Source: Aquabacterium sp. (GTDB lineage Bacteria; Pseudomonadota; Gammaproteobacteria; Burkholderiales; Burkholderiaceae_C). From it: 59,905 nt of DNA. The DNA lies in assembly GCA_023150345.1 (NCBI GenBank), contig JAKLLB010000009.1, positions 12,129 to 72,033 on the forward strand, given 5' to 3'. The notes below the pieces were generated by a model. The model did no database searches, was not told where the DNA came from, and saw only the letters and a program-made list of their open reading frames with translations. Numbering within the stretch: the stretch's first letter is position 1; each line of letters opens with the position of its first letter. Below, piece by piece: positions 1 to 59,905 of the stretch. Both the position numbers and the translations under genes were made by a program.

Positions 1-579
1 GCCGTCGAAGCTGACCGCGAACACGATCAGTGACGCCCGTCCCCATAGCATCTCGAGCACCAGCAGCACGAAACCGAAAATGGCCAAGGTACCGGTGCGC
101 CGGTCCCAGGCCAGGAGCGACTCGCCCAGATCGGGCCGCTCGCCGCGCTCCAGCCTCAAACTGGCCTGGTACAGGCCCAGGCACATGAACGGCCCCATCA
201 GGAGGAAGCCCGCGGACAACGCGAGCACCCACGCCGGGGCATGCTCGAAGACCTTGACCAGCGACCATCCCATCAGGAAGAAGCAGGTGCCGTAGAACAG
301 GCCCAGCCCCGGGCAGCGGCAGAAGTCGGCCCAACCCGCTGCCAGCCAGCGCAGCGGGTCGGTCAGGCGCAACGTGCGCAACTCCACCGCCAACGGCGCG
401 GGCGCGCGGCGTGTCACGGACTGGCCATTGCGCGGGTCGTCTTGTCCCGTGGCGCTGTTGTCGTTCACCGCAGGCGAAGAGAAGGGTGACGGGAAGGCGG
501 GCGCCGGAAACGGCGACGGGAACGGCGCCGGGAATGGCGACGGAAACGGTGCCGGGGTCGGAGCGCTCGTGTGTGACAT
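1..579 (-). CDS. DUF2189-type integral membrane protein, truncated by the window edge
   Basis: The reading frame enters from the left edge, so only the first 193 codons are present. Residues about 4-30 are a low-complexity Pro/Phe/Ser/Ala stretch made of repeated FPSP/FPAP units. A linker follows, then hydrophobic segments at roughly 75-120 and 165 onward (for example FYGTCFFLMGW and GFVLLVLEMLWG). The arrangement of a short tail and paired helices around LYQASLRLERGERP matches the DUF2189 family of membrane proteins of unknown function. The start is the ATG at 579; no convincing Shine-Dalgarno precedes it, so a later start is possible. It lies 93 bp downstream of the UbiB-like gene on the same strand. 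Family assignment is from memory of the pattern; function is unknown. Confidence 0.7.
   Translation of the reverse strand, partial: MSHTSAPTPAPFPSPFPAPFPSPFPAPAFPSPFSSPAVNDNSATGQDDPRNGQSVTRRAPAPLAVELRTLRLTDPLRWLAAGWADFCRCPGLGLFYGTCFFLMGWSLVKVFEHAPAWVLALSAGFLLMGPFMCLGLYQASLRLERGERPDLGESLLAWDRRTGTLAIFGFVLLVLEMLWGRASLIVFAVSFDG
506..553. repeat. Four tandem 12-bp units encoding a Pro/Phe-rich tail
   Basis: Four in-phase 12-bp units follow the pattern GGRAAYGGYGMC (506-517, 518-529, 530-541, 542-553), with a degenerate fifth unit at about 491-505. They lie inside the DUF2189 gene and, read on the minus strand, give alternating FPSP and FPAP tetrapeptides. The unit length is a multiple of three, so copy-number change would keep the frame. 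Confidence 0.85.
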
Positions 580-672
580 TGCGGACCAATGTACGGCGCA
601 GCACTTGTCCCACGACCCCGATGGGTCTTTCGTGGGTGCCGCCAGACGCACGAGCCGGCGCGCGACGAGTGG

Positions 673-2352
673 TCAGGGCCGCCGTCGCCCGCTCCACAGC
701 AGCCACAGTCCCCCGACGCCGGCGCCCACGAAGCCCAGCAGGCCGAATGCCGGCAGTCCGAACAGTTGCGGTCCGCCGCCCACCGTCATGACGATGGACG
801 AGCCGATGACCAGCGCTGCCACCACCAGTCCGACTGCGATCCGCTGCGCCGCGCGGTCGAGCTGGTCGGCCACCGCGCGCAGGTCGGTCACGTCGATCTG
901 CACCTGTATGCGGCCCTTGCGTGCGGTGCGCAACAGCCGGGCCAGATCACGCGGCAGTCCGCCGAGCAAGCCGGCCACCTGCCGTACGGCCTGCCAGCCC
1001 CGCTGGGCCAGCGCGCGCGGCTGATAGCGCTCGTGCAAGGCCTGGCGCAGCAGCGGCAGCGCCTCGGCGGCCATGTGGAACTCGGGGTCGAGGCTGCGCC
1101 CCAGGCCCTCCAGGGTCACGAAAACCTTGATCAGCAGGGCCAGGTCCGACGGCAGAGCCAGGTGATGGGCCCGCAAGATGGTGGTCACGTCACCCAGCAT
1201 CGAGGCCAGGCTGAGCTGCGCGAGCGGTACGCCGTGGTACTGGTCGACGAACGACTCGATGTCGGTGCGCAGCGCGTTGTCGTCGATCTCGTTGTCGTCG
1301 CCGGTCCACTCGAGCAGCACCTCGGCCACCGCGCCGGCATCTCGCTGTACCAGACCCAGCATCAGCATGAGGAGTTCGTCGCGGCGCTGCGGCATCACAC
1401 GGCCCACCATGCCGAAGTCGACGAATGCGATGCGGTTGCCAGGCAGGAAGAACAGGTTGCCGGGGTGCGGGTCGGCATGGAAGAAGCCGTCGTGCACGAC
1501 CATCTTCAGCACCGCGCTGGCACCGCGGCGGGCGATCAGGTGTCGATCGAGACCAGCCGCGTCGATGGCGGCCTGATCTTCGGCGGGCACCCCGCGTACG
1601 CGCTGCTGCACGTTCACGCGGCGGCTGGTGTGCGCCCAGACGACCCGCGGGATGATGATGTCCGTCTGGCCTTCGAAAGACGCGGCAATGCGTTCGGCGT
1701 GGCGGCACTCGCTGGCCAGGTCGAGCTCGCGCCTCAGCGAGCGGGCCAGTTGCCTGGCCAGTTCGATGGGCCGGTAGGGTCGCAGCTCGGGCCACTGCCG
1801 TTCGGCTGCGCCGGCCAGGCGTTCGAGCAGCCGCAGGTCGGCATCGATGGTGGCTTCGATCCCGGGGCGGCGGACCTTGACCACCACTTCGGTGCCGTCG
1901 GGCAGCGTGGCGGCATGAACCTGGGCAATCGATGCTGCCGCCAGCGGGGTGTCTTCCCAGTCGCGGAACACCTCCTCGGGCGGTGCGCCCAGGTCCTCGG
2001 TGAGCTGTGCCCGCAGCCGTTCGATGTCGACCGGTGGCGCGCTGCTGTGCAGCTTCTCGAGCTGGGCGATCCATTCGGGGCCAAGCAGGTCGGCGCGGCC
2101 GGCCATGATCTGACCCAGCTTCACGAAGGTGGGGCCGAGCTCCTCGAGTGCGCTTCGCAGTTGCTCCGGCGGGGTCAGCCGGGCCAGGTGCGCAGCGTGC
2201 TCGATGCGCAGTGCATGGCCGGCCTTGTCGAGCAGATCGGCCCAGCCCAGCCGGTGCACCATGTCGCCCAGGCCGTGCCGCACGAACACCGCGGCGATGT
2301 GCTGCAGTCGACCCAGATCGCGTGCGTTGAGCAGGGTCTGCAGGATCGGCAT
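673..2352 (-). CDS. ABC1/AarF/UbiB-family atypical kinase
   Basis: A 559-residue member of the ABC1/UbiB protein-kinase-like family, which supports ubiquinone biosynthesis at the membrane. Visible motifs are KLGQ (78-81) in the family-specific helix, the Ala-rich nucleotide loop AAASIAQVH (to 146), VVVKVRRP with the lysine at 159, HADPHPGN (292-299) and DFG (312-314). The last 60 residues hold two hydrophobic helices (IAVGLVVAALVIGSSIVM and FGLLGFVGAGVGGLWLLW), the usual membrane anchor. The ATG lies 4 bp after the lspA stop behind a GAGG-type ribosome site, so it is co-transcribed with lspA. The N terminus differs from classical UbiB, so it may be a paralogue; I leave the symbol open. Confidence 0.9.
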   Translation of the reverse strand: MPILQTLLNARDLGRLQHIAAVFVRHGLGDMVHRLGWADLLDKAGHALRIEHAAHLARLTPPEQLRSALEELGPTFVKLGQIMAGRADLLGPEWIAQLEKLHSSAPPVDIERLRAQLTEDLGAPPEEVFRDWEDTPLAAASIAQVHAATLPDGTEVVVKVRRPGIEATIDADLRLLERLAGAAERQWPELRPYRPIELARQLARSLRRELDLASECRHAERIAASFEGQTDIIIPRVVWAHTSRRVNVQQRVRGVPAEDQAAIDAAGLDRHLIARRGASAVLKMVVHDGFFHADPHPGNLFFLPGNRIAFVDFGMVGRVMPQRRDELLMLMLGLVQRDAGAVAEVLLEWTGDDNEIDDNALRTDIESFVDQYHGVPLAQLSLASMLGDVTTILRAHHLALPSDLALLIKVFVTLEGLGRSLDPEFHMAAEALPLLRQALHERYQPRALAQRGWQAVRQVAGLLGGLPRDLARLLRTARKGRIQVQIDVTDLRAVADQLDRAAQRIAVGLVVAALVIGSSIVMTVGGGPQLFGLPAFGLLGFVGAGVGGLWLLWSGRRRP

Positions 2353-2356
2353 GGCC

Positions 2357-2878
2357 TCATCCTCGGCGCACGCGCCTCACTTCGTCAAGCACCAGGCAGA
2401 TCGCGCCCAGCGTGATGGCGCTGTCGGCCAGGTTGAACGCCGGGAAATGGCCTCCGTGGAACACCGGTGCCAGCCAACTCCAGTGAAACTGCAGGAAGTC
2501 GACCACGTAGCCATGAACGAGGCGGTCGATGACGTTGCCCACCGCCCCACCGAGGATCATGGACACGGCGAAGCAGAACAGCCGCTGGCCCGGGTGCGCG
2601 CGCAGCATCCAGATGATGAAGCCCGAGGCTGCCGCGCCCAGGCCGACGAAGAACCATCGCTGCCAGCCCGAGGCATCGTGGAGAAAGGAGAACGCCGCGC
2701 CGGTGTTGTGTGCGCGCACCAGGTTGAAGTAGGAGGTGACCACACGGCTGTCGCCCAGGCGGAACTCGCCCAGCACCAGTACCTTGGTGAACTGGTCCAG
2801 CAGCACCACGGCGAATGCCAGGCCCAGCCACAGGGCCAGGCCCGGGGCTGCACCGGCCCTTCCGGAGCGGCCGGCCAC
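2357..2878 (-). CDS. lspA: Lipoprotein signal peptidase (signal peptidase II)
   Basis: An inner-membrane aspartic protease that removes signal peptides from prolipoproteins. Four hydrophobic segments are visible, and the catalytic aspartates sit in GNVIDR (D118) and FNLADSAI (D152). Another family motif is [16 protein letters not shown] place the start at GTG 2878, 4 bp past the ileS stop, giving 173 residues, close to the family norm of about 165. An ATG at 3007 would add 43 non-homologous residues read inside ileS. The order ileS-lspA is conserved in proteobacteria, and the UbiB-like gene follows after 4 bp. Confidence 0.95.
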
Positions 2879-2882
2879 GTCG

Positions 2883-5735
2883 TCAGGCCACGGCGCGGGC
2901 TTCGCCCGTGCCGTGCAGGTTGGACGTGCAGCGTCCGCAAAGCCCCGGGTGGGCGCTGTCGTGGCCGACGTCGTCGCGCCAGTGCCAGCAGCGTTCGCAC
3001 TTGGCATGTGGGGAGGGAACCACCTGCACGGCGAGCACGTCGCCGGTCTGCAGTGTGACCGCCGACGTGATCAGCACGAACTTCAGATCGTCGCCCAGCG
3101 ATGCCAGCAGTGTGTGGATCTCGGGTGGTGCCGTCAGTGTCACCTGCGCCTGCAGCGACGAACCCACCGCACCGTCCTTGCGCACGGTCTCGATCGCCTT
3201 GTTGACGGCCTCGCGGACCTCGCGGACTTGCGCCCACTTGGCCAGCAGGCCTTCGTCGGGCGTCTCGAGCTTCCAGTACTTCTCGACGAAGATGCTGCGG
3301 CCGGTGCCGCCGAAAATGGCCCAGGCTTCCTCGGCGGTGAAGCTCAGGAACGGTGCCATCCAGCGCAGCATCGCGTGCGTGAGATGCCACAGCGCTGTCT
3401 GCGCACTGCGCCGCGCGACGCTCTTCGCGGCGGTGGTGTAGAGCCGGTCCTTGAGCACGTCCAGGTAGAAGGCGCCCAAGTCCTCGGAGCAGAACACCTG
3501 CAGCTTGGCCACCACGGGGTGGAACTCGTAGCCATGGAAGTGCGTCAGCACCTCGGCCTGGAATTCGGCGGCGCGCGCCATTGCCCAGCGGTCGATCTCG
3601 AGCATCTGCGTGGGTGCCACGGCATCGGTGCGCGGGTCGAAGTCGCTCACGTTGGCCAGCAGGAAGCGCAGCGTGTTGCGGATGCGGCGGTAGGCATCGA
3701 CCACCCGCGCCAGGATCTTGTCGTCGCCGGCGATGTCGCCCGAGTAGTCGCTGGCGGCCACCCACAGGCGGATGATCTCGGCGCCCATGGACGAGCTCAC
3801 CTTCTGCGGCTCGATGCCGTTGCCCAGGCTCTTGCTCATCTTCCGGCCCTGGCTGTCGACGGTGAAGCCGTGCGTGAGCAGACCGCGGTAGGGCGCCCGG
3901 CCCTGCAGCGCGCAGGCCAGCAGCAGCGAGCTGTGGAACCAGCCGCGGTGCTGGTCGTGGCCCTCGAGGTACAGATCGGCCTCGGGGCCACTGTCGTGGT
4001 GCCCCAGCACGCCTTCGGCCTGCGCATGGGTGCCGCGCAGCACATGCCAGAAGGTCGAGCCGGAGTCGAACCAGACCTCAAGGATGTCGCTGCTCTTGGT
4101 GTAGTGCGCGGCGTCGGCGGCGCCGAGGATCTCCTCAGCGGTGACGCGGCTCCACGCCTCGATGCCGCCGCGCTCGACGATGCTGGCAGCCTGATCGAGG
4201 ATGTCCATGGTGCGCGGGTGCAGCTCACCCGTGTCCTTGTGCAGGAAGAACGGCAGCGGCACGCCCCAGCTGCGCTGGCGGCTGATGCACCAGTCGGGCC
4301 GGTTCGCGATCATGTCGCGCAGGCGGGCACGGCCGTTCTCGGGGAAGAAGCTGGTGTCTTCGATGGCCTGCAGCGCCATCTGGCGCAGCGTCTGCGCTGC
4401 CTTGTCCTTGGTGAACACGCCTTCGCCGTCATCCATGCGGATGAACCACTGCGCTGCGGCACGGTAGATCACCGGGCTCTTGTGGCGCCAGCAGTGCGGG
4501 TAGCTGTGCGTGATGCCCTCGGTGGCCAGCAGGCGGCCGGCGGCACGCAGTGCCTCGATGATCACCGGCACCGCCTTCCAGATGCCCTGGCCGCCGAACA
4601 GCGGGAAATCGGCGGCGTAGGCACCGTTGCCCTGCACCGGGTTCAGGATCTGGTCGTAGGCCATGCCGTGCGCCACGCAGGACTGGAAGTCGTCCAGGCC
4701 ATAGGCCGGCGAGGAGTGCACGATGCCGGTGCCGTCCTCAGCCGTGGCGTAGTCGGCCAGGTAGACCGGGCTCGTGCGGTCGTAGCCGGGGTCGACATGG
4801 GCCAGCGGGTGCCGGAAGGCGATGCCGCCCAGTCGCTCGCCCAGCGTGGTCGCGATCACGGTGCCTGCCAGGCCGTAGCGCTCCAGGCAACGTTCCACCA
4901 GCGTGGCCGCCAGCACCAGCAGGCCGCGCGGCGTGTCCACCAATGCGTACTCCAGCGCCGGATTGAGGTTGAGTGCCTGGTTGGCCGGGATGGTCCAGGC
5001 GGTGGTGGTCCAGATGACCGCGTAGGCGTCTTTCGTGAGTGGGACGGTGCCGAAGGCGGCGGCCAGCTTGTCGGGCTCGGCACAGGCAAAGGCCACGTCC
5101 AGCGTCTGGCTCTTCTTGTCGGCATACTCGATCTCGAACTCCGCCAGCGAACTGCCGCAGTCGAAACACCAGTACACGGGCTTGAGGCCGCGGTAGACGA
5201 AGCCACGTTCGATCACGCGCTTGAAGGCACGGATCTCGCCCGCCTCGTTGGCGTAGTCCATGGTGCGATAGGGTCGGTCCCAGTCGCCCAGCACGCCCAG
5301 CCGCTTGAAGTCGGCCATCTGCAGCGCAATCTGCTCGGTGGCGTAGGCGCGGCTCCTGGCCTGCATGTCGTCGCGCGAGAGGTGGCGCCCGTGCGCTTTC
5401 TCGATGGCGTTCTCGATGGGCAGGCCGTGGCAGTCCCATCCCGGCACGTACTGGGCGTCGAAGCCGGCCAGCTGTCGAGCCTTGACGATCATGTCCTTGA
5501 GCACCTTGTTGACGGCGTGACCCATGTGGATCTGGCCGTTGGCGTAGGGCGGGCCATCGTGCAGGATGAACTTCGGTGCGTTGCAGCGCGCCGCGCGCAG
5601 TTGGCGATAGACGCCCTGCTCGTCCCACTGCTTGACCCAGGCCGGCTCACGCTTGGCCAGGTCGCCACGCATGGGAAATGGGGTGTCGGGCAGGTTGAGG
5701 GTGCTGCGGTAGTCCGGGGTGCTCGAATCGGTCAT
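2883..5735 (-). CDS. ileS: Isoleucyl-tRNA synthetase
   Basis: A class I aminoacyl-tRNA synthetase that charges tRNA-Ile, 950 residues (E. coli 938). The HIGH signature appears as HMGH at 70-73 in [12 protein letters not shown], and KMSKS is at 632-636. The central CP1 editing domain is present ([16 protein letters not shown]). The C-terminal zinc finger has C913, C916, C933 and C936, as in the bacterial form with a complete C terminus. The ATG at 5735 gives [20 protein letters not shown], the expected N terminus. It lies 248 bp downstream of ribF and 4 bp upstream of lspA. The 5736-5983 gap shows no gene, and I see no clear promoter in it. Confidence 0.98.
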
Positions 5736-5983
5736 GGCCTGTCGCGCCGGTAGGGATTCGGCGCGCTCGTCCGGTGGGAAGAGGGGTGCAGCGGCATGCG
5801 CACGACGCCGCGGCGGCTGGCAGATCAGACGAAGGAGCGCTGAATTCGGTCGCGCGTGGTCTGGCGCCGCGTGGCGACAAATCCACGCAGGCCATCGACC
5901 TTGACTCTGAATGCGCCCGATGCCATGGGGCCGATTCTACCGAAGCCGTCGCGCCCGGCACATCCGGCCGGTCGCGCGGCGGC

Positions 5984-6949
5984 TCACATCCTGGCGCGAA
6001 ACCAGGCCCGCGCCGCGGCGGTGTCCTGCGCGATGCCGTCGCGCAGGGCATCGAGCGACGGGTACCGCCGTTCATCGTGGAGCTTGTGCAGCAACTCGAC
6101 CGTGATCACCCGGCCATAAGCGGCTTCGGCGTCGAGCTGCAACGGCCACTCGAGACAGTGCGTCTCCAGCAGTACCCGGCCGGCGTCCTCGACCGTCGGC
6201 CGAACGCCCAGGCTGGCCACGGCGGCCAGCGGCGAGGGGGTGAGGCCGCGGACCCGCGCCACGAAGATGCCCATCGCCGCCGGCCGGTGGTGGGCAAAGC
6301 GCAGGTTGAGCGTGCGAAAGCCCAGTTCGCGCCCGAGCTTGCGACCGTGCAGGACATGGCCGCTGATGCTGTAGGGCCGGCCAAGCAAGGCGCCGGTGCG
6401 CGCCATGTCGCCGGCAGCCAGCGCCTCGCGCACCGCCGAGCTCGACACGCGCAGCCCGTGCACCTCGTAGCTCATCATCCGCGCGACGTCGAAGCCCAGC
6501 GCCGACCCTGCCGCGTCGAGCATGGCGTAGTCGCCGGCACGGCGTGCGCCAAAGCGGAAGTCGTCGCCAACCAGCACGTAGCGCGCGCCCAGGCCGCGCA
6601 TCAGCACATCCTCGATGAAGGCCTGGGGCAACTGCGCGGCGAAGCGCTCATCGAAGCGCAGCACCACGACCTGGTCGACGCCGCATCTCTCGAGCTCTGA
6701 GAGCTTGTCGCGCAGCGTGGCGATTCGTGCCGGGGGCGGGCCGCCGACGCCGCGCGCGGCGAAGTAGTCGCGCGGATGCGGCTCGAATGTCATCACGCAA
6801 CTGGCCAGGCCGCGGTGGCGGGCCTCGTTGGTCAGCAGCGCCAGCATGGCTTGGTGCCCGCGGTGCACCCCATCGAAATTGCCGATGGTCAGCGCGCAGG
6901 TCGGTGCCAGCCCGGGATGGTGGAAGCCGCGAAACACCTGCATGGGCAT
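5984..6949 (-). CDS. ribF: Bifunctional riboflavin kinase / FAD synthetase
   Basis: Phosphorylates riboflavin to FMN, then adenylates FMN to FAD. The N-terminal nucleotidyltransferase domain shows TIGNFDGVHRGH (21-32); the C-terminal flavokinase domain begins near GRPYSISGHVLHGRKLG. The usual G-x-PTANL element reads GFRTLNL, keeping T and N but replacing Pro and Ala. I chose ATG 6949 because GAGGA lies 5 bases upstream and the rsuA stop is only 8 bp away; 321 residues, normal for RibF. An upstream in-frame ATG at 6997 would overlap rsuA. The ribF-ileS-lspA order is typical of beta- and gamma-proteobacteria. Confidence 0.95.
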   Translation of the reverse strand: MPMQVFRGFHHPGLAPTCALTIGNFDGVHRGHQAMLALLTNEARHRGLASCVMTFEPHPRDYFAARGVGGPPPARIATLRDKLSELERCGVDQVVVLRFDERFAAQLPQAFIEDVLMRGLGARYVLVGDDFRFGARRAGDYAMLDAAGSALGFDVARMMSYEVHGLRVSSSAVREALAAGDMARTGALLGRPYSISGHVLHGRKLGRELGFRTLNLRFAHHRPAAMGIFVARVRGLTPSPLAAVASLGVRPTVEDAGRVLLETHCLEWPLQLDAEAAYGRVITVELLHKLHDERRYPSLDALRDGIAQDTAAARAWFRARM

Positions 6950-6957
6950 GATTATCC

Positions 6958-7656
6958 TCAGCCGGTGATCACGCGCGGATCGTCGATCCAGCGCCACTGG
7001 CCTGGTGCCAGGTCAGGCGGCAGGGTCAGCGCGCCGAACGCGCTGCGGTGCAGGCTGACCACATGGTTGCCCACGGCCGCCACCATGCGTTTGACCTGAT
7101 GGTACTTGCCTTGCACCAGTGTCAGCCGAAGCGCCTGCTCCCCCGTGGCCTCGCAGGCTGCCGCGGCGACCGGCCGCGGGTCATCGTCCAGCGTCACCCC
7201 GGCGAGCAACTGCCGCAGTTGTCGGGGCTCGACCGCGCGCGCCGTGCGGACCTCGTAGACCTTGGGCACGTGGTGCTTGGGCGAGGTGAGGCGGTGCAGC
7301 AGCGCGCCGTCGTCCGTGAGCAGCAACAGGCCCGTGGTGTCCTGGTCGAGCCGGCCCACGGGCTGCAGGCCGCGCCTTCGCAGCGGCGGCGGCAGCAGGA
7401 GCATCACGCTGGGCCAGGCCGACGGCTTCTGCGAGCACTCGTAGCCCACGGGCTTGTGCAGCATCACCAGTGCCTTGGCGTGATAGGTCCAGGTGACCCC
7501 GTCGACGTCGAACTCGAGCCGATCCGGCCGCACCCGGTGTCCCGGGTCGCCGACCACTGTGCCGTCGATCCGCACATGCCCCTGTGCGACCAGCCCGGCG
7601 CATTCGCGGCGGGTGCCGAAGCCCTGGCTGAACAGCAGTTGTTCGACGGTGATCAT
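6958..7656 (-). CDS. rsuA: RsuA-type 16S rRNA pseudouridine synthase
   Basis: Makes pseudouridine (position 516 in E. coli) in 16S rRNA. The 232-residue protein has an S4-like N terminus (residues 1-50) and the catalytic motif [17 protein letters not shown] with the nucleophilic aspartate in RLD. It also has [16 protein letters not shown] and [22 protein letters not shown], which match RsuA closely (E. coli [20 protein letters not shown]) and separate it from RluB/E/F. It lies 48 bp after the cytochrome gene and just upstream of ribF, on the same strand. Confidence 0.88.
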   Translation of the reverse strand: [232 protein letters not shown]

Positions 7657-7704
7657 GGCAGCGGCCGCGCGTGGCGCCCTTTGCCCAGGGTGCGGCCTTC
7701 GCGA

Positions 7705-8091
7705 TCAGGGTTCACGACGCAATGCCATCAGGTAGTCGAGCAGCTGCTCGTGCTCGCGGGGATCGGGTGCGTGGTGGATCGGCAGCAGTGTTCTCAATCG
7801 CTCACGCAGGGTGTCGGGCGTACCCAGGGTGGGCAGCAGTTCCGTCATCCGCGCAATGCTGTGGCACTGGATGCAGCGGCGCGCGTAGATGTCGGCGCCA
7901 TCGCGCCCCTGCGCGGCTCCGGCCCATGCCACCCCGAGCAGAAGCACGGCGACCCAGGCGTGCAGGCTTGCGCTGCGGCCGCAGACCGGGACCCCGGGAC
8001 GCCGACGGATCGCGTGCCGACTGCGCGTGCCTGCGGAGTGCCGGCGGGCGCTTCGCCGCGCATCGTGGGTGTGCAATGTGAAGCGGGTCAT
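7705..8091 (-). CDS. Small c-type cytochrome, membrane-anchored or exported
   Basis: A 128-residue protein with one haem-binding CxxCH motif, CIQCHS, about 30 residues after a hydrophobic segment (WVAVLLLGVAWAGAAQ). That segment may be an uncleaved anchor or a signal peptide after an unusually long, Arg/His-rich leader of about 40 residues. The C-terminal part (TLRERLRTLLPIHH, then EHEQLLDYLMAL) resembles class I cytochrome c helices, but I see no clear distal Met ligand beyond the M of YLMAL. The ATG at 8091 overlaps the stop of the upstream peptidase gene (ATGA), indicating translational coupling. Redox partner unknown. Confidence 0.8.
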   Translation of the reverse strand: MTRFTLHTHDARRSARRHSAGTRSRHAIRRRPGVPVCGRSASLHAWVAVLLLGVAWAGAAQGRDGADIYARRCIQCHSIARMTELLPTLGTPDTLRERLRTLLPIHHAPDPREHEQLLDYLMALRREP

Positions 8092-9068
8092 GCCCAGCCC
8101 TGATCGCGAGCGCTGGGCAGGCCCAGCGCGGGCAGGCCTTCGGCCGCGCGCACGGCATTGAGGACGGCGCGCATGCACACTTCGGCGGCCAATGCCCCGA
8201 TGGTGGTCAGGTCGCCGACGACACCGCTGCCGCCGGTGGCCAGTGCGAACAGGGTGTCGCCGTCGGCCGGCGAGTGCACCGGCTGGATGCAGCGTGCCAG
8301 GCCGTCGTGTGCCATCGTGGCCATCTTGGCGGCCTGGGCCTTGGTCAGGGCCGCGTCGGTGGCGACCACGCCGATGGTGGTGGACATGCCATTGAGCATG
8401 CGCTCGGGCAGGCGGCCGCTGCGGATCGACTGCATGATGTCCAGCGGCTTCGATCCGCCGTCATCGCGAGCCCCGGCCACGACGCGGCCACTGGCGGGGT
8501 CGACCACGTCGCCGACCGCATTGACCGCCACCAGCGCCGCGACCGTGACCGCGCCCACCTTCAGCGAGGCGCTTCCAATGCCGCCCTTCATGGCCCTTTC
8601 GGGGCCAAGCAGTTTGCCCACGGTGGCGCCTGTCCCGGCACCGACACTGCCCTGGGTGACGGGGGCCGCGGTCGCGGCATCGCACGCCGCGTAGCCGGAT
8701 GCGCAGTCGGGTCGTATGGTGGCGTCACCGACCCACAGGTCGAACAGCACGGCCGCCGGCACGATGGGTACGCGGGCCGGCCCCACAGCCACCCCGAATC
8801 CGCGTTCATCGAGCCAGCGCATCACGCCGTCCGCCGCGGCCAGTCCGAACGCGCTGCCACCGGTCAGCAGCAGCGCGTGCACCTGTTCGACCACATTGCG
8901 CGGGTCGAGCAAGTCGGTCTCGCGCGTGCCCGGCGCCGCCCCGCGAACATCGACACCGGCCACCACACCCTGCCCGCACAGCACGACCGTGCAGCCGGTG
9001 GGTCGCCGGGTATCGGTGTGGTGGCCCACCTTCAGGCCATTGATGTCGGTGAGGCTTCCAGGAAACAT
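8088..9068 (-). CDS. P1-family (DmpA/NylC-like, S58) peptidase
   Basis: Members of this N-terminal-nucleophile family are self-cleaving aminopeptidases or amide hydrolases. Visible family elements are ITDV-like LTDINGLKVGHH at the N terminus, GGSAFGLAAADGVMRWLDE, the glycine-rich GSVGAGTGATVGK and ATDAALTKAQAAKMA. Near the C terminus is DGDTLFALATGG, whose Thr is the likely autoproteolytic nucleophile by analogy with NylC. The start at 9068 gives MFPGSLTDINGL; an in-frame ATG at 9131 would add 21 residues without homology. The 3' end overlaps the cytochrome start by four bases. Substrate unknown. Confidence 0.88.
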   Translation of the reverse strand: MFPGSLTDINGLKVGHHTDTRRPTGCTVVLCGQGVVAGVDVRGAAPGTRETDLLDPRNVVEQVHALLLTGGSAFGLAAADGVMRWLDERGFGVAVGPARVPIVPAAVLFDLWVGDATIRPDCASGYAACDAATAAPVTQGSVGAGTGATVGKLLGPERAMKGGIGSASLKVGAVTVAALVAVNAVGDVVDPASGRVVAGARDDGGSKPLDIMQSIRSGRLPERMLNGMSTTIGVVATDAALTKAQAAKMATMAHDGLARCIQPVHSPADGDTLFALATGGSGVVGDLTTIGALAAEVCMRAVLNAVRAAEGLPALGLPSARDQGWA

Positions 9069-9152
9069 GCGTGGCAGGTGCGTCGCGTTGGTCGGGCGCA
9101 GCGTAACACCGCGTTGAAGGGCTCGGCCCATGGGGTGCGAGACAATGCCCGT

Positions 9153-9557
9153 ATGCCGCCAGCCGATGCCACTGCCACGAGCGCTGTGCCGCCGCGCGTG
9201 ATCGACCTGCTGTGCCTGTGCGCCGCGTGGTGCAGGCTGTGCGAGGGTTATCGCGCGGTGTTCGATGCACTCGCAGCCGAGCCTGCACCCGTGGGCGTGG
9301 CGCTGCGCTGGCGCTGGGTCGACATCGAGGACGAGGCCGACCTCGTCGGCGACCTGGACATCGAAACCTTTCCCACCTGGGTCATCGCCGAGGGCACGGT
9401 TCTCCTGTTCGCAGGGGCACTCACCCCTGAGCCCGCGACGGTGCGGCGCGTGCTGGGCGCTTGCCTCGGCGGCAAGCCGATGCCGCTGACCGGAGAAGCC
9501 GCCGAGCAGCGTGCAGCGCTGCAGGCCGTGCTGGCTGGCCTGGGCGACGGGCGCTGA
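9153..9557 (+). CDS. Thioredoxin-like protein with CxxC motif
   Basis: A 134-residue cytoplasmic protein with a thioredoxin fold pattern: VIDLLCLCAAWCRLCEGY contains the WCxxC redox motif (WCRLC), followed by the beta strand RWRWVDIEDE and the cis-Pro loop DIETFPTWVIAEG. Two more cysteines (LCLC) precede the active site. It is transcribed divergently from the P1 peptidase; about 85 bp separates the starts. The 3' end is 12 bp from the convergent acyl-CoA dehydrogenase gene. Likely a thiol-disulfide reductant; its partner cannot be told from context. Confidence 0.85.
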   Translation: MPPADATATSAVPPRVIDLLCLCAAWCRLCEGYRAVFDALAAEPAPVGVALRWRWVDIEDEADLVGDLDIETFPTWVIAEGTVLLFAGALTPEPATVRRVLGACLGGKPMPLTGEAAEQRAALQAVLAGLGDGR

Positions 9558-9569
9558 GGACCTCGCGGC

Positions 9570-10703
9570 TCAGGCGAAAACGCCCGCGGTGTCCTGCATG
9601 CGGGCCGAGACCTCACCCAGGTGGTGCATCGTGTCGCCCCAGGCCATCTCCAGCATGGTCAGGCGCTTGAAGTAGTGGCTGCCGATGTACTCGTCCGTGA
9701 CACCGATGCCGCCGTGCAACTGCGTGCACTGCTGTCCCACGTAGCGCATGCTGTGGCCGAGTTGTACCTTGGCCTGCGACAGCGCGCGCCGTCTTGCCGC
9801 ACGCGGTTCACCCAACTTGAGCGTCGCGTAGTAGCTCATCGAGCGCCCGAGTTCGAGCTGCATCTTCACGTCGGCGATGCGATGGCGCAGAGCCTGGAAG
9901 GTGGCGATGGGAACACCGAACTGCTTGCGCGTGTTCATGTATTCCACCGTGATGGCGGTGTAGCGGTCCATCAGGCCCACGCCCTCGGCACAAGCGGCTG
10001 CGATGCCGATGTCGGCTGCTTGTTCGAGCAGTTGGAAGCCGTCGGCGGTCAGCAGCGCGGCCGCTGCAGCGGTCAGCAGCACTTCGCCCGCGCGACCACC
10101 GTCTTGAGTGGGGTAGGGCCGCACCGTCAAGCCGCTGGTCGCACGCTCGACCAGGAACAAGCCGATGCCCGACTCATCACCCGCCGCGCCAGCCAGACGG
10201 GCCGGCACGATGTAGGCATCGGCCTCGTCGGCCGCCGGCACCACGCTCTTGTGGCCGTCGATCAGCCAGCGCGCGCCATCTTGTCGAGCCCGGGTCGTGA
10301 CATGGGCCAGCCGGTAGCGGGCGGTGCGTTCCTGCAGTGCAGGCATCACCAGTGCTTCGCCGCTGGCCATGCGTGGCAGCCAGTCGGCCTGGACTTCGTC
10401 GGGCGCGTCACGCAGCAGGGTCGGCGCCACCAGTGCCGCGGCGGCATAGGGCGCATTCACGAGCCCCCGGCCGAGTTCTTCCATCACGACCATGGCCTCG
10501 ACTGCGCCCATCCCCATTCCGCCATGGGCCTCGGGCACGCACAGGCCGGCCAACCCCAGGTCGGCCAACTCGCTCATCACCTCGCGGGTGCGCCCCCCGG
10601 CCTTGGCCAGGGCATGTCTGCGTTCGAAGCCAAAGCCCTTCTCCACCCAGCGCGTCACGGCATCGCGCAGCGAGTTCTGGTCGTCGGTGAAGTCGAAGTC
10701 CAT
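9570..10703 (-). CDS. Acyl-CoA dehydrogenase, small (PimD-like) subunit
   Basis: A 377-residue acyl-CoA dehydrogenase-fold flavoprotein. The N terminus MDFDFTDDQNSLRDAVTRWV and the sequence GLAGLCVPEAHGGMGMGAVE resemble the small subunit of pimeloyl-CoA dehydrogenase. The C terminus has QCTQLHGGIGVTDEY but no YEG-type catalytic glutamate. It starts at ATG 10703 with AAGGA placed upstream (positions 10711-10715), 86 bp after the partner subunit. Proteins of this pair form heterotetramers in which usually one subunit carries the working active site. Substrate (dicarboxylic, branched or cyclic acyl-CoA) cannot be decided from the sequence. Confidence 0.9.
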   Translation of the reverse strand: MDFDFTDDQNSLRDAVTRWVEKGFGFERRHALAKAGGRTREVMSELADLGLAGLCVPEAHGGMGMGAVEAMVVMEELGRGLVNAPYAAAALVAPTLLRDAPDEVQADWLPRMASGEALVMPALQERTARYRLAHVTTRARQDGARWLIDGHKSVVPAADEADAYIVPARLAGAAGDESGIGLFLVERATSGLTVRPYPTQDGGRAGEVLLTAAAAALLTADGFQLLEQAADIGIAAACAEGVGLMDRYTAITVEYMNTRKQFGVPIATFQALRHRIADVKMQLELGRSMSYYATLKLGEPRAARRRALSQAKVQLGHSMRYVGQQCTQLHGGIGVTDEYIGSHYFKRLTMLEMAWGDTMHHLGEVSARMQDTAGVFA

Positions 10704-10789
10704 CGCAGTGTCCTTGGGGTATTGAGGCCAGGGTGGGCCCAGGTGCAAGCCGGTGTGAGTGGGTCTCGATCGGGGTGCGTGCGGTGCGG

Positions 10790-11971
10790 TCAGGAGCCGA
10801 GCACCGTTTGTGCCACGATGTTGCGCTGCACCTCGTTGCTGCCACCGTAGATCGTCGTCTTGCGGTAGTTGAAATAGGTGCCCGCCAGCGGCGCGCAGAT
10901 CGCGGCGCCAGCGAAGTCGCCCTGCCAGCCGGCTTCCATCGCCTCGTGCACATAAGGCAGCGTCATGGGCCCGGCGGCCAGCATCATCAGCTCGGTATAG
11001 CGTTGCTGGATCTCGCTGCCGCGGATCTTGAGCAGACCCGCGATGTCCAGGCTCTGCTTGCCGCTCTTCTCGGCCGACAGCACGCGCAGCACCAGCATCT
11101 CGAGGGCCACGATGTCGACCTCGAGCAAGGCGACCTGGTCGCGAAAGCGCGTGTCATCGAGCATGCCTTCGGCGCGGGCGATCTGCTTCAGGCGCTCGAG
11201 TTCGTGCTTGGCGCGATTGACGTCGGCGATGTTGGTGCGTTCGTGCGCCAGCAGGTGCTTGGCGTAGGTCCAGCCCTTGTTCTCCTCGCCGATCAGGTTC
11301 TCGGCCGGTACCTCGACGTTGTCGAAGAAGACCTCGTTGACCTCATGCTCGCCATCGAGCAGGATGATCGGCCGCACGGTGATGCCCGGGCTCTTCATGT
11401 CGATCAGCAGGAAGCTGATGCCGGTCTGCGGCTTGCCCTCGGTGCTCGTGCGCACGAGGCAGAAGATCCATTCGCCGAACTGGCCGAGCGTGGTCCAGGT
11501 CTTCTGGCCGTTGACGACATAAGTGTTGCCGCGGCGCTCGGCGCGCGTCTTGAGACTGGCCAGATCGGACCCGGCGCCCGGCTCGCTGTAGCCCTGGCTC
11601 CACCACACGTTGCCACTGGCGATGCCGGGCAGGAAGCGCTGGTGCTGCTCGGGCGTGCCGAAAGCCATGATCACCGGCGCCACCATCACCGGGCCGAAGG
11701 GCACGATGCGCGGTGCTCCCGCCAGCGCGCACTCTTCCTCGAACAGATGCTTCTGCACCGCATTCCAGCCGGGGCCGCCGAAGGGCTTGGGCCAGCCGTA
11801 GCCCAGCCAGCCCCTGGTGCCCAGGATCCTGGCCCAGCGCTGCAGATCGTCGCGCGAAAGGCGCAGCGCGTGCTGCACCTTGTGCCGGATGTCCGGCGGC
11901 AGGTTCTCGGCCACCCACTGACGGATCTCTTGGCGGAAGGCGAGTTCCTCGGGGGTGAAGTTCAGGTCCAT
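10790..11971 (-). CDS. Acyl-CoA dehydrogenase, large (PimC-like) subunit
   Basis: A 393-residue acyl-CoA dehydrogenase. Seen are GYSEPGAGSDLASL and GQKTWTTLGQFGEWIF (FAD/acyl binding), GWTYAKHLLAHERTNIAD and, at the C terminus, TIYGGSNEVQRNIVAQ. At the position of the medium-chain catalytic Glu (YEG) there is Gly (YGG). The glutamate of AHERT may therefore serve as base, as in isovaleryl-CoA dehydrogenase; that is inference. The start at 11971 has GAGAGG eight bases upstream, and an extension to 12217 lacks homology. It is transcribed with the PimD-like gene and divergently from the MFS transporter. Confidence 0.92.
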   Translation of the reverse strand: MDLNFTPEELAFRQEIRQWVAENLPPDIRHKVQHALRLSRDDLQRWARILGTRGWLGYGWPKPFGGPGWNAVQKHLFEEECALAGAPRIVPFGPVMVAPVIMAFGTPEQHQRFLPGIASGNVWWSQGYSEPGAGSDLASLKTRAERRGNTYVVNGQKTWTTLGQFGEWIFCLVRTSTEGKPQTGISFLLIDMKSPGITVRPIILLDGEHEVNEVFFDNVEVPAENLIGEENKGWTYAKHLLAHERTNIADVNRAKHELERLKQIARAEGMLDDTRFRDQVALLEVDIVALEMLVLRVLSAEKSGKQSLDIAGLLKIRGSEIQQRYTELMMLAAGPMTLPYVHEAMEAGWQGDFAGAAICAPLAGTYFNYRKTTIYGGSNEVQRNIVAQTVLGS

Positions 11972-12222
11972 CTTGCACGCCTCTCGGTTCTGAGGAAGAA
12001 CGCCCACCGATTCAAGCCACGTCGTCGGTACAGCGGTCGGACCCAGGTTTTTAGCACGACCGTTCGCGGCTGCCTTGTCCCTGCCGTGACAGGGCCGCAG
12101 CGCTTCGAGCGATGGCGCCGACGTCCATAATCGGCGCCCGACATGTCCGCGACAGCCGATCCAACCCCCGGGTGTCCCTTGCGTCGCCTGCGTGGTGCAT
12201 CCGGCAAGTGGAGTCAACCCGA

Positions 12223-13407
12223 TTGAGCGCCGCTGGCCCGGGATTTCGCGCCACCGTGGCGGCCATGGCGGTCGGGCAGTTGCTGTGCTGGGCGGCCCTC
12301 TACTACGCCTTCTCGGCGTTCGTGCTGCCGATGCAGCAGGCGCTGGGCTGGAGCAAGGCCACCTTGATGGGCGCCTTCACGCTTGGTCTGGCCGTCTGGG
12401 GTGCCACGACCTATGCCGCCGGGGCTGCCATCGACCGCGGGCTCGGGCGACGGGTCATGACGGCTGGCGCCGCGATGGCCGGTGTGGGGTTCGGGGTGTG
12501 GTCGCAGGTGCACGAGCCGTGGATGCTCTATGGTGCCTGGGCCATCCTGGGCGCATCGATGGCCCTGACACTGTACGAGCCGGCCTTCAACGTGCTCACC
12601 AAGCGCTATCCCGAGCGCTACACGCAAGGCATAACGGCGCTGACGCTGGTGGGAGGGTTCGCCAGCACCCTGTGCTTTCCGGCTGTGGCAATGCTGCAGG
12701 AAGCTCTGGGCTGGAGGGCGGCACTGGCCGTCATCGGCGCGGTGTTGCTGGTCGGTGTGGCGCCGTTGCATGCCTGGGCGCTGCGAGGGCCGGCCATTGT
12801 GGCGGCCCGCGTGGAGCCGGCGGCTGGCTCCGAATCGACCCTGCACGACGCGCTTCGCGAACGCTCGTTCTGGCTGCTCACGGCCTGCTTCACGATGTAC
12901 GCGTTCTGCAGCGCCGCGTTGTGGGCCCATGTGATGCCGGCGTTCGATGCCAAGGGCCTGTCGCGCACCCATGCCCTGGCGGTCGTGATGACGATCGGCC
13001 CGGCACAGGTCGGTGCGCGACTGGTCTTTGCCGCGCTCGGCCGGCGATGGTCGCTGCGGGCACTGGGATGCGTGGTACTGGCGGGGCTGCCGACATCGCT
13101 GCTGGTCTTCGCGATGGGCCGTACCGTGGCGGCACTGATGGTCTTTGCCGTGCTCTTCGGCACCGCCAATGGGCTCGTGACCATTGTGCGCGGCGGGCTG
13201 CTGCCGCAGTACTTCGGGCGTGCGCACATCGGCCGCATCAGCGGCGCGATGTCTGCGCTGGGGCTGATGTCGCGCTCCGCCGCCCCGCTGGTGGCGGCAT
13301 GGCTGCTGCTGGTGCTGCCGGGCTACGACGAACTGCTGCTGGCGCTGGGTGCGCTGGCGGCGTTGGCCGTGGTGGCCTTCTGGCGCGCTCGGCCGCCCAC
13401 CCGGTGA
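12223..13407 (+). CDS. Major facilitator superfamily transporter
   Basis: A protein of about 394 residues with twelve hydrophobic helices, starting with AAMAVGQLLCWAALYYAFSA. The loop between helices 2 and 3 carries the MFS motif-A region (AIDRGLGRRVMTAG). The central loop is short, and the second half (LRERSFWLLTACFTMYAF) is the typical start of the C-terminal bundle. The fold matches the monocarboxylate-porter/oxalate-formate antiporter-like group. No ATG lies near the conserved start: TTG 12223 has GGAG nine bases upstream, with GTG 12208 and ATG 12112 as alternatives. It is divergent from the acyl-CoA dehydrogenase pair, so carboxylate import is plausible but unproven. Confidence 0.85.
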   Translation: MSAAGPGFRATVAAMAVGQLLCWAALYYAFSAFVLPMQQALGWSKATLMGAFTLGLAVWGATTYAAGAAIDRGLGRRVMTAGAAMAGVGFGVWSQVHEPWMLYGAWAILGASMALTLYEPAFNVLTKRYPERYTQGITALTLVGGFASTLCFPAVAMLQEALGWRAALAVIGAVLLVGVAPLHAWALRGPAIVAARVEPAAGSESTLHDALRERSFWLLTACFTMYAFCSAALWAHVMPAFDAKGLSRTHALAVVMTIGPAQVGARLVFAALGRRWSLRALGCVVLAGLPTSLLVFAMGRTVAALMVFAVLFGTANGLVTIVRGGLLPQYFGRAHIGRISGAMSALGLMSRSAAPLVAAWLLLVLPGYDELLLALGALAALAVVAFWRARPPTR

Positions 13408-13413
13408 ACGGGG

Positions 13414-13428
13414 GGCGGCGCTGCCGCC
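13414..13428. terminator. Short hairpin between convergent MFS and binding-protein genes
   Basis: A perfect 6-bp stem GGCGGC/GCCGCC with loop GCT sits in the 51-bp gap between two convergent stops. There is no T-tract, so a terminator role is only suggested by position. Confidence 0.3.
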
Positions 13429-13458
13429 GTTGCCACCAGCGACGGGCAGCGGTTCGGG

Positions 13459-14580
13459 TCAGTTCATGGGTGTCTTCTTCCCGTCCTTGAACGAATAGAG
13501 CGTCATGTCCGGGCTGCGCAACTCACCGTTGGATTCAAATGCGATCGTGCCGGTCACCCCCTTGTGCTGCATGGCCTGAAGCTGCGGGAGGTAGTCCTTC
13601 GGCTTGGCCGATCCGGCCAGCGCCATGGCCTCGACGAGCACCATTGCGGCGTCGTACGCGTAGGGCGAGTAGACCTGGAACTGCCCGGGGAACCGCTTGT
13701 CATAGCGCTCCTTCCAGGCCTTGCCGCCCGGCATCTTCTCGATCGATGTCCCGCCCTCGGCGCACACCACATTGGCAACGACCGCGGCACTGCCGGCCAA
13801 CTCGACGATCTTGTTCGTGCAAATGCCGTCGCCGCCCAGGTACTTGACACCCGCCATACCCAGTTGCGTCATCTGCCGCAGCATGGGCCCGGCCTGTGGA
13901 TCCATGCCACCGAAGAAGACCGCTTCGGCGCCCGAGCTCTTCACGCTGGTGAGGACAGCGGAGAAGTCCACCGACTTGTCGGACGTGAATTCCTCGCGAA
14001 CGACCTGGATGCCCTTGCCCAGGGCGGTCTTCTTGAACACCTCGGCCAGACCCTGCCCATAGGCGGTGCGGTCGTCGATGACGGCCACCTTGCGTACCTT
14101 CAGCACGTTGGCGGCGTAGATGGCCAGGCCCGCGCCGAGCGCGTTGTCGTTGGCGATGATGCGGAACGTGGTCTTGTAGCCGTTCTGCGTCAGCTTCGGA
14201 TTGGTGGCCGCCGGCGTGATGTGCGGGATGCCGCAGTCGTTGTAGACGCGCGAGGCGGGGATCGTCGTGCCCGAGTTCAGGTGGCCGACGACGCCGTTGA
14301 CCTTCTGGTCGCACATCTTCTGCGCCGCGGCGGTGCCTTGGCGCGGGTCGGCGGCGTCGTCTTCGGCGGCAAGCTCGAACTTGACCTTCTTGCCGCCGAT
14401 CGTGATGCCCTTGGCGTTGAGGTCGTCGATCGCCATGCGCACGCCGTTCTCGTTGTCCTTGCCGTAGTGGCCTTGCGGACCGGTGATCGGGGCAACATGC
14501 CCGATCTTGACGACTTCCTGCGCCAGCGCGGGCAGGGCCGCCGCGGCGGCGGCGACGGCGATGAGGCTGTGTTTGAACAT
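13459..14580 (-). CDS. Periplasmic Leu/Ile/Val-type (LivK-like) substrate-binding protein
   Basis: A 373-residue binding protein of the branched-chain amino-acid ABC family. The signal peptide MFKHSLIAVAAAAAALPALA ends at an AxA site. The mature start EVVKIGHVAPITGPQGHYGKD and the AIDDLNAKG segment are family hallmarks. HLNSGTTIPASRVYNDCGIP and ATNPKLT form part of the ligand pocket. A GAGGAG ribosome site lies 7 bases before ATG 14580. No livH/M/G/F permease or ATPase genes are in the window, so it is an orphan binding protein. It follows the OsmC gene by 82 bp on the same strand and could be the last gene of that cluster or have its own promoter. Confidence 0.93.
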   Translation of the reverse strand: MFKHSLIAVAAAAAALPALAQEVVKIGHVAPITGPQGHYGKDNENGVRMAIDDLNAKGITIGGKKVKFELAAEDDAADPRQGTAAAQKMCDQKVNGVVGHLNSGTTIPASRVYNDCGIPHITPAATNPKLTQNGYKTTFRIIANDNALGAGLAIYAANVLKVRKVAVIDDRTAYGQGLAEVFKKTALGKGIQVVREEFTSDKSVDFSAVLTSVKSSGAEAVFFGGMDPQAGPMLRQMTQLGMAGVKYLGGDGICTNKIVELAGSAAVVANVVCAEGGTSIEKMPGGKAWKERYDKRFPGQFQVYSPYAYDAAMVLVEAMALAGSAKPKDYLPQLQAMQHKGVTGTIAFESNGELRSPDMTLYSFKDGKKTPMN

Positions 14581-14662
14581 GTGGGGTCTCCTCGGATGAC
14601 GGACGGTCGGGGGTGGGGGGTGTGCCCGGCGGGCACGGTCGGAAGAAGGGGCGGGCGCGCGG

Positions 14663-15202
14663 CTACTCGGCGACCAGCTCGGCGCTGATCGCCACGCCGC
14701 GGGCCAGCGACATCGCGTTCGGGCTGTGCGCGACCGCCTTGTCCAGCAGATCCTGGTAGCGGACGCGGTCGCCGTCGCCGCTGACGCGCAGGCGGAAGCG
14801 GACGTTCTTCAGCGGCACCGCGGCCGGCTCGGCCAGGCCGAAGAAGCCGGCCAGATCCAGCTCGGCCTCGACGGTGAGCTGCAGCGACTCGAGCTGGATG
14901 CCCTGCACCGCGGCGCCGACGGTGAAGCCCACCATGATGCAGGCGCCGACGCCGGACAGCAGGTGCTCCTGCGGCGAAGCGCCGTGGTTGCCGCCGCCGA
15001 GCTGGCGCGGCTCGTCGATCAGCCACTGGAACGAGCGGTTGACGCGGTGCGCACCGAACTGCATCGGCAGCGTGCCGACCTGCGTGCGCGTGCCGTTCTG
15101 CCAGTTCAGATCGACGCCGTAGCGCACGATGCCCTGCGCGGGCTCGCGCCGGATCTCGTCGACCAGCTCGGAGACGGCCGCGAGCGGAATGCCATTGCGC
15201 AT
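14663..15202 (-). CDS. OsmC-like protein with one of two redox cysteines missing
   Basis: A 179-residue protein of the OsmC/Ohr fold. The conserved core NHGASPQEHLLSGVGACIMVGF holds the first cysteine (C88). At the second family position, normally a CP dipeptide, the sequence is AHSPNAMSL, with Ser160 in place of Cys. Canonical OsmC needs both cysteines to reduce organic hydroperoxides, so this protein probably does another thiol or carrier task; that is inference. The start at 15202 is supported by AAGGAG upstream (positions 15211-15216). It lies 29 bp after the PLP-enzyme gene and probably belongs to its operon. Confidence 0.88.
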   Translation of the reverse strand: MRNGIPLAAVSELVDEIRREPAQGIVRYGVDLNWQNGTRTQVGTLPMQFGAHRVNRSFQWLIDEPRQLGGGNHGASPQEHLLSGVGACIMVGFTVGAAVQGIQLESLQLTVEAELDLAGFFGLAEPAAVPLKNVRFRLRVSGDGDRVRYQDLLDKAVAHSPNAMSLARGVAISAELVAE

Positions 15203-15231
15203 GTGATAACTCTCCTTGGGTGTGGGTGCAG

Positions 15232-16590
15232 TCAGGCGCCGAAGGCGCACTCGATGGCCTGGGCCAGGTCGGTGAGCAGGTCGCGCGGGTCTTCGATGCC
15301 GACCGACAGGCGCACGCAACCGGGGCGGATGCCCATGCGCTCGCGCTGGTGCGCGGTGAATGCGGCGTGCGAGGTGTTGAACGGCAGGCTGACCAGCGTC
15401 TCGACGCCGCCCAGGCTGGTGGCCTTCTTGGCCAGTTGCAGGTGTTCGAGCAGCGCCACCGCATGCGCGTCGGTGCCGTCGAGCTCGAAGCACACCATGC
15501 CGGTCGGGTTGGCCAGCAGCCGGCGCGCCAGTGCGTGATCGGGATGCGAGGGCAGGCCGGCGAAGTAGACACGCCGCACCCGCGGGTGCTGCTCGAGCCA
15601 GGCCGCGACGATCGCCGCGCCCTCGGCGTGCGCCCGCATGCGCAGCGGCAGCGTCTTCAGCCCGCGCTCGAGCATGAAGCACGCGTGCGGGTCCAGGCTG
15701 CCGCCGTAGGCGAGGCGGCGCGGCCAGATCGCGTCGAGCAGCTTGCGCGGGCCGGCCGCGACGCCGGCAATCAGGTCCGAGTGCCCGTTCAGGTACTTCG
15801 ACGCCGAGTGCACGACGACATCGACGCCCCAGCCCAGCGGCTTCATCGCGATCGGCGTGGCGAAGGTGGCGTCGATCACGACGCGCAGCCCGTGCTTGCG
15901 CGCGATCGCGACGATGCCGGGGATGTCGACGATCTTCAGCAGCGGATTGGTCAGCGCCTCGAAGAACAGCACCTGGGTCTCGGGGCGGATGGCCGCCTCG
16001 ATCGCCGCGAGGTCGCGCGGGTCGACGTAGCTCGCGCTCATCCCCAGCGTCGGCAGCTCGCCTTGCAGCAACGCATAGGTGCCGCCGTACAGCTCGCTGG
16101 AGGCCACGACGTGCGCGCCGCGATCGAGCAGCGCCAGCAGCGTCGCGCTGATCGCGGCCATCCCGGAGCTGAACACCAGCGCCGATTCGGCGCCTTCGAG
16201 CGCGGCGAGCTTCTCCTCGACGGCCCACTGGCTCGGATTGCCGTAGCGGGTGTAGATGAAGCGGTCGCGCGCGTAGCCTTCCTCGATCGACCGGTACTGG
16301 TCCGCTTCGAGCAGGAAGGTCGAGCTCTGGTAGATCGGCGTGCCCACCGCGCCGGTGGCCGCGTCGTCCTGGGTGCCGGCGTGCACGGCCAGCGTGGCCG
16401 GCTGCAGACCGGCCCAGTGCGGCGTGCCGCGGAAGGGGCCGGGTTGGCGCGTGCGCGTCAGCGTGTCGGCCCAGCGGGTGTGCTCGTCGCGGGACGGGCC
16501 GCTGGCGGGGTCGCCGCGCACCGCGGCCGGCTGGTTCGGGTTCAGCAATTCGGTCCTTTCGTCGGTCGGGAAGGGGGCCGGCAGGCGCAT
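15232..16590 (-). CDS. Cys/Met-metabolism PLP-dependent enzyme (cystathionine gamma-synthase/lyase family)
   Basis: A fold-type I PLP enzyme acting on sulfur amino acids or O-acyl-homoserine. With ATG 16590 it has 452 residues. Visible are the phosphate-binding Y113/R115 in YTRYGNPS, SSGMAAI, the PLP-stacking tyrosine in LYGGTY (167-172), D240 in IDATFATP and the Schiff-base lysine K265 in SASKYLNGHSD. Methionine gamma-lyases have LYGC at the stacking site; this has LYGG, as in cystathionine lyases/synthases and sulfhydrylases, so the reaction is open. TTG 16548 (438 residues) has AAAGGA five bases upstream and may be the true start. It sits between the TonB receptor and the OsmC gene. Confidence 0.9.
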   Translation of the reverse strand: MRLPAPFPTDERTELLNPNQPAAVRGDPASGPSRDEHTRWADTLTRTRQPGPFRGTPHWAGLQPATLAVHAGTQDDAATGAVGTPIYQSSTFLLEADQYRSIEEGYARDRFIYTRYGNPSQWAVEEKLAALEGAESALVFSSGMAAISATLLALLDRGAHVVASSELYGGTYALLQGELPTLGMSASYVDPRDLAAIEAAIRPETQVLFFEALTNPLLKIVDIPGIVAIARKHGLRVVIDATFATPIAMKPLGWGVDVVVHSASKYLNGHSDLIAGVAAGPRKLLDAIWPRRLAYGGSLDPHACFMLERGLKTLPLRMRAHAEGAAIVAAWLEQHPRVRRVYFAGLPSHPDHALARRLLANPTGMVCFELDGTDAHAVALLEHLQLAKKATSLGGVETLVSLPFNTSHAAFTAHQRERMGIRPGCVRLSVGIEDPRDLLTDLAQAIECAFGA

Positions 16591-16648
16591 CGCCCGCCGG
16601 CCCGCGGCAAGCGCTCGTGGCGCCTGCCTGAACTTGCGCGAGTGGCGC

Positions 16649-19195
16649 TTACTTGAACTGATAGTTGACGCGCAGCCAGATCTGCCGGCCATGCGGGTCG
16701 TCGCTGACGTTGACCCCGGTGCCGGCGAAGTTCAGCTCGTACGGCGGCTTGCGGTCGGAGATGTTCTTGATGCCCGCGCCCAGGCGCAGCGACTTCCACC
16801 CGCTGTACTGCACGCCCAGGTCCACGGTGTCGTGCGCGCCGACCCACAGGCTCTCGTCGCGGTTCTGGAAGTACGCGCGGAAGCGCGAGCGGTGGTTCAA
16901 GTGCAGGCTCGCGCCCCACGGCCCCATCGTCCAGCCCAGGGTGCTGACGTTGCGGTAGCGCGGGTTGCCGTACTCGCCGGCGACTTCCATCGCGCTGCCC
17001 TGCGCGTCGGTGCGGCTGACGCGGTCCAGGTAGGTCGACACCGACGACACGGTGAGCTGCCCCCAGCCGGCCAGCGCGACGCGGCCGCTGAGGTCCAGGT
17101 CGACCCCGCGCACCAGCGTCTGGCCGATGTTGTAGGGCTCGTAGACCCACACCGGGATGCCTTCGGCGCCCTTCGGAATGATGCTGTTGGGCGTCTCGGG
17201 CGGGCCGGGGAAGAAGATCTGGTTCGTGCGCTTGACGCTCCAGGCGTCGACGCCGACGGTCCAGTCGCGCACGACCTCGACGGCGACGCCGAGGTTCAGG
17301 TTCTTCGACTTCTCGGGCTTGAGGTCCGGCGCATTGGCGATGCGCACCTTGATGTTGTCGCCGTTCTGGTCCTGGCTCCAGTATTCGTACTCGCCAAACA
17401 TCTCGGGGATCGACGGCGCGCGGAAGCCCGTGCCGTACGAGCCGCGCAGCATCAGCGCGCGCACCGGCTGCCAGCGCAGCGCGAGCTTCGGGTTCGCCGT
17501 CGTGCCGAAACCGTCGTAATGGTCGGCGCGCAGCGCGGCCTGCACCTCCAGAGTCTTCAGCACCGGCAGCGACAGCTCGCCGTACACCGCGATCTGGTCG
17601 CGCCCGCCGGTGATCGGGCGGCGCACCGCGCCGCCGACGACGTCGCCGGCGATCGTGCGCTCGTCGGAGCCGTCGGACAGCTTCTCGCGCCGGATGTCGG
17701 CGCCCAGCGCCAGCATCGCCGCGCCGCCGGGCAGCGCCCACAGCTCGCGCGAGGCCTTCGCATCGGCGAAGGTGAAGCGGCTGTCGCCGTAGCGGTTGGA
17801 CTGCGCGCTGATCGCCGCGACGTCCGCCGCGCTCAGCGTGCCGAACACGTTCATGCTGTCCACGCGCGCCCAGGCCGCGGCGCTGTCGAGGTAGCCGGTG
17901 CCGATCATCGTGGTCTTGGTGCGCGCGCTGCCCAGCGCGGCTTCCCAGTCCCAGCCGCCCATCTCGCCGCTGACGCCGGCGACGATGCGGCTGGAGTCGC
18001 TGGTGACCTCGCGCCGGCGCGGCCCCATCTCCCAGAACAGCCGGCGCAGATAGACGCCGTTGCCCGCGCTGTTGCCGAACTCGCCGGGGTTGAAGTAGTT
18101 GAACGAGAGCTGGTAGGTCGACGACGGGATGAAGTCCATCTCCATCACGCTGCGGCTGGCCGAGACTTCGGCGAACGCCGTCATCGTCGGGCCCAGCCGC
18201 ACCGTGGCGCGGCCGAAGCCGCTGGTGCGCTGCTGCGCCGGCACGTAGGAGATGTCCTCGCTGTAGCTGTGCACGCAGGTGCCGGCGGCGTTCAGCGCGT
18301 CGCGGCCGCGATCGCAACTGCCGTTGGCGACGTACAGGCGGCCATTCCAGACGTTGCCGGTGTTCGAGTAGCTCGTCAGCGTGTTGAACGCCGGCGTGGC
18401 CACGCCCCAGGTCTTGCCGGCATAGCCGATGTCGCCGGTCTGATAACCCGCGGCCAGCGCGGCATCGGTCTGGTTGCGCCAGGTCGACGGCCGCGCGACC
18501 TGCATCACGCCGTCGCGCTGGTAATGGTCGAGCACGCCCATCACGTTGAAGCCGCTGCCGGCCAGCTCGCCCCAGCCGGCGGTGACGGTGACGTTGCGGT
18601 GGTCCAGGTCGTGGTAGCTCAGCGAGCGCCCGCCGGAGACCGCGACTTCCACGCCCTGGTACGAGCGGCGCAGGATGAAGTTGACGACGCCGCCGATCGC
18701 GTCGGTGCCGTAGATCGCCGACGCGCCTTCCTTCAGCACTTCGACGCGCTCGATCGCGGCGAACGGGATCGCGTTCAGGTCGACGAAGGTCGACGAATCG
18801 GTGAAGCCGTAGTACGAGACCCGCCGGCCGTTCAGCAGCACCAGCGTCGCGTTGGTTCCGAGCCCGCGCAGCGAGGCGCCGTTGGCTCCGGGCACCAGCG
18901 AGTTGGTCTCGACGTCGCTGACCTTGCCGTCGCCGTTCTGCGTGATCTTGTCCAGCAGTTGCGCGGCCGAGGTCACGCCGGCGGCCTCGATCTCCTTGGC
19001 CGTGATCACCTGGATGGCCTGCGGGCCCTCGGCGGTCAGACGCTTGATGTTGGAACCGGTGACCTCGACCTTCTGCGGAGCGTCGGCGCCCTGCGCGAGC
19101 GAGAGCATCGGCACGGCCGCGGCGACCGCGGCGGCACTGGCCAGCATTCGACCGAGGGGTGGGCACTGGATTCGCCGTTGTAGATCACGTGTCAT
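16649..19195 (-). CDS. TonB-dependent outer-membrane receptor
   Basis: An 848-residue ligand-gated beta-barrel importer energised by TonB. The signal peptide spans about residues 1-35 (MLASAAAVAAAVPMLSLAQG). The plug domain has the TonB-box-like segment QKVEVTGSNIKR, then PQAIQVITAKEIEAAG, SLRGLGTNATLVLLNGRRV and IERVEVLKEGASAIYGTDAIGGVVNFI, all standard plug motifs. The barrel follows to the C terminus WLRVNYQFK. GGAG lies 7 bases before ATG 19195. It is the first gene of a left-reading cluster (receptor, PLP enzyme, OsmC, possibly LivK-like), divergent from the TyrR-like regulator and downstream of a sigma-54-type promoter. Ligand unknown; no FecR or anti-sigma N-terminal extension. Confidence 0.95.
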   Translation of the reverse strand: MTRDLQRRIQCPPLGRMLASAAAVAAAVPMLSLAQGADAPQKVEVTGSNIKRLTAEGPQAIQVITAKEIEAAGVTSAAQLLDKITQNGDGKVSDVETNSLVPGANGASLRGLGTNATLVLLNGRRVSYYGFTDSSTFVDLNAIPFAAIERVEVLKEGASAIYGTDAIGGVVNFILRRSYQGVEVAVSGGRSLSYHDLDHRNVTVTAGWGELAGSGFNVMGVLDHYQRDGVMQVARPSTWRNQTDAALAAGYQTGDIGYAGKTWGVATPAFNTLTSYSNTGNVWNGRLYVANGSCDRGRDALNAAGTCVHSYSEDISYVPAQQRTSGFGRATVRLGPTMTAFAEVSASRSVMEMDFIPSSTYQLSFNYFNPGEFGNSAGNGVYLRRLFWEMGPRRREVTSDSSRIVAGVSGEMGGWDWEAALGSARTKTTMIGTGYLDSAAAWARVDSMNVFGTLSAADVAAISAQSNRYGDSRFTFADAKASRELWALPGGAAMLALGADIRREKLSDGSDERTIAGDVVGGAVRRPITGGRDQIAVYGELSLPVLKTLEVQAALRADHYDGFGTTANPKLALRWQPVRALMLRGSYGTGFRAPSIPEMFGEYEYWSQDQNGDNIKVRIANAPDLKPEKSKNLNLGVAVEVVRDWTVGVDAWSVKRTNQIFFPGPPETPNSIIPKGAEGIPVWVYEPYNIGQTLVRGVDLDLSGRVALAGWGQLTVSSVSTYLDRVSRTDAQGSAMEVAGEYGNPRYRNVSTLGWTMGPWGASLHLNHRSRFRAYFQNRDESLWVGAHDTVDLGVQYSGWKSLRLGAGIKNISDRKPPYELNFAGTGVNVSDDPHGRQIWLRVNYQFK

Positions 19196-19314
19196 TCATG
19201 TCTCCGAGTGTGGGCGTGCGATCGAGCGGAGGAGGTCGCTTTGAAGCTGCCGCGAGGCCCTCGCCCCTGCAAACAACTGCAGCCACCAGGCCGCGTTGGA
19301 CGACTGTTGCGAAC

Positions 19315-19329
19315 GCATGCGTCGTGCCA
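19315..19329 (-). promoter_or_regulatory. Predicted sigma-54 (-24/-12) promoter for the TonB receptor cluster
   Basis: Read on the minus strand the sequence is TGGCACGACGCATGC. It matches TGGCAC-N5-TTGC with one mismatch (A for T) and has the invariant GG-N10-GC spacing. Transcription would start near 19303, leaving a leader of about 108 bases before the receptor ATG at 19195. The divergent neighbour encodes a sigma-54-type activator with a GAFSGA loop, which supports the call. Confidence 0.7.
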
Positions 19330-19380
19330 GACCTCGGCCGCCTTTGAAATCAATGGGTTGCGTGGCTTGTGCACGACGCG

Positions 19381-19398
19381 TGTAAGCAAATCGATACA
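19381..19398. promoter_or_regulatory. TyrR-box-like site 1 (promoter-proximal)
   Basis: TGTAAG-CAAATC-GATACA compares with the E. coli TyrR box TGTAAA-N6-TTTACA: one mismatch in the left half and two in the right, same 18-bp frame. Its centre lies about 87 bp upstream of the predicted sigma-54 start at 19303. Confidence 0.5.
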
Positions 19399-19431
19399 CA
19401 TCTGGAACGAAGCAGATACATCGTCGATGCT

Positions 19432-19449
19432 TGTATGCATGCGCATACA
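19432..19449. promoter_or_regulatory. TyrR-box-like site 2 overlapping the regulator's own 5' region
   Basis: TGTATG-CATGCG-CATACA has perfectly inverted 6-bp half-sites in the TyrR-box frame. Its centre is 51 bp (about five helical turns) from site 1 and about 138 bp upstream of the predicted sigma-54 start. It ends 11 bp before the regulator's ATG, a position suited to autoregulation as well as to enhancer binding. Confidence 0.55.
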
Positions 19450-19460
19450 CTGTCGGCACG

Positions 19461-21110
19461 ATGCAACTGCGCCTGATCACCGAAGACCGTCTGGGCATCA
19501 CCCATGAGGTGTTGCAGCTCATTGCCGCACGCCAGCTCGACCTCGCCACGATGGAGATGGGGCTGCACAACATCTATCTGAACGTGCCTGACCTGCGGCC
19601 AGAGGAGCGCGCTGAAGTCGAGGCAGCGCTGTTGGCAGTGCCAGGCGTCAAGCGCGTGGAAGCGGCGCAACTCATGCCCGGCGAGGCCAGGCGCCTGCAA
19701 CTGGATGTGTTGCTCGGAACGTTGCCGCAGCCGGTGCTGGTGATCGGCAGCGATGGCCGCGTCGCCATGGCCAGTGCGGCCGCCCGACGTGCCGAAGGTG
19801 CGGGCGAGGCCGGGTGCATCGGCCGGTCCATCGACGACGTGCTCGGGCGCGAAGGGCTCTGGCGGGAACTGATGGAGAGCGGGGCACGCACGGGCGAGCA
19901 CGAGGTCACCTACGCGGGCAGCGCGTGGGTCCTCGACGCCAGCCCCTTGATCGACCCAGGCACGCGGCGGCTGACCGGTGCCGTGTTGACGCTGCAAGAC
20001 GCGTCATGGTTGGGTGAGCAGGTGGCGCGCCTGCAGCGCAAGCGACCGCCGGAAGGCTTCGAGGCGCTGCTGGGCGACTCGCAGTCAATGCGCCAGCTGC
20101 GCGCTCGAGCGCAGCGCGTGGCGGTGGTCGATGCGCCCCTGATGATCCTGGGCGAGACCGGCACCGGAAAGGAATTGGTCGCGCGCGCCTGCCACGAAGC
20201 CAGTGCACGCAGAAGTGCGCCCTTCCTGGCGCTCAATGCGGCTGCCTTGCCCGAGAGCCTGGCCGAGAGCGAGCTCTTCGGGTACGCACCGGGTGCGTTC
20301 TCCGGTGCGCAACGTGGCGGCAAGCCGGGTTTGCTCGAGATGGCCGGCAGCGGCACGGTTTTTCTCGACGAGATCGGTGAGATGTCGCCCTATCTGCAGA
20401 CCAAGCTGCTTCGGTTCCTCAACGACGGAACGTTTCGTCGCATCGGCGGCGATCGGGAGTTGCGCGCCGACGTACGCATACTCAGCGCCACTCACCGCGA
20501 CCTGGAGTCGATGGTGGAGCGGGCCGAGTTCCGCGAGGACCTGTACTACCGGCTCAACGTGTTGAACCTGCACGTGGCACCGCTGCGCGAGCGCGGCGAT
20601 GACATCCTGATGCTGGCCGAGCACTTCCTGGCGCGGGCTTCCCAGCAGGTTCGCCGTCGCGTTCCGCGCCTGACGCCGGCGGCGCGGCAGGCGCTGCGCG
20701 AGGCACCGTGGCCCGGAAACGTGCGTCAGTTGCAGAACGTGATCTTCCGCGCGGTGACGCTCACCGAGTCACAGTCGCTGGACGTGGCCGACTTGGGGCT
20801 GCACAGCGAGCGGCGGCGCAGTGCTGTCGCGCCACCGGATGAGATGGTTGCACAGACCTGGGCCGATGCCATGGCGGGATTCGAACGCGACCTGCTGGTG
20901 CGGCTCTACGATCAGTACCCGAGCAGCCGCAAGCTGGCGGTTCGGCTGGGCCTGTCGCATGCAGCGGTTGCCAAGCGGCTTCGGCGCTATGGCATTTCGA
21001 CGGTTGCGCGCGGGCGGGGCGCCGTCGTCGACACGGCGACGGCCCTCGCCGAGCCTAGCGCTTCTCCAGGCGCATCACATCTCCGTCGCGCCGCATCGAA
21101 AAACGGCTGA
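19461..21110 (+). CDS. TyrR-family enhancer-binding regulator (ACT-PAS-AAA+-HTH) with GAFSGA loop
   Basis: A 549-residue regulator colinear with E. coli TyrR: ACT domain (1-70, LRLITEDRLGITHEVLQL), PAS domain (about 78-180), AAA+ domain with Walker A GETGTGKE (231-238) and Walker B VFLDEIGEM (300-308), and a C-terminal helix-turn-helix (483-512) starting YDQYPSSRKLAVRLGLSH. E. coli TyrR lacks the sigma-54-contacting GAFTGA loop; here GAFSGA is present at 278-283, so sigma-54 activation is expected. The ACT domain suggests an amino-acid effector. It is divergent from the TonB receptor cluster. The last 56 bp overlap the convergent protease gene, so its final residues are antisense-encoded. Confidence 0.93.
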   Translation: MQLRLITEDRLGITHEVLQLIAARQLDLATMEMGLHNIYLNVPDLRPEERAEVEAALLAVPGVKRVEAAQLMPGEARRLQLDVLLGTLPQPVLVIGSDGRVAMASAAARRAEGAGEAGCIGRSIDDVLGREGLWRELMESGARTGEHEVTYAGSAWVLDASPLIDPGTRRLTGAVLTLQDASWLGEQVARLQRKRPPEGFEALLGDSQSMRQLRARAQRVAVVDAPLMILGETGTGKELVARACHEASARRSAPFLALNAAALPESLAESELFGYAPGAFSGAQRGGKPGLLEMAGSGTVFLDEIGEMSPYLQTKLLRFLNDGTFRRIGGDRELRADVRILSATHRDLESMVERAEFREDLYYRLNVLNLHVAPLRERGDDILMLAEHFLARASQQVRRRVPRLTPAARQALREAPWPGNVRQLQNVIFRAVTLTESQSLDVADLGLHSERRRSAVAPPDEMVAQTWADAMAGFERDLLVRLYDQYPSSRKLAVRLGLSHAAVAKRLRRYGISTVARGRGAVVDTATALAEPSASPGASHLRRAASKNG

Positions 21111-21735
21111 GAAAGCTGTTGCCCAGCAGCACGATGGGCATTTCGGAGGGCACGACGACGGCATCGACGTTGTAGACCTCGACATCGCCGACGCGCACCG
21201 AGTTGAGGTTGACCGCGTGCACGGGCACGACACCGCCGGCTGTCTGGGTCAGGCCGCGGCGGCCGCGTTTCCAGTCGACACCGATGCGCTGGGCTTCGCT
21301 CTGACTCATGGCCACCACCGTGGCGCCCGTGTCGACCATGAACTGCACGGGCTTGCCGTTGATCAGGCCTTGAGTCGTGAAGTGCCCGCCAGGGCCGGCC
21401 GGCAGCACGATCTCGGTGCCGCCGCCACCGCCGCTGGCGCCACCGCCCACGCGAGCCGGGGCCGCGCCCAGGCGCAGCACGCTCACCCGGCCGCCAACCT
21501 CGACCTCCGCCTCACCGTCGCCAAGCCTGCGCAAGGTGACGCCACCGACTGTGCTGCCCACTGCCACCGTATGCGGCTGGCCATTGATGAGCAGGAGGGC
21601 CTTGCTGCTGCCCAGGCTGCCCGACAGGCTCACGCTCTGGGCGGCGACCCCGAATGGGGCCACCAGTGCGATGGCCAGCGCCAGCGCGGACAGGCGCGCG
21701 CTAGTCGCGGAAGTTGTTGAATGCCAGGGGCACAT
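21055..21735 (-). CDS. Exported retropepsin-like aspartic protease (TIGR02281 type)
   Basis: A 226-residue protein with a signal peptide ([21 protein letters not shown]) and a single-chain clan AA protease domain. Visible are [13 protein letters not shown] with the catalytic DTG, the glycine-rich linker [10 protein letters not shown] before it, and [12 protein letters not shown], a family hallmark. The N-terminal half carries a short ligand-like region ([19 protein letters not shown]). I place the start at ATG 21735 because AAGGAGGT lies 5 bases upstream, inside the last codons of yajQ. It thus overlaps yajQ by 35 bp in another frame and is probably translationally coupled to it. Its 3' end overlaps the convergent TyrR-like gene by 56 bp. 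Confidence 0.88.
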
Positions 21736-22201
21736 CGGCCACCTCCTTGCGCAGCAGTGCAATGGCGGCCTGCAGGTCATCGCGCTTGGCACCCGTGACG
21801 CGCACGCTGTCACCCTGTATGGCGGCCTGCACCTTGAGCTTGCTTTGCTTGATGAGCTGCTGGATCTTGCGGGCGGTATCGCTGTCGATGCCCTGCTTGA
21901 CGGCCACGGTGTGCCGCAGCTTGTCGCCACCCATCTTCTCGGGCTTCGACGAAAAGTCGAGGAATCGCGCGTCGACACCGCGCTTGCTGAGCTTGGCCAG
22001 CAGGATGTCCTTCACCTGGCCCAGCTGGAAGTCGCTGTCGCCCCACAGTTGCAGGCTGCGGTCCTTGCCGGACTCCACGCTCTCGATGCGGGCGGAGGAG
22101 CCCTTGAAGTCGAAGCGGGTGCCGATTTCCTTGGTGCTCTGGTCGACCGCATTGCGCAGTTCGACGAGATTGGGCTCGAGGACGGTATCGAAGCTGGGCA
22201 T
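21701..22201 (-). CDS. yajQ: YajQ-family nucleotide-binding protein
   Basis: A 166-residue protein of the YajQ/UPF0234 family, small two-domain proteins shown in Xanthomonas to bind cyclic di-GMP and also reported to bind RNA. Clear hallmarks are the N terminus [20 protein letters not shown], the segment [12 protein letters not shown] and the C-terminal repeat [20 protein letters not shown] ending LAFNNFRD. The ATG at 22201 follows a stable-looking leader hairpin and lacks a strong ribosome site. It is divergent from murB and overlaps the protease gene at its 3' end. Confidence 0.95.
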
Positions 22202-22209
22202 GGTGTGCG

Positions 22210-22226
22210 CCGAGCGTTGCGCTCGG
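22210..22226 (-). other. Leader hairpin just upstream of yajQ
   Basis: CCGAGCG-TTG-CGCTCGG is a perfect 7-bp inverted repeat with a 3-base loop. It ends 8 bases before the yajQ ATG, where a ribosome site would normally lie. Confidence 0.5.
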
Positions 22227-22324
22227 TGTGGCAAGGGAACCAAGGCAAAAATTCTGCCATGTGCCTGTCGTCGCCACGCATGACCAAATCAAGCAGCGGT
22301 CGGCCACTCGGGGAAAATGCACGC

Positions 22325-23386
22325 ATGCATCTCTCAACAGGGTCATCGCAATCGAGCCTGCCCATCGAGCATGGAGTGAACCTGCGCGAACTGAACACCT
22401 TCGGTTTGCCGGCCACCGCGACGCACCTGGTTCGCATCACGTCGGATGCCGACGTGCGCCGCCTGCTCGACCATCCCAGGCTCGGCCGGCTGCCCAAGCT
22501 GGTGTTGGGTGGTGGCAGCAACCTCGTGCTCACGCGCGACCCGCCCGGGGTGGTAATGCGGGTGGAGGTCATGGGGCGACGCCTGGTGGCCGAGCACGAC
22601 GATGCCTGGGTGGTGGAGCTCGGCGCCGGCGAGAGCTGGCACGATTGCGTGCGCTGGACACTCGAGCAGGGCTGGCCTGGGCTCGAAAACCTGGCGCTGA
22701 TCCCAGGCACGGCAGGCGCGGCGCCGGTGCAGAACATCGGCGCCTATGGGCTCGAGCTGGCCGACCGCTTCGACGCGCTCGACGCCGTCGACCTCGTTAC
22801 CGGCCGCAGCGTCACGCTCGATGCCCGCGCATGTGCCTTTGGCTATCGCGACAGCGTCTTCAAGCATGCCGGCTTCGGAGGCCTGGCCGGCCGCAGCCTG
22901 GTTACCCGGGTGCGCCTGCGGCTGCCACGCCCGTGGAAACCGGTATTGGGTTACCTCGATTTGGAGCGACGCATGGCCGAGACCGGTTGCGCGCACCCCG
23001 ATGCGCGAACGATCTTCGATTGGGTCTGCGAGATCCGCCGCGCCAAGCTGCCCGATCCGGCTGTGGTGGGCAATGCCGGCAGCTTCTTCAAGAATCCGGT
23101 GGTCAGCGCCGAGCAATGCCACGACATCATCGCCCGCGATCCTCACATCGTGCACTACCCACTTCCGGACGGGCGGTTCAAGCTGGCCGCCGGCTGGCTG
23201 ATCGATGCCTGCGGCTGGAAGGGCAAGAACGTCGGCCGTGCCGGCGTCTACGAGCGCCAGGCGCTGGTGCTGGTGAATCGGGGGGGCGCCAGTGGAGCGG
23301 AGGTGGTGACTCTCGCGCGCGCCATCCAGGAAAGCGTCTACGGCCGCTTCGGTATCCGGCTCGAACCTGAACCGGTGGTGGTCTAG
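22325..23386 (+). CDS. murB: UDP-N-acetylenolpyruvoylglucosamine reductase (type I MurB)
   Basis: A cytoplasmic FAD enzyme that reduces UDP-GlcNAc-enolpyruvate to UDP-MurNAc with NADPH in peptidoglycan synthesis. The 353-residue protein shows LGGGSNLVL (GGGSN at 62-66), APVQNIGAYG, the type I signature YRDSVFK (174-180), GNAGSFFKNP with the proton-donor Ser253 and a late Glu in IRLEPEP. The start at 22325 is the first ATG after a stretch without homology. It stands alone on the plus strand, divergent from yajQ and convergent with a hybrid kinase; its TAG stop lies inside a 9-bp palindrome. Confidence 0.97.
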   Translation: MHLSTGSSQSSLPIEHGVNLRELNTFGLPATATHLVRITSDADVRRLLDHPRLGRLPKLVLGGGSNLVLTRDPPGVVMRVEVMGRRLVAEHDDAWVVELGAGESWHDCVRWTLEQGWPGLENLALIPGTAGAAPVQNIGAYGLELADRFDALDAVDLVTGRSVTLDARACAFGYRDSVFKHAGFGGLAGRSLVTRVRLRLPRPWKPVLGYLDLERRMAETGCAHPDARTIFDWVCEIRRAKLPDPAVVGNAGSFFKNPVVSAEQCHDIIARDPHIVHYPLPDGRFKLAAGWLIDACGWKGKNVGRAGVYERQALVLVNRGGASGAEVVTLARAIQESVYGRFGIRLEPEPVVV

Positions 23387-23405
23387 GAGCCTGTCGGGCT
23401 CCTAG
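23383..23405. terminator. Perfect palindrome spanning both convergent stop codons
   Basis: CTAGGAGCC-TGTCG-GGCTCCTAG is a 9-bp perfect inverted repeat with a 5-base loop. The left arm contains the murB TAG and the right arm contains the TAG of the hybrid kinase read on the other strand. There is no T-tract on either side. Position suggests a bidirectional terminator or mRNA 3'-end stabiliser. Confidence 0.55.
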
Positions 23406-25621
23406 GAGCGCAGCAGGCCCTGGGCCTCGCACAGGCCGCGCGTGGCTTGCACCAGTTCCTCGTAGCGCTGCACGGCCAGTGCGAGTTGCGTGGGTGCCAG
23501 TGCGTCGGCGTCGCGTTGCAGCCGGGCGGCGGCGTCGGCCAGTGCGGGCAGGCCCAGGTTCAATGCGGCGCCCTTCACGGCATGGGCGGCCCGTCGCAGT
23601 GCTTCGGGATCGGCTTCGCGCATGGCTTCGCGCATGCGGCGCGCGGCGTCGTCGGCCTGCTCGAAGAAGCCGCCGAACAGAGCCGGCGAGCGTCGGGCGC
23701 CCATCAGTTCGGCCACGCTGTCGAGCACGGCCTGGTCCACCAGCAGGGGCTCGCGCCCCGGTCCAGCGCTCGGGGCAGCGGTGCGGGAATTGCCTGCCGG
23801 CGGTGATGCTGCCCGGCCCAGCGTCGCCACCAGAGCATTGAGATTCACCGGCTTGGTCATCACCTCGTCCACGCCCGCACTCAGGCACCGTTCGCGGGCC
23901 TCGGCAAAGACGTCGGCGGTCAGCGCGACGATGCGCACACGTCCGGCTGGGGCAGGCAGCGCACGAATGCGCTCGGTCGCTGTCACGCCGTCCATCACCG
24001 GCATGTGTACATCCATCAGCACCACGTCGAACGGCTGCGCCTGCACGGCCTGCACCGCTTCCTGCCCGTTGGCCACGCATACGCCACGGTGGCCCAGCCG
24101 CTCGAGCAGGGCCGACAGGTACATGCGGTTGACGGGGTGGTCCTCGGCCACCAGGACGCGCAGCGACCCTTCAGGCGCACGGGGGACCTCAGTGGGCGCC
24201 GATGCGCCCGCAGGCGCGCTGCCGAGCGCGAAGTTGAAGGTGAACACGCTGCCCGCCCCGGGACTGCTGCGCACACGGATCTCGCCTCCCATCAGGCGCG
24301 CCAGGTTGCGCGAGATGGCCAGGCCCAGCCCGGCGCCGCCCGGAGCCCGCCCCGCAGTTTCCTCCGCGCGGCTGTACCGATGGAACAGCCGGTCGATGGT
24401 GGCGGCGTCCATTCCAGGCCCGGTGTCGATCACGTCGAACTCGAGTCCGGGCTTGCCGCCGGGCGTGGCGGCGCGCCGACAACGCAGCGTGATGCTGCCG
24501 CTGTCGCAATAGCGCACCGCGTTGTTGAGCAGGTTGAACAGCACTTGCTTGACGCGCGTGGGATCCAGTTGCGCTTCGGCAGGCAGATCGGGCGCGAGCG
24601 CCACCTCGAAGCCCAGCCCCTTGGCCTGGGCCTGCGGCTGCATCAGGTTGCGCACCTCGTCGACCAGCCGCGCCATGGCAATGGTCTGGGGCTGCAGCAC
24701 CACCGTGCCTGCTTCGAGCTTGGAGAGGTCCAGGATGTCGTCGAGCAGGTGCTGCAGGTGCGAAGCCGCCTCGTCGGCCATGTCCAGCCACTGCGGCGCT
24801 CGTGCGTCGCGCGGGGTCTCGCGCAACAGGGCCAGCATGCCCAACAGGCCGTGCAGCGGCGTGCGCAGCTCGTGACTCATGTCGGCGAGCACCCGGCTCT
24901 TGGCGTCGGCGCTGGCTTCGGCTTCGGTGCGGGCGTCGCGCAGCTCATCGGCCAACTCCTCCAGGTGGCGACGGCGCTGCTCGAGCTTGCGCATCTGCCG
25001 CAGAGCGATCAGCGCGAAGCCCAGCACCATGGCCGACAGGAACGCCGTGAGGGCCATCCCGATCTCGCTGTGCTGCCGGATGGCCGCTTGACGGTCGGTG
25101 ACCTGAGTGGCCACCAGGTGCGAGGCGTCGAGCAGCAAGTCGTGGATGGGCCCATCCAGCCCGAACAGCTCCCCGCGCAGCAATTGGGCCGATTGCGTGT
25201 CCATCGACACCCATGGCGCCTCGCCGAGGTAGATGTCGGCCTTGCCGATGAAGTCGTCCAGGCCGGCCAGCACGGCCGGCGCGCGCTCGATGGTGCCCGT
25301 CAGGCGACGTGCGCGCTCGGTGCGCAGCAGCGCGACACGGCTGACAAAGATGTCGTAGCGCATCTTCAGCCCTGGTGTCGCAGCCGGCTGGGTGGCCTCC
25401 GGCGCCGGCCATCGTTCGCGCAGCCGCAGGTAGTCGGCCTCCAGCTGGTACAGGCTGAGCACCAGGTAGTCGTCCTGCGACTGGGCCATCAGGCCGAGCA
25501 GCGCGTGCTGGCGCACCTGCACGAACCCGGCAGCCAGCAGGGTGGCCAGCAGCAGCAGCCCGGTGATGCCGAACCAGGGTGTCAGGCGCCGCGCAGGGGG
25601 GGTGGGACGCGCCTCGCTCAC
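23402..25621 (-). CDS. Membrane hybrid sensor histidine kinase (HisKA-HATPase-REC-Hpt)
   Basis: A 739-residue BarA/ArcB-style phosphorelay kinase. Order: transmembrane helix near residue 20 (WFGITGLLLLATLLAAGF), a periplasmic helical domain of about 180 residues, a second helix (ALTAFLSAMVLGFALIAL), coiled coil, HisKA with MSHELRTPLHG, HATPase (NLLNNAVRY, DTGPGM, GGAGLGLAI), receiver with VLMDVHMPVMDG, and a C-terminal Hpt domain with HAVKGAALNLG. The start at GTG 25621 is the best-placed codon before the first helix, but its ribosome site is weak. The gene upstream encodes an exported molybdopterin-fold protein, plausibly part of the signal input. No dedicated response regulator is adjacent. 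Confidence 0.92.
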   Translation of the reverse strand: MSEARPTPPARRLTPWFGITGLLLLATLLAAGFVQVRQHALLGLMAQSQDDYLVLSLYQLEADYLRLRERWPAPEATQPAATPGLKMRYDIFVSRVALLRTERARRLTGTIERAPAVLAGLDDFIGKADIYLGEAPWVSMDTQSAQLLRGELFGLDGPIHDLLLDASHLVATQVTDRQAAIRQHSEIGMALTAFLSAMVLGFALIALRQMRKLEQRRRHLEELADELRDARTEAEASADAKSRVLADMSHELRTPLHGLLGMLALLRETPRDARAPQWLDMADEAASHLQHLLDDILDLSKLEAGTVVLQPQTIAMARLVDEVRNLMQPQAQAKGLGFEVALAPDLPAEAQLDPTRVKQVLFNLLNNAVRYCDSGSITLRCRRAATPGGKPGLEFDVIDTGPGMDAATIDRLFHRYSRAEETAGRAPGGAGLGLAISRNLARLMGGEIRVRSSPGAGSVFTFNFALGSAPAGASAPTEVPRAPEGSLRVLVAEDHPVNRMYLSALLERLGHRGVCVANGQEAVQAVQAQPFDVVLMDVHMPVMDGVTATERIRALPAPAGRVRIVALTADVFAEARERCLSAGVDEVMTKPVNLNALVATLGRAASPPAGNSRTAAPSAGPGREPLLVDQAVLDSVAELMGARRSPALFGGFFEQADDAARRMREAMREADPEALRRAAHAVKGAALNLGLPALADAAARLQRDADALAPTQLALAVQRYEELVQATRGLCEAQGLLRS

Positions 25622-25769
25622 CTCACCGCCCTTCGAACCATCCGGCGGGCCTGGCGCGTGGCCGGCAGAAGTCGACCCGTTGCGGGGCCGATTTCCGTCG
25701 CCCAGGCGCCTGGTGGTCTTCCGGCGGGCTCGCCGCCCGCGTGTGCATCGGTGGCCATCGCGAAGCGTG

Positions 25770-26282
25770 TCATGCCACGTCGATGGCTTTGAGCTGCCAG
25801 GCGCATCGCGTGTAGTACACCGTGGTGCGCAGTTCGCGCCGCGAGTCGAACGGATAGATGATGAACAGCGGTCCCTTGTCGCGCACGGGCATCGGCTTGT
25901 CGTCGAGCTGGTGTGCAAGGACGACATCGAATCGCTGCGCATCCTCCATCGGGATGTCGACCCGGTAGTCGTTCAACGCGCTGGCGCGCAGCATGCTGCC
26001 CTGGGCGGCGGCGGCGGCCAGCACATCGCGCAGCAGAGGCCCGGTGAACGTTCGCGGCTGGCTGTACCACGGTGTGCGGGTCGTGAAACGGGTTTGCGGC
26101 AGACGCTCGATCATGGGCATGTCGAACACTGCCTGCGGTTGCCCGTCGACCAACCGGTTCGGCGAGCGCAGCCGGCCGGTGAGCGTCAGCACCACGGTCG
26201 ACTCGGGAGCCTCCAGCGCGCGCGCGGGTCGGACAGCCAGGGCGTTCGCGCAGGCCAAGCACAGCAAGTGGCGTCGTTGCAT
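25770..26282 (-). CDS. Exported protein with oxidoreductase molybdopterin-binding fold
   Basis: A 170-residue protein with signal-like N terminus MQRRHLLCLACANALAVRPA. The remainder (TVVLTLTGRLRS, MPMIERLPQTRF and FTGPLLRDVLAAA) follows the N-terminal pattern of the sulfite-oxidase/MsrP-like molybdopterin-binding domain. NDYRVDIPMEDAQRFDVVLA, DKGPLFIIYPFD and a C-terminal YYTRCAWQLKAIDV also fit. No conserved cofactor-ligating cysteine is at the usual place, so it may be a binding or sensing module rather than an enzyme. It lies 148 bp upstream of the hybrid kinase on the same strand and divergent from the Ser/Thr kinase. Confidence 0.75.
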   Translation of the reverse strand: MQRRHLLCLACANALAVRPARALEAPESTVVLTLTGRLRSPNRLVDGQPQAVFDMPMIERLPQTRFTTRTPWYSQPRTFTGPLLRDVLAAAAAQGSMLRASALNDYRVDIPMEDAQRFDVVLAHQLDDKPMPVRDKGPLFIIYPFDSRRELRTTVYYTRCAWQLKAIDVA

Positions 26283-26412
26283 TCGTTGGCGGTGGCCGAT
26301 ATCACGCAGGAGGCGGTATCGTACCGTCAGTGCCGCGCAGGACTGCCCGACGATGCGCGAAACCTGCCCTTCGGCACGTCTGGGGCGGCGCATGCTGGGT
26401 TAAATTGCCAGG

Positions 26413-28530
26413 ATGACCACCGCCAAAGCCTCTGCGGCAGACGGCCACGCCAATGCGTTGCCCGCAGGGACGCGGCTGGGCGAGTACGAAATCCGCCGTG
26501 TGATCGGCGTCGGTGGGTTCGGCATCGTCTACCTTGCCTTCGACCACGGCCTGGAGCGCGAAGTCGCGATCAAGGAGTACATGCCGTCGTCACTCGCCGC
26601 GCGAACGGCAACGCTGCATGTGTCGCTGACATCGCCGTCGCACGCGGAGACGTTCGCACTCGGGCTGCGCTCATTCGTCAACGAGGCCCGTCTACTGGCG
26701 CGCTTCGATCACCGGTCGCTGATCAAGGTGCACCGGTTCTGGGAGCAGGACGGTACCGCGTACATGGTGATGCCGCTGATGCGGGGGCACACGCTGCGGG
26801 AGGTGCGTCGCGCATTGCAGCAGCCGCCCGACGAAGCCTGGCTGCGGCGTTTGCTGCAGCCGCTGCTGGGTGCGTTGGAGGTGCTGCATCGCGAGGAGGT
26901 CTATCACCGCGACATCGCCCCGGACAACATCCTCGTGGGTGCAGACGGCGTGCCGGTGTTGCTGGATTTCGGGGCGGCGCGGCATGTCATCAGCGGCCGC
27001 ACGCAGACCCTCACCGCCATCCTCAAGCCTGCCTATGCTCCGATCGAGCAGTACGGCGAGGCCACGAACCTGCGCCAGGGGGCCTGGACCGACCTCTACG
27101 CGCTGGGCGCCACGCTGCACTATCTGATCACCGAGTTGCCACCGGCGCCGGCGACCGTGCGCACGGTCGCCGACGACGCGCCGCCGTTATCGGCCACATC
27201 CCGTCCGGGCCTGGGCACCGAGTTCCTGCGCGCTGTGGATTGGATGCTGCAGCCTCGTCCGGCCGATCGGCCTCAGTCGGTCGAGCAATTGCGCGATGTG
27301 CTCGAGGGCCGGCGACCGGCGCCGGTGCGGTTGGCCAACGTCGCGCCGGCTGCCGGCGGCTGGGAACCCACCGCTGTGTTGCCCCCCGACGGCATCGGCA
27401 TGGTACCGGTGCCGGCCTCGACACCGAGGCCGTCGGTCGCGCCGGAGGCTGCCGCCGCCCAGCAGCAGTCGGCACCCCGAAGTGTCCCGAACGCACCCGT
27501 GCGATCGCCCACTGCTGCCCGACCAGTGGCGCAAGTCGATCCGAGTCCCACAGTGCGTACCGCCTCACTCGTGCAGGACAGCGCGACCGGGCCGGATCCC
27601 ATCGAAGAGGCGATGCGATCGGCCGTGCGCGAACGTCCCACGGCGGCGCACCGCCCGCCCGCGGCCGCCTCCCCCTGGGAGCCGCGGCGTGGGGGGAGCA
27701 GCGCGTTGTGGTGGGCCGGCGGCGCGGCGGCGCTGGCGGCCGCGGCTGCAGGCTACTGGTGGAGCCTGCGACCCGCGCCGGTTCCGGCGGTCGTTGCGCA
27801 GGCGGCGTCTGCGGCCGCTCCGGCCATGGTGACGAGCCCGACCAGCGCACCGACGGTCAGCGACGCGTCATCCGCGCCCGCCGAGCTGGCCGCACCTTCG
27901 GCCAGCGCTGCGATAGCGGCCGTCGTGGCCCCCATACCCGCGGCATCCGGGGCGGTGAACCCGAACGACACCGCGCGCACGGTGGCACCAGCGGTGATGG
28001 CCGCAGGTGGCACCACGGCAGCCAACCGTGCGCCGGCACGGTCTCGATCCGACTCGACAGGCGCTGCCGGCACGGGAGCGCTCGGCCAAGCACCCGCGGG
28101 CACAGCAGGCGGCACTGCGGCTGTCGGTGGTCGCAGCAGCCCGGGCGGCCGATCATCGCCCAACCCGCCGGTGTCGGTTGCCACGGGCGCGCTGCCCAGC
28201 GGCGCGCTGGCGCCGGCGCCGCAGCAGCGCCGCACCAGCCCCGCGGCACAGCAGCCGCTGGCAGGGGGCACCCCGCCTGCCACGACCGATGGTCCGGCGG
28301 CCGCGCCGATCGTGCCGGCCGAGTCGCCGACCGTTGCCCGCGTCCCCGAGCCAGCGCCCGCACCGGCGGGCCCGCGTGATCCGCGCGAGCAGTGTGGTGG
28401 CCGCATGCTCCTGGCCCTGCACATGTGCCTGGTGCGGGAGTGCGTGAAGCCGCAGTACTACGACCACCCCCAATGCCAGCAGGCGCGCAACATCGAAGAG
28501 CGCGCACGGCAGCGGCAGATGGGACAGTAG
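26413..28530 (+). CDS. Membrane Ser/Thr protein kinase with Ala/Pro-rich exoplasmic region and Cys-containing C terminus
   Basis: A 705-residue Hanks-type kinase. The kinase domain (about 24-300) has the glycine loop GVGGFG (32-37), Lys54 in VAIKEY, HRDIAPDN (D167, N172) and DFG (185-187), so it looks active. The activation segment ends LKPAYAPIEQYG, as in a known proteobacterial subgroup. A Pro/Ala/Ser-rich linker leads to one transmembrane helix (about 430-452). Then come 200 low-complexity residues and a C-terminal cap of 48 residues with four cysteines (C661, C672, C677, C688) that could form two disulfides outside the membrane. A TTAAAT hexamer 8 bp before the ATG may be a -10 element. 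No phosphatase or substrate gene is adjacent. Confidence 0.93.
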   Translation: MTTAKASAADGHANALPAGTRLGEYEIRRVIGVGGFGIVYLAFDHGLEREVAIKEYMPSSLAARTATLHVSLTSPSHAETFALGLRSFVNEARLLARFDHRSLIKVHRFWEQDGTAYMVMPLMRGHTLREVRRALQQPPDEAWLRRLLQPLLGALEVLHREEVYHRDIAPDNILVGADGVPVLLDFGAARHVISGRTQTLTAILKPAYAPIEQYGEATNLRQGAWTDLYALGATLHYLITELPPAPATVRTVADDAPPLSATSRPGLGTEFLRAVDWMLQPRPADRPQSVEQLRDVLEGRRPAPVRLANVAPAAGGWEPTAVLPPDGIGMVPVPASTPRPSVAPEAAAAQQQSAPRSVPNAPVRSPTAARPVAQVDPSPTVRTASLVQDSATGPDPIEEAMRSAVRERPTAAHRPPAAASPWEPRRGGSSALWWAGGAAALAAAAAGYWWSLRPAPVPAVVAQAASAAAPAMVTSPTSAPTVSDASSAPAELAAPSASAAIAAVVAPIPAASGAVNPNDTARTVAPAVMAAGGTTAANRAPARSRSDSTGAAGTGALGQAPAGTAGGTAAVGGRSSPGGRSSPNPPVSVATGALPSGALAPAPQQRRTSPAAQQPLAGGTPPATTDGPAAAPIVPAESPTVARVPEPAPAPAGPRDPREQCGGRMLLALHMCLVRECVKPQYYDHPQCQQARNIEERARQRQMGQ

Positions 28531-28700
28531 CGCCTCGACGGACGCGCGCGTCGCCAGCGTGACAAGGCGTCGGCAGCGCTTGGTGCCACCATCGCGGCCC
28601 AGGCGCGGGCCATGCCGAAGCCCGGCAGCCTCCTGCAGTACCACTTCTGTCGATGACGGCCGGGCAGTCGCCCGCCGCCGCAGTCGCAAGGGGCCGACCG

Positions 28701-30410
28701 ATGATCGACAACGCATCCCGTCCTCACCACGCACATTGGCCGCGGCGTCTGCCACGTGAACTGGTGCTGCCGCAGACCAGCCTCTGGTTCAACCTGGAGG
28801 TGGCGGCCACTCGTTATCCCGACAGGGCGGCTTACTTGTTCCTGGGCCAGCCCCTGCACTATGCGCAGCTGCGCACCCAGGCCGAGGCTGTGGCCGGGTG
28901 GTTGCAGGCGCACGGCGTGGCCCGGGGCGACCGAGTCATCGTGTTCATGCAGAACTGCCCGCAGTACGTGGTGGCCGTGCATGGCGTGCTGCGCGCCGAT
29001 GCGGTGGTGGTACCCGTCAACCCGATGAACAAGGCCGACGAGTTCGGCCACTACATCGCCGACTCCGGCGCGCGGGTGGCCATCGTCAGCGCTGACCTGG
29101 CCGATACGGTCGCCCGGGCCGATGCGGCGTTGCCGGCGGGGCAGCGTCTGCACCACCTGGTCGCCACGCGCTATGCCGATGCGCTGCCATCGGGTGACAT
29201 CGATCCAGCGGAGCGCCCGGCGCCGGCGGTGCTGCAGTGGTTGCAGGCCGACCCGCCGCTGCCCGCGGGCGCCCATCGCTGGGTCGACGTCGTGGCGGCT
29301 GGCGACCGTCCGGCGCCGCACGCCAGCGGACCCGACGACATGGCACTTCTGCCCTATACCTCCGGCACGACCGGCCTGCCCAAGGGCTGCGTGCACACCC
29401 ATCGAACGCTGATGCACAACGTGGTCGGCGGCGGGCAATGGGGGTACGGAGGCCCGGAGTCGGTGAGCCTGGGCGTGGTGCCCATGTTTCACATCACGGG
29501 CTTCGTGTACGGGGTGCTGGGCTCGGTGGCCAGCGGCGGCACCACGGTGATCCTGCCCCGCTGGGACCGTGAACTGGCGGCACGGCTGATCGCGCGCCAT
29601 CGGGTCTCGCACTGGACCTGCATCCCGACGATGATCATCGACATGCTGGGCAGCCCCGACGTGGCGCAGTTCGACCTGTCCAGCCTGCGCTACCTGTCCG
29701 GCGGCGGCGCAGCCATGCCGCAGGCCGTGGCCGAGCGCCTGCAGCGCGACTTCGGCCTGACCTTCGCCGAGGGCTATGGCCTGACCGAGACCGCAGCTCC
29801 GACGCACGCCAACCCTCCGGAGCGCGCCAAGCTGCAATGCCTGGGCATTCCGATCTTCGGCACCGACTCGCGCATCGTCGACCCCGAGACCCTGGCCGAA
29901 CTGCCCCCCGGCGAGGTGGGCGAGATCGTCACCCACGGGCCCATGGTGTTCAAGGGCTACTGGGGCCACCCCGAAGCCACCCGCGCGGCGTTCGTCGAAA
30001 TCGACGGCAAGCCGTTCTTCCGCACGGGCGATCTGGGCACCATGGACGACGAAGGCTACTTCTTCATCACCGACCGGCTCAAGCGCATGATCAACGCCAG
30101 CGGCTACAAGGTGTGGCCCAGCGAGGTGGAACTGCTGCTGTTCAAGTGCCCGGCGGTGCAGGAGGCCTGCGTCATCGCCAGCCGCGACGCCTACCGCGGC
30201 GAGACCGTCAAGGCGGTGGTGGTGCTGCGAGCCGAAGCGCGCGGACGCACCACCGAACAGCACATCATCGACTGGGCGCGCGAGCACATGGCGGCCTACA
30301 AGGCGCCGCGCATCGTGCGGTTCGTCGACGCGCTGCCCAAGTCGGGTGCCGGCAAGGTGATGTGGCGCCTGCTGCAGGAGCAGGAGGCAGCCTCTGCGCA
30401 GGGCCGCTGA
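28701..30410 (+). CDS. AMP-dependent acyl-CoA synthetase (long-chain fatty-acid CoA ligase type)
   Basis: An ANL-superfamily ligase that activates a carboxylic acid through acyl-AMP to acyl-CoA, 569 residues. Seen are the P-loop LLPYTSGTTGLPKG, the adenylate motif GYGLTETAAPTHANPPE, FRTGDLGTMDDEGYFFITDR, the hinge KRMINASGYKVWPSEVE and the catalytic lysine region LPKSGAGKVMWR. Start ATG 28701 has AAGGGG 7 bases upstream; an ATG at 28653 lacks such support. The 28531-28700 gap to the kinase gene holds no other gene I can support. The 3' end is 3 bp from the convergent peptidase. Chain-length preference cannot be read from the sequence. Confidence 0.93.
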   Translation: MIDNASRPHHAHWPRRLPRELVLPQTSLWFNLEVAATRYPDRAAYLFLGQPLHYAQLRTQAEAVAGWLQAHGVARGDRVIVFMQNCPQYVVAVHGVLRADAVVVPVNPMNKADEFGHYIADSGARVAIVSADLADTVARADAALPAGQRLHHLVATRYADALPSGDIDPAERPAPAVLQWLQADPPLPAGAHRWVDVVAAGDRPAPHASGPDDMALLPYTSGTTGLPKGCVHTHRTLMHNVVGGGQWGYGGPESVSLGVVPMFHITGFVYGVLGSVASGGTTVILPRWDRELAARLIARHRVSHWTCIPTMIIDMLGSPDVAQFDLSSLRYLSGGGAAMPQAVAERLQRDFGLTFAEGYGLTETAAPTHANPPERAKLQCLGIPIFGTDSRIVDPETLAELPPGEVGEIVTHGPMVFKGYWGHPEATRAAFVEIDGKPFFRTGDLGTMDDEGYFFITDRLKRMINASGYKVWPSEVELLLFKCPAVQEACVIASRDAYRGETVKAVVVLRAEARGRTTEQHIIDWAREHMAAYKAPRIVRFVDALPKSGAGKVMWRLLQEQEAASAQGR

Positions 30411-30422
30411 ACGTCAGTGGCC
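30402..30422. terminator. Inverted repeat containing both convergent stop codons
   Basis: GGCCGCTGA-ACG-TCAGTGGCC is a 9-bp inverted repeat with one G-T (wobble) position and a 3-base loop. The TGA of the ligase ends the left arm and the TCA (TGA on the minus strand) of the peptidase begins the right arm. No T-tract. Confidence 0.45.
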
Positions 30423-32576
30423 GAGCTGCTGCCAGAGAAACGAAAACTCCAGCGCCATCATGTCGGCACGCTGGGCGTTGTCGGCGGCGCCGGCGTGCCC
30501 GCCCTCGATGTTCTCGTAGTACAGCGGATCGTGGCCGTGCTCGATCATGCGAGCGGCCATCTTGCGCGCATGACCCGGATGCACCCGGTCGTCGCGCGTC
30601 GAGGTGGTGAACAACACACGCGGCAGCTTCAGGTCCGGACGCACGTTCTGGTATGGGCTGTAGCGCGAGATGTGGGCCCAGTCTTCGGCGCGATCGGGAT
30701 CGCCGTACTCGGCCATCCACGAGGCGCCGGCCAGCAGCTTGTGATAGCGGCGCATGTCCAGCAGCGGCACCTGGCAAACCACGGCGCGGAACAGTTCGGG
30801 GCGCTGCAGCATGACCGCGCCCACCAGCAGCCCGCCATTGCTGCCGCCCTGGATGCCCAGGTGCCGGGGCTGCGTCACGTTGTGGCGGATCAGGTCTTCC
30901 GCCACGGCCGCGAAATCGTCGTAGCTGCGCTGCTTGCGCCCCAGTGTCGCAGCCTGGTGCCAGGGCGGCCCGTATTCGCCGCCGCCCCGGATGTTGGCCA
31001 CCACCAGCACCCCGCCCTGCGTGGTCCAGGCCGTGCCGAAGCCGGCGGAGTACCAGGGCTGTTGGGACACCTCGAAGCCGCCATAGCCGTACAGCAACGT
31101 CGGGTTGCGACCGTCGGCGCGCGCCTGCGCTGGCCAAACGATGAAGTAGGGCACGCGGGTGCCGTCCTTCGAGGTGGCGAAGCGCTGCTCCACGCGGATG
31201 CCGCGTGCGTCGAAGAAGGCCGGCCGGGCCTTGAGCAACTCGCGTTCGTCGCTGCCCGTGCGGCCAAGCATCAGCGAATCGGGGGTGACGAAGTCGGTGT
31301 AGGTGATGAAGTACTGCTGGGCCAGCGGATCGTCGGCCAGCAGCGGGTCATGCAGCGCAGCCACACCCAGGGTGCCGGGATAGGGCGCGCGCACTTCGCG
31401 GCGCGTCCAGCGCTCGCCGTCGCGTCGCCACTCCTCCAGCCGTCCAGCCACGTCATCGAGTACGTCCAGCAGCACGTGGGTGCGGGTCAAGGTGTAGCTG
31501 GACAGCGAGCGGGTGGCAGTGGGCGTGAACAGCGCTTCGAACCGACGCTGCCCGGCCAGGTAGGCGCGGGCATCGGTGACCAGCAGGCTGCCGGCAGGCC
31601 AGGTGTGGGCGCCGATGGTCCAGGCACTGCGCAACTTCAGCAGCGGGGCGTCGCGCCAGAAGGTGATCTCGCTGTCGGTGGGACGATCGATCGCCACCAG
31701 GCGACCGTCGACCCACAGGTGTTGCTCGGTGTTGTAGAAGTCGGTCGAACGGCCGAAGACCGTGCGTTCCCACCCCGGAGTGCGATCGATGCTGACGAAG
31801 GCCGAGACGTCGCGCGCCTGGGCTTCGAAGACCGTGCGTGCCGCAGCCAGCGGCTGACCACGCTTCCATTGCTTGAGCACACGCGGGTAGCCCGAATCGG
31901 TGAGCGAGCCGGGGCCGAAGTCGGACCCGACGATCACCGTGTCGGCGTCGATCCAGTCGATCGAGGTCTTGGCCTCGGGCAGTTGAAAGCCGTCGGCGAC
32001 GAAACGCTTGTCGACGGTATCGAACTCGCGCACGACCGTGGCATCTGCACCGCCACGCGACAACTGCACCAGGCAGCGGCGGTACGCCGGGCCCAGGCAG
32101 GTCGCGCCGGACCAGACCCAGTTTTCGCGCTCGGTGCGGGCCAATGCGTCGAGGTCGATCACCGCCTCCCAGTTCGGCTGCGGGCGGCGATAGTCGGCCA
32201 GCGTCGTGCGCCGCCACAGGCCGCGCGGATGTTCGGCATCACGCCACAGGTTGTAGAACCAGTCGCCCTGGCGGCTGACGTAGGGCACCTTCTCGCGCGA
32301 ATCGAGGATGCGCCGAAAGGTGTCGCGCATGACCGTGAAGCGCGGGTGGGCCTCGAGCACGCGCCTCGACTGCGCATTGCGGTCCCTCACCCAGGCCAGC
32401 GCCCGCTCGCCGGTCACTTCCTCCAGCCAGAGGTAGGGATCATCGCCGGCGGTCATCGCCACTGCGCCGCTGGTGACGGCAGCAGGCGGCGTCGGGGTCG
32501 GATTTTCGGAGGCGGCCATCGCGGTGGCGGCTGCCAGCGCGATGGCGGGCAGCAGGCGTTGCAGCAGGTTTTGCAT
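30414..32576 (-). CDS. Exported prolyl oligopeptidase-family (S9A) serine peptidase
   Basis: A 720-residue peptidase with a signal peptide (MQNLLQRLLPAIALAAATAMA). After the propeller domain, which starts DDPYLWLEEVTGERALAWVR, the hydrolase domain has LLYGYGGFEVSQQPWYSAG, ANIRGGGEYG, the nucleophile motif GIQGGSNGGLLVG, the acid in TSTRDDRVHPGHARKM and the histidine in EGGHAGAAD. This triad and order are those of prolyl oligopeptidase, which cleaves short Pro-containing peptides; export suggests periplasmic action. The gene ends 3 bp from the ligase stop. It is the first of two minus-strand genes here, with YaeQ upstream by 84 bp. Confidence 0.95.
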   Translation of the reverse strand: MQNLLQRLLPAIALAAATAMAASENPTPTPPAAVTSGAVAMTAGDDPYLWLEEVTGERALAWVRDRNAQSRRVLEAHPRFTVMRDTFRRILDSREKVPYVSRQGDWFYNLWRDAEHPRGLWRRTTLADYRRPQPNWEAVIDLDALARTERENWVWSGATCLGPAYRRCLVQLSRGGADATVVREFDTVDKRFVADGFQLPEAKTSIDWIDADTVIVGSDFGPGSLTDSGYPRVLKQWKRGQPLAAARTVFEAQARDVSAFVSIDRTPGWERTVFGRSTDFYNTEQHLWVDGRLVAIDRPTDSEITFWRDAPLLKLRSAWTIGAHTWPAGSLLVTDARAYLAGQRRFEALFTPTATRSLSSYTLTRTHVLLDVLDDVAGRLEEWRRDGERWTRREVRAPYPGTLGVAALHDPLLADDPLAQQYFITYTDFVTPDSLMLGRTGSDERELLKARPAFFDARGIRVEQRFATSKDGTRVPYFIVWPAQARADGRNPTLLYGYGGFEVSQQPWYSAGFGTAWTTQGGVLVVANIRGGGEYGPPWHQAATLGRKQRSYDDFAAVAEDLIRHNVTQPRHLGIQGGSNGGLLVGAVMLQRPELFRAVVCQVPLLDMRRYHKLLAGASWMAEYGDPDRAEDWAHISRYSPYQNVRPDLKLPRVLFTTSTRDDRVHPGHARKMAARMIEHGHDPLYYENIEGGHAGAADNAQRADMMALEFSFLWQQLGH

Positions 32577-32660
32577 GTAACAGGGCCGTGGCCCGGGTAG
32601 GGCGGCGGCGGGGGGTATCAGCGGTGCGGCATCATAGCGGCGACACAGGTGCGGCTCGCT

Positions 32661-33221
32661 TCAGGCGCCGCCCCGCCACAGGGGCACCGGCTGCAATTCC
32701 ACCGTGCTGGCTGCGCTGCTGACCCAGATCTGGCCGTCCTGCACCGTGATTTGCCACTGCATCGAGCGCTGTGCCAGTTGCGCCAGTGTCTGGCTCTGCT
32801 CCGGTTCGAGCTTCCATACCTCCAGGTGGCGCCAGCGCGTGACCCGCGTTTGGAGACCGGCCCACCACAGTGGCGTGCTGGCCGAGTAGGCCAGCACCAT
32901 CACCTGTTCCGCCCGCGCGCAGGCGCGGCCGATGCGCCGTTCGTCGGGGTGGCCCACCTCGATCCACTGGACCACCTGGTCGCTGTAGTCGCGTTGCCAG
33001 AGGTCGGGCTCGTCGGTGTCGGACAGTCCACGCGCGAACTGCAGGGTGCCACGTTGGTCGCTGGCGGGTACGCGTAGCGCATAGGCCAGCAGCCGCACCA
33101 TCAGGCGCTCCTCGGTTTCGGAGGGGTGCAGGGCCAGCGTGAGGTTGTGTTCGCCGTAAACCTGGCGATCCAGGTCGCTGATTTGCAGCTGGGCCTTGTA
33201 GATGGTGGATTTCAGGGCCAT
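32661..33221 (-). CDS. yaeQ: YaeQ family protein
   Basis: A 186-residue member of the YaeQ family, with a PD-(D/E)XK nuclease-like fold and poorly known function (named for suppression of an rfaH phenotype). The diagnostic N terminus MALKSTIYKAQLQISDLDRQ is followed by LTLALHPSETEERLMVRLLA, FARGLSDTDEPDLWQRD and QWIEVGHPDERRIGRAC, which contain the conserved acidic residues. The start at 33221 fits the known E. coli length of 181. It is divergent from the small membrane protein gene. Confidence 0.95.
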   Translation of the reverse strand: MALKSTIYKAQLQISDLDRQVYGEHNLTLALHPSETEERLMVRLLAYALRVPASDQRGTLQFARGLSDTDEPDLWQRDYSDQVVQWIEVGHPDERRIGRACARAEQVMVLAYSASTPLWWAGLQTRVTRWRHLEVWKLEPEQSQTLAQLAQRSMQWQITVQDGQIWVSSAASTVELQPVPLWRGGA

Positions 33222-33354
33222 GGGCAGCAGCGTGGCGGGTGGTTGTGGCAGTTGAGCCACGGCGGGCTTGCGCGCCACGGGGCGCGGCCGGCGGTGGCGG
33301 GCGGCGAGGGTGGCACTGTGCCACAGTGTGCGGGACGTGCTCGCTCTGCCCACG

Positions 33355-33642
33355 ATGCCTCCCCGCGCCCGCCAGTCGCCAGCCCGTGCTGCCCATGAAG
33401 CCACCGGTGGCGAGACCGTAGCCGGCCCGCGCGACGCTGCACCTGCCGCGAAGGCCGGCACGGCTCGGCGGCTGGCGTGGTTGTCGGCATGTGTGCTTTC
33501 GGGGGCGGTCGTCGGTGCCGCCGGTCAGCGGTTGACCGGCCACGAGTGGTGGTACCTCGCCGTTCCGGTCCTGTTGGCGTTGGCATGGTGGCAAGTCGCC
33601 GATCCCACGTGCTGCGAGCGCGACAGCGGCACCGGCGATTGA
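33355..33642 (+). CDS. Small membrane protein of unknown function
   Basis: I do not recognise this gene. The 95-residue frame has a basic, Ala/Pro-rich N terminus of about 35 residues, then two adjacent hydrophobic segments (LAWLSACVLSGAVVGAAG and WWYLAVPVLLALAWWQVA). It ends ADPTCCERDSGTGD with a double cysteine. Aromatic residues at the helix borders argue for a real membrane protein rather than a chance frame. Start ATG 33355 is preferred over an in-frame upstream ATG at 33268, but neither has a clear ribosome site. It lies 111 bp before the oligopeptidase gene on the same strand. Confidence 0.55.
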   Translation: MPPRARQSPARAAHEATGGETVAGPRDAAPAAKAGTARRLAWLSACVLSGAVVGAAGQRLTGHEWWYLAVPVLLALAWWQVADPTCCERDSGTGD

Positions 33643-33753
33643 ACCCCTCGGCGCATGCGCGCGCCATCACGGTGGCATCATCGCGAGCTTCCTCCACCCG
33701 CGTGCAGCCTGGGCCACGAGCCCGACACTGCGCGCACCGACGACCGCCACCGC

Positions 33754-35805
33754 ATGGACGCCGCACTCAACCCCCTGCTTGCTGACTTGTCTGCGCCGCA
33801 TTCACTGCCTGCGTTCGATGCCGTGAGACCGGAGCACTTCCGGCCGGCCTTCGAGGCGGCAATGCGGGAGCACCGTGCCGAACTGGCGGCGATCGTTGCC
33901 GACCCGCGGCGCGATTTCGAGTCGGTGATCGCCGCGTTCGATCGCGCGGGCGAGCGGCTTGCAGGGGTCGAAGCGCTGTTCTACAACCTCACGGCCTCGG
34001 CCACGACGGCGGCGCTTCAGGCCGTGCAGCGCGAGATGGCGGCGCCGCTGGCGGCACACTGGAACGCTGTGCGCCAAGATGCGGCGCTGTTCCGTTGCAT
34101 CGACGACATCTGGCAGCGGCGCCTCAGCCTGGGGCTTGGTTCCGAGCGGCAGCGGCTGGTCGAGCGCATCCACCAGGACTTCGTGCGCGCCGGAGCCCGC
34201 CTGGTGGGCGCCCACCGCGAGCGCTACGCCGCTGTGGTGCAACGCCTGGCCGAGCTGACCACTGTGTTCGGGCAGAACGTGCTGCACGACGAGTCCGACT
34301 ACATGCTCGAACTGCGCGACGACACGGCTGCCGCTGGCCTGCCACGGTTCGTGCGCGACGCGGCTGCCCAGGCCGCGGCCGACCGCGGCCTCTGCGGTCG
34401 CATGGTGATCACGCTGTCGCGCTCACTCGTGCTGTCGTTCCTCACCTTCTCGCACCACCGCGACCTGCGCGAGCAGGTGTGGCGCGCGTGGGTGGGGCGC
34501 GGAGAGCGAACGGGCGAACACGACAACCGACCGATCGCGCGCGAAATCCTGGCGCTGCGCCGTGAACAGGCCGAGCTGCTGGGGCATGCCTGCTATGCCG
34601 ATCATGCGCTGGCCGACACCATGGCGCTCACCCGCGAGCGGGTATGGGCGCTGCTCGACGAGGTCTGGCAGCGCGCGTTGCCGGCATGGGAGCAGGAGCG
34701 CGAGCTGCTGGTGGAGGCCATGCGCGCGGCCGGCGTCGACCATGCGCTGCAGCCCTGGGACTGGCGCTACTGGGCCGAGCAGGTGCGGCAGTCTCGCTTC
34801 GCGCTCGACGAGTCCGAGCTCAAGCCGTACTTCGCGCTGGATGCGATGGTTCGAGCGTTGTTCGAGTGCGCACAGCGGTTGTTCGGCCTGCACTTCACTC
34901 ACCGACCGGACCTGCGCGCCTACCATCCCGATGTTCAAGCCTACGAAGTGAGCGGCCAAGGCGGCGAAACGATCGGTCTGTTCCTGCACGACAACTTCTC
35001 GCGCCCGGGCAAGCGCAGCGGGGCCTGGATGAGCGCGCTGCGCTGGCAACACCGCAACGCCGCCGGGGGCGGCCGGTCACAGCCGATCATCCTCAACAAC
35101 AACAACTTCGCCAAGGCGCCGCCCGGTGAGCCCACCCTGCTGTCGCTGGATGACGTGCGCACGCTGTTCCATGAGTTTGGGCATGGGTTGCACGGGCTGC
35201 TGTCTGACGTGGGCTACAACCGCCTTTCGGGCACGAAGGTGCTGCGCGATTTCGTTGAATTGCCCTCGCAGCTCTTCGAGCATTGGGCCCAGGAACGCGA
35301 AGTGCTGCAACGGCACGCCCGCCACCATGTGACGGGTGAGCCCCTGCCGCAGCACTTGATCGAGCGGATCGAGGCTGCACGCCGCTTCGGCCAGGGCTAC
35401 GAGACCGTGCGCTACACGGCCAGCGCCATCGTCGACATGGCGGTGCATGAACGCTGCGAACCGGTGGATGACATCGTGGCCTTCGAGGCCGAGGTACTGG
35501 CGCGGCGCGGCGCGCCGCCCGCAGCCGGACTGAACCACCGGCTCGTGCACTTCCAGCACCTGTTCTCGGGCAGCGGCTACGCCGCGGGGTACTACGTCTA
35601 CCTGTGGGCCGAAGTGCTCGACGCCGACGCCTACGAGGCGTTCGTCGAGGCGGGTGATCCGTTCGACGCGCCTACGGCCGCACGCTTGCTGCAGCACATC
35701 TACAGCCGCGGCGACAGCGTCGAGCCCGGCGCCACCTACCGGGCCTTCCGCGGCCGCGAGGCCACCTTGGAGCCCATGCTGCGGGACCGTGGGCTGATCA
35801 GCTGA
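33754..35805 (+). CDS. prlC: Oligopeptidase A (M3 zinc metallopeptidase)
   Basis: A 683-residue cytoplasmic peptidase that degrades oligopeptides, including cleaved signal peptides. The zinc site HEFGHGLHGLLSD (HExxH) is followed by VELPSQLFEHWA, which holds the third ligand. IILNNNNFAKAPPGEPTLLS and the late substrate-binding segment HLFSGSGYAAGYYVYLWAEV are typical of PrlC. The start MDAALNPLLADLSAPHSLPA aligns with the family N terminus; an upstream ATG at 33655 adds 33 unrelated residues. It converges on a PAS hybrid kinase gene 22 bp away. Confidence 0.95.
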   Translation: MDAALNPLLADLSAPHSLPAFDAVRPEHFRPAFEAAMREHRAELAAIVADPRRDFESVIAAFDRAGERLAGVEALFYNLTASATTAALQAVQREMAAPLAAHWNAVRQDAALFRCIDDIWQRRLSLGLGSERQRLVERIHQDFVRAGARLVGAHRERYAAVVQRLAELTTVFGQNVLHDESDYMLELRDDTAAAGLPRFVRDAAAQAAADRGLCGRMVITLSRSLVLSFLTFSHHRDLREQVWRAWVGRGERTGEHDNRPIAREILALRREQAELLGHACYADHALADTMALTRERVWALLDEVWQRALPAWEQERELLVEAMRAAGVDHALQPWDWRYWAEQVRQSRFALDESELKPYFALDAMVRALFECAQRLFGLHFTHRPDLRAYHPDVQAYEVSGQGGETIGLFLHDNFSRPGKRSGAWMSALRWQHRNAAGGGRSQPIILNNNNFAKAPPGEPTLLSLDDVRTLFHEFGHGLHGLLSDVGYNRLSGTKVLRDFVELPSQLFEHWAQEREVLQRHARHHVTGEPLPQHLIERIEAARRFGQGYETVRYTASAIVDMAVHERCEPVDDIVAFEAEVLARRGAPPAAGLNHRLVHFQHLFSGSGYAAGYYVYLWAEVLDADAYEAFVEAGDPFDAPTAARLLQHIYSRGDSVEPGATYRAFRGREATLEPMLRDRGLIS

Positions 35806-35827
35806 GCACGACCTGGGGGCGGCGGGT

Positions 35828-38533
35828 TCAGTCTGGCGCCCCTGTGTGGCCGAACCAGTCGTCGAGTGCAGAGTTGAACCGACGCAGGTCCAGGGGTTTT
35901 GTCCAGTAGGCCTCGAAACCCGCTTGCAGTGCGCGCTCGATGTCCTCGGGCATCGCGTTGGCCGACAGGGCCACGCAGCGGATGTGCGCCGTGCGCTCAT
36001 CTGCCCTCAGGCGGCGCAACACCTCGTGCCCGTCGAAGTCGGGCAACTGCATGTCGACCAGGATCAGCTCCGGCAGTTCGGCCAGCGCCCGGGCGACGCC
36101 CTCGGCCCCGTCGGCTGCGGTGACGCAGTTCATGTCGCCGCGCCGGCGCAGCAGCTCCTCGACGATCAACTGGTTGACCGTGTTGTCCTCGATGTAGAGC
36201 ACGCGGTGACGCACGGCCGATGGCTCTGCTGGAGCGTGCGCGGCGGCCGGCGCAGCGGCGGCCAGCACTGGCGAGTCGACGCTTGCGCGCGGCAGCGTCA
36301 GCTCGAAGCAGCTGCCCTCACCGAGCCGGCTGCGCACCGTGATCTCGCCGCCCATGCGCTGCATCGAAGCCTTCACGATGGCCAGGCCGATCCCGGTGCC
36401 CTCGATGCCTGCGCGCTCGGCACCGAGGCGATTGAACGGCTCGAACACATGGCGCAATTGCTCGTCGCTCATGCCGTTCCCGGTGTCGGTGACCCTGACG
36501 TGCACCTGGTCACCGCCGACGACGGTTTCGATGCTCACCTGCCCAGCAGGTCGGTTGTATTTCACCGCGTTGGACAGCAAGTTGATCAGCACCTGGCGCA
36601 GCCGCACGGGGTCGGCGAGCACCGCCAGGCCAGTGGGTGTTGCCTGTACGCTGACGCGGCTGGCCCGGGCCAGGTTCTCGACCAGGGGCAGGGCCTCGCT
36701 GTACAGCGCCTGCAGCGCCACGGGAACGAGCTGCAGCCTCAGTTCGCCGGACTCGAGGGCGGACAAGTCCAGCACGTCGTTGATCAGCGACAGCAGGTGT
36801 TCGCCCGCGGCATGGATGTGCTCGATGCGCCGACGCTGCAAGGTGACATCGGCATGCTCGCGCTCGGTGAGCAGCAACTGGGCGAATCCCAGCACAGCAT
36901 TCAACGGTGTGCGCAGCTCGTGGCTCATGCGAGCCAGGAATTGCGACTTGGCCTGGCTCTCACGCTGGGCGAGCTGGCGCTGGTGTTCGGCTTCGGCAGC
37001 GGCGCGAGACTCGGTGATGTCCCAGTTGATGCCGATGCGCTGCACCGTGCGGCCCGTCTCGTCGCGCACCGGCGTCGACCGCGACGCCAGCCAGCGCACC
37101 GTGCCGTCGGGCCAGACGACGCGGAACGTGGAGTTGGACGGACGGTCCTGCGCCACTGCGCGTCGCATTTCATCGTGGTTGGCGGCGAGGTCCGGTGGAT
37201 AGACGCAGGCCGCACGCTGCTCGGGTGTCGAAGGGCCGTCCTGCGGCAGAAGGCCGCGCAGGCGGTACATCTGCTCGTCCCACCAACCAAAGGTGGCTTC
37301 GGGATCGGCGCGCCAGGTGCCGATGCCCACGGCCCGCGTCACGAGCGCCACACGCTCCGAGGCTTCTCGCAGGCGCGCCTCGGCAGCGTGGCGCTCGGTC
37401 ACGTCGAGCATCACGCCATACAGGGATACGCCCTGGGGCCCCATCTGCGCCGAAGTGCGGGTGGCGGCGCGCCGCACCGTGCCATCGGGTCGCAGGACAC
37501 GCAGATCCATCTCCACCAAGCCGCCGCGCCGCGCGAGCAGCGTGCGCAGGGCTTCACGGGCGGTGGCGCGGTCTTGCAGATGGATGCATCGTTCCAGGTA
37601 CTCGTCCAGGTCGGCCGGCAGATCCGCCTCTTCGCGCCCGTGGAGCCGGCGCATCTGCGAGTCCCAGTGCGGGCGACCCGTCGGATCGAGACTCCAAACC
37701 GCCACGCCCGCAGCATTGGTGGCCATCTCCAGCCGATGGGCGAGCTCGGCCTCGCGTTGCGACTGGCGCAGCACCTCGGTCTCGTCCTGGATGATCCCCA
37801 GTGCGCGCTGGGGCAGCCCGTCGGGCCCAGGGCGCACCTCCCAGTGAGAGTAGACATGACGCAACTCTCCATCGGGTCGCATCAATCGATAGCGCACCGA
37901 GTAGCTGCCGCAATTCGCCAGCGAGCGCTGGAAGACGCCGATGGAGTGATCTCGGTCCGGCTGGGGAATCGACAGCATGGCCTGGTCCAGAGGTGGCGCT
38001 TCACCATCGACCGGTATCCCCCAGATCGCCCAGACATGCGGATCCCAGCGCCCGGCCATGGTCGTGGCATCGCGCTCCCACACCCCGAAGCGGCCAAAGT
38101 CCTGGGCCATCGCCAGCAGTTCCGACGTGCGGGCCAAGTCGTCGCGCAGCCGCTGCTCGGCCAACGCGGGTTGCATCAGCAGCACCGCGCCATCGCGCCC
38201 CATGCGCATCGAAAGGCGCATCGGCAACGCCCGGCCGCAGGCATCCTGGCCGGTGAAAGCCACCGCCGCGAAGGCATCGCCGTCACGCAGGCGCTTGGCG
38301 ATCCACAGCCGTTGCGCCGGGTCGGTGGCATCGCCGCAGAGCAGTTCCTCGAACCGCCGGCCAGGCCAAGCGTGCGGCGCCAGGCCGGTAAAGGACAGGA
38401 ACGCGGCGTTGACCCCGCGCAGCCCACCGTGCGCATCGGTCACCGCTACCGGAACATCGAGCAACTCGTAGGCGCCCATCTCCGGCACCGCGAGTGGCGC
38501 GACGGCGGGGGTTTGGGCAGGAGCGCGGGACAT
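35828..38533 (-). CDS. Cytoplasmic multi-PAS hybrid histidine kinase
   Basis: A 901-residue sensor kinase without membrane helices. Four PAS/PAC-type units occupy about residues 20-505 (GAYELLDVPVAVTDAHGGLR; GRFGVWERDATTMAGRWD; AGVAVWSLDPTGRPHW; VGIGTWRADPEATFGWWDEQ). HisKA has MSHELRTPLNAVLGFAQLLL, the ATPase has NLLSNAVKYN, DTGNGM and GTGIGLAIV, and a C-terminal receiver has ELILVDMQLPDFDG. It lacks an Hpt domain, so phosphate must pass to an Hpt protein elsewhere. The start at ATG 38533 precedes the first PAS unit; upstream sequence lacks homology. It is divergent from the S10 peptidase gene. Confidence 0.93.
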   Translation of the reverse strand: MSRAPAQTPAVAPLAVPEMGAYELLDVPVAVTDAHGGLRGVNAAFLSFTGLAPHAWPGRRFEELLCGDATDPAQRLWIAKRLRDGDAFAAVAFTGQDACGRALPMRLSMRMGRDGAVLLMQPALAEQRLRDDLARTSELLAMAQDFGRFGVWERDATTMAGRWDPHVWAIWGIPVDGEAPPLDQAMLSIPQPDRDHSIGVFQRSLANCGSYSVRYRLMRPDGELRHVYSHWEVRPGPDGLPQRALGIIQDETEVLRQSQREAELAHRLEMATNAAGVAVWSLDPTGRPHWDSQMRRLHGREEADLPADLDEYLERCIHLQDRATAREALRTLLARRGGLVEMDLRVLRPDGTVRRAATRTSAQMGPQGVSLYGVMLDVTERHAAEARLREASERVALVTRAVGIGTWRADPEATFGWWDEQMYRLRGLLPQDGPSTPEQRAACVYPPDLAANHDEMRRAVAQDRPSNSTFRVVWPDGTVRWLASRSTPVRDETGRTVQRIGINWDITESRAAAEAEHQRQLAQRESQAKSQFLARMSHELRTPLNAVLGFAQLLLTEREHADVTLQRRRIEHIHAAGEHLLSLINDVLDLSALESGELRLQLVPVALQALYSEALPLVENLARASRVSVQATPTGLAVLADPVRLRQVLINLLSNAVKYNRPAGQVSIETVVGGDQVHVRVTDTGNGMSDEQLRHVFEPFNRLGAERAGIEGTGIGLAIVKASMQRMGGEITVRSRLGEGSCFELTLPRASVDSPVLAAAAPAAAHAPAEPSAVRHRVLYIEDNTVNQLIVEELLRRRGDMNCVTAADGAEGVARALAELPELILVDMQLPDFDGHEVLRRLRADERTAHIRCVALSANAMPEDIERALQAGFEAYWTKPLDLRRFNSALDDWFGHTGAPD

Positions 38534-38682
38534 GGGTGCGGCGCCAGCGGCAACGGCCAGTCTAACCACTTGGGAATGGCCGGAGTGTGGCGACTGTGCG
38601 CGTATGCTCGCCGGTCTTGCGATCTCTGATCGCACAATCCCAGCCGCCCGCCAGGGCGACCAGGAGACCTGGAGCACCCCCG

Positions 38683-40194
38683 ATGAGCGAACCCGACGCA
38701 CCTCGCCCCGACCCCGACGCGGACAAACGCCAGCGCGAGGCCACCGAACAGCTGCTGGCGCGCGCGCCGGTTCAGGCCAGTGGCCGCGTGGCGTTGGCCA
38801 GCGGCACGGTGCTGGACTATGGCGTGCGGGCCGCATTCGTACCGGTGACCCGCGGCGGCATCGACACGCGCAGCGGCGAGTTGCAGGCGGCCGTGTTCAC
38901 CGTGGCCTACACGGTGCCCACGCCCGCAGGTACCGTGCGGCCGGTGTGCTTTGCCTTCAACGGCGGACCCGGGTCGGCCTCGGTGTGGCTGCACCTGGGG
39001 GCGCTGGGCCCCAAGCGGGTGCCGATCCGCGATGACGGCACCATGCCCGCGGGTCCCTACGAGGTGCAGGACAACCCCCTGACCTGGCTCGAGCACTTCG
39101 ACCTCGTGTTCGTCGACCCGCCGCACACCGGCTACTCGATGGCCGTGAGCGACGAGGCGCGCAAGAAGCTGCTGTCGGTCGATGGCGACGTGGAGGCGCT
39201 GGCCGAGGTCATGCGGGGCTGGCTCGCAGCGAACCGACGCTTCGGGGCGCCGCTGTATCTGGCGGGCGAGAGCTACGGCACCACGCGTGGCGCGGCGCTG
39301 GCCGACCGCATGCTCGACCTGGGCTTGCCGCTAGATGGCGTGATCCTCGTGAGCTGTGCCATGGACTTGCAGGCACTCGCATTCGCGCCGCGCAACGACC
39401 TGCCATATGCGCTGTTCCTGCCTGCGTTTGCGCAGGTGGCGCAATACCACGGCCGCCTGCGCGGTGCGCTCGGCGCATCGGCCGAGGCGGCGCGCGATGC
39501 GGCGCAGGCCTTCGTGCAGCAGGACTATCTGGCCGCCCTGCATGCCGGGCATCGGCTGGACGGTGCGACGCGACGTCGCATCGAGAAGCGATTGGCCGAG
39601 CTCACGGGTCTGCCGCCTGCGCTGGTCCATGAGCGCAACCTGCGCATCAGTGACCAGTGCTTCTTCTTCGAGGCGCTGCGCGAGCAGGGCCGCATCGTCG
39701 GTCGCCTGGAGGCCCGTGTCACTGGCCCGATGGCCGCCAGCCGCACGCGGGACTGGGAGTTCGACCCCGGGATCGAGGCCATCAGCGGGCCCTACACCAC
39801 GGCGGCGCTGGCCTATTTCGAAACCCTGGGCATACCCACCGGCGCGCGCTACGAGGTGCTTTCGCGCGATGTGCACAAGCACTGGCACTGGATGCGCGGT
39901 GGCGGCGAGGGCGGCCGTGGCGAACAGGGGTTTGCCTGCACCAGCACCGATCTGGCCCGCGCGTTGCGCCGCCACCCGCACATGAAGGTGCTGGTGGCCA
40001 GCGGCCGCTATGACCTGGGCACGCCGTACTCCGCCAGCGACTGGTCGCTGGCACAGCTGGATGCGCCGGCCGATGTGCTGGCACGGGTGACGCACCGCTA
40101 CTACGACGCCGGCCACATGTTCTATACCCGGCCGCAGGACTTGCGGCAACTCAAGGCAGACCTGGCGGCGTGGCTGGCAAGCTCGAACGACTGA
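38683..40194 (+). CDS. S10-family serine carboxypeptidase-like protein
   Basis: A 503-residue alpha/beta-hydrolase of the S10 family. Signature elements are FAFNGGPGSASVWLHLG, DPPHTGYSMAV, the nucleophile elbow LAGESYGTTRG (S197), the acid region VASGRYDLGTP and the late histidine YDAGHMFYT. The N terminus MSEPDAPRPDPDADKR has no signal peptide, so unlike most S10 enzymes it should be cytoplasmic unless exported another way. The ATG at 38683 has GGAG 9 bases upstream. It lies alone, divergent from the PAS kinase and 61 bp before the phosphofructokinase gene. Carboxypeptidase activity is by family only. Confidence 0.92.
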   Translation: MSEPDAPRPDPDADKRQREATEQLLARAPVQASGRVALASGTVLDYGVRAAFVPVTRGGIDTRSGELQAAVFTVAYTVPTPAGTVRPVCFAFNGGPGSASVWLHLGALGPKRVPIRDDGTMPAGPYEVQDNPLTWLEHFDLVFVDPPHTGYSMAVSDEARKKLLSVDGDVEALAEVMRGWLAANRRFGAPLYLAGESYGTTRGAALADRMLDLGLPLDGVILVSCAMDLQALAFAPRNDLPYALFLPAFAQVAQYHGRLRGALGASAEAARDAAQAFVQQDYLAALHAGHRLDGATRRRIEKRLAELTGLPPALVHERNLRISDQCFFFEALREQGRIVGRLEARVTGPMAASRTRDWEFDPGIEAISGPYTTAALAYFETLGIPTGARYEVLSRDVHKHWHWMRGGGEGGRGEQGFACTSTDLARALRRHPHMKVLVASGRYDLGTPYSASDWSLAQLDAPADVLARVTHRYYDAGHMFYTRPQDLRQLKADLAAWLASSND

Positions 40195-40255
40195 AGCGGC
40201 CTTCGCACGCGCGCACGGACTCCCCGAGCGCAGTGCTGGCCGCCCGAGGTTACAC

Positions 40256-41332
40256 ATGCACATCGGCATCCTCACCGGCGGCGGCGACTGCCCCGGGCTG
40301 AACGCGGTCATCCGGGCGGTGACGCTGTCGCTGATCCACGGCGTGGGCGCCCGGGTCACGGGCATCGAGCGCGGCTTTCTGGGGTTGCTCACCGGCCGCG
40401 CGCGGCCGCTGGACTCCGATGCGGTGATCGGCATCCTGGCCCAGGGGGGCACCATCCTGGGTACCCACAACCGGTGCGACCCTTTCCACTACTTCGCCCA
40501 GGGTGGGGCCGACGTCTCTGACCGGGCCTTGCAGCAGGCCCGCGACTGGGGCCTGGACGCATTGGTGGTGATCGGTGGCGATGGCACGATGGCCATCGCG
40601 CACCAGTTCCAGCAGAAGGGCTTGCCGGTGGTGGGTGTGCCCAAGACCATCGACAACGACCTGCCCCTGACCGACCGCAGCTTCGGCTTCGACAGCGCCG
40701 TGGCCGTGGTGGCCGAGGCGTTGGACCGGCTGGGAACCACAGCGCGCAGCCATGGCCGGGTGATGATCGCCGAGACCATGGGCCGTTACGCGGGGTGGAT
40801 CGCGCTGGAGGGTGGGCTGGCCGGTGCGGCCGACGCCATCCTGCTGCCGGAGCGACCCTTCGATGTCGACGCGGTAGCCCGCTTCTGCGCCGCGCGTGAG
40901 GCGCGCGAGGGCTACACCATCATTTGCATCGCCGAGGGGGCCCATGCCACGGGAGCCGGCCTGACAGTGCGCGCGACGCTGGCCGACAGCCCTGACCCGC
41001 TGCGCCTGGGGGGCGTCGGCGCCTGGCTGGCGGCGCAGCTGCAGCCACGGCTGGACACGGAAGTTCGCGCCACCTTGCTTGGCCATGTGCAGCGCGGTGG
41101 CTCGCCCACCCCCTACGACCGTGTGCTCGCAACGCGCTTCGGCGTCCATGCCGCCCAGCTCGTGCGGGCTGGGGAGTTCGGGCGCATGGTGGTGCTGCGC
41201 GGCGAGGACTGCGCCAGCGTGCCCATCGCCGAGATTGCGGGTCGCAGCCGGGCCGTACCGGACGACCACCCGTTGCTGCTGGCGGCGCAAGGACTGGGCA
41301 TCATGCTGGGCGCGCCCGCACCGCAGCGTTGA
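40256..41332 (+). CDS. 6-phosphofructokinase with mixed ATP/PPi signature
   Basis: A 358-residue PfkA-superfamily enzyme phosphorylating fructose 6-phosphate. Seen are ILTGGGDCPGLNAVIR at the N terminus, VVIGGDGTMA (GGDGT at 107-111), PKTIDNDLPLTD (129 onward), MGRYAGWIA and LGHVQRGGSPTPYDR. The last Gly of GGDG predicts ATP use (PPi enzymes have Asp there), while the Lys of PKTIDND is the residue found in PPi-type and actinobacterial enzymes rather than Gly as in E. coli. Donor specificity is therefore uncertain, and I give no symbol. A strong terminator follows at 41529-41555. Confidence 0.93.
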   Translation: MHIGILTGGGDCPGLNAVIRAVTLSLIHGVGARVTGIERGFLGLLTGRARPLDSDAVIGILAQGGTILGTHNRCDPFHYFAQGGADVSDRALQQARDWGLDALVVIGGDGTMAIAHQFQQKGLPVVGVPKTIDNDLPLTDRSFGFDSAVAVVAEALDRLGTTARSHGRVMIAETMGRYAGWIALEGGLAGAADAILLPERPFDVDAVARFCAAREAREGYTIICIAEGAHATGAGLTVRATLADSPDPLRLGGVGAWLAAQLQPRLDTEVRATLLGHVQRGGSPTPYDRVLATRFGVHAAQLVRAGEFGRMVVLRGEDCASVPIAEIAGRSRAVPDDHPLLLAAQGLGIMLGAPAPQR

Positions 41333-41528
41333 AACGATCGCCCGGCACTCGATTGCGGGGGGCAGCAGCGCGACGATATGCGTGGAATCCGCCACGCCAG
41401 AAAAGTTCCTCTGGTTTTGTACGGATGCCAAGCCGCGTCGAGGGGCGTAGTCTGGGCTTGTCGCTGTGCCGGATCCGATGCGTTCGGCGCCAACCAGCGG
41501 CGAAGCGATGAGGAGCATTGCCCCTGGC
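41333..41528 (+). other. Long 3' region of the phosphofructokinase transcript, possible small RNA
   Basis: About 200 bases separate the phosphofructokinase stop from its terminator, with no frame that looks protein-coding. Most convergent genes here stop within 60 bp of each other. The stretch could be an extended 3'UTR or carry an sRNA ending at the terminator; I see no convincing internal promoter. Confidence 0.3.
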
Positions 41529-41555
41529 CCCCCGGTGGTGCCGGGGGCTTTTTTT
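41529..41555 (+). terminator. Strong intrinsic terminator after the phosphofructokinase gene
   Basis: A perfect 7-bp GC stem CCCCCGG/CCGGGGG with loop TGGTG is followed by C and seven T residues (41549-41555), the clearest rho-independent terminator in the window. It reads on the plus strand and ends 13 bp before the convergent GGDEF gene stop. Confidence 0.88.
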
Positions 41556-41567
41556 GGTGCGCGCGCG

Positions 41568-42683
41568 TCAGTGCAGGATCTCGACGCGATTGCGGCCGTT
41601 GCGCTTGGCCTGGTACAGCGCGGCGTCGGCGTTGTGCACCAGTGCCGACGCGCCCGAGCCAGACAACGGCACGCTCGCGGCCACGCCGATGCTCACGCTG
41701 ATCGGGTAGCCACCCAGCACGATGTCGGTGGTGTCGGCCGACGCCACGCACCGGCGGATGGTCTCGGCCATCTCCAGCGCACCGGTGCTTCCCGTGCCTG
41801 GCAGCACCGCGGCGAACTCCTCGCCGCCATAGCGTGCGGCCATGTCGCCGGCGCGTCGTACGTTCTGGCGGATGACATGTCCGACACGGGCCAGGAACCG
41901 GTCTCCGGTCTGGTGCCCGAAGCGGTCGTTCAGCGATTTGAACCGGTCGATGTCGATCATCAGCAGGCCCAGCGGAATGCCGTCGCGCAGGGCCCGCAGC
42001 CACTCCTTCTGCAGCGTGCCGTCGAACTGGCGGCGGTTCGGCAGTCCGGTCAGTGCATCGGTGGAAGCCAGCGCCGAGAGCTCGGCGTTGGCCTGCCCCA
42101 GTGCTTCCTCGGCGCGGCGGCGCTGCTCGGCGTCGCGCAGCGTGACCAGGAAGTCGCCCAGGCCGTTGCCGGGCGGCAGGGGCGCCACCCGTGCCTCGAC
42201 CCAGCGCGCGCCGCCGCGGGGCCCCAGCACCTGGAACAGCTCCGTACCACCGTCGCGCGGTCCGGACCTGCTGAAGTGGCGGGCCATGAAGGCCTGCCGT
42301 TGCTCGGGCGCCAGCAACTCGGCCAAGGTATGGCCGTGCAGCGCCGCGGGTGCGCAGCCCAGCAGGGGCTGCGCCGCCGGCGACGCATAGCGGATCGCCA
42401 GGTCCGCATCCACTGCAATGATCAGGTCGGTCGAGTGCTCGGCCAGCAGGCGAAACCGAAGCTCGGCGTCGCTGGGGCGGTGGGTGACGGTGATGCGGCG
42501 CCCGTTGTCGAGCATGGCCACATGGCTGCCGTCACCATTGGCCTCGCGACTGCTGCCGGCTGTCGCGGCGTGGTTGCGGTTGGCCGCCAGCGTCTGCCCG
42601 GTGTCGTCGGACAGATGGAAGCCCAGCCCGAATCGGTCGAGCAACTGGCCGATGACATGCAGATCGGCATCGCTCATGTCCAC
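41568..42683 (-). CDS. PAS-GGDEF diguanylate cyclase
   Basis: A 371-residue cytoplasmic enzyme predicted to make cyclic di-GMP from two GTP. An N-terminal segment (1-75) of unclear type precedes a PAS domain (about 75-190, LLAEHSTDLIIAVDADLAIRY). The GGDEF domain begins STDALTGLPNRRQFD. The active site is GGEEF (286-290), and the inhibitory I-site RAGD (277-280) is intact five residues before it, so product inhibition is expected. MIDIDRFKSLND supplies the metal-binding aspartates. There are no membrane helices or EAL domain. It lies 122 bp downstream of the ABC exporter pair on the same strand. The start could be 42683 or the ATG two codons in. Confidence 0.95.
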   Translation of the reverse strand: MDMSDADLHVIGQLLDRFGLGFHLSDDTGQTLAANRNHAATAGSSREANGDGSHVAMLDNGRRITVTHRPSDAELRFRLLAEHSTDLIIAVDADLAIRYASPAAQPLLGCAPAALHGHTLAELLAPEQRQAFMARHFSRSGPRDGGTELFQVLGPRGGARWVEARVAPLPPGNGLGDFLVTLRDAEQRRRAEEALGQANAELSALASTDALTGLPNRRQFDGTLQKEWLRALRDGIPLGLLMIDIDRFKSLNDRFGHQTGDRFLARVGHVIRQNVRRAGDMAARYGGEEFAAVLPGTGSTGALEMAETIRRCVASADTTDIVLGGYPISVSIGVAASVPLSGSGASALVHNADAALYQAKRNGRNRVEILH

Positions 42684-42805
42684 GCACTCCCCCTAGCGAC
42701 CGGCGTACGGCTCTGACGGCCCATGGGCCCAGCGCGGCGCTGATACGACCGAAACCCTCGCCGGCAGCGCCATCGTAGCCGTCTGCGGCGCCCAGCGAAA
42801 GGGGA

Positions 42806-44647
42806 TCATCCTGCGGCACCTGCGCCGCCAGGGTGCGCGTGCGGCAACTCGTCGGGGTCCGTCTGTGCCTCCTCCAGCTGCTGCAGCTGTACCAGCCGCT
42901 GGTACAGGCCACCGTCGATGCCCATGAGTTCGGCATGGCTGCCGCGCTCGGCCAGGCGCCCGTGGTTGAGCACCACGATCGCGTCGGCGTCGCGGATGGT
43001 GGACAGCCGGTGTGCGATGGCCACCACCGTGACCCGACCGCGCAGGGCGGCCAGTGTCTGCTGGACCCGCCCCTCGGTCTCGCTGTCGATGTGCGAGGTG
43101 GCTTCGTCGAGCAGCAGGATGCGGGGCTCGCCGGCCAGCGCCCGCGCGATGGCCACCAACTGCTTCTGCCCCACCGACAACCGCGCACCACCTTCGCCCA
43201 ACGGCGTGTCGTAAGCCTGCGGCAACGCCTGCAGGAAGTCGTGCGCATGCGCGGCGCGGGCGGCGCTGCGCACCTGATCATCGGTGAGCGGGCGACCCAT
43301 GGCGATGTTCTCGCGTGCACTGGCGGCCAGCAGGAAGGGCTCCTGCGGCACCAGGCCGACGGCGCTGCGGTAGCCGGCCTCGTCGAAGCGCTCGACCGGC
43401 TGGCCGTCGACGATCACCTGTCCTGGCGGGGCCTCGTAGAAGCGCAGCAGCAGCGCCATCAGGGTGCTCTTGCCACTGCCCGTATGGCCCACGACACCCA
43501 CGAAGCGCCCGGCTTCGATGGTCAGGTCGATGCCATGCAGCACGGGCCGGCCTGGCTCGTAGGCGAATTGCAGCTGGCGCAGCTCGATGCGGCCGGCGCT
43601 CACCCGCGCTCCACCCGCGGGCGCCGGGGCCTCGGCCTCGCGCAGCAGCGTGTTCACGCGCGCGGCGGCCACCATCGCCTGCTGCAATTGCGAGAACTGC
43701 ATGGTGATCTGGATCAGCGGCTCGACCACCCGCGCGATGTAGCTCACGAACGCGTAGAGCACGCCCACCTGCACGGCGTCGAGCGCGCCACCGTCTTCGC
43801 GCAGCCCGAACACGGCGATCAGCGCGGCGAGCATGGCCACGTTCAGGAAGTCGAGCATCGGCCGCAGCAGCCAGGCATTGGCGCGCAGCTCATCGCGACG
43901 CGCCGCATAGTGCGCGGCATTGGTGGCGCCGAAGCGGCGCGCGAACACACCCACCGCACCGCAGGCCTGGACGACGGCCATGCCCGCAATGCTCTCGGCC
44001 GCCTGCGCGTTGAGATCGCTGCGCAAGGCCCGACTGCGCGTGACCGCTGGCGCCGACAGGCGCTGGTACAGCCACACGATGCCGAAAACCGCTGGCACCA
44101 GCAGCGCCACGATCAGCATCAGGCGCCAGTCCAGCAGCGCCATCGTCACCATCATGCCCAGCAGCATGATGACGCTGTCGAGCATGACGAACAGCACCTG
44201 CACGTACAGCGACTTCACCGCTTCGGTGTCGTTGGTGACCCGGCTGACGAGCTGGCCGGTGATGGCTCGGTCGAAGAAGCGCATCGGCAGATGCAGCACA
44301 TGGCCGTAGACGGTCTCGCGGATGCGTTGCACCGAGTGCATCGCCAGCGCTGCCAGGCGCACCAACTGGCCGTAGCGCAGCAAGCTGGCCAGTGCGCCGG
44401 CGGCCAGTGCGCCGCCCAGCAGGCCGGCCATGGCGGGCAGGTCGGGTACGCGGGGTACCAGATAGCGATCGATGAAGGCCTTGCCCAGCACCGGGCCCAG
44501 CGCCTCCAGTGCAGCGGCCAGCGCCAGCCACGTCACGGCACGGCGCAGCACGGGCAATTCTGGCGCCGCTGCCCGCATCAGCAGGGCAAGCGCGGCCCGG
44601 CGTTCGCCGGCCGGTGCCTGTGGCGACGGCGCGGCTTCAGGCTGCAT
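42806..44647 (-). CDS. mdlB: ABC exporter half-transporter, MdlB-like (canonical ATP site)
   Basis: A 613-residue half-transporter with a six-helix membrane domain (about 35-330) and a C-terminal ATPase. Walker A is GHTGSGKST, the signature motif reads LSVGQKQ as in E. coli MdlB rather than LSGGQ, and Walker B is ILLLDEATSHID with the catalytic Glu. Its start overlaps the end of mdlA by 11 bp, so the two are translated together and should form a heterodimer. MdlAB-type exporters are multidrug-like; the real cargo is unknown. Confidence 0.92.
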   Translation of the reverse strand: MQPEAAPSPQAPAGERRAALALLMRAAAPELPVLRRAVTWLALAAALEALGPVLGKAFIDRYLVPRVPDLPAMAGLLGGALAAGALASLLRYGQLVRLAALAMHSVQRIRETVYGHVLHLPMRFFDRAITGQLVSRVTNDTEAVKSLYVQVLFVMLDSVIMLLGMMVTMALLDWRLMLIVALLVPAVFGIVWLYQRLSAPAVTRSRALRSDLNAQAAESIAGMAVVQACGAVGVFARRFGATNAAHYAARRDELRANAWLLRPMLDFLNVAMLAALIAVFGLREDGGALDAVQVGVLYAFVSYIARVVEPLIQITMQFSQLQQAMVAAARVNTLLREAEAPAPAGGARVSAGRIELRQLQFAYEPGRPVLHGIDLTIEAGRFVGVVGHTGSGKSTLMALLLRFYEAPPGQVIVDGQPVERFDEAGYRSAVGLVPQEPFLLAASARENIAMGRPLTDDQVRSAARAAHAHDFLQALPQAYDTPLGEGGARLSVGQKQLVAIARALAGEPRILLLDEATSHIDSETEGRVQQTLAALRGRVTVVAIAHRLSTIRDADAIVVLNHGRLAERGSHAELMGIDGGLYQRLVQLQQLEEAQTDPDELPHAHPGGAGAAG

Positions 44648-46448
44648 CGAGCGAGGCCTCCAGCTGCTGTACCCGCCACTGGGTGGCGTACCAGCCGGCG
44701 CGGGCCAGCAACGCGGCGTGGCTGCCGCGCTCGCTCACCTGGCCGTGACGCAGCACCACGATCTCGTCGGCATCCTGCAGCGTCGACAGGCGATGGCTCA
44801 CGATGATCACCGAGCGGCCATGCCGAGCCCGGCGCAGTGCCTGGAGGATGCGCGACTCCGTTTCGGTGTCGACCGCCGATAGAGCGTCGTCGAGCAGCAA
44901 CAGCGGCGCGTCGGCCAGCAGCGCGCGGGCGATGGCCACGCGTTGGCGCTGCCCGCCGGACAAGGTCACGCCGCGCTCTCCCACTGGCGTGTCATAGCCG
45001 TTGGGCAGGCGCTCGATGTCGTCGTGCACGCAGGCCTGGCGGGCTGCTTCCTGCACCTGGTCGCGTGTGGCCTGAGGACGCGCCAGCGCGATGTTCTCGG
45101 CCACCGTGGCCGAGAACAGGAACGGCTCCTGCGGTACCCAGGCCACCGCCTGGCGCAGCGCCTGCAGCGTGTGGTGTTCCAGCGGCACGCCGCCCCAGGC
45201 GATGGCGCCGGCATCGGGCGTCCACTGCCGCAGCAGCAAGCGCAGGATCGTGCTCTTGCCCGCCCCGGTGGGGCCGACCAGGCCGAGTGTGTGGCCCGGC
45301 TCGACGCACATCGACACGTTTCGCAGCGCGGGCTGGGCCTGGCCGGGGTAGGTCAGGCCCACGTGCTGCAGTTCGAGCGGGCCCGTGCGCACGGCATCGA
45401 CGTGGCCATGGTCATCCACCGCCAGCGGCTCGGCCAGCACGGGCGCCAGCCGGCCCCATGCTGCACGCCCGCGCTCCACCAGCGACAGCACCCACCCCGC
45501 GGCGAACATGGGCCAGATCAACTGCCCGAGGTACATCCCGAAGCTCGTGAGCTGGCCCACGCTCATCTGGCCGTGCCACACCAGCCAGCCACCGTATCCG
45601 AGCGCCAGCACGATGGCGCTGGTCAGCGTCAGTCCCACCGCTGGCTCGTAGGTGGCCTCCCAGCGCTGGGCACGCAGGCTGGCCGCCGCCGCATCCTGCG
45701 CCAAGCCTGCGAAGCGCGCGCCAGCGTTCGGAGCCAGGCCCAGCGCACGCAGCGTGCGCACGCCCGACAGGGTCTCCTGGACGTGATCGTTGAGACTCCC
45801 GAAGGCGCCCAGCGCCTCGCGGGACGCATCGTGCACGTGGCGCGAGATCCACCAGAACGACAGCGCCATCGCCGGGAACGGGATCAGCACCACCAGGCCC
45901 AGCCGCCAGTCCACGCCCAGCGTCATGGCCGCCACCACCAGCACCAGGGTGAGCGTGCCGTCGAAGCCGGCCAGCATCGCTTCGCCGGCTGCCAGTTCGA
46001 CTGCGTCGACATCGTTGGTGGCCAGCGCCATCAGGTCGCCGGTGCGGCGGGTCTGGTAGAAGCGCGGGCCCTGCAGCGTCAGGCGCTCATACAGACGCTC
46101 GCGCAGTTCGATTCCCATGCGGTAAGCCGCGCCGAACAACTGCAGGCGCCAGGCCACGCGCAGCCCGTAGACCACGACACCCACGGCCAGCAGGCGGCCG
46201 ATCTCCCACACCAACGCCGGGCGATCCAGGCGCTGGGTCACCAGGGCATCGACCAGCGCCCCGACTTGCCGGGGTATCCAGACGATCAGCAGCGCGATGG
46301 CCGCCAGCATCAGCGCCGACGAGACATAGGCGCTCCGATGTCGGCGCACGAAGTCGACGACGAGCGCCGACAGCGTGGCCGGTGGCGACGACCAGCGGGC
46401 CGTCGCGGCGATGGTGGCGTCCCCCGGGACGGCCTCGTGATGCAGCAT
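44637..46448 (-). CDS. mdlA: ABC exporter half-transporter, MdlA-like (degenerate ATP site)
   Basis: A 603-residue partner of MdlB. The membrane domain spans about 30-330 (first helix YVSSALMLAAIALLIVWI), then an ATPase with Walker A GPTGAGKST, canonical signature LSGGQRQRV and Walker B LLLLDDALSAVD. In Walker B the catalytic Glu is replaced by Asp. Heterodimeric exporters commonly have one weak site of this kind, and E. coli MdlA shows the same change. The start at ATG 46448 lacks a strong ribosome site. The gene is 86 bp downstream of an SDR gene on the same strand. Confidence 0.92.
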   Translation of the reverse strand: MLHHEAVPGDATIAATARWSSPPATLSALVVDFVRRHRSAYVSSALMLAAIALLIVWIPRQVGALVDALVTQRLDRPALVWEIGRLLAVGVVVYGLRVAWRLQLFGAAYRMGIELRERLYERLTLQGPRFYQTRRTGDLMALATNDVDAVELAAGEAMLAGFDGTLTLVLVVAAMTLGVDWRLGLVVLIPFPAMALSFWWISRHVHDASREALGAFGSLNDHVQETLSGVRTLRALGLAPNAGARFAGLAQDAAAASLRAQRWEATYEPAVGLTLTSAIVLALGYGGWLVWHGQMSVGQLTSFGMYLGQLIWPMFAAGWVLSLVERGRAAWGRLAPVLAEPLAVDDHGHVDAVRTGPLELQHVGLTYPGQAQPALRNVSMCVEPGHTLGLVGPTGAGKSTILRLLLRQWTPDAGAIAWGGVPLEHHTLQALRQAVAWVPQEPFLFSATVAENIALARPQATRDQVQEAARQACVHDDIERLPNGYDTPVGERGVTLSGGQRQRVAIARALLADAPLLLLDDALSAVDTETESRILQALRRARHGRSVIIVSHRLSTLQDADEIVVLRHGQVSERGSHAALLARAGWYATQWRVQQLEASLDAA

Positions 46449-46534
46449 CGTGGGATGACAGGTTCAGAGGGTCTGACGACGGTCTGCCCCGCAGCATGGG
46501 TGTCCTGCTGCGCGGCGGCGGCCGGGCACAGGCG

Positions 46535-47290
46535 TCAGGCCCGCAGGTCTCCCACCACTTCGTGGCCGAACGATGGGTCGGCCAGGCGGGCCAGCAGCGC
46601 GCGCGCGCAGGCCTGTGGCGAGATCAGCACGCCATCGTGTTGCAGCTTGACGAAGCGGGCGCGCTCGGGAAAGGCCTGCGGATCGGCCGCGCGCAACTCG
46701 GCCTGCATGTCGGTGTCGATCACTCCCGGTGCCAGCGAGACGACATGCGCCGGATTGACGTGGTCGGCCTGCTCCAGAGCGATGCAGCGGCTGAAGTGAT
46801 CGAGCCCGGCCTTGGCCGCACAGTACGCGGCGCTGCCCGCCATCGGGCGGCGCCCCAGGCCGGAGGATACGTTGAGCACGCAGCGCCGCGCCGGCCACGC
46901 ATCGGTCATCTCGAGGAACGCGGCCGTCAGCACGAGCGCTGCCTCCAGCCCGACCCGCAGCACCGCAGCCACGTCAGCCGGTGGCACCTGCTCCAGGCAT
47001 GCCAGGCGACCGACCTGCGCCGCGTTGTTGATGAGGGTGACCTGATGCACCAGCCCCGGGTCGAACCCGGCCAGCCACACGCGCAGGCGCTGGGCCACGG
47101 CCGCCGACTCGGCCAGGTCGGCCTGCCACTGCTCGAGCCGCATCCCCGCTGCGTCGGCGCGCGCCTGCAAGCCGGGGTGCGCCTGGCGGGCGATGCCCAG
47201 GACCACCTGCCCAGGCTGCAGCAACTGCTCGACCAGCGCCGCACCCACCCCGCGCGACGATCCGGTGATGATGGTGATGTTCTGTGCCAT
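46535..47290 (-). CDS. Short-chain dehydrogenase/reductase
   Basis: A 251-residue NAD(P)-dependent SDR. The cofactor loop is IITGSSRGVGAAL, the NNAA strand is TLINNAAQVG, and the catalytic residues appear as Ser in LNVSSGLGRR and YxxxK in YCAAKAG. VVSLAPGVIDTDMQAELRA follows as usual. The overall pattern is nearest the sepiapterin/benzil reductase-like branch, but the substrate is not readable. The start at 47290 gives MAQNITIITG; an in-frame ATG at 47302 adds four residues. It is divergent from the unknown membrane-anchored protein, 67 bp away, and upstream of the mdlAB pair. Confidence 0.9.
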   Translation of the reverse strand: MAQNITIITGSSRGVGAALVEQLLQPGQVVLGIARQAHPGLQARADAAGMRLEQWQADLAESAAVAQRLRVWLAGFDPGLVHQVTLINNAAQVGRLACLEQVPPADVAAVLRVGLEAALVLTAAFLEMTDAWPARRCVLNVSSGLGRRPMAGSAAYCAAKAGLDHFSRCIALEQADHVNPAHVVSLAPGVIDTDMQAELRAADPQAFPERARFVKLQHDGVLISPQACARALLARLADPSFGHEVVGDLRA

Positions 47291-47357
47291 GCACGGCAGC
47301 ATACGTCAGCAGCCCCGTGCTGTCGCCTGCCGCCGGGGCGGGACACAATGCCCGGCG

Positions 47358-48056
47358 ATGAAGCATCCGTTCTGGTGGGCCTTGGGCGCGGGCGCGACGA
47401 TCCTGTTGGTGGCGTTCGTGCCGACACTGTGGCAGTCGGTGCGCTGGCCATCGGCGGCTGGGCATGCAGCCGTGATGCAGCAGGGTTTGCCGTGGCAGAC
47501 CGATGTGACCGCCGATGGTGCCTTGCAAGTCTTCGGCGTGGCCGTCGGGCGGGACACGCTGGCCCAAGCGGAGCTGCGCTTCGGCGATGCGCTGCAGGTG
47601 GCGCTCGTCGCGCGCCTGGGCGAGCCTGCAGCACTGGAGGCTTTGGTCGATCCCCATCAGGCCGGGTTCGTCAACGGCCGGCTGGTGTTGGCGTTCGCGG
47701 TCGATCCGGGCGAGACCCGGCGCTGGCAGTCGCGCAGCCCGCGTTCGTCGCCCATGGAGGGCGGCGTGCGCCGGTTCGCACTCGATGCCGACGACCGCGC
47801 CGCCGCGCGCGGCTCACGCCTGCTGGGGCTGAGCTTCGTGCCGGTGGCGCAGCTCGACGAGGCGGTTGTGCGGCAGCGTTTCGGGGCACCCGAGTCGACG
47901 CTCACCGTGCCCGGGCCGGCAACGGCGTTGCTCTACCCGTCGCGTGGACTGGTGGTCACCGTGGCCGCCGGCCAGCGCAGCGTGCTGCAGTACGTCGCGC
48001 CGCGTGACTTCGATGCGCGCTTGCGCGCGCCGCTGGCTGCGTCGGCATCGCATTGA
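47358..48056 (+). CDS. Membrane-anchored protein of unknown function
   Basis: I do not recognise this family. The 232-residue protein starts MKHPFWWALGAGATILLVAF, a single N-terminal anchor or uncleaved signal. An exoplasmic domain of about 200 residues follows, rich in short beta-like segments (VFGVAVGRDTLAQAELRFGD; GRLVLAFAVDP; TALLYPSRGLVVTVAAG). The phrase LRFGDALQVALVARLGEPAALE and later RQRFGAPEST look like two related halves (RFG-type repeats), a pattern also found in small outer-envelope assembly proteins. It starts at ATG 47358, divergent from the SDR. The 3' end faces rluA across 51 bp with a small hairpin. Confidence 0.7.
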   Translation: MKHPFWWALGAGATILLVAFVPTLWQSVRWPSAAGHAAVMQQGLPWQTDVTADGALQVFGVAVGRDTLAQAELRFGDALQVALVARLGEPAALEALVDPHQAGFVNGRLVLAFAVDPGETRRWQSRSPRSSPMEGGVRRFALDADDRAAARGSRLLGLSFVPVAQLDEAVVRQRFGAPESTLTVPGPATALLYPSRGLVVTVAAGQRSVLQYVAPRDFDARLRAPLAASASH

Positions 48057-48065
48057 CAGGGCTGC

Positions 48066-48083
48066 AAAGGCGCGGCCTTCTTG
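48066..48083. terminator. Weak hairpin between convergent genes
   Basis: AAGGC-GCG-GCCTT forms a 5-bp stem flanked by A residues on the left and CTTGT on the right, between the stops of the unknown protein gene and rluA. It could act in both directions, but the T-tract is poor. Confidence 0.35.
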
Positions 48084-48107
48084 TGCCGTATGGCGTCGAG
48101 CACTGCA

Positions 48108-48764
48108 CTAGAACGGCATCGGGCTGCTGAAGGCCACGGTGTGGCCGCCGGTCGGATGCGGCAGCACCAGTTCATGCGCATGCAGCAGCAGCCGCGGCGC
48201 CGCGGCTGCGAGCGTGGGCGGCGCGTACAGCTCGTCGCCCACGATCGGGTGGCCGATGGCCATCAGGTGTACGCGCAACTGATGTGAGCGGCCGGTCACC
48301 GGAGTCAACTCGAGCCTTGTGCGGCACGCGTCGGCGTCCGGTGTGGTGTCGGCCGCCGAGTGGCGCTCGAGCACCCGCCAGCGCGTCAGTGACGGCTTGC
48401 CGCGCGCGTGATCGACCATCTGCCGCGGCCGATTGGGCCAATCGGTGATCAGTGGCAGGTCGATCTCGCCGGCGTCGGCGACAACGGCGCCACCCACGAC
48501 TGCCACGTAGGTCTTGTGCACGCGTCGTTCGGCGAAGGCCATGCCCAGATGCCGCTGCGCCTGCAGACCACGCGCGAACACGATCAGGCCGGACGTGCCC
48601 ATGTCCAGTCGGTGGACCACCAGCGCGTCGGCGTAGCGCGCCTGCACCCGGGCCGCCAGGCAGTCGGCTCGCTCGGGCCCGCGCCCCGGCACTGCCAGCA
48701 GGCCGGCCGGCTTGTCGGCGACGATCATCGCGTCATCGACATGTATGAGCGCAGGTAGCTGCAT
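48108..48764 (-). CDS. rluA: RluA-type pseudouridine synthase (23S rRNA 746 / tRNA 32)
   Basis: A 218-residue pseudouridine synthase without an S4 domain, as in true RluA. The catalytic motif is VVHRLDMGTSGLIVFAR. The segments RRVHKTYVAVVGG, DLPLITDWPNRPRQMVDHARGK and TPVTGRSHQLRVHLMAIGHPIVGD follow E. coli RluA nearly word for word (DLPLICDWPNRPKQ; PITGRSHQLRVHMLALGHPI), which separates it from RluC and RluD. The start is ATG 48764, MQLPALIHVDDAM; a start at 48860 adds unrelated residues. It is divergent from the Spy/CpxP-like lipoprotein gene. Confidence 0.93.
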   Translation of the reverse strand: MQLPALIHVDDAMIVADKPAGLLAVPGRGPERADCLAARVQARYADALVVHRLDMGTSGLIVFARGLQAQRHLGMAFAERRVHKTYVAVVGGAVVADAGEIDLPLITDWPNRPRQMVDHARGKPSLTRWRVLERHSAADTTPDADACRTRLELTPVTGRSHQLRVHLMAIGHPIVGDELYAPPTLAAAAPRLLLHAHELVLPHPTGGHTVAFSSPMPF

Positions 48765-48880
48765 CGGCGCAGCATAGCGATGAAAAGAAACGATACACGC
48801 CGATACCGGGGTGAAAGGACGTGCGTGCGGCCTGCGGTCACCATGCGGGCCATGTTCCACACCTGACGGAGAGATGCACC

Positions 48881-49363
48881 ATGAAACCCTGGATCAAGCG
48901 CACCCTGATCGGCACCCTCGGGCTGGGGGTCCTGTTCGGCGGGCTGGCTGCCTGCTCGCATCATGCGCACCACAAGTGGCCGACGACCGAGGCCGAAGCT
49001 GCCCAGATGCGCGAACGCGTCATCGACAAGGCCAGCCGCGAGCTGCAGCTCGATGATGCACAGCGCGCCAAGCTCGGGTCGCTGGCCGATGCCATGAAGG
49101 CCCAGCGGGCCGCGTTGGTGGCTGGCGGCGCGACGCCGCGCGCCGAGTTGCAGGCGCTGGTGTCCGGCTCACAGTTCGACCGCGCCCGCGCGCAGGCCCT
49201 GGTCGAAACCAAGACCTCGGCGGTTCGCGACAAGGCGCCCGCGGTGGTGGCCGCGTTTGGCGACTTCTATGACAGCCTGCGCCCGGAACAGCAGCAGAAG
49301 GTGCGGGAGTTCCTCGAGCGCGGCGGCCGCCATGGCTGGCGCGGCGGGTTTGGTCGGGGCTGA
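48881..49363 (+). CDS. Spy/CpxP-like periplasmic lipoprotein
   Basis: A 160-residue protein with an N-terminal signal ending in the lipobox LAAC (Cys25), followed by a His-rich patch (HHAHHKW). The mature part is helical and charged, with two LTxxQ-like positions (LQLDDAQRAKL and LRPEQQQKVREF), the mark of Spy/CpxP-type envelope chaperones, and a Gly/Arg-rich C terminus RHGWRGGFGRG. A GGAGAG site precedes ATG 48881. It is first in a run with a methyltransferase, response regulator and kinase, the layout expected of an envelope-stress operon in which a CpxP-like protein tunes its sensor. Confidence 0.85.
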   Translation: MKPWIKRTLIGTLGLGVLFGGLAACSHHAHHKWPTTEAEAAQMRERVIDKASRELQLDDAQRAKLGSLADAMKAQRAALVAGGATPRAELQALVSGSQFDRARAQALVETKTSAVRDKAPAVVAAFGDFYDSLRPEQQQKVREFLERGGRHGWRGGFGRG

Positions 49364-49721
49364 GGCCGTGCAGGCCCTGGAGTGGTTGGGCTTGTGCCTG
49401 GCCGCCGCCGGCGCGGCCTGGGCCGCCTGGGCGTGGTGGTGTCTGCGTCTGGCGCGCACAGCCGTGCGCCCGGGCGCACGCCCCACGGTGCTGGTGGAGG
49501 AGGGGCCCTATCGCCTGGGACGCCACCCGATGTACCTGGGCATCGGCGTCGCGTGGGCAGGCGTGGCGATTCTGTCTGGCTCGCTGCCGGCAGCCATGGC
49601 CGGCGCGGTCTGGGCCGGCGCGGTGGCGCGCGTGCAAGTGCCGCGCGAGGAGCAGCGCCTGCGGCAGGTGTTCGGCGGTTGGTACAGTGACTACGCCGGC
49701 AGCGTACGCCGCTGGCTCTGA
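49332..49721 (+). CDS. ICMT/PEMT-like integral membrane methyltransferase
   Basis: A small protein (129 residues from ATG 49332) of the isoprenylcysteine-carboxyl/phospholipid methyltransferase-like family. Three hydrophobic segments are seen (LEWLGLCLAAAGAAWAAWAW; MYLGIGVAWAGVAILSGS; AAMAGAVWAGAVAR). The family motif is EEGPYRLGRHPMYLG, where the RHP segment binds the cofactor, and the late EEQRLRQVFGGWYSDY supplies the conserved acidic residues. GTG 49368, 4 bp after the lipoprotein stop, is an alternative start; the ATG overlaps that gene by 32 bp. It ends 8 bp before the response regulator. Substrate unknown. Confidence 0.82.
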   Translation: MAGAAGLVGAEAVQALEWLGLCLAAAGAAWAAWAWWCLRLARTAVRPGARPTVLVEEGPYRLGRHPMYLGIGVAWAGVAILSGSLPAAMAGAVWAGAVARVQVPREEQRLRQVFGGWYSDYAGSVRRWL

Positions 49722-49729
49722 ATGCCACC

Positions 49730-50422
49730 ATGCACCGCATCCTCCTGATCGACGACGACGAACACCTGGCCGCGCCGCTGGCCACCTATCTGCGCCGTTT
49801 CGACCTGGAACTGCACGCCGCGACGCTGCCCAGCCAGGGGCTGGCCCGCCTGGCCGAAGGCGGGTTCGACGCCGCGATCCTGGACGTGATGCTGCCCGAG
49901 ATGGACGGTTTCGCACTGTGTCGGCGCATCCGGCAGGACAGCGACATCCCGCTGCTGATGCTCACCGCCCGCGGTGACGTGACCGACCGCGTGGTGGGCC
50001 TCGAGCTCGGTGCCGACGACTACCTGCCCAAGCCGTTCGAGCCGCGTGAACTGGCCGCACGGCTGCAGACCATACTCCGCCGGCGGCCCCCTGCGGCAGC
50101 GGTGCCGACCACCGGAACATCAGGCGCCCTGGCCTACGATGGGCTGGTGATCGATTTCGACCGGCGCGAGGTCAAACGCCAGGGCCAGCCGATCGAGTTG
50201 ACGGGCACGGAGTTCGAACTGCTGGCCATGATGGCGCGCGAGCCCGGCCGGGTGTTCACGCGCGACGACATCCTGTCACGCCTGCGCGGCCGCGAGGCCG
50301 ACCTCTACACCCGCGCGGTGGACATCCTGGTCAGTCGGTTGCGGCGCAAACTCGAGCCGCTGTCGTGCATCAAGACGCTGCGCAACGCCGGCTACGCGTT
50401 TGCGTTGGGACGCACGCCTTGA
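49730..50422 (+). CDS. OmpR-family response regulator (CpxR/RstA-like)
   Basis: A 230-residue regulator: receiver domain (1-115) with acidic pocket DDDE, phospho-acceptor D52 in ILDVMLPEMDG, Thr in LMLTARG and Lys in PKPFEP. A winged-helix DNA-binding domain follows (about 135-228), with VKRQGQPIELTGTEFELLAM and the recognition region RAVDILVSRLRRKLEP. It sits between the methyltransferase and its kinase, whose TTG start overlaps the regulator's stop (TTGA). Likely targets include its own operon; I did not find a clear direct-repeat operator upstream of 48881. Confidence 0.95.
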   Translation: MHRILLIDDDEHLAAPLATYLRRFDLELHAATLPSQGLARLAEGGFDAAILDVMLPEMDGFALCRRIRQDSDIPLLMLTARGDVTDRVVGLELGADDYLPKPFEPRELAARLQTILRRRPPAAAVPTTGTSGALAYDGLVIDFDRREVKRQGQPIELTGTEFELLAMMAREPGRVFTRDDILSRLRGREADLYTRAVDILVSRLRRKLEPLSCIKTLRNAGYAFALGRTP

Positions 50423-51804
50423 GCGAACGCGGCGCCGACGATCGGCAACCGCCGGCGACACCCGGGCGTGCGGCCCCCGAGGGAGCACGGGCCGCGGTGG
50501 GCGGTGAGCCGGGACGTGGTACCGCTCGCGGCCCCAGGCACTGGCACCACCGCCTGCGCCGGTCGCTGCACTGGCGACTGGTTGCGATGTTCGTGCTCCT
50601 GGCGCTGGGCATGGCGGCAGTCTTCGTCCTGGGGTCGCGACAGGCCTTTGGCCTGGGCTGGCGCGAAGTGGCCCAGCCGCTGCTGCGCGACTACGTCGAT
50701 CGGCTGGCCGCCGAGGTGGGTAGCCCGCCCGATCCCGGTCGGGCACAGGCACTGGTGCAGCGCCTGCCGCTGACCATCCGCATCGACGGACCGCTGGTTC
50801 AGTGGCGCTCGCATCCCGATGCCGACAACGGGCCGCCCGCCCACGCCGGCGAGGCGCCGGCATGGCTGGCGCGCACCACTGCTGACGGCCACACCGTGCG
50901 CTTCGGGTTGGCGCTGTGGCACCAGGCGCAGCGCCCCAGGTTCGTCGGCTGGCTCACGCTGGCTGGCATGGGTGCGCTGCTGCTGCTGGCCTTCGGCTAC
51001 GTGCGCCACCTGCTGCGCCCGTTGGATGATATTCGCGCGGGCGCGCTGCGTTATGGGAAAGGCGACTTCTCGCGACCGATCGTCACGCGACATGCCGACG
51101 AGCTGCGCGACCTGGCCGATGACGTCAACTCGATGGCACAGGGCCTGCGGCAACTGCTGGAGGGCCAGCGCGGTCTGCTGCTGGCGATCAGCCATGAGCT
51201 GCGTTCGCCCCTGACCCGTGCCCGGCTGAATGCCGAGCTGGTGCCCGAGGGCGAGGCGCGGGATGCGCTGCTGCGCGACCTGGGTGTGATGCGCCACCTG
51301 ATTGCCGATCTGCTCGAGAGCGAACGGCTGGCTGGCGGACGGGCGGCCCTGACCATTGAAGCGGTCCATCTCGACGAGGTGGTGCGGGCCGTGCGACTGG
51401 CCCACTTCGCGGACCGGCCCATAGACCTCGACATCGACCCATCGCTGCCGGCCTTGCAAGGCGACCGGGTGCGGCTGGAACTGCTCGTGCGCAACCTGCT
51501 GGACAACGCGTTGCGTCACAACCCGCCGGGAGCGCTCCCCGTGCAGGTGCGCATCGCGCGTCGCGAGAGTGACCTGTTGATCGATGTGCGCGATCACGGC
51601 CCGGGTGTTGCCGAGGCGGAGCTCGATCGGCTCGGCCAGCCGTTCTACCGGCCCGACGCCGCTCGCACGCGCAGCAGTGGCGGAGTGGGTCTGGGCCTGT
51701 ATCTGTGCCGGCAGGTCGTGCAGTCGCACGGCGGCGCGATGCAGATCGCATTGGCCCGGCCGGGCCTGCGAGTTCAGGCGATCCTGCCGACCCATAGCCG
51801 CTGA
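50419..51804 (+). CDS. Membrane sensor histidine kinase (CpxA-like)
   Basis: A kinase of about 461 residues with a basic N terminus, first membrane helix WRLVAMFVLLALGMAAVFVL, a periplasmic domain of about 100 residues and second helix GWLTLAGMGALLLLAFGYVR. HAMP (RHLLRPLDDIRAGALRYG), HisKA with ISHELRSPLTRARLNAEL, and HATPase (NLLDNALRHN, DHGPGV, GVGLGLYL) follow. The best start is TTG 50419, overlapping the regulator stop as TTGA; GTG or the ATG at 50587 inside the first helix are less likely. The pairing with a CpxR-like regulator and CpxP-like lipoprotein suggests envelope-stress sensing. Confidence 0.92.
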   Translation: MSERGADDRQPPATPGRAAPEGARAAVGGEPGRGTARGPRHWHHRLRRSLHWRLVAMFVLLALGMAAVFVLGSRQAFGLGWREVAQPLLRDYVDRLAAEVGSPPDPGRAQALVQRLPLTIRIDGPLVQWRSHPDADNGPPAHAGEAPAWLARTTADGHTVRFGLALWHQAQRPRFVGWLTLAGMGALLLLAFGYVRHLLRPLDDIRAGALRYGKGDFSRPIVTRHADELRDLADDVNSMAQGLRQLLEGQRGLLLAISHELRSPLTRARLNAELVPEGEARDALLRDLGVMRHLIADLLESERLAGGRAALTIEAVHLDEVVRAVRLAHFADRPIDLDIDPSLPALQGDRVRLELLVRNLLDNALRHNPPGALPVQVRIARRESDLLIDVRDHGPGVAEAELDRLGQPFYRPDAARTRSSGGVGLGLYLCRQVVQSHGGAMQIALARPGLRVQAILPTHSR

Positions 51805-51870
51805 GTGGGCTGCCCCGGCCGGACTGCCCGAGGCGTGAGCGCCGGTGATGCAGCGAGCTCGGCGGTTCTG

Positions 51871-52782
51871 TCAACCGGCTGCGCGGGGCGCCAGGTACTC
51901 GATGTCGCCGTACCACGCCTGCTGCTCGTGCTTGAGCGCATCGCTGTCGGTGAGTACGCCCACGCTCGAAATGCGTCGCGGCGCTTCACCGAACGCCCGC
52001 CGGTAGTCGGCCACGACATCGCGCTCATAGGCGAGCCATGCCCCCAGGCGAGCCTGTCCGTGCTCGACCGTGAGGTAGCGGATGCGCGAGGTGCGGTGGT
52101 TGTGGATCACGGACTCCGTGGGCAGGTGGCGATCCCAAACGTACATCAGCGTCGCATAGGGCAGGCGCTGGCCGGTGAACAGCTCGACCTGGTCGAAGAA
52201 CAGCCGCTCGCGCAGCGGCAGGCGAGCGTCGTCGCCGTCGAAGGCGAGCACGATCCGCGCTGGGCTGTCATCGACTTCCCCCCGCGCGACCGTGGCGTCG
52301 TCGTGCATCTGGGTGACCCTCCAGCTGAACCTCAGGCGGGCTCCCGCGACCGGCTCGATGGAGACAGGGCACTGCAGGCCGGTGGCCGCGGCAGCGGCGT
52401 GCGCATGCAACACCCTGCGCGGCCCGTCGCGCACCACCGCGTACCGTGTTTGCGGGCGGTCGCGCCGCAAGATGTAGTGCCGCCAGCCGGCGGGGGCCTG
52501 GGTGCCGGGGGCCGCCATGGAGAACGGCATCACCTGCGCCGGCAGGGGCGCCTCGGCTCCGGACGCGGAGGTCGTCGACACCGGTGCGGAAGGCGGCTCG
52601 CTCAAAGGCCGGACCGCGCAGCCGGTCAACGCCAGAACGCCCAGACCCAGGCAGGCGCGGCGGCCAGGACGGTCAGGCGTCGCGGCGGCTTGCGCCGGGT
52701 TCAATCGCGGATCGACCTGCGCAAACGGCCCTGGCCTGGGTGACGACAGGCGCAGCGGCGGCGGGATGACGGACGGCTTCAT
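51871..52782 (-). CDS. DUF3047 lipoprotein
   Basis: A protein of about 303 residues from ATG 52782. After a Pro/Arg-rich stretch comes a lipoprotein-type signal RRACLGLGVLALTGC with lipobox LTGC, so the true start may lie later than chosen. The rest follows the DUF3047 pattern: RYAVVRDGPRRVLHAHAAAAATG, LRFSWRVTQ, DDSPARIVLAFDGDD, ATLMYVWDRH, LGAWLAYERDVVADYRRAFGE, then SVGVLTDSDALKHEQQAWYGDIEYL. The function of this family is not known; the length and conserved WYGDIE end suggest a binding domain. It converges on the kinase gene 66 bp away. Confidence 0.85.
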   Translation of the reverse strand: MKPSVIPPPLRLSSPRPGPFAQVDPRLNPAQAAATPDRPGRRACLGLGVLALTGCAVRPLSEPPSAPVSTTSASGAEAPLPAQVMPFSMAAPGTQAPAGWRHYILRRDRPQTRYAVVRDGPRRVLHAHAAAAATGLQCPVSIEPVAGARLRFSWRVTQMHDDATVARGEVDDSPARIVLAFDGDDARLPLRERLFFDQVELFTGQRLPYATLMYVWDRHLPTESVIHNHRTSRIRYLTVEHGQARLGAWLAYERDVVADYRRAFGEAPRRISSVGVLTDSDALKHEQQAWYGDIEYLAPRAAG

Positions 52783-52928
52783 CGGGCAAGGCGCGGATTC
52801 GGTCGAGGACTCGATCATGCCCGGGTCGGGCGACAGCCGCACGACAGTATCGCGCAGCGATGCCCGTGTATTCGGCCGGCCGCGCTGTGCGCTTGAGGCC
52901 CCGGCGGGGCCCCTGTGCCAGAAGGCGC

Positions 52929-53192
52929 TCAGCGCTCGGTCTGGCTCTCGGCGCGGTAGACGGCAGCGCGAAGGTCAGCTGCAAAGCCGGGATCGCTGGC
53001 CTCGATGCTGCGCGCCCAGGCCAAGACCTCGGCGGTAGAGCGGGGGTCGCGGCGCGAGCTGCGCTCGAGCTGCCAGCGGTCGATGCGGCGCAGCAACTGG
53101 ATCAGGGCGGCAGCGGCGTTGGCGAACCAGCGTGAACCGCGGGGAATGCCGTAGGTGGTACTGCGGCCAAAGGTCATGGATGCGGTGGACAT
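52929..53192 (-). CDS. Small protein of unknown function
   Basis: I do not recognise it by name. The 87 residues begin MSTASMTFGRSTTYGIPRG; ANAAAALIQLLRRIDRWQLE forms an amphipathic helix, and an acidic/basic tail follows (TAEVLAWARSIEASDPGFAA). Coding is supported by a good sigma-70 promoter 50 bp upstream, an ordinary amino-acid mix for a small helical protein, and no competing frame. The upstream ATG at 53192 and one at 53177 are both possible. It lies 146 bp upstream of the DUF3047 gene on the same strand. Confidence 0.65.
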   Translation of the reverse strand: MSTASMTFGRSTTYGIPRGSRWFANAAAALIQLLRRIDRWQLERSSRRDPRSTAEVLAWARSIEASDPGFAADLRAAVYRAESQTER

Positions 53193-53243
53193 GGTGTGTT
53201 CCGATCGTCTGAACCGAACCCGGTTGGGTCCGTGTTGCGGTGC

Positions 53244-53273
53244 AGTATAGGGTTTTCACCGATCCTGTGTCGA
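53244..53273 (-). promoter_or_regulatory. Sigma-70-type promoter for the small unknown gene
   Basis: On the minus strand: -35 TCGACA (53273-53268), 18-bp spacer, -10 TATACT (53249-53244). Transcription would start near 53237, about 45 bases before the ATG at 53192. It is the clearest -35/-10 pair I can read in this GC-rich window. Confidence 0.65.
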
Positions 53274-53362
53274 GTGCGTGCTCTAGCTGATGTCGTCTGC
53301 CGGGCGTCCGTGTGAACAAGTGCGCGTTGCGTTGCCGATGTGCAGCGGGTGTCGAGGTTGGA

Positions 53363-53401
53363 TTGACATGCGCAGGGCCCAGGCATCACACTGTCGTGAT
53401 G
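53363..53401 (+). promoter_or_regulatory. Consensus -35 box with overlapping operator-like dyad
   Basis: TTGACA at 53363-53368 is a perfect -35 box. Where the -10 element should lie, there is a 6-6-6 dyad CATCAC-ACTGTC-GTGATG (53384-53401), and no good TATAAT match. A repressor- or activator-controlled promoter reading toward rsgA would look like this. It is 96 bp upstream of a 14-codon frame with a perfect ribosome site. Confidence 0.35.
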
Positions 53402-53445
53402 ATGTCGCACGACGGGTGCCCGCAGCCCGATTGCGATCTCGACGC

Positions 53446-53462
53446 CCGGCGCGACGCGCCGG
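53446..53462. repeat. GC-rich perfect inverted repeat in the rsgA leader region
   Basis: CCGGCGCG-A-CGCGCCGG, an 8-1-8 palindrome, lies between the candidate promoter and the 14-codon frame. The part of 53193-53767 not covered by listed sites contains no other gene that I can support. Confidence 0.5.
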
Positions 53463-53496
53463 TCCCACCGGACCCGATGACCTGAGGAGGATCGCC

Positions 53497-53541
53497 ATGA
53501 TTGCATCGAACGCCGTCCCCGGGTCGGGCCGCGCCTGCTGA
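53497..53541 (+). CDS. Possible 14-residue leader peptide with perfect Shine-Dalgarno
   Basis: AGGAGG at 53485-53490 is followed by a 6-base spacer and ATG, ideal initiation geometry and better than that of most genes here. The frame encodes MIASNAVPGSGRAC and then stops. It ends 226 bp before the rsgA start. It may be a regulatory leader peptide or a chance match; no run of one amino acid suggests classical attenuation. Confidence 0.3.
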   Translation: MIASNAVPGSGRAC

Positions 53542-53767
53542 GCCAGCCAGCGCTCCTGGACTAGACGCACTCGCAGCGGCAGCTTCGGCGGCCACTGGCG
53601 GGTTTGCCTTGGTGCCAGCCTCATGGCGTCCGCTACGCGGCGCCGACCTGCCATCCCCAGACCGCTCCCGCGCCGCCCCTGGTGAGCGCGGGCTCCGCGC
53701 CTGCACGCTGCGCCTCGAGTGGACCGCGCGTGACCGGCGCCACCCCGAGGCAGAGCCCCAAGACGTG

Positions 53768-54952
53768 ATGAACTTCGACCTATTCGAACGACTCCATGCG
53801 ATCGGTCTGACCGCTGCACTGGCGCACCAGGTGGCCGATTTCCAAACCGATCCCGACGCGCGCCCGATGCGGGTGCTGGAAGTGCACCGTGAGCATCTGC
53901 TGCTGCACGACGGCACCGACGAGCGGCGTGGCCGACCGACGCCGCGCCTGCTCGGCCAACTGGCCGTCGACGACCAGGCGCTGGCCGTCGGCGACTGGGT
54001 GCTGGCCTGCCCGCAGCAGCCAGCACCGGACCGCGTGATCGAGCGGCTGACGCCGAGCAACCAGCTGTGCCGGCGCGTCAACGACGGCCGTGGCGCAGCC
54101 CGCCGCCAGGTCCTGGTCAGCAACGTCGACATGGCGCTGCTGGTGATGGGGCTGGACCAGGACTACAACCTGAGGCGACTCGAGCGCTACCTTGCACTGG
54201 TGCGGCTGGCCGGCGTGGCGCCGGTGTTGCTGCTGACCAAGGCCGATACGGTGGAGTTGCCGCTGCTGGCGCACCGACTGGCATCGGCTCGGGAGCTGAT
54301 GCCAGCTGGCGCCCCGGTGCTGGCCGTCGATGGCCGCGACGCCAGCCTGTGCGACCGACTGTGGCCCTGGCTCGGCCGCGGCCGCACCCTGGTGCTGCTC
54401 GGATCCAGCGGTGCGGGCAAGAGCACGCTGACCAACACGCTGGCGCATGCCAGTGCTGGCCGCAGCGATGCTCACGTTTCGCAGTCCGGCAGCCCGCCCG
54501 AAGGCTTGGCGGGGCTTGCGCGCGCTGATGCAGCCCCGCAGCGCACGCAGTCCGTACGGGCTGGCGACGACCGAGGCAGGCACACCACGACGGTGCGCAG
54601 CCTGCACTTCACACGGCCCGGGGCGTGCATCATCGACACACCGGGCTTGCGGGCATTGCGACTCGATGCCGGTGATCCGACACAACTCGACGCCGTGTTC
54701 GACGACGTGGCAAGGCTCGCGCCGCAGTGTCGATTCCGCGATTGCCGGCACCAGGACGAGCCCGGTTGCGCCGTGCGCGAAGAGCTGCCCCCGCAACGGC
54801 TGGGCAACTACCACAAGTTGCTGCGAGAAGCGCGGCGCGACAGTCTGACGGCGCTCGAGCGGCGCGAGCAACTCGCCATCTGGAAGGCGCGCGGCCGGGC
54901 AGGGCATGCGCGGGCCAAGTCCAAGCGGGGCGAACCCAATCAGGACCCATGA
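53768..54952 (+). CDS. rsgA: Small ribosomal subunit biogenesis GTPase RsgA with an insertion in the G domain
   Basis: A circularly permuted GTPase that helps late 30S maturation, 394 residues. An OB-fold-like N-terminal part is followed by G4 LLTKAD, G1 GSSGAGKSTLTN, G2 in GRHTTTVRSLHF, G3 DTPGLRAL and the zinc site CRFRDCRHQDEPGC. Between G1 and G2 the spacing is about 25 residues longer than usual, filled with Gly/Pro/Ala-rich sequence (SQSGSPPEGLAGLARADAAP). The start at 53768 has no good ribosome site; GTG 53765 is adjacent, and the frame is open further upstream, so a longer N terminus is possible. The C terminus is Lys/Arg-rich, as usual. Confidence 0.93.
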   Translation: MNFDLFERLHAIGLTAALAHQVADFQTDPDARPMRVLEVHREHLLLHDGTDERRGRPTPRLLGQLAVDDQALAVGDWVLACPQQPAPDRVIERLTPSNQLCRRVNDGRGAARRQVLVSNVDMALLVMGLDQDYNLRRLERYLALVRLAGVAPVLLLTKADTVELPLLAHRLASARELMPAGAPVLAVDGRDASLCDRLWPWLGRGRTLVLLGSSGAGKSTLTNTLAHASAGRSDAHVSQSGSPPEGLAGLARADAAPQRTQSVRAGDDRGRHTTTVRSLHFTRPGACIIDTPGLRALRLDAGDPTQLDAVFDDVARLAPQCRFRDCRHQDEPGCAVREELPPQRLGNYHKLLREARRDSLTALERREQLAIWKARGRAGHARAKSKRGEPNQDP

Positions 54953-55078
54953 TGGACACCGACCCTCCCCCTCATCCACGGGGACGGTGCGGCCTCGATT
55001 CGAGACGTTCGACAAACGGTCGCACGGGAGCATCCGCGGCACGTCAATTTGGCGGATGAGTCCGATAGGAGCGTTCCG

Positions 55079-55774
55079 ATGAGCAGATCAACTCATACAT
55101 GGCGGCTGGTGTCCGGATGCCTGGCTGCCCTCGTTCTTCAGGCGCCCATGACGGCGTCGCAGGCCGCGCCCGTGCAGTGGCTGGAGTCGGCCGGGGGCAA
55201 TGGGCATTGGTACGACTACGTTCCGGCCATCAGCATCTTCGCGCCAGTCAGCCTGGAGGCGGCACGCAGTGCCGCAACCAGCAGCAGCCACATGGGTCAG
55301 GCCGGCTACCTGGCCAGCATCACCTCTGCGGCCGAGCAGTCGTTCATCCAGTCGTCGTTCGGCTTCATGGTGGGCTTCGGGGCGACGGGAACGGCGTGGC
55401 TCGGCGCCAGCGACGCCGATGTCGAAGGGCAATGGCGGTGGATGGATGGCCCGCAGGCCGGCGAGTTGGTCGGCTACACCGATTGGCTGGTGGGGCATCC
55501 GTTGGAGAGCCCGGGCTTCGAGGCCTACGACTACCTCGTGCTGCACATCAATGCCGTTGTTGCCGGTGAGCCGGTGAAGTTCGGCTGGGCGTCTTCACCC
55601 AGCGGCGGGGCATTCGGCTACGTGGTGGAGTACGGCGCCGGACGCACCGACGATGGCCCGCACGATGTGCCGGAGCCTGCGTCGGGTTCGCTTGCCGTCA
55701 TCGCGCTGGCGGCTGCAGGAGTGGCTGCGCGGCGAACAGGTGGTCGTCGGCGGAGCGCGGGCCCGTTCAACTGA
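55079..55774 (+). CDS. Secreted C-type-lectin-like protein with PEP-CTERM sorting signal
   Basis: A 231-residue exported protein: signal peptide (RLVSGCLAALVLQAPMTASQA) and a C-type-lectin-like domain (about 42-195). That domain shows SLEAARSAATSSSHMGQAGY, YLASITSAAEQSFIQ, TAWLGASDADVEGQWRWMDG, YDYLVLHIN and GGAFGYVVEY. A tripartite PEP-CTERM tail follows: VPEPASGS, a hydrophobic helix LAVIALAAAGVAA, then RRTGGRRR. Such proteins are cut and anchored by an exosortase and are tied to exopolysaccharide; no exosortase gene is in the window. TAGGAG lies 8 bases before ATG 55079. Its 3' end overlaps the convergent BTAD regulator gene by 8 bp. Confidence 0.92.
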   Translation: MSRSTHTWRLVSGCLAALVLQAPMTASQAAPVQWLESAGGNGHWYDYVPAISIFAPVSLEAARSAATSSSHMGQAGYLASITSAAEQSFIQSSFGFMVGFGATGTAWLGASDADVEGQWRWMDGPQAGELVGYTDWLVGHPLESPGFEAYDYLVLHINAVVAGEPVKFGWASSPSGGAFGYVVEYGAGRTDDGPHDVPEPASGSLAVIALAAAGVAARRTGGRRRSAGPFN

Positions 55775-55781
55775 CGACCAC
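55740..55781. repeat. Inverted repeat bracketing two overlapping convergent stop codons
   Basis: GTGGTCGTC (55740-55748) and GACGACCAC (55773-55781) are perfect 9-bp complements with a 24-base loop. Both stops, TGA 55772-55774 and TCA 55767-55769, lie within or at the edge of the loop. It may form a 3'-end hairpin on both transcripts. Confidence 0.4.
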
Positions 55782-58595
55782 GCACGTCGTGGCGGGCGCG
55801 AGTCGTCGTGCACAGGCAACGGCATCGGCCGGGGACATCGACTGCCCGTCCCGCCAGATCGCTTCGGCCATTTGCCGGCCCAGGCGCTGGCGACAACGGC
55901 GCCGCACGCGCACCACGTCGCGCCGGTCGCTGGCTCCCAACGGACCGAACTGATGACGCCATGAGGCGTCGGCGTACCCGAGCAGGCGCGCAGCGACGTC
56001 GGCGAGTTCCAACCGGTGGGCCAGGAGGGCCACGTTCCACAGCGCATACAGCACGCTCTCGGTCTCGAGCGTGTGCCATGCCAGCGTGAGCGACTCGATC
56101 GTCGACTCCATGGCCTCGGCCAGATGACCCAAGTCCTGCAGTGCACTGCCGCGCGCGTTGTACAGCGGGCCGAGCAGTTGCTCATCGCCGTTGGCACGCG
56201 CATCGGCGATGAGCGGTGCAATCACGGCCAGCGCGTCGGCCGGCCGGCCGGCGTAGATCAGCGTGATGGCCAGGTTGTGCTGAACGCCGCGGATGGCATG
56301 CGCGGGCGGTGGTTGAACCGCGCGCAGCAGTTCGAGGGCCTGCCTGTAGCCGGCTTCGGCTTGCGCAGGTTTCCCGTCGTGCTCGTTGGCGATCGTCGCA
56401 AGCTGGTTGACGGCTTCGGCCTCGGCCATCTTGTCACCGGCCACCTGCGCATGCCTCACGGCCTCGTGCAGCAGCATCCTCGCTTGATCGACGTTGCCAT
56501 CAGCGCGTCGCCACACCTTGGCGACCTGCCATTGCGCCCGCGCACGCGCGCCGGCGTTGCTCGGCCAGCAGGCGGCTGCGCGGGCTGCGTGGTCTCTGGC
56601 GAGGCCACGCTCACCCACAGCCATGCCGAGCCAGGCCGCCAACGCATGTGCCTGCGCGCGCCGATCCCCATGTGATGCGCCTGCCGTGTCCAGGCCGACT
56701 GCCTGCGGCAACGCGTCCAGCGCTCGGTCGAGCGCCCGAACCACCGCCGCAGGTGGGCTGCGCTCGGCCCAAGCAGGGTGCAGCGCCAGCACCATGTCGA
56801 TGAAGCCGGGCGCTGTGCCGGCGTCGAGCGGGTCGTTTGCGAGCCAGGTCAAGACGGGCCACAGAGGTGTCAGCCGTGACAGTGGCCAGGGTTGCGGCAA
56901 CGCCTGCGCCCATTCCATCAATGCCTCGGGCCAACCCCTCAGCACGGGCAATGCCCGCGTTTCGCGAACGCGATCCCGCACGGGCTCGCGCAGGGCCCAC
57001 CACGTTTCGACGCCATCGTCGATCAGCGGGTCGACCAGACTGGCCGCGGCCAGGTCGTCCAGCGCACGGCGTGCCGCCGCACCGCTGGCTGCAGCGCCGG
57101 TTCGCACCGCCAGGCGACCAACCAGATCGCCCGCCAACGCCACCGGCGCCACGGCCAGCATGGCCAGCACCAAGACCGTCTCTGGCTGCAGTTGTGCCAG
57201 GCTGTCGTCCACGACAGCCAGCAACGAAGCGTGTCGGGGATCGTCACCAGCCCGCGGGCCAGATCGAGACAGCAGCGCCCAGCGATCACTGCCGGGTTGA
57301 TTGAGCAGTTCGAGCAACGCAGCCGGCGGCAGGCTGCGTACCCGCGAGGCGGCCAGCTCGATGGCCAGCGGCAGACCTTGCAGCCGGCGCACCACTGCAG
57401 CCACTGTGGGGCCGTTGCCGGCGTGGAGTTGGAAGTCCAGGCGGCTGGCGCAGGCCCGGTCGACGAACAAGCAAACCGCGGGATTGCTGCGCAGTTCAGG
57501 CCACGAAGCACCGGACGCGGGCAGTGACAGGGGCATCACCGGCCAGTCGTGTTCGCCCGGCAGCCCCGACGCTCGGCGCGATGTGAGCACCATGTGCAGC
57601 CCCGGCAGGCGTTCCAGCGCCTGTGACATCCACTGCAGCGCCGGGCCTTCCAGGGCGTCGGCGTTGTCCAGTACCAGCAGTGCGCGGTGCCCGGCCAATG
57701 CCTGCGTGCAACGCGCCAAGTCGTCCTGCGGGCCCGGTGGCGGCCGCAGCGCGAGCATGAGCCGGTCCTGCAACTCGGGGAGTTGGCGCACCTGCACGCA
57801 TGGAACGAACCGCAGCGTGTCGAACGGCGCTGCCATTGCGGCCAGTGACTGCAGCAACTCCAGGGCAAGGCGGGTTTTGCCGATGCCGCCCGGACCCCGT
57901 AGCGTGACCAGGCGCTGGCAACTGACCAACTGCTCCAATCGTTGCAACGCTTGGCCGTCGCCGTGCCACAGACCCACCGGCTTGGGCAGCGCCAGTGCCG
58001 GGTCGCCATGAGGCGTCGGTGGTGCGCGCTCGCCCAGGGCGGGTGGATCGATCAGCACAGGCTCGCCGAGCTCGGTGGCAGGGCGCCGCGCCGGATGCTG
58101 CGTGATGAGCCGGTCGGCCAGCGCCTGCAGGCGCAGCCGCTCTTCGGCAACCCATTCGTCCTGGTAACCGGGCAGCAGCTCTCCGGCGTACAAGCGCCGC
58201 GCCTCGGCGGCGTCGCCATCGGCGCACGCCCGCTCGAAGGGCCATACGTCGCAGGTCAGCGTTCCCGGAACCAGTCGCAGGACGCGCCGATCGGCGGCGA
58301 TCAGTGCTTCGGCGGCCGCCAGCCCGCTGCCACGCTCCAGTACGGCACGCAAGGTGCTCAATGTTTGTCGCAGGCGGGCCAGGCCGGCACCGAGATCCGC
58401 CTGGGGCCACAACAAGGCGGCCAGCTCTTCGCGGCCATGGTCGCGGCCCGGTCGCAGCGCCAGCCGGGCCAGCAGGAGCACAGCCGCGCGGCTGTGCAGT
58501 CGGGACCGTCGCTGTTGGCCATCGTCGATCTCGAATCCCCCGAGCAGACGCAGGCGCCATCGCGCAGCAGGGGTCGGCATAGGCGTGGCGTGCAT
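55767..58595 (-). CDS. SARP-like BTAD/STAND-ATPase/TPR transcriptional regulator
   Basis: A very large regulator (942 residues from 58595; 955 from 58634). The N terminus has a winged-helix domain (WRLRLLGGFEID; REELAALLWPQADLGAGLAR) and a BTAD domain (about 100-175, GTLTCDVWPFERACADGD, AGELLPGYQDEWV), as in AfsR/SARP activators. A STAND-type ATPase follows: Walker A LRGPGGIGKTRLAL, Walker B LLVLDNADAL, LPLAIELAASRVRSLP. The C-terminal third is helical TPR-like repeats ending near residue 940. Such proteins switch on nucleotide and ligand binding. The gene is isolated, divergent from none and convergent with the PEP-CTERM gene; its target is unknown. Confidence 0.9.
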   Translation of the reverse strand: MHATPMPTPAARWRLRLLGGFEIDDGQQRRSRLHSRAAVLLLARLALRPGRDHGREELAALLWPQADLGAGLARLRQTLSTLRAVLERGSGLAAAEALIAADRRVLRLVPGTLTCDVWPFERACADGDAAEARRLYAGELLPGYQDEWVAEERLRLQALADRLITQHPARRPATELGEPVLIDPPALGERAPPTPHGDPALALPKPVGLWHGDGQALQRLEQLVSCQRLVTLRGPGGIGKTRLALELLQSLAAMAAPFDTLRFVPCVQVRQLPELQDRLMLALRPPPGPQDDLARCTQALAGHRALLVLDNADALEGPALQWMSQALERLPGLHMVLTSRRASGLPGEHDWPVMPLSLPASGASWPELRSNPAVCLFVDRACASRLDFQLHAGNGPTVAAVVRRLQGLPLAIELAASRVRSLPPAALLELLNQPGSDRWALLSRSGPRAGDDPRHASLLAVVDDSLAQLQPETVLVLAMLAVAPVALAGDLVGRLAVRTGAAASGAAARRALDDLAAASLVDPLIDDGVETWWALREPVRDRVRETRALPVLRGWPEALMEWAQALPQPWPLSRLTPLWPVLTWLANDPLDAGTAPGFIDMVLALHPAWAERSPPAAVVRALDRALDALPQAVGLDTAGASHGDRRAQAHALAAWLGMAVGERGLARDHAARAAACWPSNAGARARAQWQVAKVWRRADGNVDQARMLLHEAVRHAQVAGDKMAEAEAVNQLATIANEHDGKPAQAEAGYRQALELLRAVQPPPAHAIRGVQHNLAITLIYAGRPADALAVIAPLIADARANGDEQLLGPLYNARGSALQDLGHLAEAMESTIESLTLAWHTLETESVLYALWNVALLAHRLELADVAARLLGYADASWRHQFGPLGASDRRDVVRVRRRCRQRLGRQMAEAIWRDGQSMSPADAVACARRLAPATTCVVVS

Positions 58596-58682
58596 GGCGG
58601 GCGCGCACATGATGGCACAGCGCGATGACGCCACCGGGGCGCAGCGGCAGCCGCCCCGGCGCGGCCGCCGATCGGGTGCTCG

Positions 58683-59882
58683 TCAGTACGCCAGCCCCAT
58701 GGCCTCGCGCACGTCCTTCATGGTCTGGCGGGCCACGGTGCGGGCGCGCTCGGTGCCCATCTCGACGATCCAGTGCACCTGCTTGGGGTTGGTCAGGTAG
58801 GCCTCGGCTCGCTCGCGCCAGGGCTGCTGCTCCTTCAAGATGGCATCGATCACCGGTTGCTTGCACTCCAGGCAACCGATGCCGGCGGTGGTGCAACCCT
58901 TCCACACCCATTCCTTGGTGGCGGCGTCGCTGTAGACCTGATGGAACTGCCACACCGGGCACTTCTCGGGGTCGCCCGGATCCTCGCGCCGCACGCGGGC
59001 AGGGTCGGTGGGCATGCGGCGCACCTTGCGCTCGACCTCGGCCGGCTCCTCGCGCATGGCGATGGCGTTGCCATAGCTCTTGCTCATCTTGGCGCCATCC
59101 AGCCCTGGAAGCTTGGTCACTTCGGTGTGCAGCGCCTGGGGTTCGGGCAGCACGGTGCGGCCGCTGCCCTTGAGGTGGCCGAGCAGCATCTCGGTTTCCT
59201 CGGTGCTGAGCACCACCGCGGCCTTGCGCACGATGGCCTCGCCCTTGGCCAGCGCCTCGGCACTGCCGTCCTGGCCATAGGCCTTGCGCTGCTTCTCGTA
59301 GTAGCGGGTGTCGTCCTTGCCGAGCTTGGCCAGTGCGGCGGCCACCTGGGCATCGAAGCGGCTGCCGCGGCCGTACAGGTGGTTGAAGCGGCGCGCCACC
59401 TCGCGCGTGAGCTCCACGTGCGAGGCCTGGTCTTCGCCGACCGGCACGAATGCAGCCTTGTAGATCAGGATGTCGGCCGCCTGCAGCAGCGGGTAACCGA
59501 GGAAGCCGTAGGTGGCCAGATCGCGATCCTTGAGTTTCTCGATCTGGTCTTTGTAGGTGGGCACGCGCTCGAGCCAGCCCAGCGGCGTGCCCATGGCCAG
59601 CAGCGTGAACAGCTCGGCGTGCTCGGGCAGGCGGCTCTGGATGAAGATGGTCGCCTTCTCGGGGTCGACGCCCGCGGCGATCCAGTCGATCACCATGTCG
59701 TAGACATTGCGCTCGATGATCTCCGGATCCTCGTAGTGCGTGGTCAGGGCATGCCAGTCGGCCACGAAGTAGAAGCAGTCGTAGTCCTGCTGCAGGCGCA
59801 CCCAGTTCTTGAGCGCGCCGTGGTAGTGGCCCAGATGCAGCGCCCCGGTGGGGCGCATGCCGGAAAGTACGCGCGGTCGCAT
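58683..59882 (-). CDS. trpS: Tryptophanyl-tRNA synthetase (long beta-proteobacterial form)
   Basis: A class I synthetase charging tRNA-Trp, 399 residues, longer than E. coli TrpS (334). HIGH appears as HLGHYHG near residue 17, and the KMSKS loop is LDGAKMSKSYGNA. Trp-pocket elements are VADWHALTTHYED and GYPLLQAADILIYKA. The extra length lies before KMSKS (RKAYGQDGSAEALAKGEAIV and following), as in other beta-proteobacterial enzymes, and a CTTAGIGCLECK cysteine cluster follows. The ATG at 59882 is complete; the last 23 bases of the window beyond it hold nothing I can call. Confidence 0.97.
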   Translation of the reverse strand: MRPRVLSGMRPTGALHLGHYHGALKNWVRLQQDYDCFYFVADWHALTTHYEDPEIIERNVYDMVIDWIAAGVDPEKATIFIQSRLPEHAELFTLLAMGTPLGWLERVPTYKDQIEKLKDRDLATYGFLGYPLLQAADILIYKAAFVPVGEDQASHVELTREVARRFNHLYGRGSRFDAQVAAALAKLGKDDTRYYEKQRKAYGQDGSAEALAKGEAIVRKAAVVLSTEETEMLLGHLKGSGRTVLPEPQALHTEVTKLPGLDGAKMSKSYGNAIAMREEPAEVERKVRRMPTDPARVRREDPGDPEKCPVWQFHQVYSDAATKEWVWKGCTTAGIGCLECKQPVIDAILKEQQPWRERAEAYLTNPKQVHWIVEMGTERARTVARQTMKDVREAMGLAY

Positions 59883-59905
59883 GATCGAAGGCGGATGGTC
59901 GACGA

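Follow-up and report, generated by a model that had tools for sequence, protein, structure and literature searches.

PhhR of Pseudomonas is a divergently encoded TyrR-like activator concerned with aromatic amino acids, with a reported link to sigma-54, and the mdeA-mdeB operon of Pseudomonas putida, a methionine gamma-lyase operon, joins a PLP lyase to an E1-type 2-oxoacid dehydrogenase. TyrR-like activators working with sigma-54 have been described for glycine cleavage in P. aeruginosa (GcsR; PMC4894688, which also names PhhR) and for the A. brasilense TyrR-dadA system (PMC6375630). The sequence-only reading of the 59,905-nt stretch of DNA analyzed here (the window) had known of no described system with the gene set of this locus; this stands for the target genes, which are new, but not for the regulator, since TyrR-like proteins acting with sigma-54 are known from these papers. 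Searches of the open-licence PubMed Central library turned up no paper recognizable as describing a TyrR-like activator in control of a TonB receptor.

The locus resembles that of GcsR in its TyrR-like regulator architecture, 18-bp dyad boxes starting with TGTA, and RpoN promoter, and the GcsR target being amino-acid catabolism was counted as a further likeness (PMC4894688). In a related Pseudomonas locus (L005), the regulator is followed by gcvH and gcvP, whereas the window regulator faces a divergent TonB receptor/PLP/OsmC run with no adjacent glycine cleavage genes and carries the loop GAFSGA, not GAFTGA. A divergent gap, TyrR boxes, and a -24/-12 site are shared with A. brasilense TyrR-dadA (PMC6375630) and the Burkholderiales dadA loci; unlike TyrR-dadA, the window has no dadA among the genes annotated beside its regulator, and unlike the dadA loci, its regulator and that of its closest relative (G233) fall in a separate clade. 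PhhR and the window regulator are both divergent TyrR-like activators, a likeness by description only, and their target genes differ. The locus is probably a TyrR-like sigma-54 switch of the GcsR, PhhR, and A. brasilense TyrR type in which an uptake-and-breakdown operon has replaced the usual catabolic target. It appears to be a known type of switch put to new use, not a new kind of switch; the novelty would lie in its targets, a TonB receptor together with a PLP subfamily that by motif is neither methionine nor cystathionine gamma-lyase.

Gene order and co-occurrence at the locus

Re-checked gene coordinates and Pfam matches (Table 1) bear out the divergent TyrR-family regulator and TonB receptor, with PLP and OsmC genes downstream, that had been read from the sequence. 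From the 19196-19460 gap, the minus-strand run comprises the receptor, the Cys/Met PLP enzyme, the OsmC-like protein, and the LivK-like protein, separated by short spacers of about 100, 29, and 82 bp, and the regulator lies on the plus strand. Division of this run by a terminator or sigma-70 promoter was rejected: no sigma-70-like promoter match was found in 13350-21300, and terminator-like matches there are near expectation (4 versus 3.5). The single minus-strand match (19294-19279) lies in the leader before the receptor and none lies between receptor and LivK; the three plus-strand matches are all inside the LivK gene. A composition break was likewise rejected, GC per kb being 66-72% over 8-26 kb.

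Table 1. Features of the locus, in window coordinates
Feature	Position	Strand	Basis or remark
LivK-like periplasmic binding protein	13459..14580	-	Pfam Peripla_BP_6 1.3e-56; membership in unit doubtful
OsmC-like protein, one conserved cysteine	14663..15202	-	Pfam 5.4e-14; alignment
Cys/Met-metabolism PLP enzyme, uncharacterized subfamily	15232..about 16548	-	Pfam Cys_Met_Meta_PP 2.5e-129; TTG start proposed, preceded by AAAGGA (read from sequence)
TonB-dependent receptor	16649..19195	-	Pfam plug and beta-barrel
-24/-12 (sigma-54) promoter-like site TGGCACGACGCATGCG	19314..19329	-	faces receptor gene; convincing only by comparison
IHF-like site AATCAATGGGTTG	19348..19360	+	exact match to the IHF consensus; 18 bp upstream of the -24; missed in the sequence-only reading
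TyrR-box-like dyad 1, TGTAAGCAAATCGATACA	19381..19398	.	TGTA-N10-TACA
TyrR-box-like dyad 2, TGTATGCATGCGCATACA	19432..19449	.	TGTA-N10-TACA; 11 bp before regulator ATG
TyrR-like sigma-54 enhancer-binding protein	19461..21110 (ATG at 19461)	+	Pfam Sigma54_activat (6.3e-64), AAA lid, HTH_50, PAS; NCBIfam TyrR; loop alignment

A near-identical second genome (G690) carries the same genes, which speaks for the switch model; receptor and PLP-OsmC were seen together only there and in the window's own genome, which counts against it. The only other strong relative of the receptor among 298 family genomes (40% identity) adjoins the closest relative of the regulator, in G233; receptor and window-type regulator clade occur in the same two of the 298 genomes and are adjacent in both. 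In G233 the genes flanking the regulator include receptor and LivK but neither PLP nor OsmC, again counting against the model. The closest solved relatives of the receptor, CirA and BtuB, are distant, and solved structures yielded nothing on its cargo. LivK was rejected as a co-inherited partner: a copy is present in 19 of 21 genus members, counting its own genome, the copies in most of them being 68-71% identical to the window protein, and the copy beside the G233 regulator (53%) is no closer than the other G233 copies (54-55%). A crude motif search for Liv permease genes next to the LivK copies of 70% identity found none. The proposed LivK-like member of the run is present as a same-strand gene, but its membership is weakly founded given how common such copies are across the genus.

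Regulator and intergenic gap compared across 22 loci

The comparison set comprised 22 loci with TyrR-like regulators, the window included; genes were called by length and third-position GC, a procedure that overlooked the OsmC gene of the window itself, so tblastn was applied to the related loci for PLP, OsmC, dadA, and others. By that test the Burkholderiales loci examined usually have dadA as partner (17 of the 22 loci), and L180 and L182 lack it despite being labelled dadA in the tree. The window regulator is a predicted TyrR-like sigma-54 enhancer-binding protein, with a TyrR-type N terminus, an AAA+ sigma-54 domain, and a TyrR-type HTH. Against the NCBIfam TyrR profile it aligns over residues 1-514 and scores 462.7 bits, short of the curated TyrR cut-off of 576, and no separate Pfam ACT match was detected in the protein. 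Its closest relative, in G233 (67%), forms a clade with it at 100/100 support, and Pseudomonas relatives, L005 among them, stand at 53-56%; the tree flags long branches for L028, L214, L027, L030, and L032, whose placement is unsure.

Alignment gives GAFSGA as the predicted sigma-54 contact loop of the window regulator. This departure from GAFTGA speaks against the switch model. Among dadA-locus regulators the loop is GAFTGA in 15 of 17 and GAFTGG in 2 of 17; GAFSGA recurs in the L124 and L182 regulators, both at loci with conserved -24/-12 sites. A literature search for papers on GAFTGA and T86S found none. E. coli TyrR, of the sigma-70 type, shows a gap at the loop, in keeping with the sequence-only reading, whereas the window regulator keeps it.

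The near-consensus -24/-12 element claimed for the gap is present and retains GG-N10-GC, but with two mismatches (the -12 reads ATGC). Taken alone it was rejected as evidence, the number of such sites in the window not exceeding chance (19 versus 15.6 expected, a count of 19 being attained in 24 of 100 shuffles); it is convincing because of comparison across loci, not because of rarity. A target-facing -24/-12 site with at most two mismatches occurs in 21/22 loci, and 16/22 also have an IHF-like site at 18-19 bp, which supports sigma-54-type control by a TyrR-like protein. Conservation of the -24/-12 element had been chosen beforehand as a point on which the proposal could fail, and on this point it survived. 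At L135 the site lies between regulator and dadA, facing dadA. Across these loci, 17 of 75 sigma-54-like sites have an IHF-like site 18-19 bp upstream (about 0.02 expected), and all 17, the window site included, face the neighboring target; IHF-like matches in the same orientation total 22 over gaps of 0-120, with 17 falling at 18-19. The rule of an 18-19 bp spacing was spotted in these same sequences prior to the count, which weighs against the model.

The two TyrR-box-like dyads reported in the gap proved to be the only TGTA-N10-TACA matches in the window (0.01 expected; none of 100 shuffles reaches two), and both lie upstream of the -24/-12 site. The whole genome has 11 in 4.58 Mb; eight of the other nine overlap called reading frames, and the one intergenic dyad lies about 1.1 kb from the nearest -24/-12-like site. 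In 15 gap regions, 20 YGTA-N10-TACR dyads were found versus 0.11 in resamplings. The separation of 51 bp in the window, versus 81-82 in five dadA loci, counts against the switch model. The target has a putative -24/-12 promoter with upstream TGTA-type dyads, as in the TyrR-like sigma-54 family, and at the level of sequence the order and spacing of dyads, IHF-like site, and -24/-12 site are as conserved in that family. The position of dyad 2 suggests that the regulator may control its own gene.

PLP enzyme and OsmC-like protein

Identification of the PLP enzyme as a methionine gamma-lyase was rejected: it scores 374.0 bits on profile TIGR01328 (cut-off 549.7) and reads LYGGT where methionine gamma-lyases have LYGCT, glycine replacing the cysteine. 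Cystathionine gamma-lyase or synthase was rejected as well; the charged E, R, and E substrate residues of these enzymes are I, A, and T in the window protein at the positions aligned with the cystathionine gamma-lyase-like 4ixs. No characterized member of the subfamily was found. Orthologs paired with OsmC occur in four other records at 62-68% identity; among sampled genomes the best other match was 47% in 150 of the family and 49% in 369 of the class, and among 299 phylum genomes none besides its own reached E<=1e-105.

Ohr/OsmC peroxidases have two catalytic cysteines. The OsmC-like protein has one conserved cysteine in all seven aligned rows and SPN where the second would be, and was rejected as such a peroxidase; the match to the OsmC fold family stands.

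In Sulfitobacter and Roseovarius the PLP-OsmC pair comes after a methionine gamma-lyase (705 bits in Sulfitobacter, cut-off 666), and a weaker E1-like protein is encoded on the Sulfitobacter plasmid. In the gammaproteobacterium L028, the pair adjoins a TyrR-like regulator, is faced directly by a perfect -24/-12 site, and is followed by AceE-type 2-oxoacid dehydrogenase E1 and E2 genes, in likeness to mdeA-mdeB; unlike mdeA-mdeB, the window run has no E1 gene and its PLP enzyme is no methionine gamma-lyase by score or motif. An Lrp gene lies beside the PLP-OsmC group in Polaromonas, Sulfitobacter, and Roseovarius, the pair being next to Lrp on plasmids. The sulfur-compound link proposed earlier gains indirect support from the methionine gamma-lyase neighbors and the L028 E1/E2 genes, and a connection of PLP-OsmC to sulfur amino acids is to that extent indicated.

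Proposed switch and competing explanations

In the proposed switch, the N-terminal part of the regulator would sense an amino acid or related compound, the regulator would bind both dyads and would probably dampen expression of its own gene as well, and IHF would bend the gap; ATP hydrolysis would then open sigma-54 polymerase at 19329-19314, giving a single transcript that runs from the receptor through the PLP and OsmC genes and perhaps into LivK. An amino-acid-like compound may enter through the receptor, and from it the PLP enzyme would eliminate the side chain to leave a 2-oxoacid, with OsmC handling the released thiol or similar product; substrate and inducer are putative assignments. 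A bolder reading, which we judge rather less likely than not, is that an amino-acid-sensing TyrR-like regulator acting with sigma-54 controls the import, driven by TonB, of a compound derived from an amino acid, which a gamma-lyase subfamily not yet described would break down together with a one-cysteine OsmC. Under that reading a thioether amino acid would be taken up as a conjugate, within a short peptide, or in complex with a metal.

The switch might instead act on the receptor gene only, with PLP-OsmC and LivK under other control and an unrelated cargo such as an iron complex, vitamin, or peptide. The G233 arrangement, the distant kinship to CirA and BtuB, and the Lrp gene at PLP-OsmC groups elsewhere are in keeping with this, yet we judge it unlikely: the three spacers are short, no sigma-70-like promoter or minus-strand terminator-like site lies between receptor and LivK, and in L028 TyrR-like regulator and promoter directly face the pair. 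It is very improbable that the regulator, like E. coli TyrR, represses or activates by way of sigma-70 and that the -24/-12 site is fortuitous. TyrR-like boxes are common to both systems and -24/-12 matches are frequent in the GC-rich window, but the loop deleted in E. coli is kept, -24/-12 and IHF-like sites are conserved at fixed spacing, and 13350-21300 lacks a sigma-70-like promoter match.

It is somewhat doubtful that the PLP substrate is another gamma-substituted amino acid and the sulfur theme mere family resemblance. The replaced motif residues and the want of a characterized relative favor this; the Sulfitobacter methionine gamma-lyase neighbor argues against it, and OsmC-type proteins are usually thiol-based.

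If the uptake-and-breakdown reading is true, the TyrR-like family controls outer-membrane import, and PLP-OsmC is a portable cassette moving between Lrp and TyrR-like control. Outer-membrane uptake would be added to the processes under TyrR-like sigma-54 activators, whose targets may be sought by a promoter signature of a -24/-12 site, an IHF-like site at 18-19 bp, and YGTA-N10-TACR dyads. The locus also points to an uncharacterized PLP-OsmC pair near sulfur amino-acid genes in distant bacteria.

Organization of the locus and distribution of its regulator and receptor

Gene coordinates and strands confirmed the arrangement proposed in the sequence-only reading, in which a TyrR-like regulator is divergent from a TonB-dependent receptor followed on the same strand by genes for a PLP enzyme and an OsmC-like protein. 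Successive genes of the minus-strand run are separated by about 100, 29, and 82 bp; the interval 13350-21300 of the window yielded no sigma-70-like promoter, and none of four terminator-like matches lies in the receptor-to-LivK interval on the minus strand. A second, near-identical genome carries the same genes at 98-100% identity, with regulator and receptor on one contig and LivK, OsmC, and PLP, up to the contig end, on another.

Features of the locus in window coordinates (the window is G000:C251:12129-72033)
Feature	Position	Strand	Remarks
TyrR-like activator	19461-21110	+	divergent from minus-strand run
TonB-dependent receptor	16649-19195	-	
Cys/Met PLP enzyme	15232 to about 16548	-	TTG start, preceded by AAAGGA
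OsmC-like protein	14663-15202	-	
LivK-like binding protein	13459-14580	-	
-24/-12 site TGGCACGACGCATGCG	19329-19314	-	two mismatches to consensus

Of the 299 genomes of the family, 14, counting the own genome, have a strong near-full-length relative of the regulator (E<=8.6e-142; next best 1.7e-75), and dadA adjoins the regulator in 12 of the 13 others. The thirteenth genome, G233, holds the closest relative (67%); there, LivK is divergent from the regulator and is followed by a receptor of the window receptor's family, PLP and OsmC being absent from that locus. The window and G233 regulators form a clade (100/100) outside the dadA-locus regulator group, and the two genomes carrying this clade in the family sample are the same two with receptor relatives at E<=1e-130 (2/298). 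Because this co-occurrence is shared, adjacent, and rare, it is the strongest argument for regarding regulator and receptor as a linked pair. In the own genome, the activator has ten matches, the top one being itself; the nearest solved receptors, CirA and BtuB, are both distant. Downstream of the G233 receptor (L124:2487-5429) lies a 980-aa protein with a urea/amide-type substrate-binding domain and GGDEF/EAL-type domains, and L127 and L136 have similar proteins close to their dadA-type regulators.

Azospirillum brasilense TyrR has a GAFTGA loop and is reported to be required for dadA mRNA, and the divergent TyrR-dadA gap contains three boxes and a -12/-24 element (PMC6375630). Since that system is already described, the combination of a TyrR-like protein with sigma-54 is a mechanism of known kind. 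No description of a TonB-dependent receptor under a TyrR-like activator was recognised in searches of the open-licence PubMed Central library. The loop in the window reads GAFSGA rather than GAFTGA, as it does in the regulators of L124 (the G233 locus), L182, L019, and L214; the 17 dadA-locus regulators carry GAFTGA (15) or GAFTGG (2), and E. coli TyrR has an alignment gap at this position. The regulator of the gammaproteobacterial locus L028 (10001-11572) has GAFSSA, yet the -24/-12 of its facing promoter matches perfectly.

Promoter architecture across related loci

Matches to -24/-12 are frequent by chance (19 in the window versus 15.6 expected). Conservation was examined in 22 loci: 13 other family loci, L178-L184 (order/genus), L028, and the window, further loci from the search that yielded L028 being left out of the count. 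Targets were dadA in 17 loci, and LivK/receptor, PLP-OsmC, and an indolepyruvate ferredoxin oxidoreductase (L182) in one each; the remaining two are L180, lacking a recognised target, and the window. A target-facing site (<=2 mismatches) is retained in 21/22 loci, the exception being L180; the loss of the -24/-12 in related loci that would have counted against the proposed control was not observed. Predicted control by a TyrR-like sigma-54 activator is well supported. In L135 (9045-9182), where regulator and dadA are co-directional, the site has shifted along with dadA and sits between them, 30 bp ahead of dadA. In L182 (8019-13466), a GAFSGA regulator is divergent from the oxidoreductase family gene, a predicted further target of the TyrR-like family, and the intervening gap holds both a -24/-12 and an IHF-like site.

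Defined by <=2 mismatches with GG and GC retained, 75 sigma-54-like sites occur in the 22 loci (457,745 bases), 22 of them target-facing (two from L124). The IHF-like element WATCAANNNNTTR (<=1 mismatch), named after the IHF consensus, lies in one orientation 18-19 bp upstream of 17/22 target-facing sites, from 16 loci, versus 0/53 other sites. Over gaps of 0-120, the same orientation gave 17 matches at 18-19 and 5 at all remaining gaps combined, and the opposite orientation gave 5, none at 18-19. About 0.02 were expected from the background rate versus 17 observed, a family figure that is post hoc because the spacing was noticed in the same sequences before it was counted; under the rule derived from the other 16 sites, and at the background rate, the probability of the window's exact match at 18-19 bp is about 2e-5. 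The element lies at 29 bp instead in L125 and L134, and in L133, L135, and L181 neither spacing, 18-19 or 29 bp, gave a match. Across the own genome, TTGAT-N19/20-TGGCA-N8-GC gave 5 matches versus 1 in the control (27 versus 5 over eight genomes), one of the five being the window promoter. Another (L258:1742-2612; G000:C44:35241 onward) lies about 60 bp before the gene for PepA, a flocculation-associated PEP-CTERM protein (183.8 bits, cut-off 80); genes of this kind are RpoN-controlled elsewhere.

The two TyrR-box-like dyads noted earlier in the gap (TGTA-N10-TACA, at 19381 and 19432) proved to be the only two in the window, with 0.01 expected. The own genome (4.58 Mb) has 11 in total; eight of the other nine overlap reading frames called in this analysis, and the lone intergenic one has no -24/-12-like site closer than about 1.1 kb. 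The relaxed YGTA-N10-TACR has 20 matches across 15 gap regions (mean 0.11, maximum 2 in 1000 first-order resamplings), with none in L131, L135, or the LivK side of L124. Paired dyads are 81-82 bp apart in five dadA loci versus 51 bp in the window.

LivK and the PLP-OsmC pair

LivK lies 82 bp downstream of OsmC on the strand of the run, as had been suggested, and in G233 a LivK is also under a -24/-12; its membership is doubtful, with a copy in 19/21 genomes of the genus, own included. Around the LivK copies of five of these genomes and of a sixth genome from another genus, a search reaching 16 kb detected none of the eleven other window proteins tested. LivK may be a resident gene downstream of the run.

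PLP (62-68%) and OsmC (47-57%) orthologs stand side by side in Polaromonas, Sulfitobacter, Roseovarius, and L028. An Lrp gene adjoins the Polaromonas pair, with a TyrR-like regulator a few kb off; on this plasmid (CP087967.1; L214:1495-9540) the regulator (50% over residues 1-445) has a second OsmC gene, a DsbA-family gene, the Lrp gene, and the pair a few kb away. Sulfitobacter and Roseovarius combine Lrp, methionine gamma-lyase, the pair, and an E1-like protein, and in L028 the TyrR-like regulator is divergent from the pair, which is followed by AceE-type E1 and E2. Among other OsmC matches, the neighbourhood was inspected for Leisingera, where no PLP ortholog adjoins. One Cys is kept in 7/7 aligned OsmC rows, and SPN replaces the second.

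The five PLP proteins share LYGGT, versus LYGCT in methionine gamma-lyases, and at the positions where a cystathionine gamma-lyase-like protein has charged E, R, and E, the window enzyme has I, A, and T. These motif differences therefore mark a subfamily apart from both, whose substrate side chain probably lacks a charged end. The neighbouring genes suggest a thioether or thiol substrate for PLP-OsmC. It is plausible that, as first proposed, the system would take up and degrade a sulphur amino-acid compound.
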